A DNA stretch of 64,000 bases from positions 186,001 through 250,000 of the forward strand of contig NZ_PYGE01000006.1 of NCBI RefSeq assembly GCF_003014555.1. The letters run 5' to 3'. The position numbers and the translations under genes are program-made. Below the pieces are notes generated by a model, which did not search any database, was not told the DNA's origin, and saw nothing but the letters and a program-made list of their open reading frames with translations. Of the stretch, positions 1 through 64,000 are shown piece by piece (position 1 is the stretch's first letter; each line of letters begins with the position of its first letter). The stretch comes from Haloactinopolyspora alba (GTDB lineage: Bacteria; Actinomycetota; Actinomycetes; Jiangellales; Jiangellaceae).

Positions 1-1130
1 CGCGGCGCTGGCGGCGTGTCGCCGTCGCCGGGTCGGCGACCGCCGTGGGGGTGGCGCTCACGAGCACCGCGGCCGGGGCCTGGTACTACGCGGACGAGCT
101 GCTGCGGGTCCGCCCCGACCCGCCGGAGTTTCCGCTGACCGTCGTCGCGGTCACCGGATCCACCGTCACCCTGTCCGGCACGGGCGCCGACCAACCGGGG
201 CTGCTCGGAGTGCATTGGCCCGGCGGCTATGCCCGGGTGGGGCCGGATGTCCGCGTCGTGCGTGCCTCCGGCACCGCGGGCACCGTCGTGCGCGGCCTGC
301 GCGCCTACCCCGACACCCCGGCCGTCGGCGCCACCGTCCGCCTCGACTTCTACGCCGCACCGCTCGAGCCGGCGGAGCTGGCCACGGTCACCGGGCTGGA
401 CGTCGGCGAGATCGGCTACGACGGGCCGCTGGGCCGCTACCCCGCGACGTACCTGCCCGCCGCCGGCGGGGCCCGTTGGGTCGTGCACGTGCACGGCCGC
501 GGCGGCTCCCGCGCCGAGGGCTACCGGTTGATGCCCGCGCTGCACACAGCCGGCTACCCGCAACTGTCCGTCGCCTACCGCAACGACGACGGCGCACCCG
601 CGGACCCCGGCGGCGAGTTCGGTCTCGGCTGGACCGAGTCCGACGATCTCGCCGCAGCGGTCAGCGAAGCGCGTGCTCGCGGCGCCCGCGACGTGATCCT
701 GGCCGGGTACTCGATGGGCGGCGCGATCATCGGGAACTACCTGCGCACACACGGCTCCGACGGCGTGGCCGGGGTGCTGTACGACGCGCCCGCGCTGTCG
801 TGGCCGGACATTCTGACCTACCAGGCCGCCCAGCGCGGGATGCCCCGCTTCGCCGCCCGGGTCGCCGCGACGGCGGTGCGGTGGCGCGCCGGTGTCGACC
901 TGATCGCCATGGACCAGGTGACCCGTGCCGAACGGCTGGACGTGCCGGTGTTCCTGGCCCACGGCGCGAACGACTCGACAGTGCCGGTCTCGTCGTCGGA
1001 CGCGCTCGCCGCGGCCCGCCCGGATCTGGTGACGTACCTGCGAACCGACGCCGAGCACGTCCAGAGCTGGAACGTCGACCCGGACCACTACGAGACGCGA
1101 GTCCTCGACTTCCTCGCGCGCCTCCGCTGA
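1..1130 (+). CDS. alpha/beta hydrolase, 5' end outside the window
   Basis: The frame is open from base 3 to the stop at 1128-1130, so the start lies before the window. The visible N-terminus is an Arg-rich stretch followed by a small hydrophobic segment, which suggests a signal anchor with the catalytic domain outside the membrane. The serine-hydrolase triad is visible: nucleophile elbow GYSMGG near base 712, an acid in AHGAND near 970, and a His in AEHVQSW near 1060. The N-terminal half carries a small beta-rich region before the hydrolase core. The substrate cannot be told. It runs convergently toward hisB. The family call is firm and the function unknown. Confidence 0.85.
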   Translation, partial: RRWRRVAVAGSATAVGVALTSTAAGAWYYADELLRVRPDPPEFPLTVVAVTGSTVTLSGTGADQPGLLGVHWPGGYARVGPDVRVVRASGTAGTVVRGLRAYPDTPAVGATVRLDFYAAPLEPAELATVTGLDVGEIGYDGPLGRYPATYLPAAGGARWVVHVHGRGGSRAEGYRLMPALHTAGYPQLSVAYRNDDGAPADPGGEFGLGWTESDDLAAAVSEARARGARDVILAGYSMGGAIIGNYLRTHGSDGVAGVLYDAPALSWPDILTYQAAQRGMPRFAARVAATAVRWRAGVDLIAMDQVTRAERLDVPVFLAHGANDSTVPVSSSDALAAARPDLVTYLRTDAEHVQSWNVDPDHYETRVLDFLARLR

Positions 1131-1142
1131 CCCGCAGGCGAC

Positions 1143-1364
1143 GACGGGTTCCGGGCGCCGTCCGCGAACGGACGTCAGCCGGAGCCGCCCGTGTGGGGGG
1201 CGGGGAGATCCCGTCCATGGTGCGGACGGGCATCGGCGAGCGACAACGGGGACGCGCCTCGCGGACGGCGGCCGGAACCCGTCCATGGTGCGGACGGGCA
1301 TCGGCGAGCGAGGCACGAGCGAGCCGCGGGCGAGGACGGGTTCCGGGCGCCGTCCGCGAACGGA
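1143..1364. repeat. composite direct and inverted intergenic repeats
   Basis: The 245-base gap between the convergent hydrolase and hisB is nearly all repeat. A 30-base unit occurs at 1143-1172 and again, identical, at 1335-1364. A 33-base unit occurs at 1210-1242 and 1278-1310. The stretch 1260-1283 is the reverse complement of 1143-1166 (and of 1335-1358) with one mismatch, so either arm could form a stem of about 24 bp. Each unit also holds a small hairpin (GTCCG-CGAA-CGGAC, or CCCGTCC with GGACGGG). A bidirectional terminator or a REP-like element would fit. Confidence 0.85.
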
Positions 1365-1375
1365 ACTCAGCCGCG

Positions 1376-1981
1376 TCACAAGGCGCCCTTCGTGGACGGC
1401 ACGCCGAGCTCGCGCGGGTCGTACGCGACGGCCGTACGCAGCGCTCGCGCCACAGCCTTGAACTGCGCCTCGGCGACGTGGTGCGGGTCGCGCCCGCCGA
1501 GCACCCGTACGTGCATGGTCAGCCCGGCGTGGTGGGCGATGCTCTCGAGGACGTGCGCGGTCAGCGACCCGGTGAAGTGTCCGCCGATCAGCACGTGCTC
1601 CTGCCCGGCGGGCTCGCCGGCGTGCACGAAGTACGGGCGGCCGGACACGTCCACCACCGCGTGCGCGAGCGCCTCGTCCAGCGGCACGGTCGCCTCGCCG
1701 TAGCGGACGATGCCGGTCTTGTCGCCGAGCGCCTCGCGCAGCGCCTGGCCGAGCACGATGGCGGTGTCCTCGACGGTGTGGTGGACGTCGATGTGCGTGT
1801 CGCCCTCCGCGCTGACGGTCAGGTCGATCAGCGAGTGCCTGGCGAACGCGGTGAGCATGTGGTCGTAGAAGCCGACGGTGGTGGCGATGTCGTGCCGGCC
1901 GGAGCCGTCCAGGTCGACCTGGACGGCGACCGTGCTCTCGCTGGTCGTCCGCTCGACCTTCGCCGTGCGATCACTCATCAT
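1376..1981 (-). CDS. hisB: imidazoleglycerol-phosphate dehydratase
   Basis: HisB dehydrates imidazole glycerol phosphate to imidazole acetol phosphate, the sixth step of histidine synthesis, in the cytoplasm. The protein is 201 residues, the normal size of the monofunctional enzyme (no phosphatase domain). The metal-binding signatures are present: HHTVED at about residues 67-72, HHAGL and a C-terminal [12 protein letters not shown]. The ATG at 1981 overlaps the hisC stop as ATGA; a second in-frame ATG follows at once (1978). It is the last gene of a hisD-hisC-hisB operon; hisH, hisA and hisF are not in the window. Confidence 0.97.
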
Positions 1982-3108
1982 CGTTCTCCCGTCACCACTG
2001 TCGCGCCGGCACGCGCGCCGTCGCCGACCACCGCTGTCAGCGCCGCGGTGAACGCGGCCGTTTCGTCGGGCGTGCCCACCGAGACCCGTAGCCACCCGTC
2101 CGGTCCCGTCTCGCGGATCAGGACTCCGCGGTCCAGCAGACCCTGCCATACCGCATGCCGGTCCGAGAACCGGCCGAACAGCAGGAAGTTCGCGTCCGAG
2201 TCGGCGACCTCGAGCCCCGTCGACCGCAGCCACTCGGCGAGCCGGTCGCGCTCGTCACGCAGCTGGCGTACCCGGGCCTGCAGCTCGTCGGCGTGGCGCA
2301 GCGCCGCCGACGCGACCGCCTGCGTCACCGCCGACAGATGATACGGCAACCGCACCACCCGTAGCGCGTCCACGACCTCCTCGGACGCGGCGGCGTAGCC
2401 GAGGCGCGCTCCGGCGAAGGCGAACGCCTTGCTCATGGTGCGGGTCACCACCAGCCGCGGATGGCCGGCCAACAGGCTCAGGGCGCTCGGCGTCCCGTCC
2501 CGGCGGAACTCCGCGTACGCCTCGTCGACGACCACGACCGTCCTGGTGGCCTCCGTCGCGTCGTGCAGCCGCCGGACGAGATCCAGCGGGACCGCCGTCC
2601 CCGTGGGGTTGTTCGGCGAGGCCACCAGCACCACCGACGGCCGGTGCGTGGCGACGGCCTCCAGCGCGGCGTCGACGTCGACGGTGAAGTCCTCGCGCCG
2701 CGGCGCGGTGACCCAGGTGGTGGCGGTGTCGCGGGCGTACTCCGGATACATCGAGTACGTCGGCGCGAACGACAGCGCCACCCGGCCGGGGCCGCCGAAG
2801 GCCTGCAGGATCTGCAGCATGACCTCGTTCGACCCGTTGGCCGCCCACACCTGCTCGGGCCGCAGCGACACGCCGGACTCGCGTTCGAGGTAGGCCGCGA
2901 GGCCGGCGCGCAGCTCGGACGCCTCCCGGTCCGGGTACCGGTTGAGTCCGCGGACCGCGTCGGCCACCGCGGCCGCGGCGTCGGCGACCAGCGCCTCGGA
3001 CGGCGGGAACGGGTTCTCGTTGACGTTCAGGCAGACCGGAACGTCGAGCTGCGGAGCGCCGTACGCCTGGATTCCGCGCAGCTCGTCGCGGATCGGCAGC
3101 TCGCTCAT
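1978..3108 (-). CDS. hisC: histidinol-phosphate aminotransferase
   Basis: HisC is a PLP enzyme that transaminates imidazole acetol phosphate with glutamate to give histidinol phosphate. The 376-residue protein is of usual length for class I/II aminotransferases. Landmarks are [10 protein letters not shown] at the N-terminus, the SPNNPTG signature at about 164-170, DEAYAEF near 195, and the PLP lysine in [10 protein letters not shown] (about Lys227). Its ATG overlaps the hisD stop by 4 bases (ATGA), and its own stop overlaps hisB, so the three genes are translationally coupled. Confidence 0.96.
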
Positions 3109-4451
3109 CCGCGGCGCTCCTCGTCGCCGGTCCCGAACCGCACGCCGACGGCGTCGCCGTGCGCGGGCAGGTCTTCGGCGTCGGCGAGCGCACGCACGTG
3201 CGGCGCGGCGGTGCGCAACGCCTGCTCGTCGTACTCGACGATGTGCACGCCGCGCAGGAACGACTGCACCGACAGCCCGGCGGTGTGCCGCGCGCTGCCG
3301 CCGGTGGGCAGCACGTGGTTGGAGCCGGCGACGTAGTCGCCCAGGCTGACCGGGGCGTACGGCCCGACGAACACCGCGCCGGCATTGCGCACGCGTGCCG
3401 CCACCGCCGCCGCGTCGGCGGTCTGGATCTCCAGGTGCTCCGCCGCATAGGCGTCGACCACCGCGAGCCCCTGGTCGAGGTCGTCGACGACGATGCTCGC
3501 CGACTGCGCGCCGCCGAGTGCGGTTCGGACACGCTCGACGTGCTTCGTCGCGGCCACCTGACGGGTCAGCTCCGTGTCGACGGCGTCGGCCAGTGCCGGG
3601 CTGTCGGTGACGAGCACGCTGGCCGCCAGCGGGTCGTGCTCGGCCTGGCTGATCAGGTCCGCGGCGACGTGTGCGGGGTCGGCGCCGCTGTCGGCCAGCA
3701 CCGCGATCTCGGTGGGACCCGCCTCGGCGTCGATGCCGATGCGGCCCTTGAGCAGTCGCTTGGCCGCCGCGACGTAGACGTTGCCCGGACCGGTGACGAG
3801 GTCGGCCGGCGGGCATGCCCAGGTGCCGTCGTCGCCGCGCACGCCGTAGGCGAACATGGCCACCGCCTGGGCGCCGCCGACGGCGTACACCTCGGTGACC
3901 CCGAGCAGCGCGCACGCGGCGAGGATGGTCGGGTGCGGCAGCCCGCGCGCGTCACGCTGCGGCGGGCTGGTCACCGCGAGCGACCCGACACCGGCCTCCT
4001 GCGCGGGAACGACGTTCATGACGACACTGCTCGGGTAGACCGCGCGTCCGCCGGGCACGTACAGACCGACCCGCTCGACCGGAACCCACCGCTCGGTGAC
4101 GGTGCCGCCGGGAACAGGGCTGACGGTCGTGTCCGTCCGGCGCTGACCGGCGTGAACCGCACGCGCCCGGCTGATCGACTCTTCGAGCGCGGCACGCACC
4201 TGCGGGTCGAGAGTGCGCAGCGCCGCGTCCAGGGCCGCCTCCGGAACCCGGACGTCGTCGAGCTCGACGCCGTCGAACCGCGCCGTGAGCTCCTTGACCG
4301 CGGACAGCCCGCGATGCTCGACGTCGGCACAGATCGGCCGGACGGCTTCCAGCGTGGACTCGACGTCAGTGGCGGCGCGCGGGACGAGCGACCGGTAGTC
4401 GACGGCGCTGCCGTCGCCGTTCGCCCCCCGCAGGTCGATGCGGCGTATCAC
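3105..4451 (-). CDS. hisD: histidinol dehydrogenase
   Basis: HisD oxidises histidinol to histidine in two NAD-dependent steps, using a zinc ion. The 448-residue length is standard. Family marks are [38 protein letters not shown] and [10 protein letters not shown], which carry the Gln/His/Asp/His zinc and catalytic positions. The start is GTG at 4451; no Shine-Dalgarno precedes it, but a TACACT hexamer stands 7 bases upstream, so the transcript is probably leaderless. It opens the hisDCB operon and is separated by 110 bases from the upstream acyl-CoA synthetase gene. Confidence 0.96.
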
Positions 4452-4458
4452 TTACCCG

Positions 4459-4464
4459 AGTGTA
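4459..4464 (-). promoter_or_regulatory. -10 element of a leaderless hisD promoter
   Basis: On the minus strand TACACT is followed by 7 bases and then the GTG of hisD, the spacing expected when transcription begins at the start codon. A TTGTCC 19 bases upstream could be a weak -35. No ribosome site is seen before the GTG, which supports a leaderless mRNA. Confidence 0.6.
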
Positions 4465-4561
4465 GATGCGCAGCTCACCAGGCGGACAACCGGACCGTAT
4501 TCCGGGACGTGCCTCGGTGCGCCGGTTCATCACGCGGACGACGCGCCCGGACGCCAGATCG

Positions 4562-6301
4562 TCACGAGCCGAGGCCGGCGACGTCGTCCTCCCAGAACTC
4601 CGCACCGCCCGCCTGCTCGCCGCGCGTCCCGTCCCCGTGCAGATCGTCCTCTCGGTCGCGCAGCTCGACCCGGCGGATCTTGCCGGAGATCGTCTTCGGG
4701 AGTTCGCCGAACTCGAGCCGCCGCACCCGCTTGTAGGGCGCGAGATGCTCACGGGCGTAGTGCAGGATCGACCCGGCCGTCTGTGCGTCCGGCTCGTGCC
4801 CGGCGGCGAGCGTCACGTACGCCTTGGGCACCGACAGCCGGATCGGGTCGGGTGACGGCACCACGGCTGCCTCGGTGACCGCGGGATGCTCGATGAGCAC
4901 GCTCTCGAGCTCGAACGGGCTGATCCGGTAGTCCGAGGACTTGAAGACGTCGTCGGTGCGGCCGACGAAGGTGATGTAGCCGTCCTCGTCGATGGTCGCG
5001 ACGTCGCCCGTGTGGTACTCACCGCCGCGGGTGACGTCGGCGGTGCGCTCGGGGTCGTCGCGGTACTGGGTCATCAGCCCCACCGGTCGCGGGTCGAGGC
5101 GCAGGCACACCTCACCCTCCCCGCCGGGGCTGGTGCGGTCCGCCCCACTGGCGGGCTCGCGCAGCACCACCTCGTACCCGGGCAGCGGCCGCCCCATGGA
5201 GCCGGGCCGGACCGGCTGGCCGGGAGTGTTGGCGATCTGCGCGCAGGTCTCGGTCTGCCCGTAGCCGTCGCGGACCGTGACGTCCCACACCTGCCGGACC
5301 TGCTCGATGACCTCCGGGTTCAACGGCTCGCCCGCGGCGACGACCTCACGCAGCGGGATGCGCCCGCGGAAGGCGGCCAGGTCGGCCTGCACGAGCATCC
5401 GCCACACGGTCGGGGGCGCGCAGAACGTGGTGACCTCGTGGGCGGCCATGGTCTCCAGCAGCCCTTCGGCGTCGAACCTGGGCTGGCTGATGACCAGCAC
5501 CGTCGCCTCGGCGTTCCACGGCGCGAACACGGTGCTCCACGCGTGCTTCGCCCACCCCGGCGACGACACGTTGACGTGCACGTCGCCGGGCTGCAACCCC
5601 ACCCAGTACATCGTGGACAGGTGCCCGATCGGGTAGGACACGTGCGAGTGCTCGACCAGCTTCGGCAGCGTGGTCGTGCCGGACGTGAAGTACAGCAGCA
5701 GCGTGTCGTCGGCGAAGGTCGGAGCGTCCGGCTCGAACCCGCCGTGGTGTTCCAGGCCGTCGCGGTGGTCCAGCCAGCCCGTGGGCGCTCCGCCCGCCGC
5801 GATGCGGGTGCACTCACCCGCGGCGGCGTCGAGCCGTTCGGCGTCCGCGGCTCGCGCGACGACGTGCCCGATGCCGCCGCGCCGGATCCGGTCGACGATG
5901 TCGGCCGCGGACAGCTGCGTGGTGGCCGGGACGATGACGACGCCGAGCTTGATGCAGGCCAGCATGGTCTCCCAGAGCTCGACCTGGTTACCCAGCATCA
6001 GCAGCAGCCGGTCGCCGCGCCGCATGCCCTGGGCGCGGTACCAGTTCGCGAGCCGGTCCGAGCGTTCGGACAGCTCCGCGTAGGTCAGCGCGGTCTCGTC
6101 CTGCTCGTCGACGACCCGCAGCGCCACCCGCCCGGCGGTCGGCTCGGACCGGGCGACCTGGTCGAACCAGTCGAGCGCCCAGTTGAACGTGGCCGGCCGC
6201 GGCGGCACGTACCGCCGGCGCGCGCCGTCCAGGTCGGCACGCGAATCCAGGAGCAGATCGCGTGCCTGCCGGAAGCTCTGGTGGGGCGTCGTCTCGGTCA
6301 T
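4562..6301 (-). CDS. AMP-binding acyl-CoA synthetase
   Basis: An ANL-superfamily adenylate-forming enzyme of 579 residues that joins a carboxylic acid to CoA through an acyl-AMP. The phosphate-binding motif YFTSGTTTLPK lies at about 204-214, YGQTET near 350, the hinge region YHTGDVA and GRTDDVFKSSDYRIS follow, and the C-terminal catalytic lysine is in KTISGK (about Lys541). The arrangement is like medium-chain acyl-CoA or benzoate-type ligases; the substrate is not readable. The ATG at 6301 follows GGAGG at 6-base spacing. A longer frame upstream only reads through the hairpin at 6393-6446 and is not used. Confidence 0.92.
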   Translation of the reverse strand: MTETTPHQSFRQARDLLLDSRADLDGARRRYVPPRPATFNWALDWFDQVARSEPTAGRVALRVVDEQDETALTYAELSERSDRLANWYRAQGMRRGDRLLLMLGNQVELWETMLACIKLGVVIVPATTQLSAADIVDRIRRGGIGHVVARAADAERLDAAAGECTRIAAGGAPTGWLDHRDGLEHHGGFEPDAPTFADDTLLLYFTSGTTTLPKLVEHSHVSYPIGHLSTMYWVGLQPGDVHVNVSSPGWAKHAWSTVFAPWNAEATVLVISQPRFDAEGLLETMAAHEVTTFCAPPTVWRMLVQADLAAFRGRIPLREVVAAGEPLNPEVIEQVRQVWDVTVRDGYGQTETCAQIANTPGQPVRPGSMGRPLPGYEVVLREPASGADRTSPGGEGEVCLRLDPRPVGLMTQYRDDPERTADVTRGGEYHTGDVATIDEDGYITFVGRTDDVFKSSDYRISPFELESVLIEHPAVTEAAVVPSPDPIRLSVPKAYVTLAAGHEPDAQTAGSILHYAREHLAPYKRVRRLEFGELPKTISGKIRRVELRDREDDLHGDGTRGEQAGGAEFWEDDVAGLGS

Positions 6302-6392
6302 GGCCGGCCTCCACGGTGGAGCTGACGTTGTCCTGCGGCGGACATTACCCCGCCCGCGGCCGTCAGCCGAGCGCGTCGGCGAAGATCGCGAG

Positions 6393-6446
6393 CGGATGGG
6401 GGTGTGGTTACTGGGGCCATAGCGCCAGTAACCACACCCCCATCCG
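6393..6446 (-). terminator. 22-bp perfect inverted repeat after the sugar kinase gene
   Basis: Bases 6393-6414 and 6425-6446 are exact reverse complements (22 bp) around a 10-base loop. The hairpin sits 20 bases beyond the stop of the kinase gene and about 90 bases ahead of the acyl-CoA synthetase start. No T-run follows, as is common for actinobacterial terminators. Confidence 0.8.
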
Positions 6447-6465
6447 TCAGACGGCATCGGCGGCG

Positions 6466-7413
6466 TCAGCGGCGGACCTGGTCTCCCCCGCCGACCAGAG
6501 CCCGCAGGTCGGCGCCGGTGGGCAGGCCCTCCCAGTCGCCAAGGGCGGTGCAGGCGAACGCGCCGGCAGCCGCGGCCGTGCGCAGCCGCTGCTCCGACTC
6601 CGCGCCGGACATGAGCTCGGCCAGGTACCCGGCCACGAACGCGTCGCCGGCGCCGACGGTGTCGACCACCCGGACAGGCACCACCGGGGTGCTGGTCACG
6701 ATGCCGTCGATGCAGGACACCGCGCCGTCCGCGCCCAGTTTGACGACGGCCTGGCCCGGCCCGAGCGACACCAGGTCGCGCGCCATCCGCTCCGGATCGG
6801 CCTCGTCGACGAGCAGCGAAGCCTCCTCGGGGCCGCCGAACACCACGTCGGCCTGCGCCACCAGCGGCGCGAGCGCCGCGCCGGCGTCGTCGCGACTCCA
6901 GAGCGCGGAGCGGTAGTTGACGTCCAGCGAGACCGTCACCCCGGCGTCACGGGCGAGCCGGACGGCGTGCCGGACCGCCTCCGCCGGCCCCCGGCCGAGC
7001 GCGGGCGTGATGCCGGTGACGTGCAGTACCGCCGCGGACGTGACCGCCTGCTCGTCCACGTCCGCCGCCGTCATGCCCGCGGCAGCACTGCCGCCGCGGT
7101 AGTACCGCACGTGCGTGCGCAGGCTGTTCGGCCGTTCCTTGACCATCAGGCCGGTCGGGCGCACGTCGTCCGTCGTCGCCAGCGCGGACACGCTCTCGGC
7201 GCGGAGCTCGCGCAGGATCAGCTCGCCGAATCCGTCGGCCCCGACGCGGCTGATCCAGCTCGCCGGGTGCCCGAGTCGACGCACCCCGATGGCGACGTTC
7301 GACTCCGCGCCGGCCACCGACAGCTTGAGGTCCCGATGCCCCGCCCACGAGCCGACCTCCGCGCCGGAGACCAGCGCCATCGTCTCGCCGAGGGTCACCA
7401 TGCCGGCGTTCAC
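6466..7413 (-). CDS. kdgK: PfkB-family sugar kinase, probably 2-keto-3-deoxygluconate kinase
   Basis: A ribokinase-like (PfkB) kinase of 315 residues. It begins with MVTLGETMALVSG, has the sugar-binding GAESNVAIGVRRLG region, and ends with the anion-hole motif TVGAGDAF (catalytic Asp about 257). Its gene overlaps a KDPG-type aldolase by 4 bases (GTGA), and kinase plus aldolase is the standard pair that converts 2-keto-3-deoxygluconate to pyruvate and glyceraldehyde 3-phosphate. GTG at 7413 is chosen because GGGGAGG lies 6 bases upstream; an ATG 12 bases downstream has no such site. Substrate assignment rests on context. Confidence 0.85.
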   Translation of the reverse strand: MNAGMVTLGETMALVSGAEVGSWAGHRDLKLSVAGAESNVAIGVRRLGHPASWISRVGADGFGELILRELRAESVSALATTDDVRPTGLMVKERPNSLRTHVRYYRGGSAAAGMTAADVDEQAVTSAAVLHVTGITPALGRGPAEAVRHAVRLARDAGVTVSLDVNYRSALWSRDDAGAALAPLVAQADVVFGGPEEASLLVDEADPERMARDLVSLGPGQAVVKLGADGAVSCIDGIVTSTPVVPVRVVDTVGAGDAFVAGYLAELMSGAESEQRLRTAAAAGAFACTALGDWEGLPTGADLRALVGGGDQVRR

Positions 7414-8069
7414 GCCACACCTCCCCGGGCCTGGCGCACCGCGGCCAGCGCCACCCGGGCGCGTTCGGCGAGCGCGCCGAGATCGCCGCCGTCCGCGGCG
7501 TCGCCCAGCAACGGACCGCCCAGGCCCACGCCGGAGGCACCGGCACTGATCCAGTCGCCGATGTTCGTCAGGCTCACCCCGCCGGTCGGCATGATCTCGA
7601 TGTCCGGGAACGGCCCGGCCAGGCTCGTGATGTAGGACGGCCCGACGGCGGATCCCGGGAACAGCTTGACGATCGAGGCACCGGCGCGCCACGCGGTCAG
7701 CACCTCCGTCGGCGTGAAGGCGCCCGGATAGGAGGGCACTCCGGCCTCGGCCGCGACCGCGAGCACGTCCGGCTCGACGGACGGCGACACGACGAAGCCC
7801 GCGCCGGCCTCGACCACGGCCCGCGCCTGCACACCGTCGGTCACCGTGCCGGCGCCGACGTCGACATCGTCCGGAAGTTCGGCGCGCAGGTTGCCGATCG
7901 CCTCGATCGCGCCCGGCACGGTGAGCGTGATCTCCAGGCAGGTGATGCCCGCGTCGACCAGTGCCCTGCTCACGTCGGTGAAGCGCTCCGCGGAGCGGGC
8001 GCGCAGGATCGCCATCACACCGGTCTCTCGCAGCTGCCTGCTCGGCTGTCTGCGTTCGGCAACGGTCAT
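7410..8069 (-). CDS. eda: 2-dehydro-3-deoxy-phosphogluconate aldolase (KDPG/KHG family)
   Basis: A 219-residue class I aldolase that splits KDPG (or a related keto-deoxy sugar phosphate) to pyruvate and glyceraldehyde 3-phosphate. The Schiff-base lysine is in ASIVKLFPGS (about Lys135), the catalytic glutamate in CLEITLT (about Glu46), and the phosphate-binding loop in MPTGGVS. It is followed by the sugar kinase with a 4-base overlap and preceded by an IclR regulator, so the pair is probably a sugar-acid catabolic operon. GGAGG stands 7 bases before the ATG. Confidence 0.92.
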   Translation of the reverse strand: MTVAERRQPSRQLRETGVMAILRARSAERFTDVSRALVDAGITCLEITLTVPGAIEAIGNLRAELPDDVDVGAGTVTDGVQARAVVEAGAGFVVSPSVEPDVLAVAAEAGVPSYPGAFTPTEVLTAWRAGASIVKLFPGSAVGPSYITSLAGPFPDIEIMPTGGVSLTNIGDWISAGASGVGLGGPLLGDAADGGDLGALAERARVALAAVRQARGGVA

Positions 8070-8080
8070 GCGTAACCTCC

Positions 8081-8095
8081 AGAACGTCCGGTTCT
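8081..8095. promoter_or_regulatory. palindrome over the aldolase ribosome site, possible IclR operator
   Basis: AGAAC-GTCCG-GTTCT is a 15-base interrupted palindrome in the 45-base gap between the IclR gene and the aldolase gene, directly beside the GGAGG of the aldolase. IclR-family proteins bind palindromes of about this size. No -10 is evident close by, so binding here would block rather than start transcription; an mRNA hairpin is the alternative. Confidence 0.35.
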
Positions 8096-8114
8096 TCTCG
8101 TGATCATCAGCATC

Positions 8115-8924
8115 TCAGCCGTCCTCCGCACGGAGCGCGCCGATGATCTTCGGGTCGGGGGCTCCGAGCGCGGCCGACACCGCACGGGCCGTCCGCACGG
8201 CGAGACCACCGAGGTGCTCGTAACGCTCGGGAGTGATCCGGGTGGCCAGGCCGGCCACCGACAGGGCCGCCGTCACGCTGCCCGCGTGGTCGACGATCGG
8301 CGCGGCGACGCAGCGGATGTCCGCCTCGTTCTCGACGTCGTCCACGGCGTATCCGCGGTCACGCACGCGGCACAGTTCGGCCCGGAACCGCCGCGGGTCG
8401 GTGACGGTCTGCTCGGTGCGGGCGGGCATTCCGTGCCCGACGACGAGGTCGACGGCCTCGTCCCCGGCGAAGGCGAGGTAGGCCTTGCCGACGCCGGTCG
8501 AGTGCGCGGGCTGGCGCGAGCCGATGCTCGAGGCCATCCGCACCCGCCCGGGCCCGTCGATCTTGTCGACGTACACCATCTCCGGCAGGTCCGGCAGCAC
8601 CAGGTAGACCGTCTCGCCGGTCGCGTCGACCAGTTCTTCGAGCAGCGGATGCGCCACCGCACGCAGGTCCAGCGCCGCCAGGTACACCGCGCCGAGTTGC
8701 GCCGCGCGCGGGCCGAGGCGGTAGCGCCCGCTGTCGACCCGGACGAGCGCAGCGTCGGCCATCGGCGCGAGCAGCCGCAGCACCGAGCTCTTGTGCACCT
8801 CGACGGAGGCGGCCAGCTGACCGAGCGTGGCTCCGCCGTCCGGGGTGGCAGCCGCCACTTCGTCCAGCAGGGCCAGCGCCCTGCGCAGCGACGACGAGGA
8901 GTTCCTGTCCACGTGACCTTCCAT
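8115..8924 (-). CDS. IclR-family transcriptional regulator
   Basis: A one-component regulator with an N-terminal winged helix-turn-helix (about residues 10-70; the recognition helix region holds KSSVLRLL) and a C-terminal IclR effector domain (STGVGKAYLAF, RCVAAPIVDHAG, AALSVAG). IclR proteins usually control adjacent catabolic genes in response to a small metabolite, so the sugar-acid kinase and aldolase downstream are the likely targets. The ATG at 8924 is used; a GTG at 8912 with GGAAGG just upstream is a credible alternative, and would place the palindrome at 8933-8949 in the usual operator position. Confidence 0.92.
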   Translation of the reverse strand: MEGHVDRNSSSSLRRALALLDEVAAATPDGGATLGQLAASVEVHKSSVLRLLAPMADAALVRVDSGRYRLGPRAAQLGAVYLAALDLRAVAHPLLEELVDATGETVYLVLPDLPEMVYVDKIDGPGRVRMASSIGSRQPAHSTGVGKAYLAFAGDEAVDLVVGHGMPARTEQTVTDPRRFRAELCRVRDRGYAVDDVENEADIRCVAAPIVDHAGSVTAALSVAGLATRITPERYEHLGGLAVRTARAVSAALGAPDPKIIGALRAEDG

Positions 8925-8932
8925 TGCGCTTT

Positions 8933-8949
8933 GCACAACGCCATTGTGC
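8933..8949. promoter_or_regulatory. 17-base palindrome upstream of the IclR gene, candidate operator
   Basis: GCACAA-CGCCA-TTGTGC lies 9 bases upstream of the ATG used for the IclR gene (21 upstream of the alternative GTG). Size, symmetry and place fit an autoregulatory site. It shares no sequence with the palindrome at 8081-8095, so at most one of them may be the IclR site. Confidence 0.45.
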
Positions 8950-9013
8950 TCCGTGCGCAGAGTCTACGCGACGCGACGCCGCGGCTCATCCGAGACCCGG
9001 CGCCGGACCGGTC

Positions 9014-9032
9014 CCGTCGTCCGGAACGACGG
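9014..9032 (-). terminator. hairpin after the esterase/PAS genes
   Basis: CCGTCGT-CCGGA-ACGACGG forms a 7-bp stem with a 5-base loop, 12 bases past the stop of the PAS gene. Confidence 0.6.
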
Positions 9033-9044
9033 CGACGTCCCCCA

Positions 9045-9401
9045 CTAGCCGAACGGGCGGACGCCGGTGCTGCCCTCGGGGGCGTAGACCGCCATCGCTC
9101 CGATCGCCACGCCCAACGCGTCGCTGAGAACCAGCAGCCGGCCCGCGTAATGCCGGATCTCGCCGTCGGCGCACAGCACCGGAAGGTCGGCGGCCAGGTC
9201 ACGGACCTGCGGGTGGTCCATCGCGCGGCGGAAGCCCGTCCAGTGCGCCTGCCTCAGGTGCTCCGGCACGATCAGGTCGAGGCTGCGTCCGACCGCCTCC
9301 TCGGCGCGATGACCGAACAGCGCGACCGCGCCGTCGTTCCACCGCGTGATCACCCCGTCGGTGCCGGCCACGACGATCGAGTGCTCGGCTATCGCCACCA
9401 C
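9045..9401 (-). CDS. small PAS-domain protein
   Basis: A 118-residue protein that is almost entirely one PAS fold: [20 protein letters not shown], then [20 protein letters not shown], then HWTGFRRAM and a closing strand set. It has no output domain, so it may sense a ligand or light or redox state and act through a partner. The GTG start at 9401 overlaps the esterase stop by 13 bases, so the two genes are made from one mRNA. Such stand-alone PAS proteins are known in actinobacteria but their partners are mostly undefined. Confidence 0.8.
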
Positions 9402-10399
9402 GTCCCTCGCCCCGTACCGGGGCCGTCGTCGCGCTTGAACTGTTCACGCAGCCACAGCAGCTGCTCACGGATCTGGAACGTCTGACCGCCCTCGTGCTTG
9501 TTGTACGTCCACACCCGGATCTCCTTCGGGCCGGCATGGTGGTTGAACGAGCCGAACACCGTCGACGGCGGGCAGATCGGGTCCATCAGCGCGACGCTGT
9601 ACAGCGCCGGCACCTCGCTGCGCACCGCGAAGTTCATGCCGTCGAAGTACGAGAGCGTTCCGAACACCTGCTCCTCCTGGTCGCGGTGGATCGACAGGTA
9701 GGTGCTGATCTCGCCGTAGGGCAGCGTGTCGACGATCTCGGTGGCCCGGCGGAAGCCGGTCAGGAACGGCACGTCGATCATCGCACCCATCAGGCCCGGC
9801 CGCAGCGCCGCCACCGCCTGGGTGATGCCGCCGCCCTGGCTGCCTCCGGCGACCACGACGCGGTCACCGTCGACCAGTGGATGCGAGACGGCCGCGTCCA
9901 CCGCGCGGACGGCGTCGGTGAACACCCGCCGGTAGTAGTACTGGTCCGGGTCGAGCACGCCGCGCGTCATGAACCCCGGGCTCTGCGGGTTGTCGCCGCC
10001 GACCGGATCGGGTGTGTCACCCGGCGTGCCGGCCGAGCCCTGCCCGCGGGTGTCCATGACGAACGTCGCGCACCCGGTGGCCACGAAAGCGAGCCAGTCG
10101 TGCGGGAACCCACGGCCGCCGCCGTAGCCGATGTACTGCACCACCGTCGGCAGCGGCTCCGACGCGCCCGCCGGGACCAGCAACCATCCGGCGATACGGT
10201 GCCCGCCCCAGCCGGCGTAGGTGACGTCGTACACGTCCACGAGGCCGAACCCCGCGTCGTACGGCGTGAACCGGGCGTCCAGTGGGAACGCCGCGGCCTC
10301 GGCGAGCGTGCGCGACCAGAAGTCGTCGAAGTCCGGCTGCTCGCTGCGCTCGGGACGGTACTCGCGCAGCTCTGACAGGGGCAGGTCGAACAGCGGCAT
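9389..10399 (-). CDS. acetyl xylan esterase / cephalosporin-C deacetylase (CE7 family)
   Basis: A 336-residue CE7 carbohydrate esterase that removes acetyl groups from xylo-oligosaccharides or similar acetylated compounds. The CE7 marks are all present: the RGQG motif (about 118-121), nucleophile in GGSQGG (Ser187), acid in MDPICPP (Asp273) and His in NKHEGG (His302). No signal peptide is seen, so it acts in the cytoplasm on imported acetylated oligosaccharides, as CE7 enzymes usually do. GGAGG stands 8 bases before the ATG. The next gene, a PAS protein, overlaps its end. Confidence 0.93.
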
Positions 10400-10559
10400 C
10401 GGCGTCGCCTCCAGAACATCGCACCGCGGCCGGCATCGGTCGTCGCAGCCTAATGGACCGTACGGCCGATCGCCGGGACGCGCCCGGCCGGCGGGCCCAC
10501 CGGACCGGTAGAACGCGCAGGTCACGGCGCGTTCGATGACGGAACGGGCCGGATCGGAC

Positions 10560-10565
10560 TAGATT
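10560..10565 (+). promoter_or_regulatory. -10 element of a leaderless promoter for the YbaK gene
   Basis: TAGATT is followed by 6 bases and the ATG at 10572, with no ribosome site between. The layout matches leaderless actinobacterial transcripts. Confidence 0.6.
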
Positions 10566-10571
10566 GCCCCA

Positions 10572-11066
10572 ATGAGTGCAACGCGCCAACGATCAAGCAC
10601 CCCTGCGACAACGGCGTTGGAACATGCTGGCGTGCCGTACACCCTGCACCCCTACACCCACGACTCCTCCGCGCCGTCGTTCGGGCTCGAAGCCGCACGC
10701 GCGCTCGGCGTGGTTCCCGCACGGGTGTTCAAGACGTTGCTGGCCGAGATCGACGACGCGTTCGTCGTGGCCGTCGTCCCCGTGTCCGGCTCGCTCGACC
10801 TGAAGGCGCTCGCCCGGGCAGCCTCGGGCAAGCGGGCGGTCATGGCCGCCACCTCCCGCGCAGAGCGGGCCACCGGGTACGTCGTCGGTGGCATCAGTCC
10901 CTTCGGCCAGCGCAAGAAGCTGCCGACCGTCGTCGACGAATCGGTGTTCGACCACGAGACGGTGTACGTCTCCGCCGGGCGCCGGGGACTGGACCTCGAA
11001 ATCACGCCATCGAATCTGGTGCGGACGACTGAGGCGAAGACCGCGACCATCGCCCGCGTCAGCTGA
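10572..11066 (+). CDS. ybaK: Cys-tRNA(Pro)/Cys-tRNA(Cys) deacylase, YbaK/EbsC family
   Basis: A 164-residue trans-editing protein that hydrolyses Cys wrongly attached to tRNA-Pro. It shows the YbaK pattern: HPYTHDSSAPSFGLEAARAL, the catalytic-loop lysine in RVFKTLL, GYVVGGISPFGQRKKLP, and the C-terminal GLDLEITPSNLVR. Length is normal. It is transcribed alone, divergent from the CE7 esterase and convergent with the membrane protein gene at 11260. The promoter appears leaderless. Confidence 0.94.
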   Translation: MSATRQRSSTPATTALEHAGVPYTLHPYTHDSSAPSFGLEAARALGVVPARVFKTLLAEIDDAFVVAVVPVSGSLDLKALARAASGKRAVMAATSRAERATGYVVGGISPFGQRKKLPTVVDESVFDHETVYVSAGRRGLDLEITPSNLVRTTEAKTATIARVS

Positions 11067-11157
11067 TCACGTCGGGCTCGTGTGACGATCACTCGGATCG
11101 ACGCCGCCGAGGCGGCCAGCAGCGAGCATCGACATACGAATCTGCGCGCGAACCACA

Positions 11158-11189
11158 CCACGACACGACGACGCCACGACACGACGACA
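11158..11189. repeat. 16-base tandem duplication
   Basis: CCACGACACGACGACG at 11158-11173 is followed directly by the same unit with one final change at 11174-11189, in the gap between two convergent genes. A weak hairpin follows near 11203-11218. Confidence 0.7.
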
Positions 11190-11259
11190 CCCGGACACCA
11201 GTACGGCGTTACGCCGCTGCGGGCACGCGCAGGCCACCAACGGCTGTGTCACACGAACG

Positions 11260-11808
11260 TCATTTCGGTGCTGGCTGCCCCGGGACGGCGAACGGGGTCC
11301 GGTCCTCACGGAAGACCGCGACGACGGCGACCACGACCGTGGCCACCATCGACCACACGATGAGCCCCGCCTGCGTGTCCATGCGCAGCGGGACCGCGTG
11401 CTCGGTTCCGTCGGCCAGGCCGGAGACGTCGCCGGACGGGCCGAGCAACCAGCCGGTCAGCTGCGCGAGCAGCGACCCGCCGACACCCAGCACCGCCAGT
11501 GCCAGCAGCACGGTCACCGGGCGCCGCGGGTGACGCGCCGCGAACGTCACCGCCGTGACCAGTCCACACGCCCCTGCGAGCAGCGCGAACCTCGCGTCGC
11601 GGTCGAACAGCTTCTGTCCCTCGTGCGCGTCGACGGCCAGTTCGCCGCCGACCACCACGCCGGTGACCTCCGGCGCCAGCAGCCACCACAGCACGCCCAT
11701 GCCGGCACCCAGCACCACCGTCGCCACGACGACCTCGGTGAGCACCCGCAGCGTCCCCGCGCCGGCGTGGCCGAGCCGCTGCGCGCGGGTCTCGGTCACG
11801 TCAGACAC
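11260..11808 (-). CDS. four-helix membrane protein of unknown function
   Basis: A 182-residue protein with four predicted membrane helices, at about residues 24-45, 74-91, 97-122 and 147-166. The loop between helices 1 and 2 (VVGGELAVDAHEGQKLFDRD) is acidic. Overall shape recalls the actinobacterial DUF2567 proteins, but I cannot confirm the family by eye. The GTG start at 11808 lies inside the end of dnaE, overlapping it by 13 bases, so it is co-transcribed with dnaE. No enzymatic motif is seen. Confidence 0.75.
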   Translation of the reverse strand: MSDVTETRAQRLGHAGAGTLRVLTEVVVATVVLGAGMGVLWWLLAPEVTGVVVGGELAVDAHEGQKLFDRDARFALLAGACGLVTAVTFAARHPRRPVTVLLALAVLGVGGSLLAQLTGWLLGPSGDVSGLADGTEHAVPLRMDTQAGLIVWSMVATVVVAVVAVFREDRTPFAVPGQPAPK

Positions 11809-14800
11809 GACGGGCCCAGCAATGCCTTGAGATCACCCATCAGCGCGGTGGACGGGGTCACCCGCAGTCCGTCGGCCAGGCGCATCACGGTGGTCCGGCC
11901 CGAACCCGTCAGTCGCAGGTGCACCTCGGTCACGCCGGGATGCGTGACCAGGACGTCCTTGAGCCGGTCGACCATCGGCGGCGTGCAACGGCTGGCCGGC
12001 ACGGACACCACGATCGGCCCGGTCGGACCATCCGCGAGGTCCGGCAGGCTCAGCTCGCTGGCGATCAGCTGCGGGGACTCCTCGCGGCGGTCCAGCCGGC
12101 CCTTCACCACGACGATCTCGTCCTCGGCGAGCTGCAGCGCGTACAGCTGGTACGTCGCCGGGAAGAACATCGTGTCGATGCCGCCCTCGAGGTCCTCGAT
12201 CGTGACGATGGCCCACGTGTCGCCGCGCTTGCTGACCTTGCGCTGCAACGACGTGATCAGCCCGGCCACCGTGACGGTGGTGCCGTTGGGCACCTCGTCC
12301 TCGTCGCCGAGCGAGGAGATGGTGTGGTCCGACGCGCCGGAGATCACGTGCTCGAGCCCCATCAGCGGGTGGTCGGACACGTACAGGCCGAGCATCTCGC
12401 GCTCGTAGGCGAGCTTCTGCTTCTTGTCCCACTCGGACAGTTCGGGGACCGCGACCTCGAAGCTGCCGCCGTTGTCCTCGGCGGCCCCGCCGAACAGGTC
12501 GAACTGCCCGACCGCCTCGTTGCGCTTGAGCGAGATGACCGTGTCGACGGCGTCGTCGACCACCGCCGCCAGCGCCCGGCGCGCATACCCGAGCGAGTCG
12601 AACGCACCAGCCTTGGCCAGCGACTCGACGACCCGCTTGTTGCAGACGTTGACCGGCACCTTGTTCATGAAGTCGGGGAACGACTCGAACCGGCCCTCGT
12701 CGTTGCGGGCGGCGACGATGCCGTCGACGACGTTGGAGCCCACGTTGCGGATGGCGGTCAGCCCGAACCGGATGTCGGTGCCGACCGCAGTGAAGTCACC
12801 CGCCGACTCGTTGACGTCCGGCGGCAGCACCTTGATGCCCATGTGGCGGCACTCGGACAGGTAGAGGGCGGTCTTGTCCTTGTCGTCGCGCACCGACGTG
12901 AGCAGCGCAGCCATGTACTCGGCCGGGTAGTTCGCCTTGAGGTAGGCCGTCCAGTACGAGATGACGCCGTAGGCGGCGCTGTGCGCCTTGTTGAAGGCGT
13001 AGTCGGAGAACGGGACGAGGATGTCCCAGAGCGTCTTGATGGCCTCTTCGGAGTAGCCGTTCTCCTTCATCCCCGCGGCGAAGCCGACGTACTCGGCGTC
13101 GAGGACCTCTCGCTTCTTCTTGCCCATGGCCCGGCGGAGCAGATCCGCTTTGCCGAGCGTGTACCCGGCCAGCTTCTGCGCGATCTCCATGACCTGCTCC
13201 TGATAGACGATCAGGCCGTAGGTCGTGCCCAGGATGGGTTCGAGGGCGTCGGCGAGCTCGGAGTGGATCGGCGTGATGGGCTGCTGGCCGTTCTTGCGCA
13301 GCGCGTAGTTGATGTGGCTGTTGGCGCCCATCGGCCCCGGCCGGTAGAGCGCACCGACCGCGGAGATGTCCTCGAAGTTGTCCGGTTTCATCTGCCGCAG
13401 CAGCGAGCGCATCGGGCCGCCGTCGAACTGGAACACGCCGAGAGTGTCGCCGCGACCCAGCAGCTCGTAGGCGGCCTTGTCGTCGAGCGGAAGCGCCTCG
13501 AGGTTGACCGGGTCCTTGCCGTTGCGGACGATGTTGCGCAGCGCGTCGTCGAGGATCGTCAGGTTGCGCAGGCCAAGGAAGTCCATCTTGACCAGGCCGA
13601 GATCTTCGCAGGTCGGATAGTCGAACTGGGTGATGATCGCGCCGTCCTGCTCGCGCTTCATGATCGGGATGGTGTCGAGCAGCGGCTCCGACGACATGAT
13701 GACGCCGGCCGCGTGCACACCCCACTGCCGCTTCAGGTTCTCCAGGCCCTTGGCGGTGTCGACGACGTTGCGCACCTCGGCGTCGGACTCGTACAGCGAG
13801 CGGAACTCGCCGGCCTCGGAGTAGCGCGCGTGCTCGGTATCGAAGATCCCGGTGAGCGGGACGTCCTTGCCCATGACGGCCGGCGGCATCGCCTTGGTGA
13901 TGCGCTCACCCATCGCGAACGGGAATCCGAGGACGCGGCTGGCGTCCTTGACCGCCTGCTTGGCCTTGATGGTGCCGTAGGTGACGATCTGCGCCACCCG
14001 GTCGCTGCCGTAGCGGTCCGTGACGTAGCGGATGACCTCGCCGCGCCGACTCTCGTCGAAGTCGACGTCGAAGTCGGGCATCGACATCCGCTCGGGATTG
14101 AGGAACCGCTCGAAGATGAGCCCGTGTGGGAGCGGATCGAGGTCGGTGATGCCCATGGCGTACGCGGCGATGGACCCGGCACCGGAGCCGCGGCCGGGGC
14201 CCACCCGGATGCCGTTGTCCTTGGCCCAGTTGATGAAGTCGGCGACCACCAGGTAGTAGCCGGCGTAGCCCTTGCCGGTGACGACCTCGGTCTCGTACTC
14301 GGCGCGCTTTCGCGCCTCGTCCGGGATGCCGCCCGGGTAGCGCTTGTGCAGCCCGGTCTCGACCTCCTTGACGAACCAGGAGACCTCGTCCTCACCCTCG
14401 GGTACCGGGAACCTGGGCATGTACGCGCCCGGCTCCTCGTAGAACTTCACGTCGCAGCGCTCTGCGACCAGCAGCGTGTTGTCGCAGGCCTCGGGCAGCT
14501 CCGACCACACCTCGCGCATCTGCTCGGGCGACTTGAGGAAGTAGTCGTCGCCGTCGAGCTTGAACCGCTTCGGGTCGGCCATGGTGGACCCGGACTGCAC
14601 GCACAGCAGCACCTCGTGCGCCTTGGCGTCGTCCTTGTGCGTGTAGTGCAGGTCGTTCGTGGCCAGCAGCGGCAGGTCGAGTTCCTTCGCCAGCCGCAGC
14701 AGGTCGTCGCGGACGCGCTTCTCGATGTCCAGGCCGTGCTCCATGACCTCGACGAAGTAGTTGTCCGTGCCGAAGATGTCGCGGAACTCCGCCGCCGCGG

Positions 14801-15356
14801 CCACCGCCTCCTTGTACTGGCCGAGGCGCAGCAGCGTCTGCACCTCGCCGCTGGGGCACCCGGTGGTGGCGATGAGCCCGCCGGCGTACGTCTGCAGCAG
14901 CTCCCGGTCCATCCGCGGCTTGAAGTAGAACCCCTCGATCGAGGCGAGCGAGGACAGCCGGAACAGGTTGTGCATGCCGCCGGTGTTCGCGGCCAGCAGC
15001 GTCATGTGGGTGTACGCACCGCCGCCGGACACGTCGTCGCCGGAACCGTCGCCCCAGCGCACCCGCACCTTGTCGAACCGGCTGGTGCGCGGGGTCACGT
15101 AGGCCTCGGTGCCGATGATCGGCTTGATGCCGTGCTTCTTGGCCTTGCTGTAGAAGTCGTGGGCGCCGAAGACGTTGCCGTGGTCGGTCATGGCCAGCGC
15201 CGGCATCTCCAGCCGCGACGCCTCGGCGAACAGGTCGTCGACCCGGGCCGCACCGTCGAGCATGGAGTACTCGGTATGCACGTGCAGGTGGACGAAATTC
15301 CCTGCATTGGACCCAGCGCTCGACACGACTGCTGCCGCCTCCTCGGGGATCGACAC
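11796..15356 (-). CDS. dnaE: DNA polymerase III alpha subunit
   Basis: The replicative polymerase catalytic subunit, 1186 residues, of the normal actinobacterial DnaE1 size. An N-terminal PHP domain begins with HLHVHTEYSMLDG; the polymerase active site carries PDFDVDF (about 427-433, the catalytic aspartates) and GPGRGSGAGS; a clamp-binding QFDLF motif lies near residue 940; an OB fold and a C-terminal domain follow. The start is uncertain. The GTG at 15356 lacks a good ribosome site, while GAGGAGG inside the frame would serve the in-frame GTG at 15326 with long spacing. The last 13 bases overlap the membrane protein gene. Confidence 0.97.
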   Translation of the reverse strand: MSIPEEAAAVVSSAGSNAGNFVHLHVHTEYSMLDGAARVDDLFAEASRLEMPALAMTDHGNVFGAHDFYSKAKKHGIKPIIGTEAYVTPRTSRFDKVRVRWGDGSGDDVSGGGAYTHMTLLAANTGGMHNLFRLSSLASIEGFYFKPRMDRELLQTYAGGLIATTGCPSGEVQTLLRLGQYKEAVAAAAEFRDIFGTDNYFVEVMEHGLDIEKRVRDDLLRLAKELDLPLLATNDLHYTHKDDAKAHEVLLCVQSGSTMADPKRFKLDGDDYFLKSPEQMREVWSELPEACDNTLLVAERCDVKFYEEPGAYMPRFPVPEGEDEVSWFVKEVETGLHKRYPGGIPDEARKRAEYETEVVTGKGYAGYYLVVADFINWAKDNGIRVGPGRGSGAGSIAAYAMGITDLDPLPHGLIFERFLNPERMSMPDFDVDFDESRRGEVIRYVTDRYGSDRVAQIVTYGTIKAKQAVKDASRVLGFPFAMGERITKAMPPAVMGKDVPLTGIFDTEHARYSEAGEFRSLYESDAEVRNVVDTAKGLENLKRQWGVHAAGVIMSSEPLLDTIPIMKREQDGAIITQFDYPTCEDLGLVKMDFLGLRNLTILDDALRNIVRNGKDPVNLEALPLDDKAAYELLGRGDTLGVFQFDGGPMRSLLRQMKPDNFEDISAVGALYRPGPMGANSHINYALRKNGQQPITPIHSELADALEPILGTTYGLIVYQEQVMEIAQKLAGYTLGKADLLRRAMGKKKREVLDAEYVGFAAGMKENGYSEEAIKTLWDILVPFSDYAFNKAHSAAYGVISYWTAYLKANYPAEYMAALLTSVRDDKDKTALYLSECRHMGIKVLPPDVNESAGDFTAVGTDIRFGLTAIRNVGSNVVDGIVAARNDEGRFESFPDFMNKVPVNVCNKRVVESLAKAGAFDSLGYARRALAAVVDDAVDTVISLKRNEAVGQFDLFGGAAEDNGGSFEVAVPELSEWDKKQKLAYEREMLGLYVSDHPLMGLEHVISGASDHTISSLGDEDEVPNGTTVTVAGLITSLQRKVSKRGDTWAIVTIEDLEGGIDTMFFPATYQLYALQLAEDEIVVVKGRLDRREESPQLIASELSLPDLADGPTGPIVVSVPASRCTPPMVDRLKDVLVTHPGVTEVHLRLTGSGRTTVMRLADGLRVTPSTALMGDLKALLGPSCLT

Positions 15357-15501
15357 ACACCACGCGAGAGGGCTCGCGAGAAGGAACGGGAGCTACCCTA
15401 TGCGCCCTCGAAGGCGCCGGCTCGCAGACTCTCCGGGCACGCCACGGGACTGTGACGAAAGTGACGGATGTGTCGCGTGTGATCGCCGGTTCGGTGGCCG
15501 G

Positions 15502-16512
15502 TCATCCCCGCCACACCGGCGGCGTTCCGTCGTCTCGGGCCTCGGCCACGTCCAGCCCGGCGGCGATCACCGCGTCGACGATGCCGGCCAGCCGAGCGGC
15601 GCCCAGTGACGGCGCCCGGCCCGCCATCGCCCGCACGATCGCCGCTTCCCGGTCGGCGTCGCGGCCCGCGTACCCGCCGACGGGCTTGAGCTGCTGGATA
15701 CGCCCCGCCAACGCCACCCGGTGCTCCAGCAGCGTCGCCAGCGCCGCGTCCACCCCGTCGAGCGCCTCCCGGCACCCCGGCACCGAATCCGGCACCGCCT
15801 GGCGCACGAGGGGCGCCAGCCGGGTCGCGGCCTCGCGCGCCTGCCCCACGTCGCCGGCCGTCACCGGACCGGACAGCCACAGCCCGTCCGCCCCGCCGAC
15901 GACGGCCACGGCCGCCTGCGCCGCCACGGACGCGGTGTCGACGTCGGCGAGCACCGGCACGCCGTGACGCCGGGCCTGTTCCAGGGCCGGCAGGTCATCG
16001 GCATCGACCAGGACGGCGTCCGCCCCTGCTCGCCGGGCAGCTTCGGCCACGTCACCGGGCGCGCTGTCGCGGCGCAGCCGGAGCACGACCGCCGCGTCAC
16101 GCGCCGCGGCAGCTGTGTGCCGCTGCGGGGCGTCCACGGACTCCCTGGCCGGCTCCCGGTCCGGGCCGGCGGCGTCGTCGGCCACCACCACGACGGAGGC
16201 ACCCGAGTGCGACGCGGCCGTGTAGCGAGCGGATCCGCCGTCCGGCTCCGCCGTGAGATCGACCAGTACGCCCGGGCCGGTGACGTTCGTGGCGCCGTCC
16301 ATGTCGATGCCGGCAGTGGAGCCCGTGGCAGCGTCCACGTAGGCGGGGTCCACATAGGCGGCGTCCACGTAGACGGCGTCCGCGCCGGTTCCGGGCGGGG
16401 CGACGATCGGGACGCGCGGTCCGCCGACGGTCACGCCGTCGGCGAGGACCAGCCGGGCCTTTCCTCGTCCGTGCGGGGACGGCTCGGTGGCGCGCGAGGC
16501 GGGTGCGGTCAC
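15502..16512 (-). CDS. chorismate mutase (AroQ type) with a long N-terminal TIM-barrel-like extension
   Basis: Residues from about 247 to 325 match the AroQ chorismate mutase fold, with counterparts of the E. coli active-site residues in order: Arg in CREALDG, Arg in LLEHR, Lys in RIQQLK, and Asp/Arg/Glu in DADREA. It should convert chorismate to prephenate for Phe and Tyr. The first 245 residues are Ala/Val/Asp rich; GADAVLVDADD, GVPVLADVD and GGADGLWLSGP look like beta-strand ends of a barrel, perhaps a decayed DAHP-synthase-like or similar domain. They also hold the repeats DAVYVDAAYVDPAYVDAATG. AGGAG precedes the GTG by about 7 bases. An upstream leader peptide and hairpin set suggest control by aromatic amino acids. 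Confidence 0.7.
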   Translation of the reverse strand: MTAPASRATEPSPHGRGKARLVLADGVTVGGPRVPIVAPPGTGADAVYVDAAYVDPAYVDAATGSTAGIDMDGATNVTGPGVLVDLTAEPDGGSARYTAASHSGASVVVVADDAAGPDREPARESVDAPQRHTAAAARDAAVVLRLRRDSAPGDVAEAARRAGADAVLVDADDLPALEQARRHGVPVLADVDTASVAAQAAVAVVGGADGLWLSGPVTAGDVGQAREAATRLAPLVRQAVPDSVPGCREALDGVDAALATLLEHRVALAGRIQQLKPVGGYAGRDADREAAIVRAMAGRAPSLGAARLAGIVDAVIAAGLDVAEARDDGTPPVWRG

Positions 16513-16576
16513 TGATGGCTCCTGTTCCGGCGCAGCCGCCCGCAGCGAGCCGGCCGCGCGTCGCCGTGAATGACGA

Positions 16577-16606
16577 AAGGCCCCAGGCGAGACGCCTGAA
16601 GGCCTT
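16577..16606 (-). terminator. attenuator hairpin upstream of the chorismate mutase gene
   Basis: On the minus strand AAGGCC-TT-CAGGCG-TCT-CGCCTG-G-GGCCTT forms a stem of about 13 bp with one bulge and a 3-base loop, then TTTCGTCATT. It lies between a short leader reading frame and the chorismate mutase start, where a transcriptional attenuator would be. Confidence 0.75.
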
Positions 16607-16637
16607 GGGTGCCGACTCGGGTGTGGAATCCGCGGTG

Positions 16638-16697
16638 CTACGTCCGACCGCGGCCGGCCACCCGGGCCGGCTCGGTAAAGACGTGATAGCAGCGCAT
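16638..16697 (-). CDS. probable 19-residue aromatic leader peptide
   Basis: ATG at 16697 opens MRCYHVFTEPARVAGRGRT and stops at TAG (16638-16640). Tyr, His and Phe codons (codons 4, 5 and 7) lie immediately before a hairpin (16653-16671) that is followed by a terminator-like hairpin (16577-16606). Ribosome stalling at the Tyr or Phe codons would favour an alternative fold and read-through into the chorismate mutase gene. The start appears leaderless, 6 bases after TAGCAT. This is inferred from layout; expression is not shown. Confidence 0.6.
   Translation of the reverse strand: MRCYHVFTEPARVAGRGRT
16653..16671 (-). promoter_or_regulatory. leader hairpin 1:2 of the attenuator
   Basis: GCCGGCC-CGGGT-GGCCGGC on the minus strand forms a 7-bp stem inside the leader reading frame, starting three codons after its Phe codon. 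Its 3' arm (GGCCGGC) can also pair with the GGCC of the terminator's 5' arm, giving a possible antiterminator. Confidence 0.55.
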
Positions 16698-16703
16698 GCG
16701 CTC

Positions 16704-16733
16704 ATGCTAGCCGAACGCCCACCGCCGGGTCCA
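16704..16733 (-). promoter_or_regulatory. promoter of the leader / chorismate mutase transcript
   Basis: TGGACC (16728-16733) and TAGCAT (16704-16709) are 18 bases apart on the minus strand. The leader ATG follows the -10 by 6 bases. Confidence 0.55.
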
Positions 16734-16780
16734 TTGTCCGGACAGAACCGCCCGCATACCGAGACGGCACGGCCCCGGAG

Positions 16781-16980
16781 GTCACCTGATCGTCTCCACG
16801 ATGCGGACACCCGGTGATCAGGTGACAGATCGGCGCCCTGCGGCCGCGAACCGTCACCTGATCATTCGGTGTCCGCTTCCCGGACATGATCAGGTGACAG
16901 AAGCGTGGCTCCCCGACCCGGAGACGTCACCTGATCACGCTCGCCGCAGCGATCAGGTGCACAAACGACGATCAGGTGAC
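16781..16980. repeat. seven alternating copies of GATCAGGTGAC
   Basis: The 541-base gap between the chorismate mutase and rluD genes holds seven copies of an 11-base motif: reverse at 16781, 16853 and 16926; forward at 16816, 16888, 16951 (9 of 11 bases) and 16970. They form three inverted pairs. The first two pairs have equal 24-base loops and repeat at a 72-base period, and the second loop has its own TGTCCG-CGGACA stem. They lie past the rluD stop and so may act as terminators, or may be binding sites. The stretch 16981-17053 shows nothing more. Confidence 0.85.
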
Positions 16981-17053
16981 GCACCGCAGGCTCACGACCA
17001 ACGGACGAAGCCCGAAGCCCGTAGCCGAAGCCTGAGGGCCGGTGGCAGCAGAC

Positions 17054-17977
17054 TCACGCGGCGAGGCGGTCGAGCGCGACCTGCAGGTCGTCGGGGTACG
17101 CGGCGTCGTACTCGACCCACTCTCCCGTGTCCGGGTGCTCGAAACCGAGACGGCAGGCGTGCAACCACTGCCGGGTGACGCCCAGCCGCTCGGCCAGCGA
17201 GGGGTCGGCCCCGTAGGTCAGGTCGCCCACGCACGGGTGGTGCACCGCCGCCATGTGCACCCGGATCTGATGCGTCCGCCCGGTCTCGAGGTGGACCTCG
17301 AGCAGGCTCGCGGCCGGGAACGCCTCGAGCGTCTCGTAGTGGGTCACGCTGGGCTTGCCGCCGGAGACGACGGCCCACCGATAGTCGTGCGTGGGGTGCC
17401 GGTCGATGGGCGCGTCGATGGTTCCGCGGGACGGATCGGGGTGCCCCTGGACCAGCGCGTGGTACACCTTGTCGACCGTGCGCTGCTTGAACTGGCGCTT
17501 CAACGACGTGTACGCCCGCTCCGACTTCGCCACCACCATCACGCCGCTGGTCCCCACGTCCAGCCGGTGCACGATGCCCTGACGCTCCGCGGCGCCGCTG
17601 GTGGTCACCGTGAACCCGGCGCCGGCGAGGCCGCCGACGACCGTCGGCCCCTGCCAGCCGGGGCTCGGGTGCGCCGCCACGCCCACGGGTTTGTCGACCA
17701 CGACGACGTCCGAGTCGTCGTGGATCACCCGCATCCCCTCGACCCGCTCGGGGACGACCGTCACCGGCGCGGGCGCCGCCGGCATGTCGACGTCGAGCCA
17801 CGAGCCGCCGTGCACGCGGGCGGACTTCACCGCGACCTCGCCGTCGAGGGCCACCTGCCCGTCGGCGACGAGCGACGCCGCCCGTGTTCGCGACAAGCCG
17901 AACAGCCGAGACAACGCAGCGTCCAGCCGTTCGCCGTCGAGCCCGTCCGGGACGGGCATGCTGCGATGGTCGGTCAT
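17054..17977 (-). CDS. rluD: RluA-family pseudouridine synthase (RluD-like)
   Basis: A 307-residue enzyme that isomerises uridine to pseudouridine in 23S rRNA. An N-terminal S4 RNA-binding domain (about 14-65, [18 protein letters not shown]) is followed by the catalytic domain with HRLDVGTSG (Asp140), and by RTHQIRVHM and GDLTYG. In actinobacteria this gene normally follows lspA; here it follows the DksA/TraR gene by 10 bases and no lspA is present. Which uridine is modified cannot be told; RluD is the usual label by synteny. Confidence 0.92.
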
Positions 17978-17987
17978 GCGCGCGGCG

Positions 17988-18467
17988 TCAACGCCGCTCC
18001 TGCTGCTGCTTGCACGTCATGCACAGGGTGGCCCGTGGGAAGGCCTGCAACCGCGCCTTGCCGATCGGGTTGCCGCAGCTCTCGCAGACGCCGTACGTGC
18101 CGTTCTCGATACGCGTCAGCGCCCGCTCGGTCTGGGTGAGCATCTCGCGATGGCTCGCCGCCAGCGACATCTCGTGCTCGCGTTCGAACGTCTTCGATCC
18201 GGTGTCGGCCTGGTCCTCGCCTCCGGTGTCGCCGCTGCGCAGCAGGTCGGCGATGTCCGCCTCGGCCTCCTCGATCTCTTCGCGCAGCCGGCCGGACTCG
18301 GTGGCGAGCACCTGCTGGACCTCGGTCAGTTCGTCAGCCGTCCAGGGATCCTCGTCCTCGCGCACGACCAACGCGGACGCGACAGCCTCCGTGGCTTCCG
18401 GCCGCTCGTCATCAGCCACTGTGTCCACCTTCGTCTCCGCTGTCTGCCCCGTCGCCCGTTTCGCCAT
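17988..18467 (-). CDS. DksA/TraR C4 zinc-finger protein
   Basis: A 159-residue protein with an acidic N-terminus, a helical hairpin (about 50-115) and a C-terminal zinc finger CESCGNPI...CMTCK. Such proteins insert a coiled coil into the RNA polymerase secondary channel, but many actinobacterial members have unproven roles. The tip residues differ from E. coli DksA. ATG at 18467 is used rather than an upstream TTG, which would leave the AGGGGGA only one base away. A promoter with TTGAAG and TATCCT lies upstream and overlaps the end of the DUF167 gene. Confidence 0.88.
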
Positions 18468-18524
18468 GGTGCTCAATCCCCCTGTTCCGGCCGGCTCCGC
18501 CCTACTAAAGAGCCAGGTGCCGTG

Positions 18525-18553
18525 AGGATAGATCGTGCGGCTGCGCGCTTCAA
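18525..18553 (-). promoter_or_regulatory. promoter of the DksA/TraR gene
   Basis: TTGAAG (18548-18553) and TATCCT (18525-18530) are exactly 17 bases apart on the minus strand, about 57 bases upstream of the ATG. The -35 overlaps the stop of the DUF167 gene. Confidence 0.6.
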
Positions 18554-18813
18554 TCTCCGGGCTCCATCAATTCCGTCACACGGGCCGAGTACACGTCGGG
18601 GACCTGGACGATCTTCGTTCGGCTGTTCGACCCGGTGAGCAAGATCACTTCACGGCGGCGGCAGCCCACGGCGCCGGCCAGCGCATCCAGCGCCGCCCGC
18701 GTCGCCTGGCCGTCGACAGCCCGCGGCGAGACCGCGACCACCAGGGCCTCACCGTAGCGCCCGCCGACCCGCGGACGGGCGGACCCCGGCTTGACCCTGA
18801 TCGTCACGCGCAT
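18550..18813 (-). CDS. DUF167 / YggU family protein
   Basis: An 87-residue protein that matches the YggU/DUF167 pattern: MRVTIRVKPGSARPRVGG, then GEALVVAVSPRAVDGQATRA and a C-terminal basic strand GSNSRTKIVQV. Function in bacteria is not known; members are small alpha/beta proteins. It is divergent from the ileS T-box leader and its 3' end overlaps the promoter of the DksA/TraR gene. Confidence 0.88.
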   Translation of the reverse strand: MRVTIRVKPGSARPRVGGRYGEALVVAVSPRAVDGQATRAALDALAGAVGCRRREVILLTGSNSRTKIVQVPDVYSARVTELMEPGD

Positions 18814-18869
18814 CGCCCCAGCTTGACACGGTCGCGGAAATCCGGGCGACCGCTCCTGCCGGTCGTGCG

Positions 18870-18875
18870 TACACT
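18870..18875 (+). promoter_or_regulatory. -10 element of the ileS leader transcript
   Basis: TACACT stands about 20 bases before the first stem I bases of the T-box; the -35 is weak. Confidence 0.5.
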
Positions 18876-18884
18876 GGTCGTCTG

Positions 18885-19175
18885 CGAGCAGGCGTCGATG
18901 GGACGAGTAGCCCGTGTGACGGTCACAGCGAGCCGGGGACGGTGTGAGCCCGGTGACACGAGCACGAGTGAAGATCACCCCGGAGCCGCCGGAAGAAAGG
19001 CACCGCCACGGCGGGCCGACTAGACCCGGCCGCAGTGAACGAAGCGGACCACGCGGGTTCCACCGGCGTGGTCAAGGAGGGTGGTACCGCGGGCCCCACC
19101 CGTCCCTCCGTCGAGCACGACCGTGTCCGGCAGCGCCGTTGCCGGTTCCGGGACACACGACGGAGGACACCAGAG
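18885..19175 (+). promoter_or_regulatory. ileS T-box riboswitch, translational type
   Basis: The leader holds the hallmarks of a T-box. A stem I begins near GGACGAGTAG (18901), the specifier codon ATC for isoleucine lies at 18974-18976 in GAAGATCACC, and the T-box core GGTGGTACCGCGGG lies at 19080-19093, whose TGGT can pair with the ACCA end of uncharged tRNA-Ile. CCTCCGTCG (19105-19113) is the exact complement of CGACGGAGG (19158-19166), which holds the ileS ribosome site. So low Ile charging should free the site and raise IleS translation. No T-rich terminator is seen. Confidence 0.92.
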
Positions 19176-22100
19176 ATGGACGACACCGCGGCGCAGACGC
19201 CACAGGGCACCTACCGGCCGCTACCGGCCCAGGTCGACCTGCCGGCCATGGAACACGACGTCCTCGCCTTCTGGCGGGACAACGACGTGTTCGCCCGGAC
19301 GCTGAAGAGCAGCGAGGGCAACCCGCAGTGGACGTTCTACGAAGGCCCGCCGACGGCCAACGGGATGCCCGGCACGCACCACATCGAGTCGCGGGTGTTC
19401 AAGGACGTCTTCCCCCGCTACCGGACGATGAAGGGGTACCACGTCCCGCGCATCGCCGGGTGGGACTGCCACGGCCTGCCGGTCGAGATCACCGTCGAGA
19501 AGGAGCTCGGCTTCAACGGCAAGGACGACATCGAGGCCTACGGGGTCGCGGAGTTCAACGCCCGGTGCCGTGAGTCGGTGCTGCGCCACGTCGACGCGTT
19601 CGAAGAGCTGACCACGCGGATGGGCCACTGGGTCGACATGCCGCAGGCGTACCGGACCATGGACTCCTCGTACGTGCAGAGCGTCTGGTGGTCGCTGAAG
19701 CAGATCTTCGACAACGACCTCCTGGTCGAGGACCACCGGGTGGCGCCGTACTGCCCGCGCTGCGGCACCGGGCTGTCCTCGCACGAGCTCGCGCAGGGCT
19801 ACGAGACCGTCGTCGACCCGTCCGTGTACGTGCGACTGCCACTGACGTCCGGCCCGCTGGCCGGGCAGGCGGCGCTGCTGGTGTGGACGACGACGCCGTG
19901 GACGCTGGTGTCCAACACCGCCGTGGCCGTGCACCCCGACGTCACCTACGTGGTGGCCACCAGGGACCTTCCGGCTGCATCGGAGGAGGGTGCTGCTTCG
20001 GACGGCGGCGCCGAGACCCTCGTCGTCGCCGAGCCCCTGTTCGACGCCGTGCTGGGTGAGGGCTGGACGGTCACCAGCCGCTTCCGCGGCGGCGAGATGG
20101 AACACTGGTCCTACCAGCGGCCCTTCGAGCTGGTCGAGCTGCCAGCCGGCGAGCAGCAGGCGAACATCGTCGTCGTCGACGAGTACGTCACGACCGAGGA
20201 CGGCACCGGTCTCGTCCACCAGGCGCCGGCGTTCGGCGCCGACGACCTGCGGGTCTGCAAGCGCTACGGACTGCCGGTGGTCAACCCGGTCCGCGCCGAC
20301 GGCACCTTCGCCGACGACGTCGCGCTGGTGGGAGGGCAGTTCTTCAAGCACGCCGACGCCGACCTCGTCCGCGACCTCGACGAGCGCGGCCGGCTGTTCC
20401 GCCATGCGCCGTACGAGCACGACTACCCGCACTGCTGGCGCTGCCACACGCCGCTGATGTACTACGCGCAGCCGTCCTGGTACATCCGCACCACCCGGAT
20501 CAAGGACGCGCTGCTGCGCGAGAACGAGAAGACGAACTGGTTCCCCGAGACCGTCAAGTGGGGTCGCTACGGCGAGTGGCTGCGCGGCAACGTCGACTGG
20601 GCGCTGTCACGCAACCGGTACTGGGGCACGCCGCTGCCGATCTGGCGCAACGACGAGGACCCGTCGCACCTCGTGTGCGTGGGTTCGCTGGCAGAGCTGG
20701 GCGAGCTGGCCGGACAGGACCTGTCCGAGCTCGACCCGCACCGGCCCTACGTCGACGACGTCACGTTCACGCTGCCGGGCGTCGCCGGCACGTTCCGGCG
20801 CGAACCCTACGTCATCGACGTGTGGTACGACTCCGGCGCGATGCCGTTCGCCCAGTGGGGATACCCGCACGCCCCCGGCAGTGTCGAGGCGTTCCAGCGG
20901 GCGTACCCGGCGCAGTACATCTGCGAGGCGCTGGACCAGACCCGCGGCTGGTTCTACACGCTGATGGCCATCGGGACGCTGGTGTTCGACCGGTCGTCGT
21001 ACGAGAACGTCGTGTGCCTCGGCCTGATCCTCGCCGAGGACGGGCGCCGGATGAGCAAGCACCTGGGCAACATCATCGAGCCGATCCCGCTGATGGACGC
21101 ACACGGCGCCGACGCGGTGCGGTGGTTCATGCTGGCCAGCGGGTCGCCGTGGCTGGCCCGCAGGGTCGGCGACGCGACGTTGTCCGAGGTCGTGCGCAAG
21201 GTGCTGCTGACCTACTGGAACACCGCGTCGTTCCTGTCGCTGTACGGGCGCACCGCCGGATGGACACCGGCGACGCCCGCGCCACCGGTGACTGAGCGCC
21301 CGGTGCTCGACCGCTGGGCGCTCTCGGAGCTGCACCGGCTGGTCGGCGACGTCGACGGTGCGCTCGACCAGTTCGACACGCAGCAGGCCGGCGCCCGGCT
21401 CACCGCGTTCGTCGACGACCTGTCCAACTGGTACGTGCGCCGGTCCCGACGGCGGTTCTGGGACGGCGACCCGGCGGCGTTGGCGACGCTGCACGAGTGC
21501 GTCGAGACGCTCACCCGGCTGATGGCGCCGCTGGTGCCGTTCGTCACCGAGCGGATCTGGCAGGACCTGATCGTCCCGGTCACCCCGGACGCCGCGCAGT
21601 CGGTGCACATGGCGTCGTGGCCGGCCGCGGACCCTTCGCTGGTCGACGACCGCCTCGCCACCGAGGTCGCGCTGACGCGCCGTCTGGTCGAGCTGGGGCG
21701 TGCCGCCCGCGCCGAGTCGAAGGTACGCACCCGGCAGCCGCTGGCCCGGGCCCTGGTCGGCGCCCGCGGCTGGGAGTCGCTGCGCGGCGAGCTGCGCACC
21801 GAACTGGCCGACGAGCTGAACGTGGTCGAGGTCATGTCCGTGGCCGAGAGCGGAGCCGGCGAGGAGCGGCTGGTGGACGTCGCCGCGAAGGCGAACTTCC
21901 GGTCCCTCGGCAAGCGCTTCGCCAAGGACACGCCCACGGTCGCCGCCGCCGTCGCCGCCGCTGACGCTGAGGAGCTCGCCGCGGCGCTGAACACCCGCGG
22001 ATCGAGTTCGATCGAGGTCGACGGTCTCGGCGCGGTCGAGCTCGAGCCCGACGACGTCGTCATCACCGAGACGCCGCGTGAGGGCTGGGCGGTGGCCCGT

Positions 22101-22421
22101 GAGGGTGAGACGGTGGCGCTGGACCTGACCCTGACGGACGCGCTCGTGCGTGCGGGGCTGGTCCGGGAGGCCGTGCGCCTGGTCCAGGATGCCCGCAAGG
22201 CGTCCGGGTTCGACGTCACCGACCGGATCGAGATCGCCTGGGAGGCCGACGAGCCGATGGCGGCGGCGCTGCGCGAGCACTGTGAGCTGCTGGCCGACGA
22301 GGTCCTCGCGGCCGCCGTACACGAATCGCTGGACGCCCTGCCGGACGAGACCGACCGCACGGACGCCGACCTCGGACTGACCTTCCGCGTCCGCCGCCTC
22401 ACCCCCGCTGCCGGAGAATGA
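19176..22421 (+). CDS. ileS: isoleucyl-tRNA synthetase
   Basis: A 1081-residue class I synthetase that charges tRNA-Ile. The HIGH-type motif reads GMPGTHHIE (about 63-71), WDCHGLPVE follows, the editing domain has TTPWTLVSN, and the KMSKS-type motif is RRMSKHLGN (about 625). The GTHH form and large size fit the eukaryote-like IleS group usual in actinobacteria, which is generally mupirocin-tolerant. The ATG at 19176 follows CGGAGG by 9 bases; that site is caught by the T-box leader. An in-frame open stretch upstream to 19035 runs through the T-box and is not coding. Confidence 0.97.
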   Translation: MDDTAAQTPQGTYRPLPAQVDLPAMEHDVLAFWRDNDVFARTLKSSEGNPQWTFYEGPPTANGMPGTHHIESRVFKDVFPRYRTMKGYHVPRIAGWDCHGLPVEITVEKELGFNGKDDIEAYGVAEFNARCRESVLRHVDAFEELTTRMGHWVDMPQAYRTMDSSYVQSVWWSLKQIFDNDLLVEDHRVAPYCPRCGTGLSSHELAQGYETVVDPSVYVRLPLTSGPLAGQAALLVWTTTPWTLVSNTAVAVHPDVTYVVATRDLPAASEEGAASDGGAETLVVAEPLFDAVLGEGWTVTSRFRGGEMEHWSYQRPFELVELPAGEQQANIVVVDEYVTTEDGTGLVHQAPAFGADDLRVCKRYGLPVVNPVRADGTFADDVALVGGQFFKHADADLVRDLDERGRLFRHAPYEHDYPHCWRCHTPLMYYAQPSWYIRTTRIKDALLRENEKTNWFPETVKWGRYGEWLRGNVDWALSRNRYWGTPLPIWRNDEDPSHLVCVGSLAELGELAGQDLSELDPHRPYVDDVTFTLPGVAGTFRREPYVIDVWYDSGAMPFAQWGYPHAPGSVEAFQRAYPAQYICEALDQTRGWFYTLMAIGTLVFDRSSYENVVCLGLILAEDGRRMSKHLGNIIEPIPLMDAHGADAVRWFMLASGSPWLARRVGDATLSEVVRKVLLTYWNTASFLSLYGRTAGWTPATPAPPVTERPVLDRWALSELHRLVGDVDGALDQFDTQQAGARLTAFVDDLSNWYVRRSRRRFWDGDPAALATLHECVETLTRLMAPLVPFVTERIWQDLIVPVTPDAAQSVHMASWPAADPSLVDDRLATEVALTRRLVELGRAARAESKVRTRQPLARALVGARGWESLRGELRTELADELNVVEVMSVAESGAGEERLVDVAAKANFRSLGKRFAKDTPTVAAAVAAADAEELAAALNTRGSSSIEVDGLGAVELEPDDVVITETPREGWAVAREGETVALDLTLTDALVRAGLVREAVRLVQDARKASGFDVTDRIEIAWEADEPMAAALREHCELLADEVLAAAVHESLDALPDETDRTDADLGLTFRVRRLTPAAGE

Positions 22422-22472
22422 TCATGTTGTCAGATGGCATGTATGGAATTACATGCGGAACGTGATCATTCC
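22414..22472. repeat. palindromic element A beside the ileS stop
   Basis: A long imperfect palindrome starting on the ileS stop codon: GAATGATCATG at the left, GCATGTATGGAATTACATGC in the middle (22437-22456), and CGTGATCATTCC at the right (22461-22472). The right half is close to the elements at 50864-50942 and 60031-60109. Confidence 0.75.
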
Positions 22473-22487
22473 CAACGCCGCCCGTGG

Positions 22488-22518
22488 GCACGGGGGTGTC
22501 GTGAGGACGCCCCCGTGC
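22488..22518. terminator. bidirectional terminator between ileS and divIVA
   Basis: GCACGGGGGTGTC-GTGAG-GACGCCCCCGTGC forms a 13-bp stem with one G-T pair. CCCAACGC and GCGTTGGG outside it extend the stem with a few mismatches (from about 22471 to 22541). Confidence 0.85.
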
Positions 22519-22570
22519 CGCTGTCCGGGCCGCGTTGGGCGGCTGACGCCGCTTCGGGCGACAGACCGTG

Positions 22571-23491
22571 TCAGTGCTGCTCGTCGTCGAGGAGGCTGGC
22601 CACCGACCGCAACGAGCCGGACTGCTGCGCCGCCGAGTTGCCGGAGCCTTGCCCGCCGGTGTTCTGCCCGCCGGACTGGGTCGCCTGGCCACCCGACGCG
22701 GCCGCAGCGGCCTGGCCACCGCCACCCGACTGTGTGTCGGTGCCCGCCTGACCTCCGCTTCCTGCGGGCTCGGCGGGTAGCTGACCCGTGCCGGCGTCGC
22801 CGGTCTCGGCTTCGTCGACCCCACCGGTCTCGAGCTTGCGCAGCTCACGCTCCAGGTACGACTTGAGCCTGCTGCGGTACTCGCGCTCGAAGGCCCGCAG
22901 CGTCTCGAGCTCACGCTCGAGGTCGGCGCGGTCGGACTCGAGCTTGCCGAACACTTGCGTGCGGCGCTGCTGGACCTCTTGCTCGATCGACTCGGCACGC
23001 TGACGCGCGTCCTGTTCGATCTTCGCGGCCTTCGCCTTGGTCTCCGAGTCGAGCTTCTCCGAGCGGGACTTCGCCTCGCTCATCAGACGGTCGGCCTCGG
23101 ACTTGGCGTCGGCGACGAGCTCGTCAGCGGTCTTCTGCGCGAGCGCGAGCACCTTGGCGGCCGCATCGCTCGGCTGGCCACCGGACCCCTGGGCCGCGGC
23201 GCCTGTGCCGGACGTGCTGGCTGCCGGGGTCGAGGCCGACGGCGGAGCCTGAGGCGACGAGGGAGCCTCGGGCTGGCGCTGAGCCTGCCCCGGCTCGGCA
23301 GAGGCGGCAACGCCGCCGCCGCGAGTCACGGCGCCGAGCTTGTCGCGCAGCTCGTCGTTCTCGCGCTGCATACGCGCGAGCTCGGCCTCGACCTCGTCCA
23401 GGAACTCGTCGACCTCCTGCATGTCGTAACCCTCGCGCAGGCGGACCGTCGTGAACTCCTTGTTCTGGACGTCCTCGGGCGTCAGTGGCAT
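22571..23491 (-). CDS. divIVA: DivIVA-domain polar growth protein (Wag31-like)
   Basis: A 306-residue coiled-coil scaffold that recruits the polar cell-wall machinery in actinobacteria. The N-terminal lipid-binding DivIVA motif is clear: LTPEDVQNKEFTTVRLREGY, then DMQEVDEFLDEVEAELARM. A Pro/Ser/Gln-rich linker (about 60-110), a second long coiled coil (about 110-220) and a low-complexity Gly/Gln tail follow. It lies downstream of yggT in the division cluster, as in Streptomyces and Mycobacterium, and ends against the ileS terminator. Confidence 0.95.
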   Translation of the reverse strand: MPLTPEDVQNKEFTTVRLREGYDMQEVDEFLDEVEAELARMQRENDELRDKLGAVTRGGGVAASAEPGQAQRQPEAPSSPQAPPSASTPAASTSGTGAAAQGSGGQPSDAAAKVLALAQKTADELVADAKSEADRLMSEAKSRSEKLDSETKAKAAKIEQDARQRAESIEQEVQQRRTQVFGKLESDRADLERELETLRAFEREYRSRLKSYLERELRKLETGGVDEAETGDAGTGQLPAEPAGSGGQAGTDTQSGGGGQAAAAASGGQATQSGGQNTGGQGSGNSAAQQSGSLRSVASLLDDEQH

Positions 23492-23537
23492 AGCGTCACC
23501 TCGGATGTGAGCATTGGCAGAATGTCACCGTACCGCG

Positions 23538-23825
23538 TCATCCTAGGGATCCGACAATCGCAAGTGCGATTTGGACCAGAATGATCAGCACGATGAACGC
23601 CAGGTCAAGGGCGATCGATCCGATCCGCAGCGGCGGAATGACGCGGCGGATCGCCCGCAATGGGGGGTCGGTCACCGTGTACATGGCCTCCAGAACGACC
23701 AGCAGCAGCCCTTTCGGCTGCCACTCTCGAGCGAAGACCTGGATCCAGTCGGCTACGAGCCGGATCAGCAGGGCGATGAAGAACAGCCACAGCGCCGCGG
23801 ACAGGACCTGACTTACAACCGACAC
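23538..23825 (-). CDS. YggT-family membrane protein
   Basis: A 95-residue protein with two membrane segments (about 8-28 and 68-92) flanking a loop with the family motif TDPPLRAIRRVIPPLRIG. YggT/CcmB-like proteins are linked with division and cell-shape genes but lack a defined activity. It lies between sepF and divIVA in the conserved order. Confidence 0.92.
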   Translation of the reverse strand: MSVVSQVLSAALWLFFIALLIRLVADWIQVFAREWQPKGLLLVVLEAMYTVTDPPLRAIRRVIPPLRIGSIALDLAFIVLIILVQIALAIVGSLG

Positions 23826-23921
23826 AACACCTGAACCTACCTGACGACGTGCGCTGGTGCCGACATCGGCTCCGGCGCGCCGCCCTCGACGGGGACGACA
23901 ACTCGGTCAGCATGACACGCG

Positions 23922-24455
23922 TCAGCTCTGGTTGAAGAACGCGCCACCTGCGATGCGTTCCTTGTCCTGAGCGGTCACCTGCACGTCCGCCGGCGTGAGC
24001 AAGAACACCTTCGCGGTGATCCTGTCGATGCTCCCGTGCAGGCCGAAGATCAGGCCGGCGGCGAAGTCGACGAGCCGCTTGGCGTCGACATCGTCCATCT
24101 CGGAGAGATTCATGATGACGGGGATGCCGTCGCGGAAATGCTCGCCGAGCTTGCGCGCGTCGTTGTACGTGCGCGGATGCAGCGTGGTGATCCGCGCCTC
24201 GCGGTTGGCGGCCTGGCGGCGCACGGCACTCACCGGGCGCCGCGCGTCCAACGACGCCACCGTGGCCGTCTGCTCGCGCTCCCGGCGTTCGGGCTGTCGA
24301 GGCTCGAACTCCTCGACTTCGTCTCGCGCATCGTCCTCGAACCCCTCGGCGTAGCCGTCGTCGTCGATCTCGTACTCGTCGTCATAGTCTTCGAAGCGGT
24401 CTCGGTCCTCCACGAGGCCGAGGTAGACCGCAACCTTGCGCATTGCGCCGGCCAT
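23922..24455 (-). CDS. sepF: cell division protein SepF
   Basis: A 177-residue FtsZ anchor. The N-terminal MRKVAVYLGLVED is the membrane-binding helix; an acidic linker (about 20-65) leads to the SepF globular domain with LHPRTYNDARKLGEHFR, VIMNLSEMDDVDAKRLVDFAAGL and VFLLTPADV. In actinobacteria, which lack FtsA and ZipA, SepF is the main FtsZ membrane tether. GGAGG stands 11 bases before the ATG. A terminator after pgeF (24543-24572) suggests that sepF has its own promoter. Confidence 0.96.
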   Translation of the reverse strand: MAGAMRKVAVYLGLVEDRDRFEDYDDEYEIDDDGYAEGFEDDARDEVEEFEPRQPERREREQTATVASLDARRPVSAVRRQAANREARITTLHPRTYNDARKLGEHFRDGIPVIMNLSEMDDVDAKRLVDFAAGLIFGLHGSIDRITAKVFLLTPADVQVTAQDKERIAGGAFFNQS

Positions 24456-24542
24456 GCTCTATGTATCCTCCGCACTAGTGGTGGACGGTCCCCTGTTGCC
24501 TTCAGACACTAGACCCGCCGCTGAACCGAACCAGGCATTTTC

Positions 24543-24572
24543 CTGCTGCGACACGCCCGTGTGTCGCAGCAG
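24543..24572 (-). terminator. terminator after pgeF
   Basis: CTGCTGCGACAC-GCCCGT-GTGTCGCAGCAG is a perfect 12-bp stem with a 6-base loop, 10 bases past the pgeF stop. It separates ftsZ-pgeF from sepF, where yggS is usually found in actinobacteria. Confidence 0.85.
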
Positions 24573-24581
24573 CCACACCCG

Positions 24582-25304
24582 TCACACCTGACAAACCCAT
24601 GCGAGTCCGGCAAGCCGACCGGTGACCCCGTCGCGGCGGTACGAGAACGAGCGTGCGTCCTCGACGGTGCACGTGCCGACGTCCGCGACGTCGGCACCGG
24701 TCGCACGCAGTTGCGCGAGCACGCCGGCCGGCAGATCCAACGCCGGCGTCGCGTCCCGGGTCTGCGACCACGCCTCGGGGACCTCGGCGGCGACCTCGTC
24801 GCGCAACTGCTCGGGAACCTCGTAACAGCGGCCGCACACGGCCGGACCGATCCTGGCGACGAGCTTGCGCGCCCCGCACTCGCGCATGGCCCGCACGACG
24901 GCGGGCACCACCCCGGCGGCCAGGCCCTGCCGGCCCGCATGCGCCACGGCGGCCACGCCGGCGTCCGGGTCCGCGAGCAGCACCGGGACACAGTCGGCCA
25001 CCAGAACGGCCAGCGCCCGCCCCGGGACGGTGGTCACCATGGCGTCGACGGCCGGAGCCTCGTCCGGCCACGGGCCGTCCACGACGGCAACGTCCGCGCC
25101 GTGCACCTGGTTCATGTACGACACGTCGTCCACGCCGAGCCCTGCGGCAGCGGTCAGCAGGCGACGGTTCTCGCGGACGGCCCGGGGATCGTCGCCGACG
25201 TGACCGCCCAGGTTCAGCTCGTCGTACGGTGGGGCGCTGACGCCACCGAGGCGATCGGTGAACGCGAACCGCACCGGCCCCAGGTCGAGTTCGTGCCTGA
25301 GCAC
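24582..25304 (-). CDS. pgeF: YfiH/YlmD-family purine nucleoside phosphorylase or peptidoglycan-editing factor
   Basis: A 240-residue member of the multicopper-oxidase-like YfiH family. The copper/zinc ligands are in NQVHG, VADCVPVLL and AHAGRQG. E. coli YfiH (PgeF) corrects UDP-MurNAc-Ser peptides, and other members are purine nucleoside phosphorylases; which applies here is unknown. The gene begins at GTG 25304, 10 bases past the ftsZ stop, the usual actinobacterial order. A terminator follows it. Confidence 0.9.
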   Translation of the reverse strand: MLRHELDLGPVRFAFTDRLGGVSAPPYDELNLGGHVGDDPRAVRENRRLLTAAAGLGVDDVSYMNQVHGADVAVVDGPWPDEAPAVDAMVTTVPGRALAVLVADCVPVLLADPDAGVAAVAHAGRQGLAAGVVPAVVRAMRECGARKLVARIGPAVCGRCYEVPEQLRDEVAAEVPEAWSQTRDATPALDLPAGVLAQLRATGADVADVGTCTVEDARSFSYRRDGVTGRLAGLAWVCQV

Positions 25305-25314
25305 GCTGTCGACG

Positions 25315-26514
25315 CTACTTCAGGAAGTCGGGTACATCGAGTTCGTCACCCGGACCCGACGGCACGATGCGGCGCTGTTCCCGCGGCGGGGACGGCGGGG
25401 CGGGCGCATCGCCTGCCCCGTCACCGGCCGGGGCCGCCTCGCCCGGCGTGTCGGCGGACTCGGGGGCCTCACCGGACTCCCCCGCCGTGCCGACGGACCC
25501 GATGGCGCCGGCCGCAGCCGGGCCGCCCTCGGCCTTGCGGACGGATCCGAGGTCGCGGCGGGTCGGCAGGCCGCCGTCGAAACCGGCGGCGATGACCGTC
25601 ACCCGGACCTCGTCACCGAGAGCGTCGTCGATGACCGCGCCGAAGATGATGTTCGCCTCGTCGTGCGCCGCCTGCGCCACCAGGTTGGCGGCCTCGTTGA
25701 TCTCGAAAAGGCCGAGGTCGGACCCGCCGGACACGGACAACAGGACGCCGTGGGCGCCGTCGATGGACGCCTCGAGCAACGGCGACGATATCGCCATCTC
25801 GGCGGCCGCGACGGCGCGATCCTCCCCTCGCGCGGAACCTATGCCCATCAGCGCCGACCCGGCGTTGCTCATGACCGACTTGACGTCGGCGAAGTCGAGG
25901 TTGATCAGTCCGGGGGTGGTGATCAGGTCGGTGATGCCCTGGACACCGGACAGCAGCACCTGGTCGGCGCTCTTGAACGCGTCGAGCACGCTGACCTGGC
26001 GGTCGCTGATGGACAGCAGCCGGTCGTTGGGGATGACGATGAGGGTGTCGACCTCTTCGCGCAGCGCCTCGATGCCGGCCTCGGCCTGCATCGCGCGCCG
26101 ACGCCCCTCGAACATGAACGGCCGGGTCACGACGCCGATGGTGAGAGCACCGAGCGAGCGGGCGATCCGCGCGACCACGGGTGCCCCGCCGGTGCCGGTG
26201 CCGCCGCCCTCGCCGGCGGTGACGAAGACCATGTCGGCCCCTTTCAGGACCTCCTCGATCTCTTCCGCGTGGTCTTCGGCGGCGGTGCGGCCCACGTCCG
26301 GGTTCGCACCGGCCCCCAGGCCCCGCGTGGCGTCGCGGCCGACGTCGAGCTTGACGTCCGCGTCGCTCATCAACAGTGCCTGGGCATCCGTGTTGATCGC
26401 GATGAACTCGACGCCTTTGAGTCCGACTTCGATCATGCGGTTGACCGCGTTGACGCCGCCGCCGCCGATGCCGACGACCTTGATCACCGCTAGGTAGTTC
26501 TGCGGGGCAGTCAC
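25315..26514 (-). CDS. ftsZ: cell division GTPase FtsZ
   Basis: The tubulin-like Z-ring protein, 399 residues. It begins [20 protein letters not shown] and has the tubulin signature [13 protein letters not shown] (about 103-115), NTDAQAL and [16 protein letters not shown] Pro/Ala/Glu-rich linker (about 310-380) leads to the C-terminal peptide ELDVPDFLK, which binds SepF. The GTG at 26514 is chosen since GAGAGG lies 9 bases upstream and homologues start at this residue; an upstream in-frame TTG is less likely. It is preceded by an unusual 408-base AT-containing region. Confidence 0.98.
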
Positions 26515-26533
26515 GTCACATCGCCTCTCGTTC

Positions 26534-26577
26534 GAGTTCAACTCTCACCCTCAAGTTGAGGTTTATAGTTATGTCAA
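26534..26577 (-). promoter_or_regulatory. ftsZ control region with two palindromes and an AT-rich promoter
   Basis: An AT-rich island in GC-rich DNA. It holds palindromes GAGTTCAACTC (26534-26544) and CCTCAAGTTGAGG (26549-26561), and TATAAA (26562-26567) and TTGACA (26572-26577) on the minus strand. TTGAAC 19 bases before TATAAA could be the -35. The palindromes lie where a regulator would act between the promoter and the GTG at 26514. Confidence 0.5.
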
Positions 26578-26804
26578 CCTGAAGATGTTCAAACGCTAAG
26601 CGCGGCGACCGAGGCGACGACGCAGACACGCCGAACCGTCGCACTTTCGACATCGGACGAAGTACGAGCACGGCGCACCTGCGCGACTGCCGGACTCCGG
26701 TCGACAACGACGGCCCGGGGCGCCAGCGCGCCGCTCACGATATCCCCCGTCCCGCCACTGCGGACCGGCGGGACCGCCCACCCGAAACGCCACACCACGC
26801 CGCG

Positions 26805-26875
26805 GTTGATCGTGGAGTTCTGGGGGTCCAGCGCCTGGATTGTCTGCTTCTCGGACCAAGAGCTCCACGATCAAC
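26805..26875. repeat. long imperfect inverted repeat
   Basis: Arms 26805-26829 and 26853-26875 pair over 23 bases with about two mismatches and two extra bases; the loop is 23 bases. It lies 48 bases past the stop of the DinB-family gene and about 300 bases before ftsZ, so it may end transcription from upstream cell-wall genes. Sequence 26578-26804 shows no gene. Confidence 0.7.
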
Positions 26876-26922
26876 GTGAGCCCAGCGCGCAGGACGCGGC
26901 CGACGGGGCGCCCTCGGGCGGC

Positions 26923-27492
26923 TCACTCGCCGACGGCGCCGTCGGTCAGCTCGCGGACGATGTCGAGGTGACCGTTGTGCCGGCTCGTCTCCTCGACCAT
27001 GTGCATCAGCACCCAGCGCAGCGTGGGGTGCTCCCCGTGCCGCGCCAGCACGGAACGGTCCGTCAGCGCCAGGCCCGCGGCCACCTCGCGCGAGCGGTCG
27101 CACTCGGCGGCGTAACCGGCCAGCAGTGACTCCACCGTCTCGCCATCGCCGCGGGCCATGTCCGCGTCGGGGTCGTGCGTCCACGGCAGCGGCGGCCCGG
27201 ACGTGCCGGCGAGGACGGTGCGGAACCAGTACTGCTCCACGCAGGTCAGGTGCTTGACGACGCCGGCGGCCGTGGTCAGCGACGGGACGAACCGGCGCCA
27301 CGCGTCGTCGTCGGCCAGTCCGGCGAGCTTGTGGTGCACGGTGGCCCGGTGGAAGTCGAGAAAGTGCTCCAGTTCGGTACGGGCGTCCAGGTCGAAGCCG
27401 ACGTCCTGGCGTGCGGGCGGCGCGGATGTCACGGGCGGCGAGTCTGCCACCTCTCCGGCCACGACTCCACCCTCGTCGTGCCACCGGGTCAC
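26923..27492 (-). CDS. DinB / DUF664-family protein inserted in the cell-wall cluster
   Basis: A 189-residue four-helix-bundle protein of the DinB superfamily, whose actinobacterial members are often mycothiol-dependent transferases or isomerases. The helices carry FLDFHRATVHHKLAGL, VVKHLTCVEQYWF and MHMVEETSRHNGHLDIVREL, with metal-ligand histidines at about positions 54, 80 and 172. Its GTG overlaps the ftsQ stop by 4 bases, so it is translated from the same mRNA. A gene of this family between ftsQ and ftsZ is not part of the usual division cluster. Confidence 0.88.
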   Translation of the reverse strand: MTRWHDEGGVVAGEVADSPPVTSAPPARQDVGFDLDARTELEHFLDFHRATVHHKLAGLADDDAWRRFVPSLTTAAGVVKHLTCVEQYWFRTVLAGTSGPPLPWTHDPDADMARGDGETVESLLAGYAAECDRSREVAAGLALTDRSVLARHGEHPTLRWVLMHMVEETSRHNGHLDIVRELTDGAVGE

Positions 27493-28229
27493 GGGGTGAC
27501 GGCCGGGTGCTCGGGCGCCGAGACGTCGTACACCGACGGCGTCTCCTCCTGTTTCTCGATCAGCGCCAGCAGCACCTCGGCCTTGCGGTCGATCCGTTCG
27601 GCGGTGCCCATCTCGACGGTGGCGCCACTGGCGAGGGTCAGCCGGATGTCGGCCTCGGAGTCGGCGCGCACGCTCTCGACGCGGTCGCGCACGGCACTGG
27701 GCAGCCCGGTGACCATCGCCACCCCGGCAGCGCGCACCAGCGCCTCGTCGTCGTCCGTCGGTGCCTCCAGCACGGGGACCCCCTCGGGACGCCGGCTGGA
27801 CTCGCCGAACAACACGCCGGACTCGTCCACGGCGTACCAGACCTCGCCCGACCGCACCGCCGCCAGCGGCTCCCGCGGCGTCACCTCGATGGTGAGCGTG
27901 TTCGGCCAGGAGCGGCCGACGTCCACCGCGGCCGCCTCGGGCAACGCGGCGACCCGGTCCTCGATGGCGCCGGTGTCCACGCGGGCCAGCGGTGACCCGA
28001 CGGGCACCTGCGCGGTCTCGATCACGTCCGCCCGGCGATCCTCGCTCACGCCCTCGACCGAGACGTCGCGGACGGCCAGCGCATCGGACCAGCCGACCAG
28101 CCAGGCCGCCAGGCCGACGAGCACGGCTCCGGCCAGCACGATCAGCCCGGTCAGCACCCGCCGCAGCCGTTGCCGCCGCACCCGGGCGGCGAAGTCCCGG
28201 GATCCGCTGGACCGCGCCGCGACGCTCAT
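27489..28229 (-). CDS. ftsQ: cell division protein FtsQ
   Basis: A 246-residue bitopic membrane protein of the divisome. A basic cytoplasmic tail leads to one membrane helix (about 25-46), then a POTRA domain beginning near AVRDVSVEGVSEDRRADVIE and the FtsQ beta domain (WPNTLTIEVTPREPLAAVR, WYAVDESGVLF). It scaffolds FtsL/FtsB-type proteins and the FtsWI synthase. Its ATG overlaps the murC stop (ATGA) and its stop overlaps the DinB-family GTG. Confidence 0.93.
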   Translation of the reverse strand: MSVAARSSGSRDFAARVRRQRLRRVLTGLIVLAGAVLVGLAAWLVGWSDALAVRDVSVEGVSEDRRADVIETAQVPVGSPLARVDTGAIEDRVAALPEAAAVDVGRSWPNTLTIEVTPREPLAAVRSGEVWYAVDESGVLFGESSRRPEGVPVLEAPTDDDEALVRAAGVAMVTGLPSAVRDRVESVRADSEADIRLTLASGATVEMGTAERIDRKAEVLLALIEKQEETPSVYDVSAPEHPAVTP

Positions 28230-29686
28230 GGCCGCTGTCCGCCCTCCGGGTTCTCGATCAACTCCAGCACCTCCGGCCCGACGAGCGTGACGTCACCGGC
28301 GCCGACGGTGAGCACGACGTCACCGGTGTCGGCCCGCGACGCCGCCAGCTCCGGAGCCGCCGACCACGAGGGCTCGAAGGCCACCTGCGACGGCGGCAAC
28401 GGCACCGCGGCGGCCACCAGCGCGCCGGTGACGCCGGGTTCGGGGTCCTCGCGGGCGGCGTAGACGTCCATGACGACGACCTCGTCCGCCGCGCCGAGCG
28501 CCGCGCCGAACTGTTCGGCGAAGATCCGGGTCCGGCTGAACAGGTGCGGCTGGAACACCACGACGACGCGCCCGCTGCCGGCCACCGACCGCGCCGCGGC
28601 CAGCGTCGCCGCGACCTCGGTGGGGTGGTGCGCGTAGTCGTCGTAGACGCGCACCCCCCGCGCGATCCCCTTGAGCTCGAACCGGCGCCGCGTGCCGCTG
28701 AATCCGGCCAGGCCGTCACGCAGCTCACCGCTCGGGAACCCGAGCCCCAGCCCGACGGTGAACGCCGCGGTCGCGTTCAGGGCGTTGTGCCGCCCGGGCA
28801 CCTGCAGCTCGACCCGGCCCTGCCTGCGCCCGCGAGCGACCAGCTCGAACGACGCGCCGGAGCCGCCCCCGGCGGGGTCGTCGGCCGGCGACGGCGGCCA
28901 GGACAGGTCGAGCCCGCTCAGCCGCACGTCCGCGTCGACGGTCTCACCGTACGTGTGCACGGTGACGCCGCGTTTGGCGGCGCGTTCACCCAGGGCACGC
29001 GCTCCGGGGTCGTCGGCGCACACCACCAGGAACCCGCTCACCCGGTCGGCGAACGCGTCGAAGGCCTGGATGTAGGCCGACTCGGTGCCGTAGTTGTCCA
29101 GGTGGTCGGCCTCGACGTTGGTGACGACCGCGACCTCCGGGTCGTAGGCGAGGAACGAGGCGTCACTCTCGTCGGCCTCGGCGACGAAGAACTCGCCGCT
29201 GCCGTTGTGGGCGTTGGCCCCCGACTCGTTCAGGTTGCCGCCGATGGCGAACGACGGGTCCGCGCCGCAGTGCTGCAACGCGACCGTGAGCATGGAGGTG
29301 GTGGTGGTCTTGCCGTGCGTCCCCGCAATGGCCACCGGCCTGCGGTCGAACATCACCGCCGCCAGCGCGGAGGCGCGCGGCAGCACGTGCAGGCCGCGCC
29401 GCCGCGCCTCCACGACCTCGGCGTTCGTGTCGCGGATCGCGGTGGACACCACGACGGTCTCGGCGTCGCCGAGGTTCGCCGCTTCGTGGCCCACGTGCAC
29501 CTGCGCGCCCAGCGCCCGCAGCGCCGCCAGCACGCCGGACTCCTTGGCGTCGCTTCCCGACACCGCGATTCCCCTGGCCAGCAGGATGCGAGCGATACCG
29601 CTCATCCCCGCTCCCCCGACACCGACGAAGTGGACCCGGCCCAGCTTATCGGCCGCGACGATCCGCTCCGGTGGCGAGACGATCAC
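28226..29686 (-). CDS. murC: UDP-N-acetylmuramate-L-alanine ligase
   Basis: The Mur ligase that adds L-Ala to UDP-MurNAc, using ATP; 486 residues. It has the N-terminal HFVGVGGAGMSGIA dinucleotide-like loop, the ATP loop AGTHGKTTTTSM, EADESDASF and DDYAHHPTEV. GTG at 29686 is chosen since GGAGGG stands 7 bases upstream and murG ends 4 bases before. It is followed by ftsQ with a 4-base overlap. Confidence 0.97.
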   Translation of the reverse strand: MIVSPPERIVAADKLGRVHFVGVGGAGMSGIARILLARGIAVSGSDAKESGVLAALRALGAQVHVGHEAANLGDAETVVVSTAIRDTNAEVVEARRRGLHVLPRASALAAVMFDRRPVAIAGTHGKTTTTSMLTVALQHCGADPSFAIGGNLNESGANAHNGSGEFFVAEADESDASFLAYDPEVAVVTNVEADHLDNYGTESAYIQAFDAFADRVSGFLVVCADDPGARALGERAAKRGVTVHTYGETVDADVRLSGLDLSWPPSPADDPAGGGSGASFELVARGRRQGRVELQVPGRHNALNATAAFTVGLGLGFPSGELRDGLAGFSGTRRRFELKGIARGVRVYDDYAHHPTEVAATLAAARSVAGSGRVVVVFQPHLFSRTRIFAEQFGAALGAADEVVVMDVYAAREDPEPGVTGALVAAAVPLPPSQVAFEPSWSAAPELAASRADTGDVVLTVGAGDVTLVGPEVLELIENPEGGQRP

Positions 29687-29690
29687 TGTT

Positions 29691-30776
29691 TCACCCTCCG
29701 ACGCTGCTCGTGCCCATGGCGCGCCGGACCATCTCGACCAGCTGGTCGTCGGCGTCGCGACGACCGAGAGTAGCGGCTGCGGCCGCCATTTCCCGCATCC
29801 GGTCCGTGTCGTCGACCAGCGCACCGGCCTCGCTTGCCAGCCAGGACGGTGTCAACGACGCGTCGGGGACGAGAATCCCGCCGCCGGCCGCCACCGTCGG
29901 CTCGGCGTTGAACCGCTGCTCGCCGTTGCCGTGCGGCAGCGGCACATAGATCGCCGGCAGCCCCACCGCGGCCAGCTCCGCACAGGTGATGGCCCCGGCG
30001 CGGCAGATCGCGAGGTCGGCGGCCGCATAGGCGAGGTCCATCCGGTCGACGTAGGGCACCGGGACGTAGCCCTCGCGGCCGCGGTAGGCGCCGGCGTTCG
30101 CGGCACCGACGGCGTGCAGCACCTGGACGCCACGGCCGAGCAGGTCGTCGAGCGCGCCGTGGACGGCCTCGTTGATGCGGCGGGCGCCCTGGCTGCCGCC
30201 GAAGGCGAACACGGTGCGCCGCCGCGGGTCGAGACCGAAGAACGAGCACGCCTCGTCGCGGGCGGCGGCCCGGTCGAGGATGGCCACGGAGCGGCGCAGC
30301 GGGATGCCGATGTGCCGGGCGTGCGGCAGCGAGATGTCGGCGGCCGCGGTGGCGACGTGCTCGGTGAAACGTGCGCCGATGCGGTTGGCCAGGCCCGGCT
30401 TGGCGTTGGCCTCGTGCACGACGATGGGGGTGCCGAGGCGGCGCGCCGCCAGGTAGGCGGGCATGGAGACGTAGCCGCCGAAGCCGACCAGCGCCTCGGC
30501 GCGGTGTTCGCGCAGCACCGCCGCGGTGTCGCGGACGGCGGCGCGCACCCGCGCCGGCAGCCGCAGCAGGTCCGGCGTGGGCCGCCGCGGCAGCGGCACC
30601 GGCGGGATCAGCGCGAGCTCGTACCCACGCTCGGGCACCAGCCGCATCTCGAGGCCGCGTTCGGTGCCGAGCATCGTGACCTCGGCGTCCGGCTCGGCAC
30701 GCAGCACCGCGTCGGCCGTCGCGAGCGCGGGCTCCACGTGCCCGGCGGTTCCGCCGCCGGCCAATACCACCCTCAC
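29691..30776 (-). CDS. murG: UDP-GlcNAc transferase MurG (lipid II synthesis)
   Basis: The GT28 glycosyltransferase that adds GlcNAc to lipid I on the inner membrane face; 361 residues. It shows the N-terminal GGGTAGHVEPALA loop, the GFGGYVSMPAYLAA segment, HEANAKPGLANR, GGSQGARRIN and the nucleotide site CRAGAITCAELAAVGLPAIYVPLPH (split here into CRAGAITCAELAA and AIYVPLPH). The GTG overlaps the ftsW stop by 4 bases (GTGA) and GGGAGG lies 8 bases upstream. Confidence 0.97.
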   Translation of the reverse strand: MRVVLAGGGTAGHVEPALATADAVLRAEPDAEVTMLGTERGLEMRLVPERGYELALIPPVPLPRRPTPDLLRLPARVRAAVRDTAAVLREHRAEALVGFGGYVSMPAYLAARRLGTPIVVHEANAKPGLANRIGARFTEHVATAAADISLPHARHIGIPLRRSVAILDRAAARDEACSFFGLDPRRRTVFAFGGSQGARRINEAVHGALDDLLGRGVQVLHAVGAANAGAYRGREGYVPVPYVDRMDLAYAAADLAICRAGAITCAELAAVGLPAIYVPLPHGNGEQRFNAEPTVAAGGGILVPDASLTPSWLASEAGALVDDTDRMREMAAAAATLGRRDADDQLVEMVRRAMGTSSVGG

Positions 30777-32071
30777 CCGGTGGTCCTCCCTCGAAGTCTG
30801 CGTCGTTGCCGCCGCTCGCGGCGCGCACGTTTCCGGGCGGCGAGCGCCTCGCGCGCGCCGGGCTCCTCCTTGGCCAGCGTCATCAGCACGCCGACCGCGA
30901 CGATGGCCACCACCACGGAGGCACCGCCGTAGGACACGAGCGGCAACGGTACGCCGACCACCGGGAAGACCGCGAGCACGCTGCCGAGGTTGATGACCGC
31001 CTGCACGATCAGCCAGCCGGTGATGCCGGCCGCGGCCAGCCTGGTGAACGTGTCGTGGGTGCGCATCGCGATCCGGATGCCGGCGTAGCCGAGCGTGAAG
31101 AACAGCATCAGCACGATCAGCGCGCCGGGCAGGCCGAGCTCCTCGCCGAGGATCGAGAAGATGAAGTCGGTGTGCGCCTCGGGCAGCTGGCCCCACTTCT
31201 GCTGGCTGGCGCCCAGGCCGGTCCCCCACCAGCCGCCGGTGGCGAACGCGTAGATCGAGTTCGCCGCCTGGTACCCGGTTCCGGAGAAGTCGGAGAACGG
31301 GTCGAGGAAGCCGGACACCCGCGACATCCGGTTGGCCGAGGCGGTGACGAAGTACGTGCCGACCAGCGCGACGCCACCCAGCGCCAGCGTGAACAGCCAC
31401 GTCGGGACGCCCACGACCCACAGCAGCGTCAGCACGATCGCCATCAGGACCAGGGCCGTGCCCAGGTCGTGCTGTCCGATGGTCAGCGCGACGACCGCCG
31501 CAGACACCGGCACGAACGGGATCATCAGGTGCTTCCACTGCCGCAGCAGCTTCCCCTTGAGCGCGAAGACCTGGGCGCCCCAGATGATGAGGGCGAACTT
31601 GGCCGGCTCGGACGGCTGCAGTAGGAACGGCCCGCCGAAGTCGAGCCAGTTGCGGTTGCCGCCACGGCTGACCCCCAGCCCCGGGACGAACGTCATCGCC
31701 AGCAGCACCACGGCGACGATCACCATCGGCAGGCCGAGCCGGCGGATGAACCGCAGCGGTATCCGCGACGCCGCCCACGCGATGGGCAGCGCGACCAGCA
31801 CCCACGCGAGCTGGCGCGCGAAGAAGTAGTACGAGTAGCCGAACTGCATCCGCGAGATGATGCTGGACGAGGAGAACACCATGACCAGGCCGAGCAGCAG
31901 CAGCATCCCCGCCGAGCCCAGCACCAGGTAGTACGACGCCGTCGGCCGGCGCAGCAGCCGCGCCACGGCGTCACGGGCCGCGGTCACCGCCGACCGCGCG
32001 GCCGCCCCGTCGGTGCCGGTGTCGTCGGCCGCGCGGTCGGCGCGGCTGGTCACTGCGCTGACTCGTCGCAT
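30773..32071 (-). CDS. ftsW: peptidoglycan polymerase FtsW
   Basis: A SEDS-family glycosyltransferase with about ten membrane helices, 432 residues, that polymerises lipid II at the septum with FtsI. Family marks are NWLDFGGPFLLQPSEPAK, the catalytic-Asp region GQHDLGTALVL, EAHTDFIFSILGEELG and LPLVSYGGASVVV. A charged N-terminal tail (about 40 residues) and an Arg-rich C-terminal tail are cytoplasmic. It starts 10 bases past the murD stop. Confidence 0.97.
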   Translation of the reverse strand: MRRVSAVTSRADRAADDTGTDGAAARSAVTAARDAVARLLRRPTASYYLVLGSAGMLLLLGLVMVFSSSSIISRMQFGYSYYFFARQLAWVLVALPIAWAASRIPLRFIRRLGLPMVIVAVVLLAMTFVPGLGVSRGGNRNWLDFGGPFLLQPSEPAKFALIIWGAQVFALKGKLLRQWKHLMIPFVPVSAAVVALTIGQHDLGTALVLMAIVLTLLWVVGVPTWLFTLALGGVALVGTYFVTASANRMSRVSGFLDPFSDFSGTGYQAANSIYAFATGGWWGTGLGASQQKWGQLPEAHTDFIFSILGEELGLPGALIVLMLFFTLGYAGIRIAMRTHDTFTRLAAAGITGWLIVQAVINLGSVLAVFPVVGVPLPLVSYGGASVVVAIVAVGVLMTLAKEEPGAREALAARKRARRERRQRRRLRGRTTG

Positions 32072-32081
32072 CGCCGGACCC

Positions 32082-33545
32082 CTAAGCGTCGCGCCGGCGG
32101 CGTCGCACCGCCGCGGCGAAGGCCTCTCCCCGCGCGGAGTAGTCGGTGAACATGTCCATGGACGCGCACGCGGGAGCCAGCAGGACGGTGTCGCCCGCCT
32201 CGGCCATCCCGGCCGCGGCGTCGACGACGTTCGCCATGGTCTCGTCCACAGGTTGATTGTCGATGCCGGACATCGCTATCACCGGGACATCCGGTGCGTG
32301 TCGCGCCAGCGACTCCGCGATGCGTGCCTGGTCGGCGCCGATCAGCACGACGCCGCGCAGCCGGTCGCGGACCTGGCCGACGAGCTCGTCGAACTCGGCG
32401 CCCTTGGCCAGGCCGCCGGCGACCCACACCACCGGCTCGTAGGCCAGCAGGGACGCCGCCGCCGCGTGCGGGTTCGTCGCTTTGGAGTCGTCGACGTAGT
32501 CGACCCCGGCGATGGTCGCCACGGCCGCGATCCGGTGCGGGTCGGGCTCGAACGCCCGCAGCCCGTCGCGGACCGCGCTCTGCGCGACACCGGCCGAGCG
32601 TGCCAGCGCGGCCGCCGCGAGCGCGTTGGCCACGTTGTGCGGCGCCTGCGGGTACACGTCGGACACCGACGCCAGCTCCGCGGCCGACGTCTGCCGCTCG
32701 GCGACGAACGCCCGGTCGACCAGCACGTCCTCGACGACGCCCACCATGCCCACGTCGGGCACGCCGAGCGTGAAGCCGACGGCGCGGGCGCCCTCGGTCA
32801 CGTCGGCGTCGCGGACCATCCGCTCGGTCGCGGGGTCGGCGGCGTTGTAGACGCAGGCGTGCTGCACACCGGTGAAGATGCGGGCCTTGTCGGCTTCGTA
32901 CGCCTGCACCGAGCCGTGCCAGTCGAGGTGGTCCGGTGCGATGTTCAGCACGGCGGCCGAGTGCGCGGCCATGGTCCGCGTCCAGTGCAGCTGGTAGCTC
33001 GACAGCTCCACCGCGACGACGTCGTGCCCGGCCGGGTCGAGCACGGTGCCCACGATCGGGTCGCCGACGTTGCCCGCGGCCGCCGTGCGCAGGCCGGCCG
33101 CGCGCAGCATGGCCGCGAGCATCCGCACCGTCGTGGTCTTGCCGTTGGTGCCGGTCAGCACCAGCCACGGCGTCGCCGGGTCACGCAGCCGCCAGGCCAG
33201 CTCCACCTCGCCCCACACCGGCACGCCCGCGTCCGCGGCGGCACGCAGCAACGGCGCGTCCGGGCGCCAGCCGGGCGAGGTGACGACGAGGTCGGTGCCG
33301 GCCGGCAGCGCCGCCGTCGACCCCGCTCCGAGGCGCACGTCGACGTCGAGCATCGACAGGATCGTGCCGCGCTCGCGCTCGGCGTCGCCGTCGCGCTCGT
33401 CCACGACCGTCACCCGGGCGCCGAGCTGCATGAGCGCGTCGGCGGCCGCGTATCCGGACACGCCGAGCCCGGCGACGACGGCCGACACCTGCGGCCACGG
33501 GCTGGACCGGTCGGCACGGTCGAGCCACGGCACTGCCCCGGTCAC
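32082..33545 (-). CDS. murD: UDP-N-acetylmuramoylalanine-D-glutamate ligase
   Basis: Adds D-Glu to UDP-MurNAc-L-Ala; 487 residues. The ATP loop [32 protein letters not shown] and [11 protein letters not shown] are typical. The N-terminal domain has [18 protein letters not shown] at 33545 overlaps the mraY stop by 4 bases. It sits between mraY and ftsW in the standard order. Confidence 0.97.
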
Positions 33546-34603
33546 GATCCGGCCACCCACTCGGCGTAGAAGACTCCGAGGCCGAGGACGACGAACATCC
33601 CGGCGATGATCCAGAACCGGATGACGATGGTCACCTCGGCCCAGCCCTTGAGCTCGAAGTGGTGCTGCAACGGCGCCATCCGGAACAGCCGTTTGCCGCC
33701 GGACAGTTTGAACCAGCCCACCTGCAGCATCACCGACAGCGTGATCAGCACGAACAGCCCGCCGAGCAGCACCAGCAGCAGCTCGGTGCGGGTGGTGATG
33801 GCCAGGCCGGCCAGCGCGCCGCCGAGGGCGAGCGAGCCGGTGTCGCCCATGAAGATCTTCGCCGGGGACGCGTTCCACCACAGGAACCCGAAACACGCAC
33901 CCACCAGCGCCGCCGACACGACCGCGAGGTCCAGCGGGTCGCGTACCTCGTAACAGCTCGGCCCGGGCGCCACGCCACAGCTCTGGTTCAGCTGCCACAC
34001 GCCGATGAGCGTGTACGCGCCGAACACCATCACCGCGGCGCCGGTGGCCAGCCCGTCCAGCCCGTCGGTCAGGTTCACCGCGTTGGAGAACCCGGAGATC
34101 ATGAACAGCGCCCACAGAACGAACACGACCGCCGGCAGCACCCACGGCGTGTCCCGCAGCACCGACAGCGCCTGCGACGCGGGGGTGTAGCCCTGCCCGT
34201 CCGGGAAACGGATGGCCAGCACCGCGAAGATCACGGCGATCGCCACCTGGCCGGACATCTTCGCCCGGCTGCGCAGGCCGAGGCTGCGCTGTTTGGAGAT
34301 CTTGATGTAGTCGTCCAGGAAGCCCACCACGCCCAGCCCGACCACCAGGAACAGCACCAGCGCGCCGGACACGCTGGGCATGGACAGCCGGACGAGGTGC
34401 GCCACCAGGTAGCCGAGCACCGCCGCGACGATGATCACCGCGCCGCCCATGGTGGGCGTCCCGCGCTTGGTGTGGTGACTGGTGGGGCCGTCGTCGCGGA
34501 TCAACTGCCCGTAACCGCGTTTGACCAGCAGCCGGATCGCCAGCGGCGTGCCGAGGATCGAGGCGACGAGCCCGACGACCCCGGCGGTGAGGATCGAGAT
34601 CAC
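33542..34603 (-). CDS. mraY: phospho-N-acetylmuramoyl-pentapeptide transferase
   Basis: The membrane enzyme that moves phospho-MurNAc-pentapeptide onto undecaprenyl phosphate to form lipid I; 353 residues with about ten helices. Active-site motifs are [22 protein letters not shown] and [12 protein letters not shown], with [11 protein letters not shown] near the C-terminus. The GTG start overlaps the murF stop by 4 bases (GTGA). Confidence 0.98.
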
Positions 34604-36051
34604 GAGGCGCCTCCCGCGTCGGCACCGCCTCGGCCGGTGGCCAGCCGGTCGCCGAGATGACGCAGTCCCGCGTCCCGTGAGGACTTCAGCAGCACCACGT
34701 CGCCGGCGCGCAGCTCACGCTCGAGCAGCTCGTACGCGGCGTCCGCGTCGGGCACCGCCACCGACTCGCCGTCCCAGGACCCCTCCAGCGACGCGCCCTG
34801 GTGCACGGCTCGCGCGCCCTTTCCGACAGCCACCAGCCGGGACACGTTCAACCGGACGGCGAGGCGGCCGATGGCGTCGTGCTCGGCAGCCGACGAGTCG
34901 CCCAGCTCGAGCATCTCGCCGACGACGGCCCAGGTGCGCCCCGCCTCGGCATCCGCCCGGGGCGCCATGGTGGCCAGCGTCTTCAACGCGGCCCGCATCG
35001 ACTCCGGGTTCGCGTTGTACGCGTCGTTGACGACGGTCACGCCGTCGGGCCGCTCGGTGACCTCCATGCGCCAGCGCGACCGCGCCTGCGCGCGTCCCAG
35101 CCGCGCGGCGATCTCGCTCGCGGGCGTGCCGAGCGCATGCGCGACGCCGGCCACCGCCAGCGCGTTGCTCACCTGGTGCTCGCCGACCAGCCGCAGCGTC
35201 GTCTCGGCGCTGCCCTCCGGCGTGACCAGCGTGAACGAGGCGCACCCGGAGGGGCCCAGCCGGACGTCCTCGGCGCGGATGTCGGCGTGCACCGACTCGC
35301 CCACCATGAGCACCCGGGCGAGCGTCGCGTCGGCCATCCGGCGCACCACCTGGTCGTCGGCATTCAGCACGGCGGTGCCCTGCGCGGGCAGCGCGGTGAC
35401 GAGCTCGGACTTGGCCCGGGCGATCGTCTCCCGGTCGCCGAACTCGCCCAGGTGCGCGCTGCCGACGTTGAGCACGACGCCGATGTCCGGCGCGGCGATG
35501 CCGCACAGGTAGTCGATGTGCCCGACGCCGCGCGCGCCCATCTCGACGACGAGCGTGCGCGTGGTGTCGTCGGCGCGCAGCACGGTCAGCGGCACGCCGA
35601 CCTCGGTGTTGTAGGAGCCGGGCGGCGCCACCAGCGGACCCCGCGGCTCGAGGACCTGTGCCAGCAGGTCCTTGGTGGTGGTCTTGCCGGACGAGCCGGT
35701 CACCCCGACGACGGCGAGCCCCTGGGTCGCGTCGTCGCCCCGGCCGGCCTTCAGCCGGTCGACCACCGCCCGGGCGAGTGCGCCGAACGCGCGCTCGGTG
35801 TCGTCGACGAGCACCGCCGACACGCCGACCGGGCGGCTCGCCAGCACCGCGACGGCGCCGGCCTCGACGGCCGTGGCGGCGTAGTCGTGCCCGTCACGCT
35901 CCTCGCCGGCGCGGGCCACGAACACGCCCCCGGGCTCCACCTCGCGCGAGTCGACCACGACCGGACCGGTCACCTGCCGCCCCGGGTCGGGCACCGCGTC
36001 CAGGGTCCCGCCGGTGGCCGCGGCGAGCTCGGCCAGCGTCATCGCGATCAC
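34600..36051 (-). CDS. murF: UDP-N-acetylmuramoyl-tripeptide-D-alanyl-D-alanine ligase
   Basis: Adds D-Ala-D-Ala to the UDP-MurNAc-tripeptide; 483 residues. It has the N-terminal [16 protein letters not shown] loop [25 protein letters not shown] and [18 protein letters not shown] at 36051 overlaps the murE stop by 4 bases. Normal size and place. Confidence 0.97.
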
Positions 36052-37658
36052 CGTCGGCTCACCTCACTCCGCCGGCGCAGCTCCGAACGGAGCACGTCTC
36101 GATCATCGAATGGGTGCACGGCGCCTGCGATCTCCTGCCCTTGTTCGTGCCCTTTGCCGAGGACGACGACCACGTCGCCCGCGTCCGCCGCCGCCACCGC
36201 CGCCCGGATCGCCTCGCGGCGCCCGCCGACCTCGACGATGTCGCCGGCGCGTGCGTGCGCTGCGCCGCGCGCACCCGCGAGCACCGCAGCCCGGACCACC
36301 GCGGGGTCCTCCGAGCGGGGGTTGTCGTCGGTGACCACCACGACGTCGGCTCCACGAGCCGCCGCGGCGCCCATGAGCGGCCGCTTGTCACGGTCGCGGT
36401 CACCGCCGGCGCCGACGACGACGATCAGCCGTCCGGCCGGCGGCAGTGACCGCAGGACATTGTCGACGGCATCGGGGCTGTGCGCGAAATCGACCACCCC
36501 GTGCGGCACCGACGGGTCCTCGACCTGCACCGGCTCCATGCGGCCGGGCACGCCGTCACAGCCCGCGACCCCCTCGACGGCGGCCTCCGGCCGCACCCCT
36601 CCCGTCAGCGCCATGACCACCGCCAGCGCGGCGTTGGTGACGTTGAAGTCCCCCGGGATCGGCACCCGCAGCCCGAGCCGCTGCCCGTCCGGGCCCGCCA
36701 GCACCGGGAGCGCGCCGTGGCGGTCGAGCGTCCAGTGCGGCTGCGCCGGCGCCGACTCGTGCCGGTCCCGGGACGGCGCGGCCACCGCCTCGTCCGCGAC
36801 CCCCGCCGTCCCCTGAACGATCCGCGTCGTCGGGATCAGCTGCCGGGCGGCGAGCCGCCGCCCGAACTCGTCGTCGGTAACCACCACGCCCCGCTCGGCG
36901 TGCTCGGGCGTGAACAGCCGCGCCTTGGCCTCGAAGTAGTCCTCGATGTCCGGATGGAAGTCCAGGTGGTCCTGGGTGAGGTTGGTGAACCCCACCACGT
37001 CGAACACGACGCCGTCGACCCGCCCGAAAGCCATGGCGTGGCTGGACACCTCCATGGCGCACGCGGTGACGTCCTGCTCGCGCATCAGGGCCAGCAGCGC
37101 GTGCACGTCGGTGGCCTCGGGCGTCGTGCGTACGCTGTCGAGGCGTTCGCCGCCGATGCGGGTGCCCACCGTGCCGATCACACCGGTCCGGTGCCCGGCC
37201 GCGCGCAGCGCCGCCTCCACGAGATAGGTGGTGGTCGTCTTCCCGTTCGTCCCGGTGACGCCGAGCACGAGCAGGTCACGGGCGGGCTGGCCGTAGACGT
37301 GCGCGGCGACCGCGCCCATGCGCGCACGTGGGTCGTCGACGATCACGACGGGCACCGCTCCGGCCTGCGCGCCGGCGCCGGCCGCGTCCGCGGCGCCGGC
37401 GGGGTCGGTGATCACGGCGGCCGCCCCGGCACCGATCGCGGCGGCGGTGAACCGCGCTCCGTGCGTCTGTGCGCCGGGCAGCGCCATGTACAGGTCACCG
37501 GGCCGCACCTGGCGGGAGTCGTGCGTCACGCCGGTGACGACGGCGTCGCCGGCGTCCTCGGGCAGTCCCGTGGGGACGGGCAGTCGCGCCGCGGCGACGA
37601 CCTCGGCGAGCCGGCGCGGCGCGACGTGACGGGGACGGAGTCCGGGACGATCGGGCAC
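36048..37658 (-). CDS. murE: UDP-N-acetylmuramoyl-L-alanyl-D-glutamate-diaminopimelate ligase
   Basis: Adds the third amino acid to the stem peptide; 536 residues. The ATP loop is [14 protein letters not shown], and RTTPEATDVHALL, EVSSHAMAFGRVDG and TNLTQDHLDFH follow. The C-terminal selectivity motif reads DDNPRSEDP, the DNPR form that marks meso-diaminopimelate as substrate (DDNPR binds meso-DAP; lysine enzymes differ), although LL-DAP enzymes of actinobacteria can share it. The GTG at 37658 is used; a longer frame upstream reads back through the ftsI stop region. TAGATT lies 8 bases before it. Confidence 0.95.
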   Translation of the reverse strand: MPDRPGLRPRHVAPRRLAEVVAAARLPVPTGLPEDAGDAVVTGVTHDSRQVRPGDLYMALPGAQTHGARFTAAAIGAGAAAVITDPAGAADAAGAGAQAGAVPVVIVDDPRARMGAVAAHVYGQPARDLLVLGVTGTNGKTTTTYLVEAALRAAGHRTGVIGTVGTRIGGERLDSVRTTPEATDVHALLALMREQDVTACAMEVSSHAMAFGRVDGVVFDVVGFTNLTQDHLDFHPDIEDYFEAKARLFTPEHAERGVVVTDDEFGRRLAARQLIPTTRIVQGTAGVADEAVAAPSRDRHESAPAQPHWTLDRHGALPVLAGPDGQRLGLRVPIPGDFNVTNAALAVVMALTGGVRPEAAVEGVAGCDGVPGRMEPVQVEDPSVPHGVVDFAHSPDAVDNVLRSLPPAGRLIVVVGAGGDRDRDKRPLMGAAAARGADVVVVTDDNPRSEDPAVVRAAVLAGARGAAHARAGDIVEVGGRREAIRAAVAAADAGDVVVVLGKGHEQGQEIAGAVHPFDDRDVLRSELRRRSEVSRR

Positions 37659-37666
37659 GACAGAGC

Positions 37667-37672
37667 AATCTA
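37667..37672 (-). promoter_or_regulatory. possible leaderless -10 before murE
   Basis: TAGATT lies 8 bases upstream of the murE GTG, in the 19-base gap after ftsI, and no ribosome site is seen there. An internal promoter would explain the lack of one. Confidence 0.35.
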
Positions 37673-37677
37673 CTCGG

Positions 37678-40011
37678 TCATTCGGCGAACAGTGGCACCT
37701 GCGGGGCCTCGGTGCCGGACGGTGCCACACCACCCTGCTCCAGTGCGAATCGCATGATGTCCGAGAACGCCGGGCCGGCCAGGCCGCCGCCGGAGTTGCC
37801 GTTCGTCGGCTCGAACAGCGACACCACGACGACGTACTGCGGGTCGTCCGCGGGCGCGAACCCCATGAACGACGAGTTGTAGTCGGCGTAGCAGCCGCAC
37901 TCGGGGTCGACGCGCTGCGCGGTGCCGGTCTTGCCCGCGACCCGGTACCCCTCGACGCGCGCGGGCTCCCCGGTGCCGTCGTCGCCCATCACCGCCTCCA
38001 TCATCCTCGTCACGTCGGCGGCGGTCTTCTCGCTGATCACCCGGCGGGTGGCACCGGGCTCGACGGGGGTCTGCTCGCCGTCGGGGCCGATGGTGGCGGC
38101 CACCAGCCGCGGATCCCCCCGGACGCCACCGTTGGCGATGGTCGCGTAGGCCGAGGCCATCTGCACCGCGCTCACCGAGACGCCCTGCCCGAACGCGATG
38201 TTGTCCCGGGTGAGATCCGACCAGTCCTCCGGCAGGATGCCGCCGGTCTCGGCGGGCAGGCCGAGGTCGGTCGGCTCGCCCAGTCCGAACTCTTCGAGGT
38301 AGTTGCGGAACGTGTCCTTGTCGAGATCCTCGGCGGCGAGCACGGTGCCGACGTTGCTGGACTTCGCGACGATCCCCGCCAGCGTCATCCGGTCGGCGCC
38401 GTGACCGTAGTAGTCGTGGATGGTCTCGCCGCTGCGCTCGATGTGGTCCGGCACCGTGTAGACGGTCGACGGGTCGGCCAGGCCCTCCTCGATCACGGCG
38501 GACATGGTCAGCGGCTTGAACACCGACCCGGGCTCGTACGCGTCCTCGACCGCCTTGTTGCCGCGGTGCTCCGCGTCGGTCTTGCCCGGCTCGTTCGGGT
38601 CCAACGCCGGGGTTCCGGCCATCGCCACGATCTCCTGCGTGTCGACGTCCATGACCACCGCCGCCCCGTCGGCCGCGCCGGCGTGCTCGACCGCCCCGGC
38701 CAGCGCCTGCTGGGTGAACCACTGCACGTCCCGGTCGATGGTCAGCCGCAGCCCGGTACCGGGAACCGGTTCCTGGACGTTGTTCTCCGCGCTCGTCGGG
38801 ATCCGCTGCCCGGACGGGCTGTACTGGTACGACGCCTTGCCGTCGGTGCCGGCGAGGGTGGAGTTCATGGCCTGCTCGAGCCCGGTCAGACCGGTGCCGT
38901 CGGCGCCCAGCACACCGACGATGTTGCCGGCCACCTCCTCGGACGGGTAGTCGCGCGCGGCCGAGTCCTCCGGCGTGATGCCGGCCAGCCCGAGCGCCTT
39001 GATGTCACGCCAGGTGGCACCCGGTACGCCCTTCGCCAGGTAGATGAAGCGGTCGTCGCCGGTCAGGTCCTCCTGCAGCGTCCCGGCGTCGACGTCGAGC
39101 AGCTTCTCGAGCTGCAGGGCGTACGCGGCGGGATTGGTGACCTGCGTCTGGTCCACGACGACGTCGTAGGCCTCCGCGGTGTCGGCGAGCACGGCGCCGT
39201 CGCGGTCGACGATGTCGCCGCGCTCGGCCGGGATGGTGTTGATCTCGCGCCCGATGTCGCTGGCGGTGGCGGCGTAACTGGACGCGTCCAGGCCCTGCAG
39301 CTGGATCAGCCGGCCCCCGAACAGCGACAGCACCACGCACACGCCCACCAGCGCCACCCGCAGCCGCTTGCGCGGATCGGCGAGCTGAACCGGGCGCGGG
39401 GGCCGCTTCGGCTTCGGCGGCCGCTTCGGCTTCGGCGGCTGCTTCGGCTTCGGTGTCTGCCTGGGGCTCGACGCCGCCCTCGGCTTCGGCGCCTGCTTCG
39501 CTTTCGGCGCCTGCTTCGAACTCGACGCCTTCGGCCCGGATGCCGACTTCGGTCGCTGCGGCGCGGCCGCCGCCCGCGCGGTTCGGCTCGTCGCCGCCGA
39601 CGGGCCGCGCCGGCTCGAGGTCGTGCCCGATGCCGGCGCACGCTCCGGAGTCCGGCGCTGTTTGGTCGTGCCGGACCGGCTGCCCCTGGCGGAGTCGGAC
39701 GCGGTCTCCTGCCGTTCCGGGTCGCGGGCTCGCCGGCCGGATGTCGCGGAGCCGCCGGCCGACCGGCCACGCGCCGACGACGGACGGGTGCCGCCGGCAG
39801 GGCGTTTCGCCTTGGCCGCCCCCGACCCTGCGGACTTCCCGGTCGCCGGGCCAGCGGACTTGGCGGCCCCCTGACCTGCGGGCTTACCCGTCCGCGGACC
39901 AGCAGGCTTGCTCGTCCGCGGACCGGCCCCGGTCGTCCCCCCACGGCCGGAGTTCGCCGTCCCCGCGGCCTTGCCGGTGCGCGAACCCGGACCGCGACTC
40001 TGCGACGCCAT
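37678..40011 (-). CDS. ftsI: septal transpeptidase FtsI (PBP3) with a long disordered tail
   Basis: A class B penicillin-binding protein of 777 residues. Residues 1-213 are a basic, low-complexity cytoplasmic tail rich in Gly, Ser, Arg, Lys and Pro, ending in PKPK/PPKPKR repeats; one membrane helix spans about 217-234. The pedestal domain follows (AERGDIVDRDG), and then the transpeptidase motifs: SVFK (Ser496, Lys499), SSN (551-553) and KTG (694-696). Typical FtsI is about 580-650 residues, so the tail is unusual. Its ATG shares one base with the ftsL stop. Confidence 0.96.
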   Translation of the reverse strand: MASQSRGPGSRTGKAAGTANSGRGGTTGAGPRTSKPAGPRTGKPAGQGAAKSAGPATGKSAGSGAAKAKRPAGGTRPSSARGRSAGGSATSGRRARDPERQETASDSARGSRSGTTKQRRTPERAPASGTTSSRRGPSAATSRTARAAAAPQRPKSASGPKASSSKQAPKAKQAPKPRAASSPRQTPKPKQPPKPKRPPKPKRPPRPVQLADPRKRLRVALVGVCVVLSLFGGRLIQLQGLDASSYAATASDIGREINTIPAERGDIVDRDGAVLADTAEAYDVVVDQTQVTNPAAYALQLEKLLDVDAGTLQEDLTGDDRFIYLAKGVPGATWRDIKALGLAGITPEDSAARDYPSEEVAGNIVGVLGADGTGLTGLEQAMNSTLAGTDGKASYQYSPSGQRIPTSAENNVQEPVPGTGLRLTIDRDVQWFTQQALAGAVEHAGAADGAAVVMDVDTQEIVAMAGTPALDPNEPGKTDAEHRGNKAVEDAYEPGSVFKPLTMSAVIEEGLADPSTVYTVPDHIERSGETIHDYYGHGADRMTLAGIVAKSSNVGTVLAAEDLDKDTFRNYLEEFGLGEPTDLGLPAETGGILPEDWSDLTRDNIAFGQGVSVSAVQMASAYATIANGGVRGDPRLVAATIGPDGEQTPVEPGATRRVISEKTAADVTRMMEAVMGDDGTGEPARVEGYRVAGKTGTAQRVDPECGCYADYNSSFMGFAPADDPQYVVVVSLFEPTNGNSGGGLAGPAFSDIMRFALEQGGVAPSGTEAPQVPLFAE

Positions 40012-40424
40012 CAGTTTCCACCCCCGGAGGCCTCCGCACCCGACGCTCCGGTGGATCCGGCGGACCCGGCGGCTCCGAGCTCCAGGAACACCGGATCGTC
40101 CGCCGGCACCATTCCGAGCCGCCGGGCCTGCTCGGCCAGCGCATCCGGCGCGGAACGCTCGGCGACCCGTTCGGCCAGCGTGGTCTGGCGGTCACGCAGT
40201 TCGGCGGTCTCCGCCTGCAGCTCCTCCAACTCGAACGAGCCCTGCTGCAGCGCCGTGTTCAGCAGCAGCAGTCCGATCAGCCCGACACCGAGCACCAGCA
40301 GCACCAGCACGACGAATGGCGCGCGCGGCATCCGGTTGGCTCCGGTCGGCACGCTGCGCAGTGTGGGCCGCCGGGGCGCGGACGAGCGCGCACGCTCGGT
40401 GGCCACGGCGCGTTCGGCGCTCAT
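40011..40424 (-). CDS. ftsL: cell division protein FtsL (septum-formation initiator type)
   Basis: A 137-residue bitopic protein: a basic N-terminus, one membrane helix (about 35-57), then a leucine-zipper-like coiled coil (about 64-100, [20 protein letters not shown]) and a Gly/Ser/Ala tail. Place between rsmH and ftsI gives the identity, since FtsL sequences are poorly conserved. It forms a complex with FtsQ and FtsB-type proteins. The ATG overlaps the rsmH stop (ATGA). Confidence 0.85.
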
Positions 40425-41389
40425 GCGGCACCTCCCGCGATGCGTTCCACGGCTCGCAGTCGCGCCGACGCCGCTCGCGGGTTGGCGGCGACCTCGTCCG
40501 CGGTGGGCTCGTCCGACCGGGTCAGCAGCTTCAGGATCGGCTTGTGCTCGGGCAGCTCGACGGGCAGCCCGAGCGGCGCCGTACTCGACGCGCCCGCGGC
40601 GAACGCCCGCTTGACCAGCCGGTCCTCCAGCGAGTGGTACGAGAGCACGACCGCACGGCCCCCGACGGCCAGCGCGTCGATGACCGCCGGTAGCGCCCGC
40701 TCCAACGTCGCCAGCTCGCCGTTGACCTCGATCCGCAGCGCCTGAAACGTCCGCTTCGCCGGGTGCCCGCCGGTGCGGCGGGCGGGTGCGGGCACCGTGT
40801 CCCGGACCAGCGCGACCAACCGGGCGCTGGTGGTGAAGGGCTCTCGTGCACGCTCTCGCACGACGGCACCGGCGATCCGTGCGGCGAAGCGCTCCTCGCC
40901 GTAGGCGCGCAGCACATGGGTCAGCGCCCGCGTGTCGTAGGTGTTCAGCACGTCCGCCGCGGTGATGCCCGAGGTGCGATCCATGCGCATGTCCAGCGGC
41001 GCGTCCCGGGAGTAGGCGAAGCCGCGTTCGGCCTCGTCGAGCTGCAGCGACGAGACACCAAGGTCGAGCAGGACGCCGTGGACCCGGTCGATGCCGAGCT
41101 CACCGAGAACCTCGGCGAGCTCGTCGTACACCGCGTGGACCGAGGTGAACCGGTCGCCGAAACGCCGCAACCGCACCCGCGAACGCTCCAACGCGTCCGG
41201 GTCCCGGTCGATGCCCACCAGCCGGGCGCCGGGGCTGCGCTCGAGGATGGCCTCGGCGTGCCCGCCCATGCCCAGGGTCGCGTCGACGACCACTCGCCCG
41301 TCCGCTTCCAGACTCGGCGCGAGTAGGTCGACGACCCGATCGAGCATCACCGGAACGTGTGCGGCGTCTTCGCCGCTGTGCTCGGTCAT
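40421..41389 (-). CDS. rsmH: 16S rRNA (cytosine1402-N4)-methyltransferase
   Basis: RsmH (MraW) methylates C1402 of 16S rRNA with SAM; 322 residues. Marks are [28 protein letters not shown] (SAM loop), [18 protein letters not shown], the [17 protein letters not shown] segment and [16 protein letters not shown] at 41389 is used with GGGGG about 5 bases upstream. The 273 bases before it, back to mraZ, show no gene and no clear hairpin. Confidence 0.96.
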
Positions 41390-41662
41390 CGACACCCCCG
41401 TGTCTCGTGCCGCCCACGACGTCCGGGCACCGCGTCGGGACGTCGTGTCCGCGCCGTTCGTGTCAGCCACTGAGTCCGCCGCTCGCCGTCGATCGCGTCC
41501 GTCGCCTCTCGTCCGTTTCCCTCGGTGCTGTCCGTACGACCAGGTCCCCGCCCGCTCGGGCTTGCCAGCTCCGGCTGCTTGGCACCGGGGAAGGTGCGCC
41601 AACCAGCCATGAGCGGCCGGAGACCTCGCCGTACGCACATGCGAGACGTGCCCTGCGGCGGG

Positions 41663-42094
41663 TCAGAAGATCCCGGGCAACACCTCCTCCGAGATGTCGG
41701 CGAACATCGGCTCCTTCTCCGCCTGGTAGTCCTCCCAGGCCTGCTCGGACCAGATCTCCACCCGGGTCATGGCACCGACGACGGTGCACTCGCGCTCGAG
41801 GCCGGCGTACGTGCGCAGCCCCGGCGGGATGGTGATGCGGCCCTGCTTGTCCGGGACCTCGTCACTGGCGCCCGCGGCGAGCATGCGGGCGAAGTCCCGC
41901 GTGCCCTTGTGCGTGAACGGTGCCGCGCGCAACTGCTCGGTGAACCGCACGAACTCGGCGCGCGGCCACACGTAGAGGCAACGCTCCTGTCCGCGTGTGA
42001 TCACGACACCCTCCGCCAGCTCGTCCCGGAACTTCGCCGGGAGGAACAGCCGGCCCTTGTCGTCCAGCCGGGGCGTGTGGGTGCCGAGAAACAC
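41663..42094 (-). CDS. mraZ: transcriptional regulator MraZ
   Basis: A 143-residue protein with two AbrB-like SpoVT repeats: [22 protein letters not shown] and [18 protein letters not shown], each with the DxxGR pattern. MraZ binds repeated TGGG/GTGG-type boxes in front of its own operon and controls the division cluster. GTG at 42094 follows GGGGAGG at 6 bases. Four boxes at a 10-base period lie at 42160-42199. Confidence 0.96.
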
Positions 42095-42159
42095 GGCCCA
42101 CCTCCCCGCTGTCCGAACGGATCCTCCGTGTCCCCACGGGCGAACCCATCAGACCGCCT

Positions 42160-42204
42160 GTACTCCATTGCCCGCCACTGTACTCCACTCTCCCCCACTT
42201 GCAA
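42160..42204 (-). promoter_or_regulatory. mraZ promoter with four MraZ boxes
   Basis: On the minus strand AGTGGGGGAG, AGTGGAGTAC, AGTGGCGGGC and AATGGAGTAC follow one another without gaps, giving RTGG at an exact 10-base period (42199 down to 42160). TTGCAA (42199-42204) and TACAGT (42177-42182), 16 bases apart, form a promoter that overlaps them. The rest of the gap to moxR (42205-42613) shows nothing certain beyond a small TGGTC-GGC-GACCA palindrome near 42570. Confidence 0.8.
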
Positions 42205-42623
42205 CCACAATCGCCCCAGAAGCCCCCCATGGCGCTCCCCAGCGGACCTCCGGGAAGCACTCGACCCCGTTCACCCGGTGCGCACGTGATCGCCCGCGTC
42301 CCGACGCCGGAAGTGATCCGGTGCCCATCGGGTCGATCCGAGATGATCGATCCGCCGCCACCCGTCTCCTGATCGGCCACTGCCGGAGGCTGCGATGAGC
42401 AGGGAGCACGCACCCGAAACGGCGCGGAACCCCGCGATCACCGGAACCGGCGCGTGGTGCGCGCGCTCCGTGCCGACATAGGCTTCTCCGCAACAGCTCG
42501 AAGGTCCGGCAGCAACGTGTGAGTCGCGAGGCACGTCAGAATGGACGGGGTGGGGGTTGTGCCGAATGGTCGGCGACCAGCCGGGTACGCCTCAGTGAGG
42601 TCGGGGAGCAATTGGGAGGAAAT

Positions 42624-43646
42624 GTGGCTGAACCGTTGACCAACAGCCGGCACCAAGCGGTACCGAGCCCTGATCATCCGGTGCCCGAACTGGCCCTCCC
42701 TGACCTCGCGGACACGACCAGCCGCATCCAGGCCGCCATCGGCTCGGTCATCGAGGGCAAGCCCGAAGTCACCCGGCTCGCGCTCACCGTGTTGCTGGCC
42801 GAGGGGCACATCCTCATCGAGGACGTGCCCGGGGTCGGCAAGACGATGCTGGCCAAGACCGTCGCGCGCGCGGTCGACTGCACGGTCCGCCGGATCCAGT
42901 TCACGCCCGACCTGATGCCCAGCGACGTCACCGGCGTCTCGGTGTTCAACCAGGAGACCCGCGAGTTCGAGTTCAAGCCCGGTGGGGTGTTCGCGAACAT
43001 CGTCGTCGGCGACGAGATCAACCGGGCGTCACCCAAGACCCAGTCCTCGCTGCTCGAGTGCATGGAGGAGCACCAGGTCACCGTCGACGGCACGACCTAT
43101 CCGCTCGAGGCGCCGTTCATGGTGGTCGCCACCCAGAACCCGATCGAGATGGAGGGCACTTACCCGCTGCCCGAGGCCCAGCGCGACCGGTTCATGATGC
43201 GGCTTTCCATGGGGTACCCGTCGACGGCCGACGAGATCGACATGATCGACACCCACGGCGCCAACCTCGGGCTCGATCCGCTCGAACCGGTCACCGACGC
43301 CGCCCACGTGCACAAGCTCATCCGGCTGGTCCGCGAGGTCTACGTCGCCGACGCCATCAAGGAGTACGCGGTCGCGATCACCGCCGCGACCCGGACGTCG
43401 CCGGACCTGCGCCTGGGCGCCTCCCCGCGCGCCACGCTGCACCTCGTCCGCGCGGCGAAGGCCTGGGCCGGTCTGGACGGGCGCGAGTACGTACTGCCCG
43501 ACGACCTGCAGGCGCTGGCCGTGCCGGTGCTCTCGCACCGGCTGCTGCCGACGGCGGAGGCACAGATCGGCCGCCGCGACGCTGCCGACATCGTCGCGGG
43601 CATCGTCCAGCAGGTACCACAGCCGGATCCGTACGACGGAAGGTAG
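42624..43646 (+). CDS. moxR: MoxR-family AAA+ ATPase
   Basis: A 340-residue AAA+ ATPase with Walker A VPGVGKTMLAK, Walker B VVGDEINRA, sensor 1 VVATQNPIE and sensor/arginine-finger region LPEAQRDRFMM. MoxR proteins act as chaperones in the maturation of partner proteins, and the DUF58 gene 9 bases downstream is their classic partner. GTG at 42624 has GGGAGG 4 bases upstream; the frame is open further upstream, but without a ribosome site. The gene is divergent from mraZ. Confidence 0.94.
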   Translation: MAEPLTNSRHQAVPSPDHPVPELALPDLADTTSRIQAAIGSVIEGKPEVTRLALTVLLAEGHILIEDVPGVGKTMLAKTVARAVDCTVRRIQFTPDLMPSDVTGVSVFNQETREFEFKPGGVFANIVVGDEINRASPKTQSSLLECMEEHQVTVDGTTYPLEAPFMVVATQNPIEMEGTYPLPEAQRDRFMMRLSMGYPSTADEIDMIDTHGANLGLDPLEPVTDAAHVHKLIRLVREVYVADAIKEYAVAITAATRTSPDLRLGASPRATLHLVRAAKAWAGLDGREYVLPDDLQALAVPVLSHRLLPTAEAQIGRRDAADIVAGIVQQVPQPDPYDGR

Positions 43647-43655
43647 GGCGGCTGG

Positions 43656-44966
43656 GTGAACGACGCGTTGTCCGGATTGAGCCGACGCGGCTGGGTCTTC
43701 GTGACGATCGGCGCCGGCACGTTGCTCGCCGCGGTGCTCGCCGGCGAACGGGACCTGCTCCGTGCCGGAATTCTCCTGCTGCTGATCCCGCTGATCAGCC
43801 TGGTCGTCGCACTGCGCAGCCGGGTGCGGCTCAGCGCGACGCGCCACGTCGAGCCTCCGCGGGTCGGTGTCGGCGAGCCCGCCACCGTCCACCTGGAGAT
43901 CTCCAACCGGGCACGTATCCCCACCGGCGTACTGCTCGTGGAGGACGGGATCCCGTTCACACTGGGCACACGGCCGCGGTTCGTTCTCGACCACGTCTGG
44001 TCGCGGTTCCGGCGGGACGTGACCTACACCGTCCGGCCGGTCGTGCGCGGCAAGTACGACGTCGGCCCGCTCACCGTCCGGGTCACCGACCCGTTCGGCA
44101 TGGTGGAGCTCAACCGCGCGTTCAGCGACGTCGGAACGCTGATCGTCACCCCGCAGGTGCACCGGCTGCCGCCGGTACGTCTGGTCGGCGAGTGGAGCGG
44201 CAGTGGGGAGAGCCGCCCGCGCGCCATCGCGAGCGCCGGAGACGAGGACGCCACCATCCGCGCCTACCGCACCGGTGACGACATGCGGCGTGTCCACTGG
44301 CGCGCCACCGCGCACCACGGCGACCTCATGGTCCGCCGCGAGGAACAGCCGTGGCAGAGCCGCGCCAGCGTGCTGCTGGACACGCGCGCCGCCGGGCACG
44401 CCGGCGAGGGCGTGGACTCCTCACTCGAGTGGGCGGTCAGCGCGGCGGCGTCGGTCGGGGTGCACCTGTCCGAACGCGGCTACGCCGTCCGCCTGGCCAC
44501 CGACCACGGGGCCGCCGTCTCCGCATCGTGGCACGACGCGGCCGCGGGCTCCGCCGACGCCCGGGTGTCCCTGCTCGACGCTCTCGCCGTGGTCACCCCG
44601 CAGCGAGACGCTTCCGTCGGACGCTGGCCCGACCTGCTCGCCGGAGCCGAGTCGGCGACCGGGCTGCTCGTCGCCGTCATCGGCCACCTCGACGAGCAGG
44701 AGGCGCACATCGTCGCCGGCATGCGCCACGGTTCCACGTCCGCGCTCGCGGTCGTCCTCGACACGATGTCGTGGACGTCGATGGCCGGCAGCGAGCGTGA
44801 ACAGGTCCGGCTCACCCGCACCGTGCAGGCGCTGACCAGCGCGGGCTGGACCGTCATCACCGCGCGCCGCGGCGACCACGTCACCGGCCTGTGGGAGCGC
44901 CTCGGCCTGCAGGTCCCGGCGCCCGGCGAAACCGTCACCGACCAGGCCACGGAAGGGGCGGCATGA
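43656..44966 (+). CDS. DUF58-domain protein
   Basis: A 436-residue protein with two N-terminal membrane helices (about 12-30 and 33-53) followed by a beta-rich region and the DUF58 motif DEDATIRAYRTGDDMRRVHWRA (split: DEDATIRAYRTGDD and RRVHWRA), then a vWA-like domain. DUF58 proteins act together with MoxR ATPases and transglutaminases; the exact process is unknown. The GTG start follows the moxR stop by 9 bases and its stop overlaps the next ATG (ATGA). Confidence 0.9.
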   Translation: MNDALSGLSRRGWVFVTIGAGTLLAAVLAGERDLLRAGILLLLIPLISLVVALRSRVRLSATRHVEPPRVGVGEPATVHLEISNRARIPTGVLLVEDGIPFTLGTRPRFVLDHVWSRFRRDVTYTVRPVVRGKYDVGPLTVRVTDPFGMVELNRAFSDVGTLIVTPQVHRLPPVRLVGEWSGSGESRPRAIASAGDEDATIRAYRTGDDMRRVHWRATAHHGDLMVRREEQPWQSRASVLLDTRAAGHAGEGVDSSLEWAVSAAASVGVHLSERGYAVRLATDHGAAVSASWHDAAAGSADARVSLLDALAVVTPQRDASVGRWPDLLAGAESATGLLVAVIGHLDEQEAHIVAGMRHGSTSALAVVLDTMSWTSMAGSEREQVRLTRTVQALTSAGWTVITARRGDHVTGLWERLGLQVPAPGETVTDQATEGAA

Positions 44967-47380
44967 GCGGATACGCACAGGCACCGGCTTCCGGGCAGGG
45001 CGACGGTAGCGGCCCGACCGCACGCGGTCCGCTCCTCCGCGAGGGATCGCCGGCGCGTCCGGCCCTCGTCGCCGCCCTCGCGGCCCTGGTCTCGGTGCTG
45101 CCGCTGATGCACATCACCGAGACCAACTCCTGGCTCACCGCCGCCGCCGTGGCCGCCGCCGCCGTCGTGGGATGCGGTCATCTGCTACGGCGGCTGGGTG
45201 TGCCACGGCTGTTCCTGCCGGTGGTCCAGCTCGCGGTGCTGACGTTGTGGTGTGGCGTGCTCGTCGCCGGCGACGTCGCACTGCTGGGTTTCGTCCCGAC
45301 GCCCGAATGGGCGACACGTCTGGTGGACGTGTTCAACGAGGGCACCGAGGTCATCACCACCTACGTCGCACCCGTCCCGGTTCCGCGTGGGCTGCTGCTG
45401 ATGCTGGTCGGCGGCGCCGGGCTGGTGGCGCTGCTCGTCGACCTGATCGCGCTGTCGATGCGACGGGTGGCGCTGGCCGGCGTCCCGCTCGCCGCGTGCT
45501 ACACCGTCGCCGCCAGCGTCACGCCCGAAGGGCTGGCGTGGTGGTGGTTCGTACCGCCGGCCGGCGCGTACCTGGCGCTGCTGATCTCGGAGGGACGCGG
45601 CCGGGTCGCGGCGTGGGGCCGTTCGGCGAGCCCGTCGGCGGCGCACTCCGGAATCCCCGAGACCGACTCGCTGGCCCGGAACGGCCGGCGCGTCAGTGCG
45701 GTCGCGCTGACCGTCGCGGTGGCCGTGCCAGGAACCGTCCCCGTGCTGACCGACGGCGTGCTCGGCGGCGGACGTGGCGGCGGGGGCGGTGGCGGGCAGA
45801 CCATCCGCACCGACAATCCGATCGTCGACCTGCAGCGCAACCTGCAACGCCCCGAGAACGTCGACGTCCTGACCTACCGCTCGTCCGCCGACGAGCCGCA
45901 GTACATCCGCACCGTCGCGCTCGACGTGTTCGACGGCGAGGAGTGGAAGACGTCCCAGCGGCCGGTCCCCGACTCCGTCGACAGCGGACTGCCGCGCCCG
46001 CAGGGCCTGGAGATCTCCGAGGTCCGCGCCGTCGACTACGAGATCGAGGTCACCGACAACTACAGCTCGCGCTGGCTCCCGCTGCCGTATCCGCCGCGGG
46101 AGATCGACATCGAGGGCGACTGGCGCTACCACGCCGGGACGCTGGACGTCGTGTCACCGGACGACGACGTCCGGGGGATGAGCTACTCGGTGCGCGGGCT
46201 CACCATCGAGCCCAGCGTCGAGAGGCTGCGCTCGGCCGGCGAGCCCGGCGACGAGCTCGACCCTATGCTCGAACTGCCCGACGGGCTCCCAGACATCGTC
46301 ACCGAGTACGCGCGCTCCGTCACCGACGGAGCCGAGACCGACTTCGGCCGCGCCGCGGCGCTGCAGGAATGGTTCCGCTCCGACGGCGGGTTCATCTACG
46401 ACATCGAGTCACAGCCCGGGCACTCCGGCTCCGCGCTGGCGGACTTCCTGACCGACCGGCGCGGGTACTGCGAGCAGTTCGCCGCCAGCATGGCGCTCAT
46501 GGCCCGCGCGCTCGGCATCCCCGCACGGGTCGCCGTCGGCTTCACCTCCGGCGACTACCAGGGCGACGCCACCTGGCTGGTCCGCGCCCACGATTCGCAC
46601 GCCTGGCCGGAGCTCTACTTCGAGGGCGTCGGCTGGGTCCGGTTCGAGCCCACGCCCGCGCAGCGCTCCGGCATGCCGCCGGACTGGACCTTCGTCCCGG
46701 CCGAGACCCCGACGACGAGCCCGACGACCGCTCCTTCCGAGCCGGCCCCTCAGCCGTCGGCGTCGGAGCCCGGCACGACGCCCGAGGACGACCTGAACGC
46801 CGGCGCCGCCGGGGGTGGCGACACGCCCACGCCGCCATGGTTGCTCGTCCTCGTCGCGGTCGTGCTGGCGGCAGCCTTCTTCTGCACCCCGTGGCTGTAT
46901 GCGCGGCTCGGCCGCGCGTGGAGGTGGCAGCAGGTCCCCGCCGACGACCCGGTGGCGGCGGCCGAGGCCGCCTGGACCGACCTGCGTGAAGCGGTGCTCG
47001 ACTCGGGCATGGCCTGGGACCGCACCCGGACACCTCGGGTCATGGGCCGCCGGCTGGTGGTGGACGCCGAACTCGACGAGGACGACCGTGAGCCGCTGCG
47101 GCGGCTCGTCATCGCTGTCGAACAGGCCCGGTACGCGCCGGCCGCACCGCCCGTGCAGTCGTTGCGCTCCGACGCCGCTCAGGTGCGCCGGCGGCTGCTG
47201 GGCGCGGCGAGCGGCGCCGATCGTGTACGTGCGTTCCTCATGCCGGCCCGGTTGCGTGCCGCCGCGGCCGCCACGAGCCGTGCCCTGACGGACGGGTTCG
47301 ACTGGCTGGACGTGGCCGGCGAGCGGACCCGCGTCGCCGTGAGCCGCCGGATGCCGCGCGCCGCACGGCAACGGGACTGA
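44963..47380 (+). CDS. TgpA-like membrane transglutaminase
   Basis: An 805-residue membrane protein. About six membrane helices (20-215) precede an extracytoplasmic domain with a transglutaminase-like core: Cys in RRGYCEQFAAS, His in VRAHDSHAWPELY and the following Asp-like position in EGVGWVRFEPTP. A Pro/Thr/Ser linker leads to a further membrane helix (about 620-640) and a cytoplasmic C-terminal domain. With MoxR and DUF58 upstream it forms the common moxR-DUF58-tgpA module. The substrate is unknown. GGAAGGGG precedes the ATG. Confidence 0.92.
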   Translation: MSGYAQAPASGQGDGSGPTARGPLLREGSPARPALVAALAALVSVLPLMHITETNSWLTAAAVAAAAVVGCGHLLRRLGVPRLFLPVVQLAVLTLWCGVLVAGDVALLGFVPTPEWATRLVDVFNEGTEVITTYVAPVPVPRGLLLMLVGGAGLVALLVDLIALSMRRVALAGVPLAACYTVAASVTPEGLAWWWFVPPAGAYLALLISEGRGRVAAWGRSASPSAAHSGIPETDSLARNGRRVSAVALTVAVAVPGTVPVLTDGVLGGGRGGGGGGGQTIRTDNPIVDLQRNLQRPENVDVLTYRSSADEPQYIRTVALDVFDGEEWKTSQRPVPDSVDSGLPRPQGLEISEVRAVDYEIEVTDNYSSRWLPLPYPPREIDIEGDWRYHAGTLDVVSPDDDVRGMSYSVRGLTIEPSVERLRSAGEPGDELDPMLELPDGLPDIVTEYARSVTDGAETDFGRAAALQEWFRSDGGFIYDIESQPGHSGSALADFLTDRRGYCEQFAASMALMARALGIPARVAVGFTSGDYQGDATWLVRAHDSHAWPELYFEGVGWVRFEPTPAQRSGMPPDWTFVPAETPTTSPTTAPSEPAPQPSASEPGTTPEDDLNAGAAGGGDTPTPPWLLVLVAVVLAAAFFCTPWLYARLGRAWRWQQVPADDPVAAAEAAWTDLREAVLDSGMAWDRTRTPRVMGRRLVVDAELDEDDREPLRRLVIAVEQARYAPAAPPVQSLRSDAAQVRRRLLGAASGADRVRAFLMPARLRAAAAATSRALTDGFDWLDVAGERTRVAVSRRMPRAARQRD

Positions 47381-47564
47381 GAGCACGGCACCAGGCTGAC
47401 CAGCGGGCACGTGGGCGCGAGAAGCTGACCGGCGGCGCGGCTGTGTGATCCGCGGCGTGGTGCACCTGACCACCCGCACAGCGTGGTGCTACCGGATCAC
47501 CGCGGAGCGTCGTGCCACTGATCAGCGCGGTGAGCGCAGCGCCGTACGGTCAGGCCGTGTAGTA

Positions 47565-47586
47565 ACCCCGGGTGACTACCCGGGGT
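47565..47586. terminator. bidirectional terminator after the transglutaminase gene
   Basis: ACCCCGGGT-GACT-ACCCGGGGT is a perfect 9-bp stem with a 4-base loop, between the convergent transglutaminase and DUF3040 genes. Confidence 0.85.
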
Positions 47587-47619
47587 GGTCGAGCCTTGGC
47601 GCGATGGCCAGGCGGTGGT

Positions 47620-48060
47620 TCACTGGCCGAAGCCGCGCTCGCGGCGGTCGCGCCACCGCTGTTCCATGCGCTCCATGAACGAACCGTTGTTCTTCGGCCG
47701 CTTACGGGCCTTGGGCCGGCGCTGGCGACGGCTGGACCCGGGGCTGATGTCCGGAATGTCAGCGGCGGCCTCGCCGGCGGAGTCGCCCTGGGGAACCCGC
47801 CGCCAGGACGTCACCCCATACCACGACGAGCCGAGCATGACGACGAACCCGGCCACGCCGAGCGGGATCACCTGAGCCACCGCGCCGGTCATGAGCATGA
47901 CGATGCCGACGACGAAGATCAACCCGGCTATGACGGCACGGCGCCGATACCGCCGTCGTAGATCCGCACCTCGCATCGCTGTCGCGAACTTGGGATCCTC
48001 AGCGAGGAGCGCCTGCTCCATTTGCTCGAGCAGCCGCTGCTCATGATCGGAGAGTGGCAC
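47620..48060 (-). CDS. DUF3040 membrane protein
   Basis: A 146-residue protein of an actinobacterial family that starts PLSDHEQRLLEQMEQALLAEDP and has two membrane helices (about 42-62 and 66-82), then a long basic tail rich in Arg and Lys. Function is unknown; similar proteins often sit near mraZ and the division cluster. GTG at 48060 has GGAGGGG just upstream and is the start seen in homologues; a longer frame exists but lacks support. Confidence 0.9.
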   Translation of the reverse strand: MPLSDHEQRLLEQMEQALLAEDPKFATAMRGADLRRRYRRRAVIAGLIFVVGIVMLMTGAVAQVIPLGVAGFVVMLGSSWYGVTSWRRVPQGDSAGEAAADIPDISPGSSRRQRRPKARKRPKNNGSFMERMEQRWRDRRERGFGQ

Positions 48061-48150
48061 CGTTCCCCTCCAATGAACACGGAACAACAAAGGCACCTGC
48101 TGTAAAGACCAGCATATGTCGACGGGGCCATGGACGAAAGCCGAGCACGC

Positions 48151-48927
48151 TCACCCGGGCACAGTTCTCGTGCCGTCGTCACCGCGGCGCGCCAGGACGT
48201 GCAACGCGGCGGCCACGGCGCGAAACGCCGGCTCCCGAACGGCCGCCGCCTCGAGTTCGGCCAGCGCAGCGGCCTCTCCCGGGTCCTCGACCACGCTGCC
48301 GGCCACCAGGTCCGTCAGCACCCGAACACCGTGGACCTCGACGACGTCCAGGCCGGCGTCGTCCATCAGCGTCGCCAGGCCGATCTCGTCGAATCGGCGC
48401 GGCAACGGGTCGGACAGGCCCCACCGTCCGTGTGCGTCGTCGATCAGCCGCCGGGCGTCCGCGAAGTGCCCGGCCAGCGCCTTCGCGATGACCGCGGCGT
48501 GCCGCTGTGCCGCCACCACGCTGCACGCACCGCCACGCCGCAAGCAGGTGGCGACGTCGGCCAGTGCCGTCCGCGGCTCGTCCACGACCTCGAGGACACC
48601 GTGGCACAGCACGAGGTCGGCACTGTCACCGTCGATCACGGTCAGCAACCCGGCCGCGTCGGCCTGCACCCCGCGCACCGCCTCCGCCACTCCCGCGTCG
48701 GCGGCGCGGCGTTCGAGCGTGGCCAGCGCGTTCGGACTCGGATCGACCACAGTGACCCGATGGCCCAGCTCCGCCAGCGGCACGGCGAACGTCCCGCTGC
48801 CGCCGCCGAGGTCGACGACGTCGAGGCTACGGCCCCCGGTGACCTCCGCCAGCCGTGTGAGCTCGACGCCCAGCTGCTGCCAGATCATCTCGGTGCGCGG
48901 GTGGCGGCGCGCGTGATCGGTCATCAT
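48151..48927 (-). CDS. SAM-dependent methyltransferase (class I)
   Basis: A 258-residue Rossmann-fold methyltransferase. Motif I is VVDLGGGSGTFAVPL, the acidic loop end is VVDPSPNALA, and the post-I region GVQADAAGLL and motif LVLCHGVLEVV follow. The C-terminal part has no visible substrate signature. Members of this kind near mraZ in actinobacteria are annotated only as methyltransferases. Two ATGs are in tandem at the start (48927 and 48924). It lies 25 bases downstream of the aldo/keto reductase gene. Confidence 0.88.
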   Translation of the reverse strand: MMTDHARRHPRTEMIWQQLGVELTRLAEVTGGRSLDVVDLGGGSGTFAVPLAELGHRVTVVDPSPNALATLERRAADAGVAEAVRGVQADAAGLLTVIDGDSADLVLCHGVLEVVDEPRTALADVATCLRRGGACSVVAAQRHAAVIAKALAGHFADARRLIDDAHGRWGLSDPLPRRFDEIGLATLMDDAGLDVVEVHGVRVLTDLVAGSVVEDPGEAAALAELEAAAVREPAFRAVAAALHVLARRGDDGTRTVPG

Positions 48928-48952
48928 CGCCCTGACCTCGTCCTGCCGACGT

Positions 48953-50014
48953 TCACGACCGGCTCGACCGTTCCCAGATGTTCAGCCCCGCTTCGACCGC
49001 GTATCCGTCGATCTCGGCGAGCTCGTCGTCGGTGAACTCGAGCCGCTCCAACGCGCCGAGGCTGTCCTGCAACTGCTCGACGGTACGCGCCCCGATCAGC
49101 ACCGACGTCACCCGCGCGTCACGCAGCGCCCAGGACAGCGCCAGCTGCGCCAGCGACTGCCCGCGACGGGAGGCGATCTGGTTCAGCGCACGGACCCTGG
49201 TCGTGACCTCGTCGGTGATCAGCGACGGCGCGAACGACCCGCCCTGCGCCGCACGCGAGTCCTGCGGGACACCGTTCAGGTACTTCCCGGTCAGCAGGCC
49301 CTGCGCGAGCGGCGAGAAGGCGATGACCCCGAGACCGTGATCGGCCGTGGTTTCCAGCAGGTCCGGCTCGATCCACCGGTTGAACATCGAGTACGACGGC
49401 TGGTGAATCGCCAGTGGGGTTCCCAGCTCGCGCATGATCCGCACGGCCTGTGCGGTGCGCTCGGCGGAGTACGAGGAGATGCCGGCGTACAGGGCACGAC
49501 CGGAGCGCACCGCCGTGTCCAGGGCGCCCATCGTCTCTTCGAGCGGCGTGTCGGGGTCGACGCGGTGCGAGTAGAAGATGTCGACGTAGTCGAGGCCCAT
49601 CCGCTCGAGCGACTCGTCCAGGCTCGCGAGGAGGTACTTGCGCGAACCCCAGTCGCCGTACGGTCCCGGCCACATGTCGTATCCCGCCTTCGTCGAGATG
49701 ACGAGCTCGTTGCGGTACGGACGCAGATCCTCGGCGAAGATCCGGCCGAAGTTCTTCTCCGCCGACCCCGGAGGCGGACCGTAGTTGTTGGCCAGGTCGA
49801 TGTGCGTGATGCCGCGGTCGATGGCGGTGCGGACGATCTCACGCTGGGTCGCCAGCGGCGTGGTGTCGCCGAAGTTCTGCCACAGGCCCAGCGACACGGC
49901 CGGCAGGTGCAGCCCCGTGGCGCCGATGCGGCGATAGTCCATCGTGTCGTAGCGCTGTTCGTCGGCCCGGTACGGCGCGTTCTGGTGGAGGTTCTTCGTC
50001 GGACGGTCTGCCAT
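48953..50014 (-). CDS. aldo/keto reductase, YghZ-like (L-glyceraldehyde 3-phosphate reductase type)
   Basis: A 353-residue (alpha/beta)8 barrel NADPH reductase. The catalytic tetrad positions are visible: Asp and Tyr in DLANNYGPPPGSAEKN, Lys in STKAGYDMWPGPYG and His in DIFYSHRVD. The GPYGDWGSRKYL segment is typical of the AKR14/YghZ group, which reduces methylglyoxal and L-glyceraldehyde 3-phosphate. ATG at 50014; TAGGTT lies 7 bases upstream, giving a leaderless transcript. Only 19 bases separate it from the divergent gene at 50034. Confidence 0.92.
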   Translation of the reverse strand: MADRPTKNLHQNAPYRADEQRYDTMDYRRIGATGLHLPAVSLGLWQNFGDTTPLATQREIVRTAIDRGITHIDLANNYGPPPGSAEKNFGRIFAEDLRPYRNELVISTKAGYDMWPGPYGDWGSRKYLLASLDESLERMGLDYVDIFYSHRVDPDTPLEETMGALDTAVRSGRALYAGISSYSAERTAQAVRIMRELGTPLAIHQPSYSMFNRWIEPDLLETTADHGLGVIAFSPLAQGLLTGKYLNGVPQDSRAAQGGSFAPSLITDEVTTRVRALNQIASRRGQSLAQLALSWALRDARVTSVLIGARTVEQLQDSLGALERLEFTDDELAEIDGYAVEAGLNIWERSSRS

Positions 50015-50021
50015 ACGTGCG

Positions 50022-50027
50022 AACCTA
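50022..50027 (-). promoter_or_regulatory. -10 element of the leaderless aldo/keto reductase promoter
   Basis: TAGGTT on the minus strand is followed by 7 bases and the ATG at 50014. It lies inside the 19-base gap to the divergent gene. Confidence 0.55.
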
Positions 50028-50033
50028 CCGGTT

Positions 50034-50870
50034 GTGCCCCGCTCGCGTACCAACACCCGGCCCCGCCCCGCGGACTACGCGGGCCGGCACCGGATCGACT
50101 CCGGCGAGGCCGAGCTCGTCGCCGACCGTGACGATCCGGGCGGCTGGTCGGTGCTGGTCAACGGTGCTCCGAGCTCGTACGTCCACCTCGACGACCCCAC
50201 CCGCCTCGACTACGAGTACATGCAGTGGACCGGGCACGTCCTGGACGCGATCGGCGAAGCCGGAACGCCGGTACGGGCCGTCCACGTCGGCGGCGCCGCC
50301 TGCACGCTCGCCCGGTACGTCGCGGCTACGCGACCCGGGAGCAGGCAGACCGTCTTCGAGGTGGACGCGGCGCTGGTGACACTGATGCGACAGGCGTTCG
50401 CACTGCGTTCGGTGCCAGGGCTGCGCCTGCGCACCGGCGACGGCTTGCAGGGCCTGGCCGGGCTCGACGACGGTGGCGCCGACGTCGTCGTCCGGGACGC
50501 GTTCGACGGTGCCCGGGTGCCGCGGCATCTCACGACCGTGCGGTTCCATGCCGAAGTGGCCCGTGTCCTGACCGAGGACGGCGTGTACGTGGGCAACGTC
50601 GCGGACACCTCGGACGTACGCGAGTCCCGGGCCGAGGCGGCGGCCGCGGCGGCCGTGTTCGAGCAGGTCGCCCTGGTCGCGGAGCCCGGGCAGCTGCGCG
50701 GGCGCCGCTACGGCAACGTCGTCATCGTCGCCTCGCGCGCTCCCCTGCCCGAGGACGTGCTGGTCCGCCGCCTCGCCGGGGGTGCCGTCCGTGCCCGTTA
50801 CGTCCCCCCGGATCGGGTCCGCGAACTCATCGCCGGGGTCCACCCCACCCCCGACCCGCCTGCGGAATGA
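50034..50870 (+). CDS. spermidine-synthase-like methyltransferase-fold protein
   Basis: A 278-residue protein of the spermidine synthase-like superfamily: YVHLDDPTRLDYEYMQW at the N-terminus, the cofactor loop VHVGGAACTLARYVA, the acidic residue in VFEVDAALV, and RDAFDGARVP. Such stand-alone proteins in actinobacteria have not all been shown to make polyamines, and several polyamine-site residues are not recognisable here. GTG at 50034; a short N-terminal basic tail may begin a little later. The stop codon TGA lies inside repeat element B. Confidence 0.82.
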   Translation: MPRSRTNTRPRPADYAGRHRIDSGEAELVADRDDPGGWSVLVNGAPSSYVHLDDPTRLDYEYMQWTGHVLDAIGEAGTPVRAVHVGGAACTLARYVAATRPGSRQTVFEVDAALVTLMRQAFALRSVPGLRLRTGDGLQGLAGLDDGGADVVVRDAFDGARVPRHLTTVRFHAEVARVLTEDGVYVGNVADTSDVRESRAEAAAAAAVFEQVALVAEPGQLRGRRYGNVVIVASRAPLPEDVLVRRLAGGAVRARYVPPDRVRELIAGVHPTPDPPAE

Positions 50871-50942
50871 CCACGTTCACCATGGAATTCCATGCGTCAC
50901 CACCCCTGCAGGCCTGGTGACGCAGGTACAAGCCTGGTGATG
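50864..50942. repeat. palindrome-rich element B, 79 bp
   Basis: Starts on the stop codon of the spermidine-synthase-like gene. It holds the perfect 14-base palindrome CATGGAATTCCATG, then CCTGCAGG and AGGCCT. It aligns without gaps to the reverse complement of 60031-60109 (68 of 79 bases identical, with a 35-base identical core at 50881-50915). Confidence 0.85.
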
Positions 50943-50975
50943 TGGCGACGCTCACCCGGAGCCGCCCATCGGACG

Positions 50976-51827
50976 TCACTTCAGGTGCGCCACCGCCTCC
51001 GGGCGAGCGGCGAGATACTCGCGCAACGTGACCGGGGCATGCCCGGCCAGGTCGTCGACGACGTCACTCACGACGTCCAGCTCGCCGGTCCCGATCGCGG
51101 CATACGACGTCACCCAGCCCTCGATCTCCCACGCCTCGGCGCCGCTGTCGGCGCGCGACGACCGGGCCTCGTCCATGCTCTCCGGCCGGTACACCACCTC
51201 ACGCCCGGCGGCCTCGGACAACGCCTGCGCGGTCTCGTCGAGAGTCAGCGCCTCGCGGCCGGTGACGTCGTACGTCTGACCGTCGTGCACGTCATCGGTC
51301 AGGATCGCCGCCGCGACGTCAGCGATGTCGTCGCGGGCGACCCAGGCCACGCGACCGTCTCCCGCCGGTCCGCGGATCACACGGTCGGCGCCCGCCCAGG
51401 ACGGCGCGAGGTCGAGGTACAGACTCGGCCGCAGGAACGTGAACGACACGCCGATCCCGCGGATGAACTCCTCGGTGTGCCAGTGGTCCCGGGCGAACGT
51501 GAAGGTCGCGTCGGACGCCGCTGCCAGGAACGAGGTGTAGACCACCCGGGACACACCCGCCGCGGCGGCCGCCCGCACCGCCGTGCGGTGCTGCTCGAGC
51601 CGGTCCGCCGCCTCGCTCGCCGACACGAGCAGCAGCGAGTCGACCCCGACGAGCGCAGCGCGCATCGCGTCGAAGTCGCCGTAGGCCGCCTCCTCGACGT
51701 CCGCGCCTTCGAGCTGCGGTGCCCGCGCCGCGTCGCGGACGACGAGGCGAAGGTCGTGCCGGTGCTCGGCCAGCCGCGCCGCCACCCGGCCGCCGAGGTG
51801 GCCGGTCGCTCCCGTGATCGCATACAT
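50976..51827 (-). CDS. NmrA-like NAD(P)-binding protein (QorB-type)
   Basis: A 283-residue Rossmann-fold protein of the atypical short-chain dehydrogenase group. It opens MYAITGATGHLGGRVA, the dinucleotide loop, with VVYTSFLAA and FLRPSLYLDLAPSW later. NmrA-like members sense or reduce with NADP; QorB (YtfG) of E. coli is a quinone reductase of this shape. The active-site Tyr/Lys pair is absent, as in the group. ATG at 51827 is used as the frame fits the loop; an upstream extension of 12 residues is unlikely. Confidence 0.87.
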   Translation of the reverse strand: MYAITGATGHLGGRVAARLAEHRHDLRLVVRDAARAPQLEGADVEEAAYGDFDAMRAALVGVDSLLLVSASEAADRLEQHRTAVRAAAAAGVSRVVYTSFLAAASDATFTFARDHWHTEEFIRGIGVSFTFLRPSLYLDLAPSWAGADRVIRGPAGDGRVAWVARDDIADVAAAILTDDVHDGQTYDVTGREALTLDETAQALSEAAGREVVYRPESMDEARSSRADSGAEAWEIEGWVTSYAAIGTGELDVVSDVVDDLAGHAPVTLREYLAARPEAVAHLK

Positions 51828-51900
51828 GTGCCCATCGTCACCGACCCGATGGGTGTTGGCCACCGACTATGCCGAACCGCGGACGCATTGCTCCGCCGAG

Positions 51901-51928
51901 CAGGCGACGTTCGAGCGAACGTCGCCTG
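51901..51928 (-). terminator. terminator after the uridine-kinase-like gene
   Basis: CAGGCGACGTTC-GAGC-GAACGTCGCCTG is a perfect 12-bp stem (13 if the loop is closed further), 2 bases past the stop at 51930. Confidence 0.85.
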
Positions 51929-51929
51929 G

Positions 51930-52535
51930 TCAGGTGTTGTCGACAAGCACGCTTGCTCGTTCCCGGGGCATGCACGTCTCGAGATACATCCGCTGCCCTT
52001 CGACATACCGCCGCATCGACGGATCATCCGGGTCGGGAGACGTGCCGTCCCGCTCGGCCATGCGCCGCGCGGTCTCGGCGAAAGGCACGTCCAAGAAGAT
52101 CGACCAGTCCCAACGGTCAACGAGCTGGTCTCTGTGCAGGAACATCCCCTCGACGATGACGACGCAGTCGGTCGGCATCTCCTCGACCGGGCCGTCAACA
52201 GGAGCATCCCGCCGGTGATCGAAGATCCGGCGGCGGACCCGACGGTCACCGTCGGGCCCGAGCGGATCCAAGACGTTCCGAACAAGACTGTCGAGATCGT
52301 AGGTGTCGCGGAAGAATCCCTCCGGGGAGTCCCGGCCGAGCGAGTAACGGGCGGCCCGCGGCGCCAGAAAGTCGTCTTCATGGACGACGAAGCACCGGCG
52401 TCCTGCACGCTCTACGGCGGCGGCGAGTTTCAGCGCGAAGGTCGTCTTTCCCGACCCATCCACACCGTCGACCGCCACCAGTCCGGGCCCGCTCAACACC
52501 GCGATGCTCTTCGCATACCGATCCAGCCGGTCCAC
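51930..52535 (-). CDS. uridine-kinase-like P-loop kinase
   Basis: A 201-residue P-loop NTPase with Walker A GVDGSGKT at about 24-31, followed by VVHEDDFLAPR, FDHRRDAPVDGP, VVIVEGMFLHRD and FLDVPFAETARRMAERD. This is the uridine/phosphoribulokinase-like fold found in many stand-alone actinobacterial proteins. The family does not fix the substrate, and uridine is a guess. It is transcribed alone and followed by a strong terminator. Confidence 0.84.
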   Translation of the reverse strand: MDRLDRYAKSIAVLSGPGLVAVDGVDGSGKTTFALKLAAAVERAGRRCFVVHEDDFLAPRAARYSLGRDSPEGFFRDTYDLDSLVRNVLDPLGPDGDRRVRRRIFDHRRDAPVDGPVEEMPTDCVVIVEGMFLHRDQLVDRWDWSIFLDVPFAETARRMAERDGTSPDPDDPSMRRYVEGQRMYLETCMPRERASVLVDNT

Positions 52536-52695
52536 GACCCGGACACTACCCGGGACGCGCCGGCGCAGCTTTCAGGTTTGGTCGGCTTCGCGCTGACTGG
52601 TTGTCGACCGGCCGCACCGAATCCGCGTTCTCCGATGCAACAGCCGCACATCCGACGCCTCCGTCGCACAGACATGCCGCCCGGGGCGCACGCAC

Positions 52696-52731
52696 GAGAG
52701 GGGCTGTCGACCGTGGTCGACAGCCCCTCTC
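52696..52731 (-). terminator. strong terminator after nrdJ
   Basis: Bases 52696-52711 and 52716-52731 are exact reverse complements (16 bp) around the 4-base loop CGTG. It lies about 40 bases past the nrdJ stop. Confidence 0.9.
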
Positions 52732-52769
52732 ATCTGGGCCTTCTCATGCCGGCTCGGCGGAACCCGCTC

Positions 52770-55649
52770 TCAGCTGCAACCGCTGGTCGAGCCGCAGCCC
52801 TCGCAGACGTAGCAGCTTCCGGCCGGCCGCATCTTCGTGCCGCAGGTGAAGCAGAGCGGAGCGTCCGTGCTGGTGCCCTGGATCGCTTCGAGCAGCTCGG
52901 TCGACGTGTGTGCGTCCGACTGTGCGGGACGTTCCGTGGTCACCGGCTTCGGCGGTGCGGTGCCGTCGTCGGCCCTCGTCGTCTCCGTGCCACCGGCCGT
53001 GGCCGACTGTTGCTGCTCACCGTTGTCGTCGACCGGTGCGTACTCGCCGGTCTCGATCTGTTGCTTCCGCTCGGCCACCGTGTAGATGCCCAGCGCCGAG
53101 CGCTCCTCGAACGGCAGGTGGTCCAGCGCGAGCCGCCGGAAGATGTAGTCCACCACGCTCTGGGCCATCCGTACGTCCGGATCGTCGGTCATCCCCGACG
53201 GCTCGAAGCGCATGTTGGTGAACTTCTGGACGTACGTCTCGAGCGGCACACCGTGTTGCAGCGCGACCGACACGGCGATCGAGAACGCGTCCATGATGCC
53301 CGACAGCGTCGACCCCTGCTTGCCGAGCTTGAGGAACACCTCACCCAGTCCGTCGTCCGGGTAGGAACCCGCGGTCATGTACCCCTCGGCGCCGCCAACC
53401 GTGAACGACGTCGTCAGACTCGGACGGGACTTGGGCAGCCGCTTGCGGGTGGGGCGGTACTCGACGACGACTTCCTTGCTGTCCTGCGCCTTGGCGGTCT
53501 TGGAGGAGGCGTCCGACAGCGGCTGACCGACCTTGCAGTTGTCCCGGTAGACGGCCAGGGCCTTGAGCCCCAGCTTCCAACCCTGCAGGTAGACGTTCTC
53601 GATATCCTCGACCGTCGCCGCCTCCGGCATGTTGACGGTCTTGGAGATCGCGCCGGACAGGAACGGCTGGACCGCGGCCATCATGCGCACGTGGCCCATC
53701 GGCTGGATGGAGCGCGGCTGGCCGGCGGCGCAGTCGAACACCGAGTAGTGCTCCTGCCGAAGCCCCGGAGCGTCGACGACGTTGCCGTGCTCGGCGATGT
53801 ACTCCACGATCGCCTCGATGGTCTCGCGCGCGTAGCCCAGCTTCTCCAGAGCCCGCGGAACCGTGTTGTTGACGATCTGCATCGACCCGCCGCCGACCAG
53901 CTTCTTGAATTTGACCAGCGAGAAGTCCGGCTCGATGCCGGTCGTGTCGCAGTCCATCATGAAGCCGATCGTCCCGGTTGGTGCGAGCAGCGACGCCTGT
54001 GCGTTGCGCCAGCCGTTCCGCTCGCCGATCCGGTTGCCCTGCGCCCAGACCTCCGTCGCGGCCTTGCGCACGTCCTCGTCCAGTGCGTGAACGGTCCGCA
54101 GGCTGTCGTTGGCGGCCGCGTGCTTGCGCATGACCCGCGCGTGAGCCTCGGCGTTGCGGGCGTAACCGTCGTACGGCCCGACGACGCCGGCCAGCTCCGC
54201 CGACCTCTTGTACGCCGCACCGGTCATCAGCGACGTGATGGCCGCCGACAGCGCCCGGCCGCCCTCCGAGTCGTAGGCGATCCCCGAGGCCATGAGCAGC
54301 GCACCGAGGTTGGCGTAGCCGATGCCGAGCTGGCGGTAGGCACGGGTGGTCTCGGTGATGGCGTCGGTCGGGAAGTCGGCGAAGCCGATCGAGATGTCCA
54401 TGGCCGTGATGACCATCTCGACGGCCTTCGCGAAGGTCTCGCTGTCGAACCCGCCGTCGTCGCGCACGAACTTGAGCAGGTTCAGGCTGGCCAGGTTGCA
54501 GCTGGAGTTGTCCAGGCTCATGTACTCCGAGCACGGGTTCGACGCGGTGATGCGCCCCGTCTCGGGATTGGTGTGCCAGTCGTTGATCGTGTCGTCGTAC
54601 TGCAGGCCGGGGTCGGCACACTGCCACGCCGCCTCGGCCATGCTGGTGAACAGCGAACGCGCGTCGACCGTGTCGAGCACCTCGCCGGTCAGGCGAGAGC
54701 GCAGGCCGAACTGTTCGCCCGCCTCGACCGCGCGCATGAACTCGTCGGAGACCCGCACCGAGTTGTTCGCGTTCTGGTACTGCACGGAGACGATGTCGCC
54801 GCCACCGAGGTCGACGTCGAACCCGGCGTCACGCAGCGCACGGATCTTGTGCTCTTCACGCGCCTTCGTCTGGACGAACTCCTCGATGTCCGGGTGGTCG
54901 ACGTCCAGGACGACCATCTTCGCCGCCCGCCGGGTGGCACCGCCGGACTTGATGGTGCCGGCCGACGCGTCCGCACCTCGCATGAAGCTCACCGGCCCCG
55001 ACGCGGTCCCGCCCGACGACAACAGCTCCTTGCTCGAACGGATGCGGGACAGGTTCAGCCCTGCGCCCGACCCGCCTTTGAAGATCATGCCCTCTTCGCG
55101 GTACCAGTTCAGGATCGAATCCATCGAGTCGTCGACGGACAGGATGAAGCAGGCCGAGACCTGCTGCGGCGCCGCCGTTCCGACGTTGAACCAGACCGGG
55201 GAGTTGAAGCTGAACACCTGGTGCAGCAGCATCCAGGTCAGCTCGTGCTCGAACACCTCCGCGTCGTCCGGCGTCGCGAAGTAGCCGTCGCGCTCACCCG
55301 CGTCGCGGTAGGTCTTGACCACCCGGTCGATCAGCTGCCGCAGGCTCCACTCCCGCGCGTCGGTGCCGACGGCTCCGCGGAAGTACTTCGTCGCCACGAT
55401 GGTCGACGCGTTCAACGTCCAGGACTCGGGGAACTCCACGCCCTTCTGCTCGAAGACGGTCTCGCCGGTCTTCCAGTTCTGCTGGAACACGTCCCGCCGC
55501 TCCCAGGCCACCTCGTCATACGGGTGCACGCCAGGTGTCGTGAAGATCCGCTCGATGGTGAGTCCCCGTGCAGCCGCCTTGCCCTTCGACCGGCCGGCGC
55601 CCTTGCCACCGGATCCGCCTCGAGCCGGACCGCTCACCGTCTCTGTCAT
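52770..55649 (-). CDS. nrdJ: vitamin B12-dependent ribonucleotide reductase (class II)
   Basis: A 959-residue coenzyme-B12-dependent reductase that makes deoxynucleotides with or without oxygen. Marks are FSFNSPVWFNVGT, the active-site cysteine in NPCSEYMSLDNSSCNLASL, GGATRRAAKMVVLD, and ATPTGTIGFMMDCDTTGIEP (split: APTGTIGF and CDTTGIEP). The C-terminal tail has CFTCGTKMRPAG and CYVCEGCGSTSGCS, a zinc-ribbon-like domain that carries reducing equivalents. It lies 96 bases downstream of nrdR, as in Streptomyces nrdRJ, with a terminator after it. Confidence 0.97.
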   Translation of the reverse strand: MTETVSGPARGGSGGKGAGRSKGKAAARGLTIERIFTTPGVHPYDEVAWERRDVFQQNWKTGETVFEQKGVEFPESWTLNASTIVATKYFRGAVGTDAREWSLRQLIDRVVKTYRDAGERDGYFATPDDAEVFEHELTWMLLHQVFSFNSPVWFNVGTAAPQQVSACFILSVDDSMDSILNWYREEGMIFKGGSGAGLNLSRIRSSKELLSSGGTASGPVSFMRGADASAGTIKSGGATRRAAKMVVLDVDHPDIEEFVQTKAREEHKIRALRDAGFDVDLGGGDIVSVQYQNANNSVRVSDEFMRAVEAGEQFGLRSRLTGEVLDTVDARSLFTSMAEAAWQCADPGLQYDDTINDWHTNPETGRITASNPCSEYMSLDNSSCNLASLNLLKFVRDDGGFDSETFAKAVEMVITAMDISIGFADFPTDAITETTRAYRQLGIGYANLGALLMASGIAYDSEGGRALSAAITSLMTGAAYKRSAELAGVVGPYDGYARNAEAHARVMRKHAAANDSLRTVHALDEDVRKAATEVWAQGNRIGERNGWRNAQASLLAPTGTIGFMMDCDTTGIEPDFSLVKFKKLVGGGSMQIVNNTVPRALEKLGYARETIEAIVEYIAEHGNVVDAPGLRQEHYSVFDCAAGQPRSIQPMGHVRMMAAVQPFLSGAISKTVNMPEAATVEDIENVYLQGWKLGLKALAVYRDNCKVGQPLSDASSKTAKAQDSKEVVVEYRPTRKRLPKSRPSLTTSFTVGGAEGYMTAGSYPDDGLGEVFLKLGKQGSTLSGIMDAFSIAVSVALQHGVPLETYVQKFTNMRFEPSGMTDDPDVRMAQSVVDYIFRRLALDHLPFEERSALGIYTVAERKQQIETGEYAPVDDNGEQQQSATAGGTETTRADDGTAPPKPVTTERPAQSDAHTSTELLEAIQGTSTDAPLCFTCGTKMRPAGSCYVCEGCGSTSGCS

Positions 55650-55745
55650 GAATTCTCCCTCGTCGTTCCCCCGCCCGGGAGGCCCGGGTGTTCGGCTCTA
55701 CGTCCACTCCCACATCGCACCGGCCCGTGCCGACCGTGCATCCAG

Positions 55746-56270
55746 CTACGTCTCGGTCACCGTCAACGTGGAATCGGCGGCACGCTGCCCGCCTTTCGCG
55801 CCGGCGGAATCCGTGGTGTCCGGCGTTTCCCGCTGACGCAGCACCGCGATCTCGGCCTCGAAGTCCGCCAGGCTGTCGAAGTCGCGATAGACGCTCGCGA
55901 ACCGCAGGTAGGCGACCTCGTCGAGGTCTCGCAACGGCGTCAGGATCGCCAGTCCGACTTCCTGGCTCGGGATCTCCGCACCCCCGGCGGCGCGGAACTG
56001 CTCCTCGACCCGCTGCGCGAGCCGGGCCAGGGCGTCCTCGCTGACTCCCCGTCCCTGGCATGCGCGGCGCACTCCCGCGATGACCTTTTCTCTGCTGAAC
56101 GGCTCCGTCGCGCCGGAGCGCTTCACAACCGCCAGCGTCAACTGCTCCACGGTGGTGAATCGGCGGTCGCACGCCAGACACTGCCGCCGCCGGCGGATGA
56201 CGGTGCCCTCGTCGGCGGTGCGGCTGTCGACGACCCGGCTGTCAGCGTGACGACAGAACGGACAGTGCAC
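55746..56270 (-). CDS. nrdR: transcriptional repressor NrdR
   Basis: A 174-residue ATP/dATP-sensing repressor of ribonucleotide reductase genes. The zinc ribbon is [16 protein letters not shown] with CLACDRRF; the ATP-cone domain follows with [17 protein letters not shown] and [21 protein letters not shown] at 56270 opens the zinc ribbon exactly as homologues do; GGGGAGA is upstream. It is the first gene of nrdRJ and probably binds the box at 56365-56380 to repress its own operon. Confidence 0.96.
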
Positions 56271-56311
56271 CGCGCATCTCCCCCTTTCGCGGCTCTGTGG
56301 ACGACCTGGGG

Positions 56312-56342
56312 ACAACCTGTGCACCCTCGACCACAACCTGTG
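56312..56342. repeat. direct repeat ACAACCTGTG spaced two helical turns
   Basis: ACAACCTGTG occurs at 56312-56321 and 56333-56342, 21 bases apart start to start, between the candidate NrdR box and the nrdR start. CCACAACCTGTGG at the second copy is a palindrome. Confidence 0.65.
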
Positions 56343-56364
56343 GACGGCTTACAGCCATGTAACT

Positions 56365-56380
56365 ACTAGATATAGGGGTA
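56365..56380 (-). promoter_or_regulatory. candidate NrdR box
   Basis: On the minus strand CCCCTATATCTAGTAG matches the NrdR box core CTATATCTAG (consensus acaCwAtATaTwGtgt) about 95 bases before nrdR. A second box at the expected 31-32 bases is not clear. Confidence 0.6.
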
Positions 56381-56482
56381 GCGTACGTCGCCACATCTCG
56401 AATATCAACCAACTTCGCGACAGCAGCGAGGCGGCGCGACATACCTGCAGGTCACCCGTCACGCCGGCAGCGGGCATCTCAC

Positions 56483-56511
56483 GACCCCGGCGCGTCGGCT
56501 CGCGCCGGGTC
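56483..56511 (-). terminator. terminator after the LysM gene
   Basis: GACCCCGGCGCG-TCGGCT-CGCGCCGGGTC is an 11-bp stem with one bulged C, 22 bases past the LysM gene stop. The perfect palindrome CCGTCGATCGACGG (56517-56530) stands between. Confidence 0.75.
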
Positions 56512-56532
56512 GCGATCCGTCGATCGACGGGC

Positions 56533-56979
56533 TCACGGCACCGCCGGCAGGACGAGCCGATCCCCGGCGTGGATGTCACCCGCCGAGCGCAACTCGTTGA
56601 GCTCGACGATGGCCGTGACCACCTCGCGCGGATCGGCGCCGGGTGCGTACTCACCGGCGACCTCCCACAACGTGTCACCCGACCCGATGCGCACGGTCTC
56701 GCCGGCGGGTTCGACGGACGTCTCCGCCCACGGACGCGCGACGCCCAGCACCCCCGCAGCCACGAGAACGAGCCATGCGATCGCAAGCACCACCCGGCCG
56801 CGACGGGTGAGTCGCGCGCCATGCACCGTCGGCGGCGCGGAGCCGCCGCACTCCACCGGCAACGGCACGCCCGACGGGCGCCGCCGCGCGCCGGTACGCA
56901 CTTGTGTCCGCACCGGCGCGGATCGCACCACCACACGAGCGTTCGTCTGCTCCGTCGGCTCGTACATCGTCGTCGCCAT
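56533..56979 (-). CDS. small LysM-domain membrane protein
   Basis: A 148-residue protein with a basic, disordered N-terminus (about 1-58), one membrane helix (about 61-80) and a C-terminal LysM domain (about 93-146, RIGSGDTLWEVAGEYAPG and LNELRSAGDIHAGDRLVLP). LysM binds peptidoglycan. It is divergent from lexA, and a LysM protein at this place is conserved in actinobacteria, suggesting joint control by DNA damage, though this is not known. GGAGG stands before the ATG. Confidence 0.9.
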   Translation of the reverse strand: MATTMYEPTEQTNARVVVRSAPVRTQVRTGARRRPSGVPLPVECGGSAPPTVHGARLTRRGRVVLAIAWLVLVAAGVLGVARPWAETSVEPAGETVRIGSGDTLWEVAGEYAPGADPREVVTAIVELNELRSAGDIHAGDRLVLPAVP

Positions 56980-57073
56980 GCCCGACCCTCCTGTCAGCTA
57001 TCCGCACAACAGTTCGATAGAACGGCTGTACGAAAAGTTGTACACCTGGGGTCCGACAAAGTCGAGACACCTT

Positions 57074-57115
57074 CGAACAGATGTTTGATCGTGTCGCATG
57101 GACAGACTAGTCTGT
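57074..57115 (+). promoter_or_regulatory. lexA promoter with SOS box and a second palindrome
   Basis: TTGATC (57085-57090) and TAGTCT (57108-57113) are exactly 17 bases apart. The SOS box CGAACAGATGTTTG (57074-57087) overlaps the -35 and matches the actinobacterial GAACNNNNGTTC form with one change. A separate perfect 14-base palindrome, ACAGACTAGTCTGT (57102-57115), covers the -10. Confidence 0.8.
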
Positions 57116-57118
57116 GTC

Positions 57119-57220
57119 ATGTCCGTCGACCGTGTGCGGCGTTTTCGAACGCCGCGCCAGCCGGCGGGTCGTCCGCAGGTTCCCCTGAGCTGGAGGTGGC
57201 GTGGTGGCCATGCAAGGTGA
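57119..57220 (+). CDS. possible leaderless upstream ORF overlapping lexA
   Basis: ATG at 57119 lies 5 bases after the lexA -10 TAGTCT and would be translated at or near the transcript's 5' end. It reads 33 residues (begins [12 protein letters not shown]) and stops at 57218-57220, inside the lexA coding start. It spans the UUCG hairpin at 57136-57155. Evidence is only position; it may be chance. Confidence 0.3.
57136..57155 (+). other. UUCG hairpin in the lexA leader
   Basis: GCGGCGTT-TTCG-AACGCCGC forms a perfect 8-bp stem with a TTCG loop, in the transcribed leader about 45 bases before the lexA start. Confidence 0.65.
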
Positions 57221-57929
57221 CAACGACAGCGACGCTGAAACCGAAGGCGCGTCGGTGCACTCGTTCCCCGAGACCCATGTGCATCCGGCCGACCTCACGG
57301 TCCGGCAACGCAAGGTGCTCGAGGTCATCCGCAACGCCGTGGGCCACCGCGGGTATCCGCCGAGCATGCGCGAGATCGGCCAGGCGGCCGGGCTGTCGAG
57401 CCCTTCCAGCGTGGCGCACCAGCTCAGTGTGCTCGAGGCGAAGGGTTACATCCGGCGCGATCCGCACCGTCCGCGCGCGCTCGAGGTCCTGCCTCCCGGG
57501 ACGGCGCCCGGCGACGCCACGCACGAACCCGAGCCGCAGGCCCAGCCCCGGCCCGAGCCGTCGTACGTTCCGCTGGTGGGCCGCATCGCCGCGGGCGGTC
57601 CCGTGCTCGCCGAGCAGGCGGTCGAGGACGTGTTCCCGCTCCCCCGCGAACTCGTCGGCGAAGGCACGCTGTTCATGCTCCGTGTCGCCGGGGACTCCAT
57701 GGTCGACGCCGCCATCTGCGACGGCGACTGGGTGGTGGTCCGGCAGCAACCGGTCGCCGAGAACGGCGAGATCATCGCCGCCATGATCGACAACGAAGCC
57801 ACGGTCAAGACGTACCGCCGACGCGACGGGCACGTGTGGCTGCTACCGCACAACGAAGCCTACGAGCCCATTCCGGGCGACGACGCCGTCGTCCTCGGCA
57901 GGGTCGTGGCCGTCATGCGACGCATCTGA
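57204..57929 (+). CDS. lexA: SOS repressor LexA
   Basis: The self-cleaving repressor of the DNA damage response, about 241 residues. The N-terminal winged helix ([40 protein letters not shown]) is followed by the S24 peptidase domain: cleavage site Ala-Gly in RIAAGGPV, catalytic Ser in VAGDSMVDA (about 165) and Lys in EATVKTYRR (about 202). GGAGG is 7 bases before the GTG at 57204; a GTG at 57201 is also in frame but only 4 bases away. The gene is convergent with dinG. Confidence 0.97.
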
Positions 57930-57936
57930 GCGGCGC

Positions 57937-57975
57937 GCCCGGCTCAGCCGGAACCGACTCGGCCGGGTGCCGGGC
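57937..57975. terminator. possible bidirectional terminator between lexA and dinG
   Basis: GCCCGGC (57937-57943) and GCCGGGC (57969-57975) can close a long-loop hairpin that holds further CCGG pairs; it fills the 50-base gap between the convergent genes. Confidence 0.45.
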
Positions 57976-57979
57976 TGCG

Positions 57980-59959
57980 TCAGTCGTCCTTCGCGTCTGC
58001 CGCAGCCAGCCGTTGCAGCGCGCCGTTCACGACCTCCCGGTCGGTGGTGAACCACATGGGTGGCAACGACGCGCGCAGGTACCCGGAGTAACGAGCGGTC
58101 ACCAGCCGCGGGTCGAGCACCGCCACCACGCCACGGTCGCTCGACCGGCGGATGAGCCGCCCCGACCCCTGCGCCAGCAACAGCGCCGCATGGTTCGCCG
58201 CCACCGTCATGAAGCCGTTACCACCAGACTCCTCGACCGCACGCTGGCGCGCCGAGCTCAGCGGCTCGTCCGGGCGCGGGAACGGCAGCCGGTCGATCAC
58301 CACCAGTTGACACGACCCGCCAGGCACGTCCACGCCCTGCCACAGCGACAGCGTGCCGAACAGGCACGTCCGCTCATCGGCCGAGAACTCGCGCAGCAGC
58401 GTGGCCACGACGTCCTCTCCCTGGCACAGCACCGGCGTGTCCGGCAGCCGCTGTCGTACGGCTTCGGCAGCTTCCACCGCCGCGCGCCGCGACGAGAACA
58501 AGCCCAGGGTCCGCCCGCCGGCGGCCTGCATCAGCTCCACCAGCGCGTCGACGGCCTGTGGGCGCAGACCGTCGCGTCCGGGCGTCGGCAGGTCGCGGGC
58601 GACGTACAGGATCGCCTGCTTGCCGTAGTCGAACGGCGAGCCGACGTCCAGCGAGCGCCATGCCGGTGCGTCCTCTCCGAGCAGGCCGAACGACCCCGCC
58701 GCGGCGTCGAACGATCCGCCCAGCTCGAGCGTCGCCGACGTCGCCACCACGGTCGTCTCACCGAACAGACGCTCACGGAGCAGGCCCGCCACCGACAGCG
58801 GGGCCACCCGTACGATCCGCCCCCCACGTTCACGGTCCTCGGTCCAGATCACGTCGGATCCGCTGTTCGCGGCCATCCGCTCGGCGGTACCGAACACGTC
58901 GTCGGCCATCGTCTTCGCCGCCCGCCGCGCCGCCTCGGCGTCGGCCGAGCGCTCCTCGCGTGAGGTCGCGGCGAACCCCGACTGCACCGCGCGTGCCGCG
59001 TCCCGCAGGTCGACGACCGCGCCCGCCAACCGTTCCGGGAGCGCGTCCAGCCGACCCTCCGGCGCCTCCGCCAGCGCCTGGCGGAGCCGTTCACCGGCGG
59101 TACGCAGCTCGTCGGCGTCACCGTCGTCGACGTGGGAGCGGACCCGGACCGCGGTCCGGTCCACCACGCCCGGCCACAGGTCCGCGGTCGCCACGCTGGT
59201 GACCCGCGCCGCCAGCTCGTGCCCCTCGTCCACGACCACGACGCGATGCTCCGGCAGAACGGGCACGCCCTCCAGCGCGTCGATGGCCAGCAGCGCGTGG
59301 TTCGTCACGACGACGTCGGCCTCGTCGGCGCGCGCTCGGGCCACTTCGGCGAAGCACTCCTGCCCGTACGGGCACCGGCTCGCGCCCAGGCATTCCCGTG
59401 CGTCGACGGAGACCTGCGCCCACGCGCGGTCGCTCACGCCAGGGTCCAGCCGGTCGCGGTCGCCGCTGCCGCCCGTCGATGCCTGTTCCTCCGCCCAGTC
59501 GCGCGCGCGGATGACGTCAGCACCGAGGCTGCCCGGCGACGCCTCGTCGGCGGCGACGAGCTCGCCCTGCTCGTCGGGGGCGCCGTCGCGCACCCGGTGC
59601 AGGCACGCGTAGTTCGCCCTCCCCTTGAGCGTGGCCCACCGCGGGCGTCGGCCCAGCAGCGGCTCGGCGGCATCGGCCAGGGCCGGCAGGTCGCGGTCCA
59701 CCAGTTGCGCCTGAAGTGCCAGCGTGGCCGTCGCGACGATGACGGGGGTGTTGCTGGCGTCCGCGTGCAGCAACGCGGGCACCAGGTAGGCCAGCGACTT
59801 TCCGGTGCCGGTCCCCGCCTGCACCAGCAGGTGCTCGCCGGCATCGACGGCGTGGCCGACCGCTTCGGCCATCTCCACCTGGCCCGCACGCTGGGAACCT
59901 CCGACCGAGGTGACAGCGGCGGCCAGGAGCTTGTCGACGCTCACGTTGGCCTCAGTCAC
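57980..59959 (-). CDS. dinG: ATP-dependent helicase, DinG/XPD family
   Basis: A 659-residue superfamily 2 helicase. Walker A is QAGTGTGKSLAY (about 48-59), the DEAH-type box is VVDEGHELA, and motif VI reads QGSGRLIRRSSDRG. Four cysteines around YACLHR, ECLGASRCPYGQECF are placed like the XPD/DinG iron-sulfur cluster. It unwinds DNA, including R-loops and forks in related DinG proteins. It lies beside lexA, but no SOS box is visible in the region upstream of 59959. Confidence 0.93.
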   Translation of the reverse strand: MTEANVSVDKLLAAAVTSVGGSQRAGQVEMAEAVGHAVDAGEHLLVQAGTGTGKSLAYLVPALLHADASNTPVIVATATLALQAQLVDRDLPALADAAEPLLGRRPRWATLKGRANYACLHRVRDGAPDEQGELVAADEASPGSLGADVIRARDWAEEQASTGGSGDRDRLDPGVSDRAWAQVSVDARECLGASRCPYGQECFAEVARARADEADVVVTNHALLAIDALEGVPVLPEHRVVVVDEGHELAARVTSVATADLWPGVVDRTAVRVRSHVDDGDADELRTAGERLRQALAEAPEGRLDALPERLAGAVVDLRDAARAVQSGFAATSREERSADAEAARRAAKTMADDVFGTAERMAANSGSDVIWTEDRERGGRIVRVAPLSVAGLLRERLFGETTVVATSATLELGGSFDAAAGSFGLLGEDAPAWRSLDVGSPFDYGKQAILYVARDLPTPGRDGLRPQAVDALVELMQAAGGRTLGLFSSRRAAVEAAEAVRQRLPDTPVLCQGEDVVATLLREFSADERTCLFGTLSLWQGVDVPGGSCQLVVIDRLPFPRPDEPLSSARQRAVEESGGNGFMTVAANHAALLLAQGSGRLIRRSSDRGVVAVLDPRLVTARYSGYLRASLPPMWFTTDREVVNGALQRLAAADAKDD

Positions 59960-60030
59960 CCGTGTGACGGTACACGCTCGCGACGGCGCCGATGATCGTA
60001 TCCACCCTCCCTTTCACGCCAGAGCCGCCA

Positions 60031-60109
60031 CGTCACTAGGCCTGTGCACGCGTCACGAGGCCTGCAGGGGTGGTGACGCATGGAATTCCATGCGGGACGT
60101 GATCATTCC
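60031..60109. repeat. palindrome-rich element C, 79 bp
   Basis: Reverse complement of the element at 50864-50942 with 11 differences over 79 bases and no gaps; the identical core is 60058-60092. It lies between the divergent dinG and S9 peptidase genes, so it could affect both promoters. Confidence 0.85.
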
Positions 60110-60168
60110 GGAGCGAGAGCGGGGGCGCGGGCAGGTCGGGTTCGCGCGTCGTGATGGAATGCAGCGGT

Positions 60169-62007
<1,839 letters not shown>

Positions 62008-62017
62008 CCCGGGACGA

Positions 62018-63490
<1,473 letters not shown>

Positions 63491-63595
63491 ACACCTGCCT
63501 TGTCGGAGTGCGGGCGACGGTCGCCGCCCTCGTGACCGCCACGATCGCACGTCCCGCCGACAACGTCACCCGGGTTTCGCGGCCGTCGCGGTCTA

Positions 63596-63757
63596 CTACC
63601 GACCGTAGCTCGCTCCGGTGGACGCGGCCCACCGCAGTCTGGCCGCGGCGCGCAGGGTCGCGGCCCGGCGCTCGGCCTTCCCGGACTCCCGCTCGCGCGC
63701 GCGGCGCGAGGCTTCTCGGAGTACGGCTTCGCGTCGTTGCATCTGCGTCATGCTCAT
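63596..63757 (-). CDS. very small basic protein upstream of hflX
   Basis: A 53-residue, Arg- and Ala-rich protein (starts MSMTQMQRREAVLREASRRA). ATG at 63757 has GAGAGG about 7 bases upstream. No family is recognised. Its helical, highly charged make-up could bind nucleic acid, but that is a guess. It sits between dapF and hflX with about 105 bases to the hflX start. Confidence 0.5.
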   Translation of the reverse strand: MSMTQMQRREAVLREASRRARERESGKAERRAATLRAAARLRWAASTGASYGR

Positions 63758-63916
63758 GCACCGCCTCTCATCGGTGTACACACCCGTCGATGGGTGCCCA
63801 CACTCGGCACGCAAGGCCCGCTCCCCGGCGATCAGGTTCGTTCGCGGCTCCCGACGTCGTACTCCCTACTACTGAAGAAGACGTCCATGATGACGCGCAG
63901 GATGCTGTGACTTACC

Positions 63917-64000
63917 TCACGATTCGGTATCGACCGTGCCGCGCACGCCCAGCACCGCCGGCCCGGTCAGCAGGAGCTCGCCGTCCGGGCGCTCGGTCAC
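63917..64000 (-). CDS. dapF: diaminopimelate epimerase, 3' end only
   Basis: The last 27 residues, ending ...LLLTGPAVLGVRGTVDTES, match the DapF C-terminus (LTGPAVLVARGE-like). DapF converts LL- to meso-diaminopimelate for lysine and peptidoglycan. The frame runs off the window at base 64000. The place before hflX is the usual actinobacterial order. Confidence 0.8.
   Translation of the reverse strand: MTERPDGELLLTGPAVLGVRGTVDTES

Follow-up and report, generated by a model that had tools for sequence, protein, structure and literature searches.

The gene for a chorismate mutase (CM) in Haloactinopolyspora alba is preceded by a short leader that is very probably an undescribed switch tying the synthesis of phenylalanine and tyrosine to the translation of a tiny leader frame. 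The stretch of DNA analysed, 64,000 nucleotides in length, is here called the window. A leader-peptide attenuator in front of the CM gene is strongly supported by the comparison with relatives, because an in-frame open reading frame (ORF) with a near-invariant Phe codon, a terminator, a covarying helix (P1) and an exclusive linkage to the CM gene are found together. Such an attenuator would explain an otherwise unannotated leader in front of an unusual CM gene, and it would be a control element for the branch point of Phe and Tyr synthesis that is widespread in two actinomycete families. The features of the locus are as follows.

16704-16733, minus strand: promoter read from the sequence, with -35 TGGACC (16733-16728), a spacer of 18 nt and -10 TAGCAT (16709-16704)
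16638-16697, minus strand: leader ORF of 19 codons, MRCYHVFTEPARVAGRGRT and a stop, with ATG at 16697, 6 nt past the -10, and TAG at 16640-16638
16686-16688, minus strand: codon 4 of the leader, Tyr UAU, read from the sequence
16677-16679, minus strand: codon 7 of the leader, Phe UUU, followed by an invariant A (comparison of 138 leaders)
16678-16682, minus strand: candidate antiterminator 5' strand GUCUU in codons 6-7, pairing with AAGGC at 16606-16602
16659-16671, minus strand: 5' strand of P1, codons 9-13, with its partner at 16623-16611 (covariation)
16653-16671, minus strand: local hairpin GCCGGCCcgggtGGCCGGC, -14.2 kcal/mol, the first hairpin of the earlier note
16630-16653, minus strand: inner hairpin P2, whose loop holds or adjoins the stop codon of the leader (folds predicted for the window and for relatives)
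16611-16623, minus strand: 3' strand of P1, past the leader stop codon, with its partner at 16671-16659 (covariation)
16577-16606, minus strand: terminator-like hairpin T, AAGGCCTTCAGGCG-TCT-CGCCTGGGGCCTT, then TTTCGTCATT (sequence and covariation)
16602-16606, minus strand: candidate antiterminator 3' strand AAGGC at the base of the T 5' arm, pairing with GUCUU at 16678-16682
16530-16560 (ends approximate), minus strand: hairpin P3 just upstream of the ribosome-binding site (weak covariation)
15502-16512, minus strand: CM gene, with GTG at 16512-16510 and the Shine-Dalgarno (SD) sequence AGGAG at 16523-16519

The leader frame and its occurrence in relatives

An earlier note on this DNA had described a promoter TGGACC/TAGCAT followed after 6 bases by a 19-codon frame on the minus strand, and both are present as described. 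The promoter pattern GTGGAC...TANNNT is kept in relatives. A CM homologue is present in 15 of the 22 genomes of the window's own family, and all of the homologues there with sufficient upstream DNA carry the leader MRTYLAFIEPARVAGRVEA, ending in a stop, or variants of it. The leader stands upstream of the homologous CM gene in 15 of these 22 genomes, and a second actinomycete family, f17, adds at least 126 genomes with this arrangement. No CM homologue was found in the own-family genera g2, g4 and g6, the last of which is represented by five genomes. The collection of leaders used for comparison comprised 138 sequences.

A covariance model (R1) of the leader, P1 and P2 was built from 14 leaders. 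Among 394 genomes of the class its matches were confined to the own family (15 genomes) and f17, with one match per genome, and in f17 it matched 115 of 297 genomes. A second match in one genome (G551, locus L099) lay in unrelated sequence where there is no leader, and was discarded. In a sample of 296 genomes from the phylum there was no match except in the window's own genome. Of 20 further CM loci of f17 at which R1 gave no match, 11 have a recognisable, more diverged leader with P1 and T, and a CM homologue lies downstream of every inspected leader that has enough 3' sequence. Because relatives have the frame, the spacing between the -10 and the ATG, the UUU codon, P1 and T in front of the same gene, the leader is more than a product of chance, and judged by this comparison it is a real feature that is conserved across both families.

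The frame, start and stop of the leader are kept across relatives with insertions and deletions occurring codon-wise, and the leader ORF is probably translated. In all 86 scored leaders the start codon follows TANNNT at a distance of 7 nt (71 leaders) or 6 nt (15 leaders); it is ATG in 66 of them and GTG in 20. This spacing of 6-7 nt would place the start of transcription at or beside the leader start codon, and the leader RNA is probably leaderless, with the start codon at or next to the predicted 5' end. Leaderless transcripts constitute 17% of the transcripts in Streptomyces lividans, several leader peptides among them (PMC8079986), and leaderless upstream ORFs (uORFs) are known from mycobacteria (PMC4633059). 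The 138 leaders offer a clean comparative case of a probably leaderless leader peptide.

The earlier note had pointed to both the Tyr and the Phe codon of the frame. Phe is nearly invariant at a fixed position before P1 (136 of the 138 leaders), but Tyr is not: about 60 of 86 leaders have it, commonly at codon 4 or 5, and His, Cys or Ser often stands in its place. Apart from Phe, the leader peptide is variable in its 5' part, and the leader of the window has only one Phe codon and one Tyr codon. The fixed codon is UUU in 133 leaders, UUC in three, GUG in one and GUC in one, and the base right after it is A in 138 of 138. It is found 18, 21, 27 or 30 nt from the start and is in frame in every scored leader. 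Phe codons elsewhere in the leaders are UUC in 41 of 41 cases, and among the 84 Phe codons of four window genes there is no TTT. That UUU is kept beyond its amino acid, when UUC is used at the other Phe codons, points to a role for the letters of the RNA as well.

At the leader stop a recurrent UGANCUAGCGACC is seen among the f17 leaders (for example L036-L046); it holds stop codons in two frames and the leader ends at either of them. A fusion of the leader with the CM protein by frameshifting at UUU was also considered, and was rejected because the offset between the two reading frames is not the same in all relatives.

Conserved helices and a pairing that competes with the terminator

The two hairpins of the earlier note, at 16653-16671 and at 16577-16606, were both found in their places. 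The former had been taken as the first helix of the attenuator; it exists, but the helix that is conserved, as judged from covariation, is P1 (16671-16659 with 16623-16611), which uses the same 5' strand and encloses the inner hairpin P2 around the stop codon. Pairing in P1 was found in 662 of 754 cells over 58 distinct strand pairs, compared with a mean of 622.5 and a maximum of 647 in 2000 shuffles. Changes on both sides occur at nine pair positions, and the covariation was reached in 0 of 2000 shuffles. The first 14 leaders, taken alone, gave weak evidence because P1 hardly varies there. The GGUCG..CGACC of P2 is seen again in f17. The local hairpin at 16653-16671 is an alternative to P1: the two share the 5' strand of P1, have nearly equal energies in the window and compete in folds of partial transcripts.

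Hairpin T covaries as well (0 of 2000 shuffles). It follows directly after P1, with a gap that stays within a few nt, and in the window it ends 64 nt before the GTG of the CM gene. Its U-tract is poor in the window (TTTCGTCATT), degraded in the own family and strong in f17 (CTGCCTTTTT), and the hairpin is strong and insulated in predicted folds of the full-length leader. In the own family T is missing in L009/L022 and L013/L030 and reduced in L008/L028, with the leader ORF and P1 kept. We infer that transcription may terminate at T.

The only pairing competing with T that the comparison supports joins codon 6 and UUU to the T 5' arm, and it would extend P1. Among the 138 leaders it gave z values of 3.2-4.1 and p values of at most 0.0007 for three choices of test window, and five adjacent segments of 6 nt, used as controls against the T 5' arm, gave z values of -2.1 to 1.0; relatedness is controlled in this test only by these neighbouring segments. 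The helix score for the first 98 leaders had p values ranging from 0.002 to 0.16 with the choice of test window, and the signal of the 6-nt segment at codons 6-7 was consistent once 40 leaders had been added. No signal came from an energy-based test of a longer segment (codons 6-8) against T with a smaller set of sequences (p 0.53). Because the result depends on the test window chosen, the pairing is regarded as supported rather than shown. The pairs seen are GGGUUU with GAGCCC or AGACCC, GUGUUU with AGACAC or GAGCAC, GCGUUU with AGACGC, and ACGUUU with AGACGU, and in L084, where UUU is lost, a pairing of GUGGUC with GACCAC is retained. The minimum-energy fold of a partial transcript of 108 nt from the window, in which the 5' arm of T is complete and the 3' arm absent, consists of P1 and the pairing of GUCUU with AAGGC; T wins in the folds when its 3' arm is made.

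Possible modes of action

The mode of action proposed here is a transcription attenuator that is run by a leaderless leader peptide, is dedicated to the CM gene and has an extended P1 as its antiterminator, a reading on which our judgement is evenly divided. With an RNA that begins at or next to the leader start codon, a 70S ribosome could load on the 5' end. As long as codons 6-13 are free they would take part in one long hairpin, P1 extended by the pairing of codon 6 and UUU with the T 5' arm, which would prevent T and let RNA polymerase read through into the CM gene. A ribosome on or passing these codons (4 to 13) would open P1 and its extension, and T would form. The translation of a Phe codon, and often of a Tyr codon, would thereby be coupled to expression of the enzyme by which chorismate is directed into Phe and Tyr synthesis. 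With this geometry, leader translation would favour termination. We infer that the supply of Phe and Tyr would be the signal, and likewise the sign and the route from scarcity to readthrough; the term aromatic-controlled, used in the earlier note, is suggested by the codons together with the identity of the gene.

One point against the extended P1 is that a ribosome stalled at UUU would block the antiterminator too, and because of this, simple masking would give no readthrough on Phe starvation. Further points against it are the loss of T in two family members and its reduction in a third, the poor U-tract in the window, a window leader with a single Phe and a single Tyr codon, and the small energy difference between the local hairpin and P1 in the window. 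UUU might serve both as sensor codon and as part of the antiterminator, which would be opened by the arriving ribosome, so that the logic is inverted compared with trp/phe attenuation; this is a tentative proposal that we consider rather doubtful. If true, an amino-acid biosynthetic gene would have, in a leaderless mRNA, a terminator that depends on translation, and the 138 leaders make it testable whether the sensor codon doubles as a part of the antiterminator. The predicted behaviour is like that of the whiB7/wblC uORFs, where translation of the uORF favours an intrinsic terminator and disrupted translation leads to the antiterminator and to readthrough, also under amino acid starvation, whereas the signal there is translation impaired by antibiotics or by general starvation, the gene encodes a regulator and there is no rule for Phe codons (PMC11550727).

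A textbook attenuator of the trp/phe type appears somewhat unlikely. A ribosome stalled at Tyr or Phe would then mask the P1 5' strand and a 2:3 antiterminator would block T, which would form when Phe and Tyr are ample. Such a mechanism would suit the Phe codon fixed just before P1, the pathway gene and the U-tract of T in f17, and it is used by aroR-aroF of Corynebacterium glutamicum and by pheL-pheA of Escherichia coli (PMC11802643). However, no conserved 2:3 pairing that includes the T 5' arm was found. The 3' arm of the first hairpin had been claimed to pair with the T 5' arm, but the two are without covariation (permutation p = 1.0) and in the window they merely share a GGCC palindrome. 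Covariation was also lacking between the P1 3' strand and the T 5' arm (p 0.95) and between the 3' arm of the first hairpin and the P1 3' strand (p 0.91), p values that carry little weight if neither strand varies, and pairing of the P1 5' strand with the T 5' arm did not exceed that of permuted partners. In folds of f17 leaders under a mask that represents the Phe stall, the T 5' arm is mostly free. The complete attenuation layout put forward in the earlier note is strongly supported as far as a leader-peptide attenuator is concerned, with the short frame, the Phe codon, P1 and T conserved in the aligned relatives, but not in its classical switch of arms, the proposed alternative pairing not being conserved.

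Control of translation is quite improbable as an alternative to the attenuator with an extended P1. A fold dependent on the leader would in that case hide the ribosome-binding site of the CM gene and T would be a by-product, comparable to the leaderless poly-Cys leaders of mycobacteria. The predicted leaderless uORF, the position of P3 next to the SD, the loss of T in two family members that keep P1 and the leader, and a P1 3' strand in L009 (GGCUCCU) that is complementary to the SD are all consistent with it, but sequestration of the SD by strands of P1 or P3 is without covariation (p 0.36-1.0 in all leaders and in f17, p 0.15-0.90 in the own family). P3 itself covaries weakly (p 0.04 among all leaders, 0.02 within the own family). 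A function in trans of a short terminated RNA or peptide, or a T that is constitutive and independent of the amino acid supply, would agree with the insulated T in full-length folds and with the variable 5' part of the peptide but is very improbable in view of the exclusive linkage of all inspected loci to the CM gene, the position of T within a few nt of P1 and the signal between codons 6-7 and T.

Similar systems and the chorismate mutase gene

Searches of the window leader against Rfam gave no match, the E. coli-type Phe leader family included, and the only hits for the leader L033 were miRNA and CRISPR models below the cut-off. Chorismate and aroF are unmentioned in a 2005 survey of actinobacterial amino-acid attenuators, as are chorismate and Frankia in a survey of premature terminators, and none of eight leader peptides in S. 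lividans belongs to a chorismate mutase (PMC8079986). No prior description of the CM leader was found in Rfam or in the open-licence papers searched. The leader resembles pheL-pheA of E. coli, which encodes a CM-prephenate dehydratase, in placing a Phe leader peptide before a gene that contains a CM. E. coli pheL has a Shine-Dalgarno site and many Phe codons, and the gene fusion there differs from the CM of the window.

A Phe-Tyr-Phe leader attenuator is described for aroR-aroF in C. glutamicum (Neshat 2014, as summarised in PMC11802643), a case missed by the remark in the earlier note that known actinobacterial attenuators mostly serve trp, leu, ilv and his-type genes. Compared by that description, both are actinobacterial Phe/Tyr leaders before a gene of the aromatic pathway, with transcription attenuation described there and predicted here, whereas aroR-aroF serves a DAHP synthase and has a Phe-Tyr-Phe run instead of the single near-invariant UUU; R1 was without a match outside the two families in the sampled genomes. 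The leaderless leaders of Streptomyces (PMC8079986) and the leaderless uORFs rich in Cys codons from mycobacteria (PMC4633059; Canestrari 2020) resemble the layout predicted here in having the start codon at the start of transcription and in preceding an amino-acid gene, but use codons for Leu, Trp, Ile, Thr, Ala, Met or Cys, and no CM case is listed among them. In Acholeplasma, the uORFC-13-1 motif likewise places a uORF with Phe codons upstream of a terminator and of a gene for aromatic synthesis, aroF, whereas the organism, gene and RNA are unrelated to those of the window (PMC8632094).

The CM protein has 336 amino acids with a C-terminal chorismate mutase type II domain (CM_2, 31.4 bits). 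This gene is the single match to CM_2 in the window's genome and encodes the only AroQ-type CM detected there. The domain DAHP_synth_1 (PF00793) matches the N-terminal region with 58 bits in L033 and 26 bits in L036 and is undetectable in the protein of the window, and matches of NCBIfam DAHP synthase models to the CM protein were far below their cut-offs. On these profile scores the N-terminal region is an eroded DAHP-synthase-like domain with graded loss across relatives. The f17 genomes have a separate DAHP synthase-like gene with about 33% identity. Because the DAHP_synth_1 score fades across relatives and f17 has this separate gene, the gene of the window, which has a leader of its own, is predicted to encode a CM whose DAHP synthase-like domain is a relic or is regulatory. 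Three tandem repeats of 15 nt, YVDAAYVDPAYVDAA, are found inside the CM coding sequence at 16327-16381.

Between a rluD-like gene and the leader, at 16781-16980, there is an array of GTCACCTGATC/GATCAGGTGAC inverted repeats with a period of about 72 nt. The genome holds 258 exact copies, which are clustered, compared with 0 for a reversed-pattern control, and paired units are also found in seven other genomes of the family; the array is a dispersed palindromic repeat. Elsewhere in the window, the Rfam mraW RNA was matched at 41522-41642 on the minus strand with a score of 51 bits, which barely exceeds the gathering threshold.
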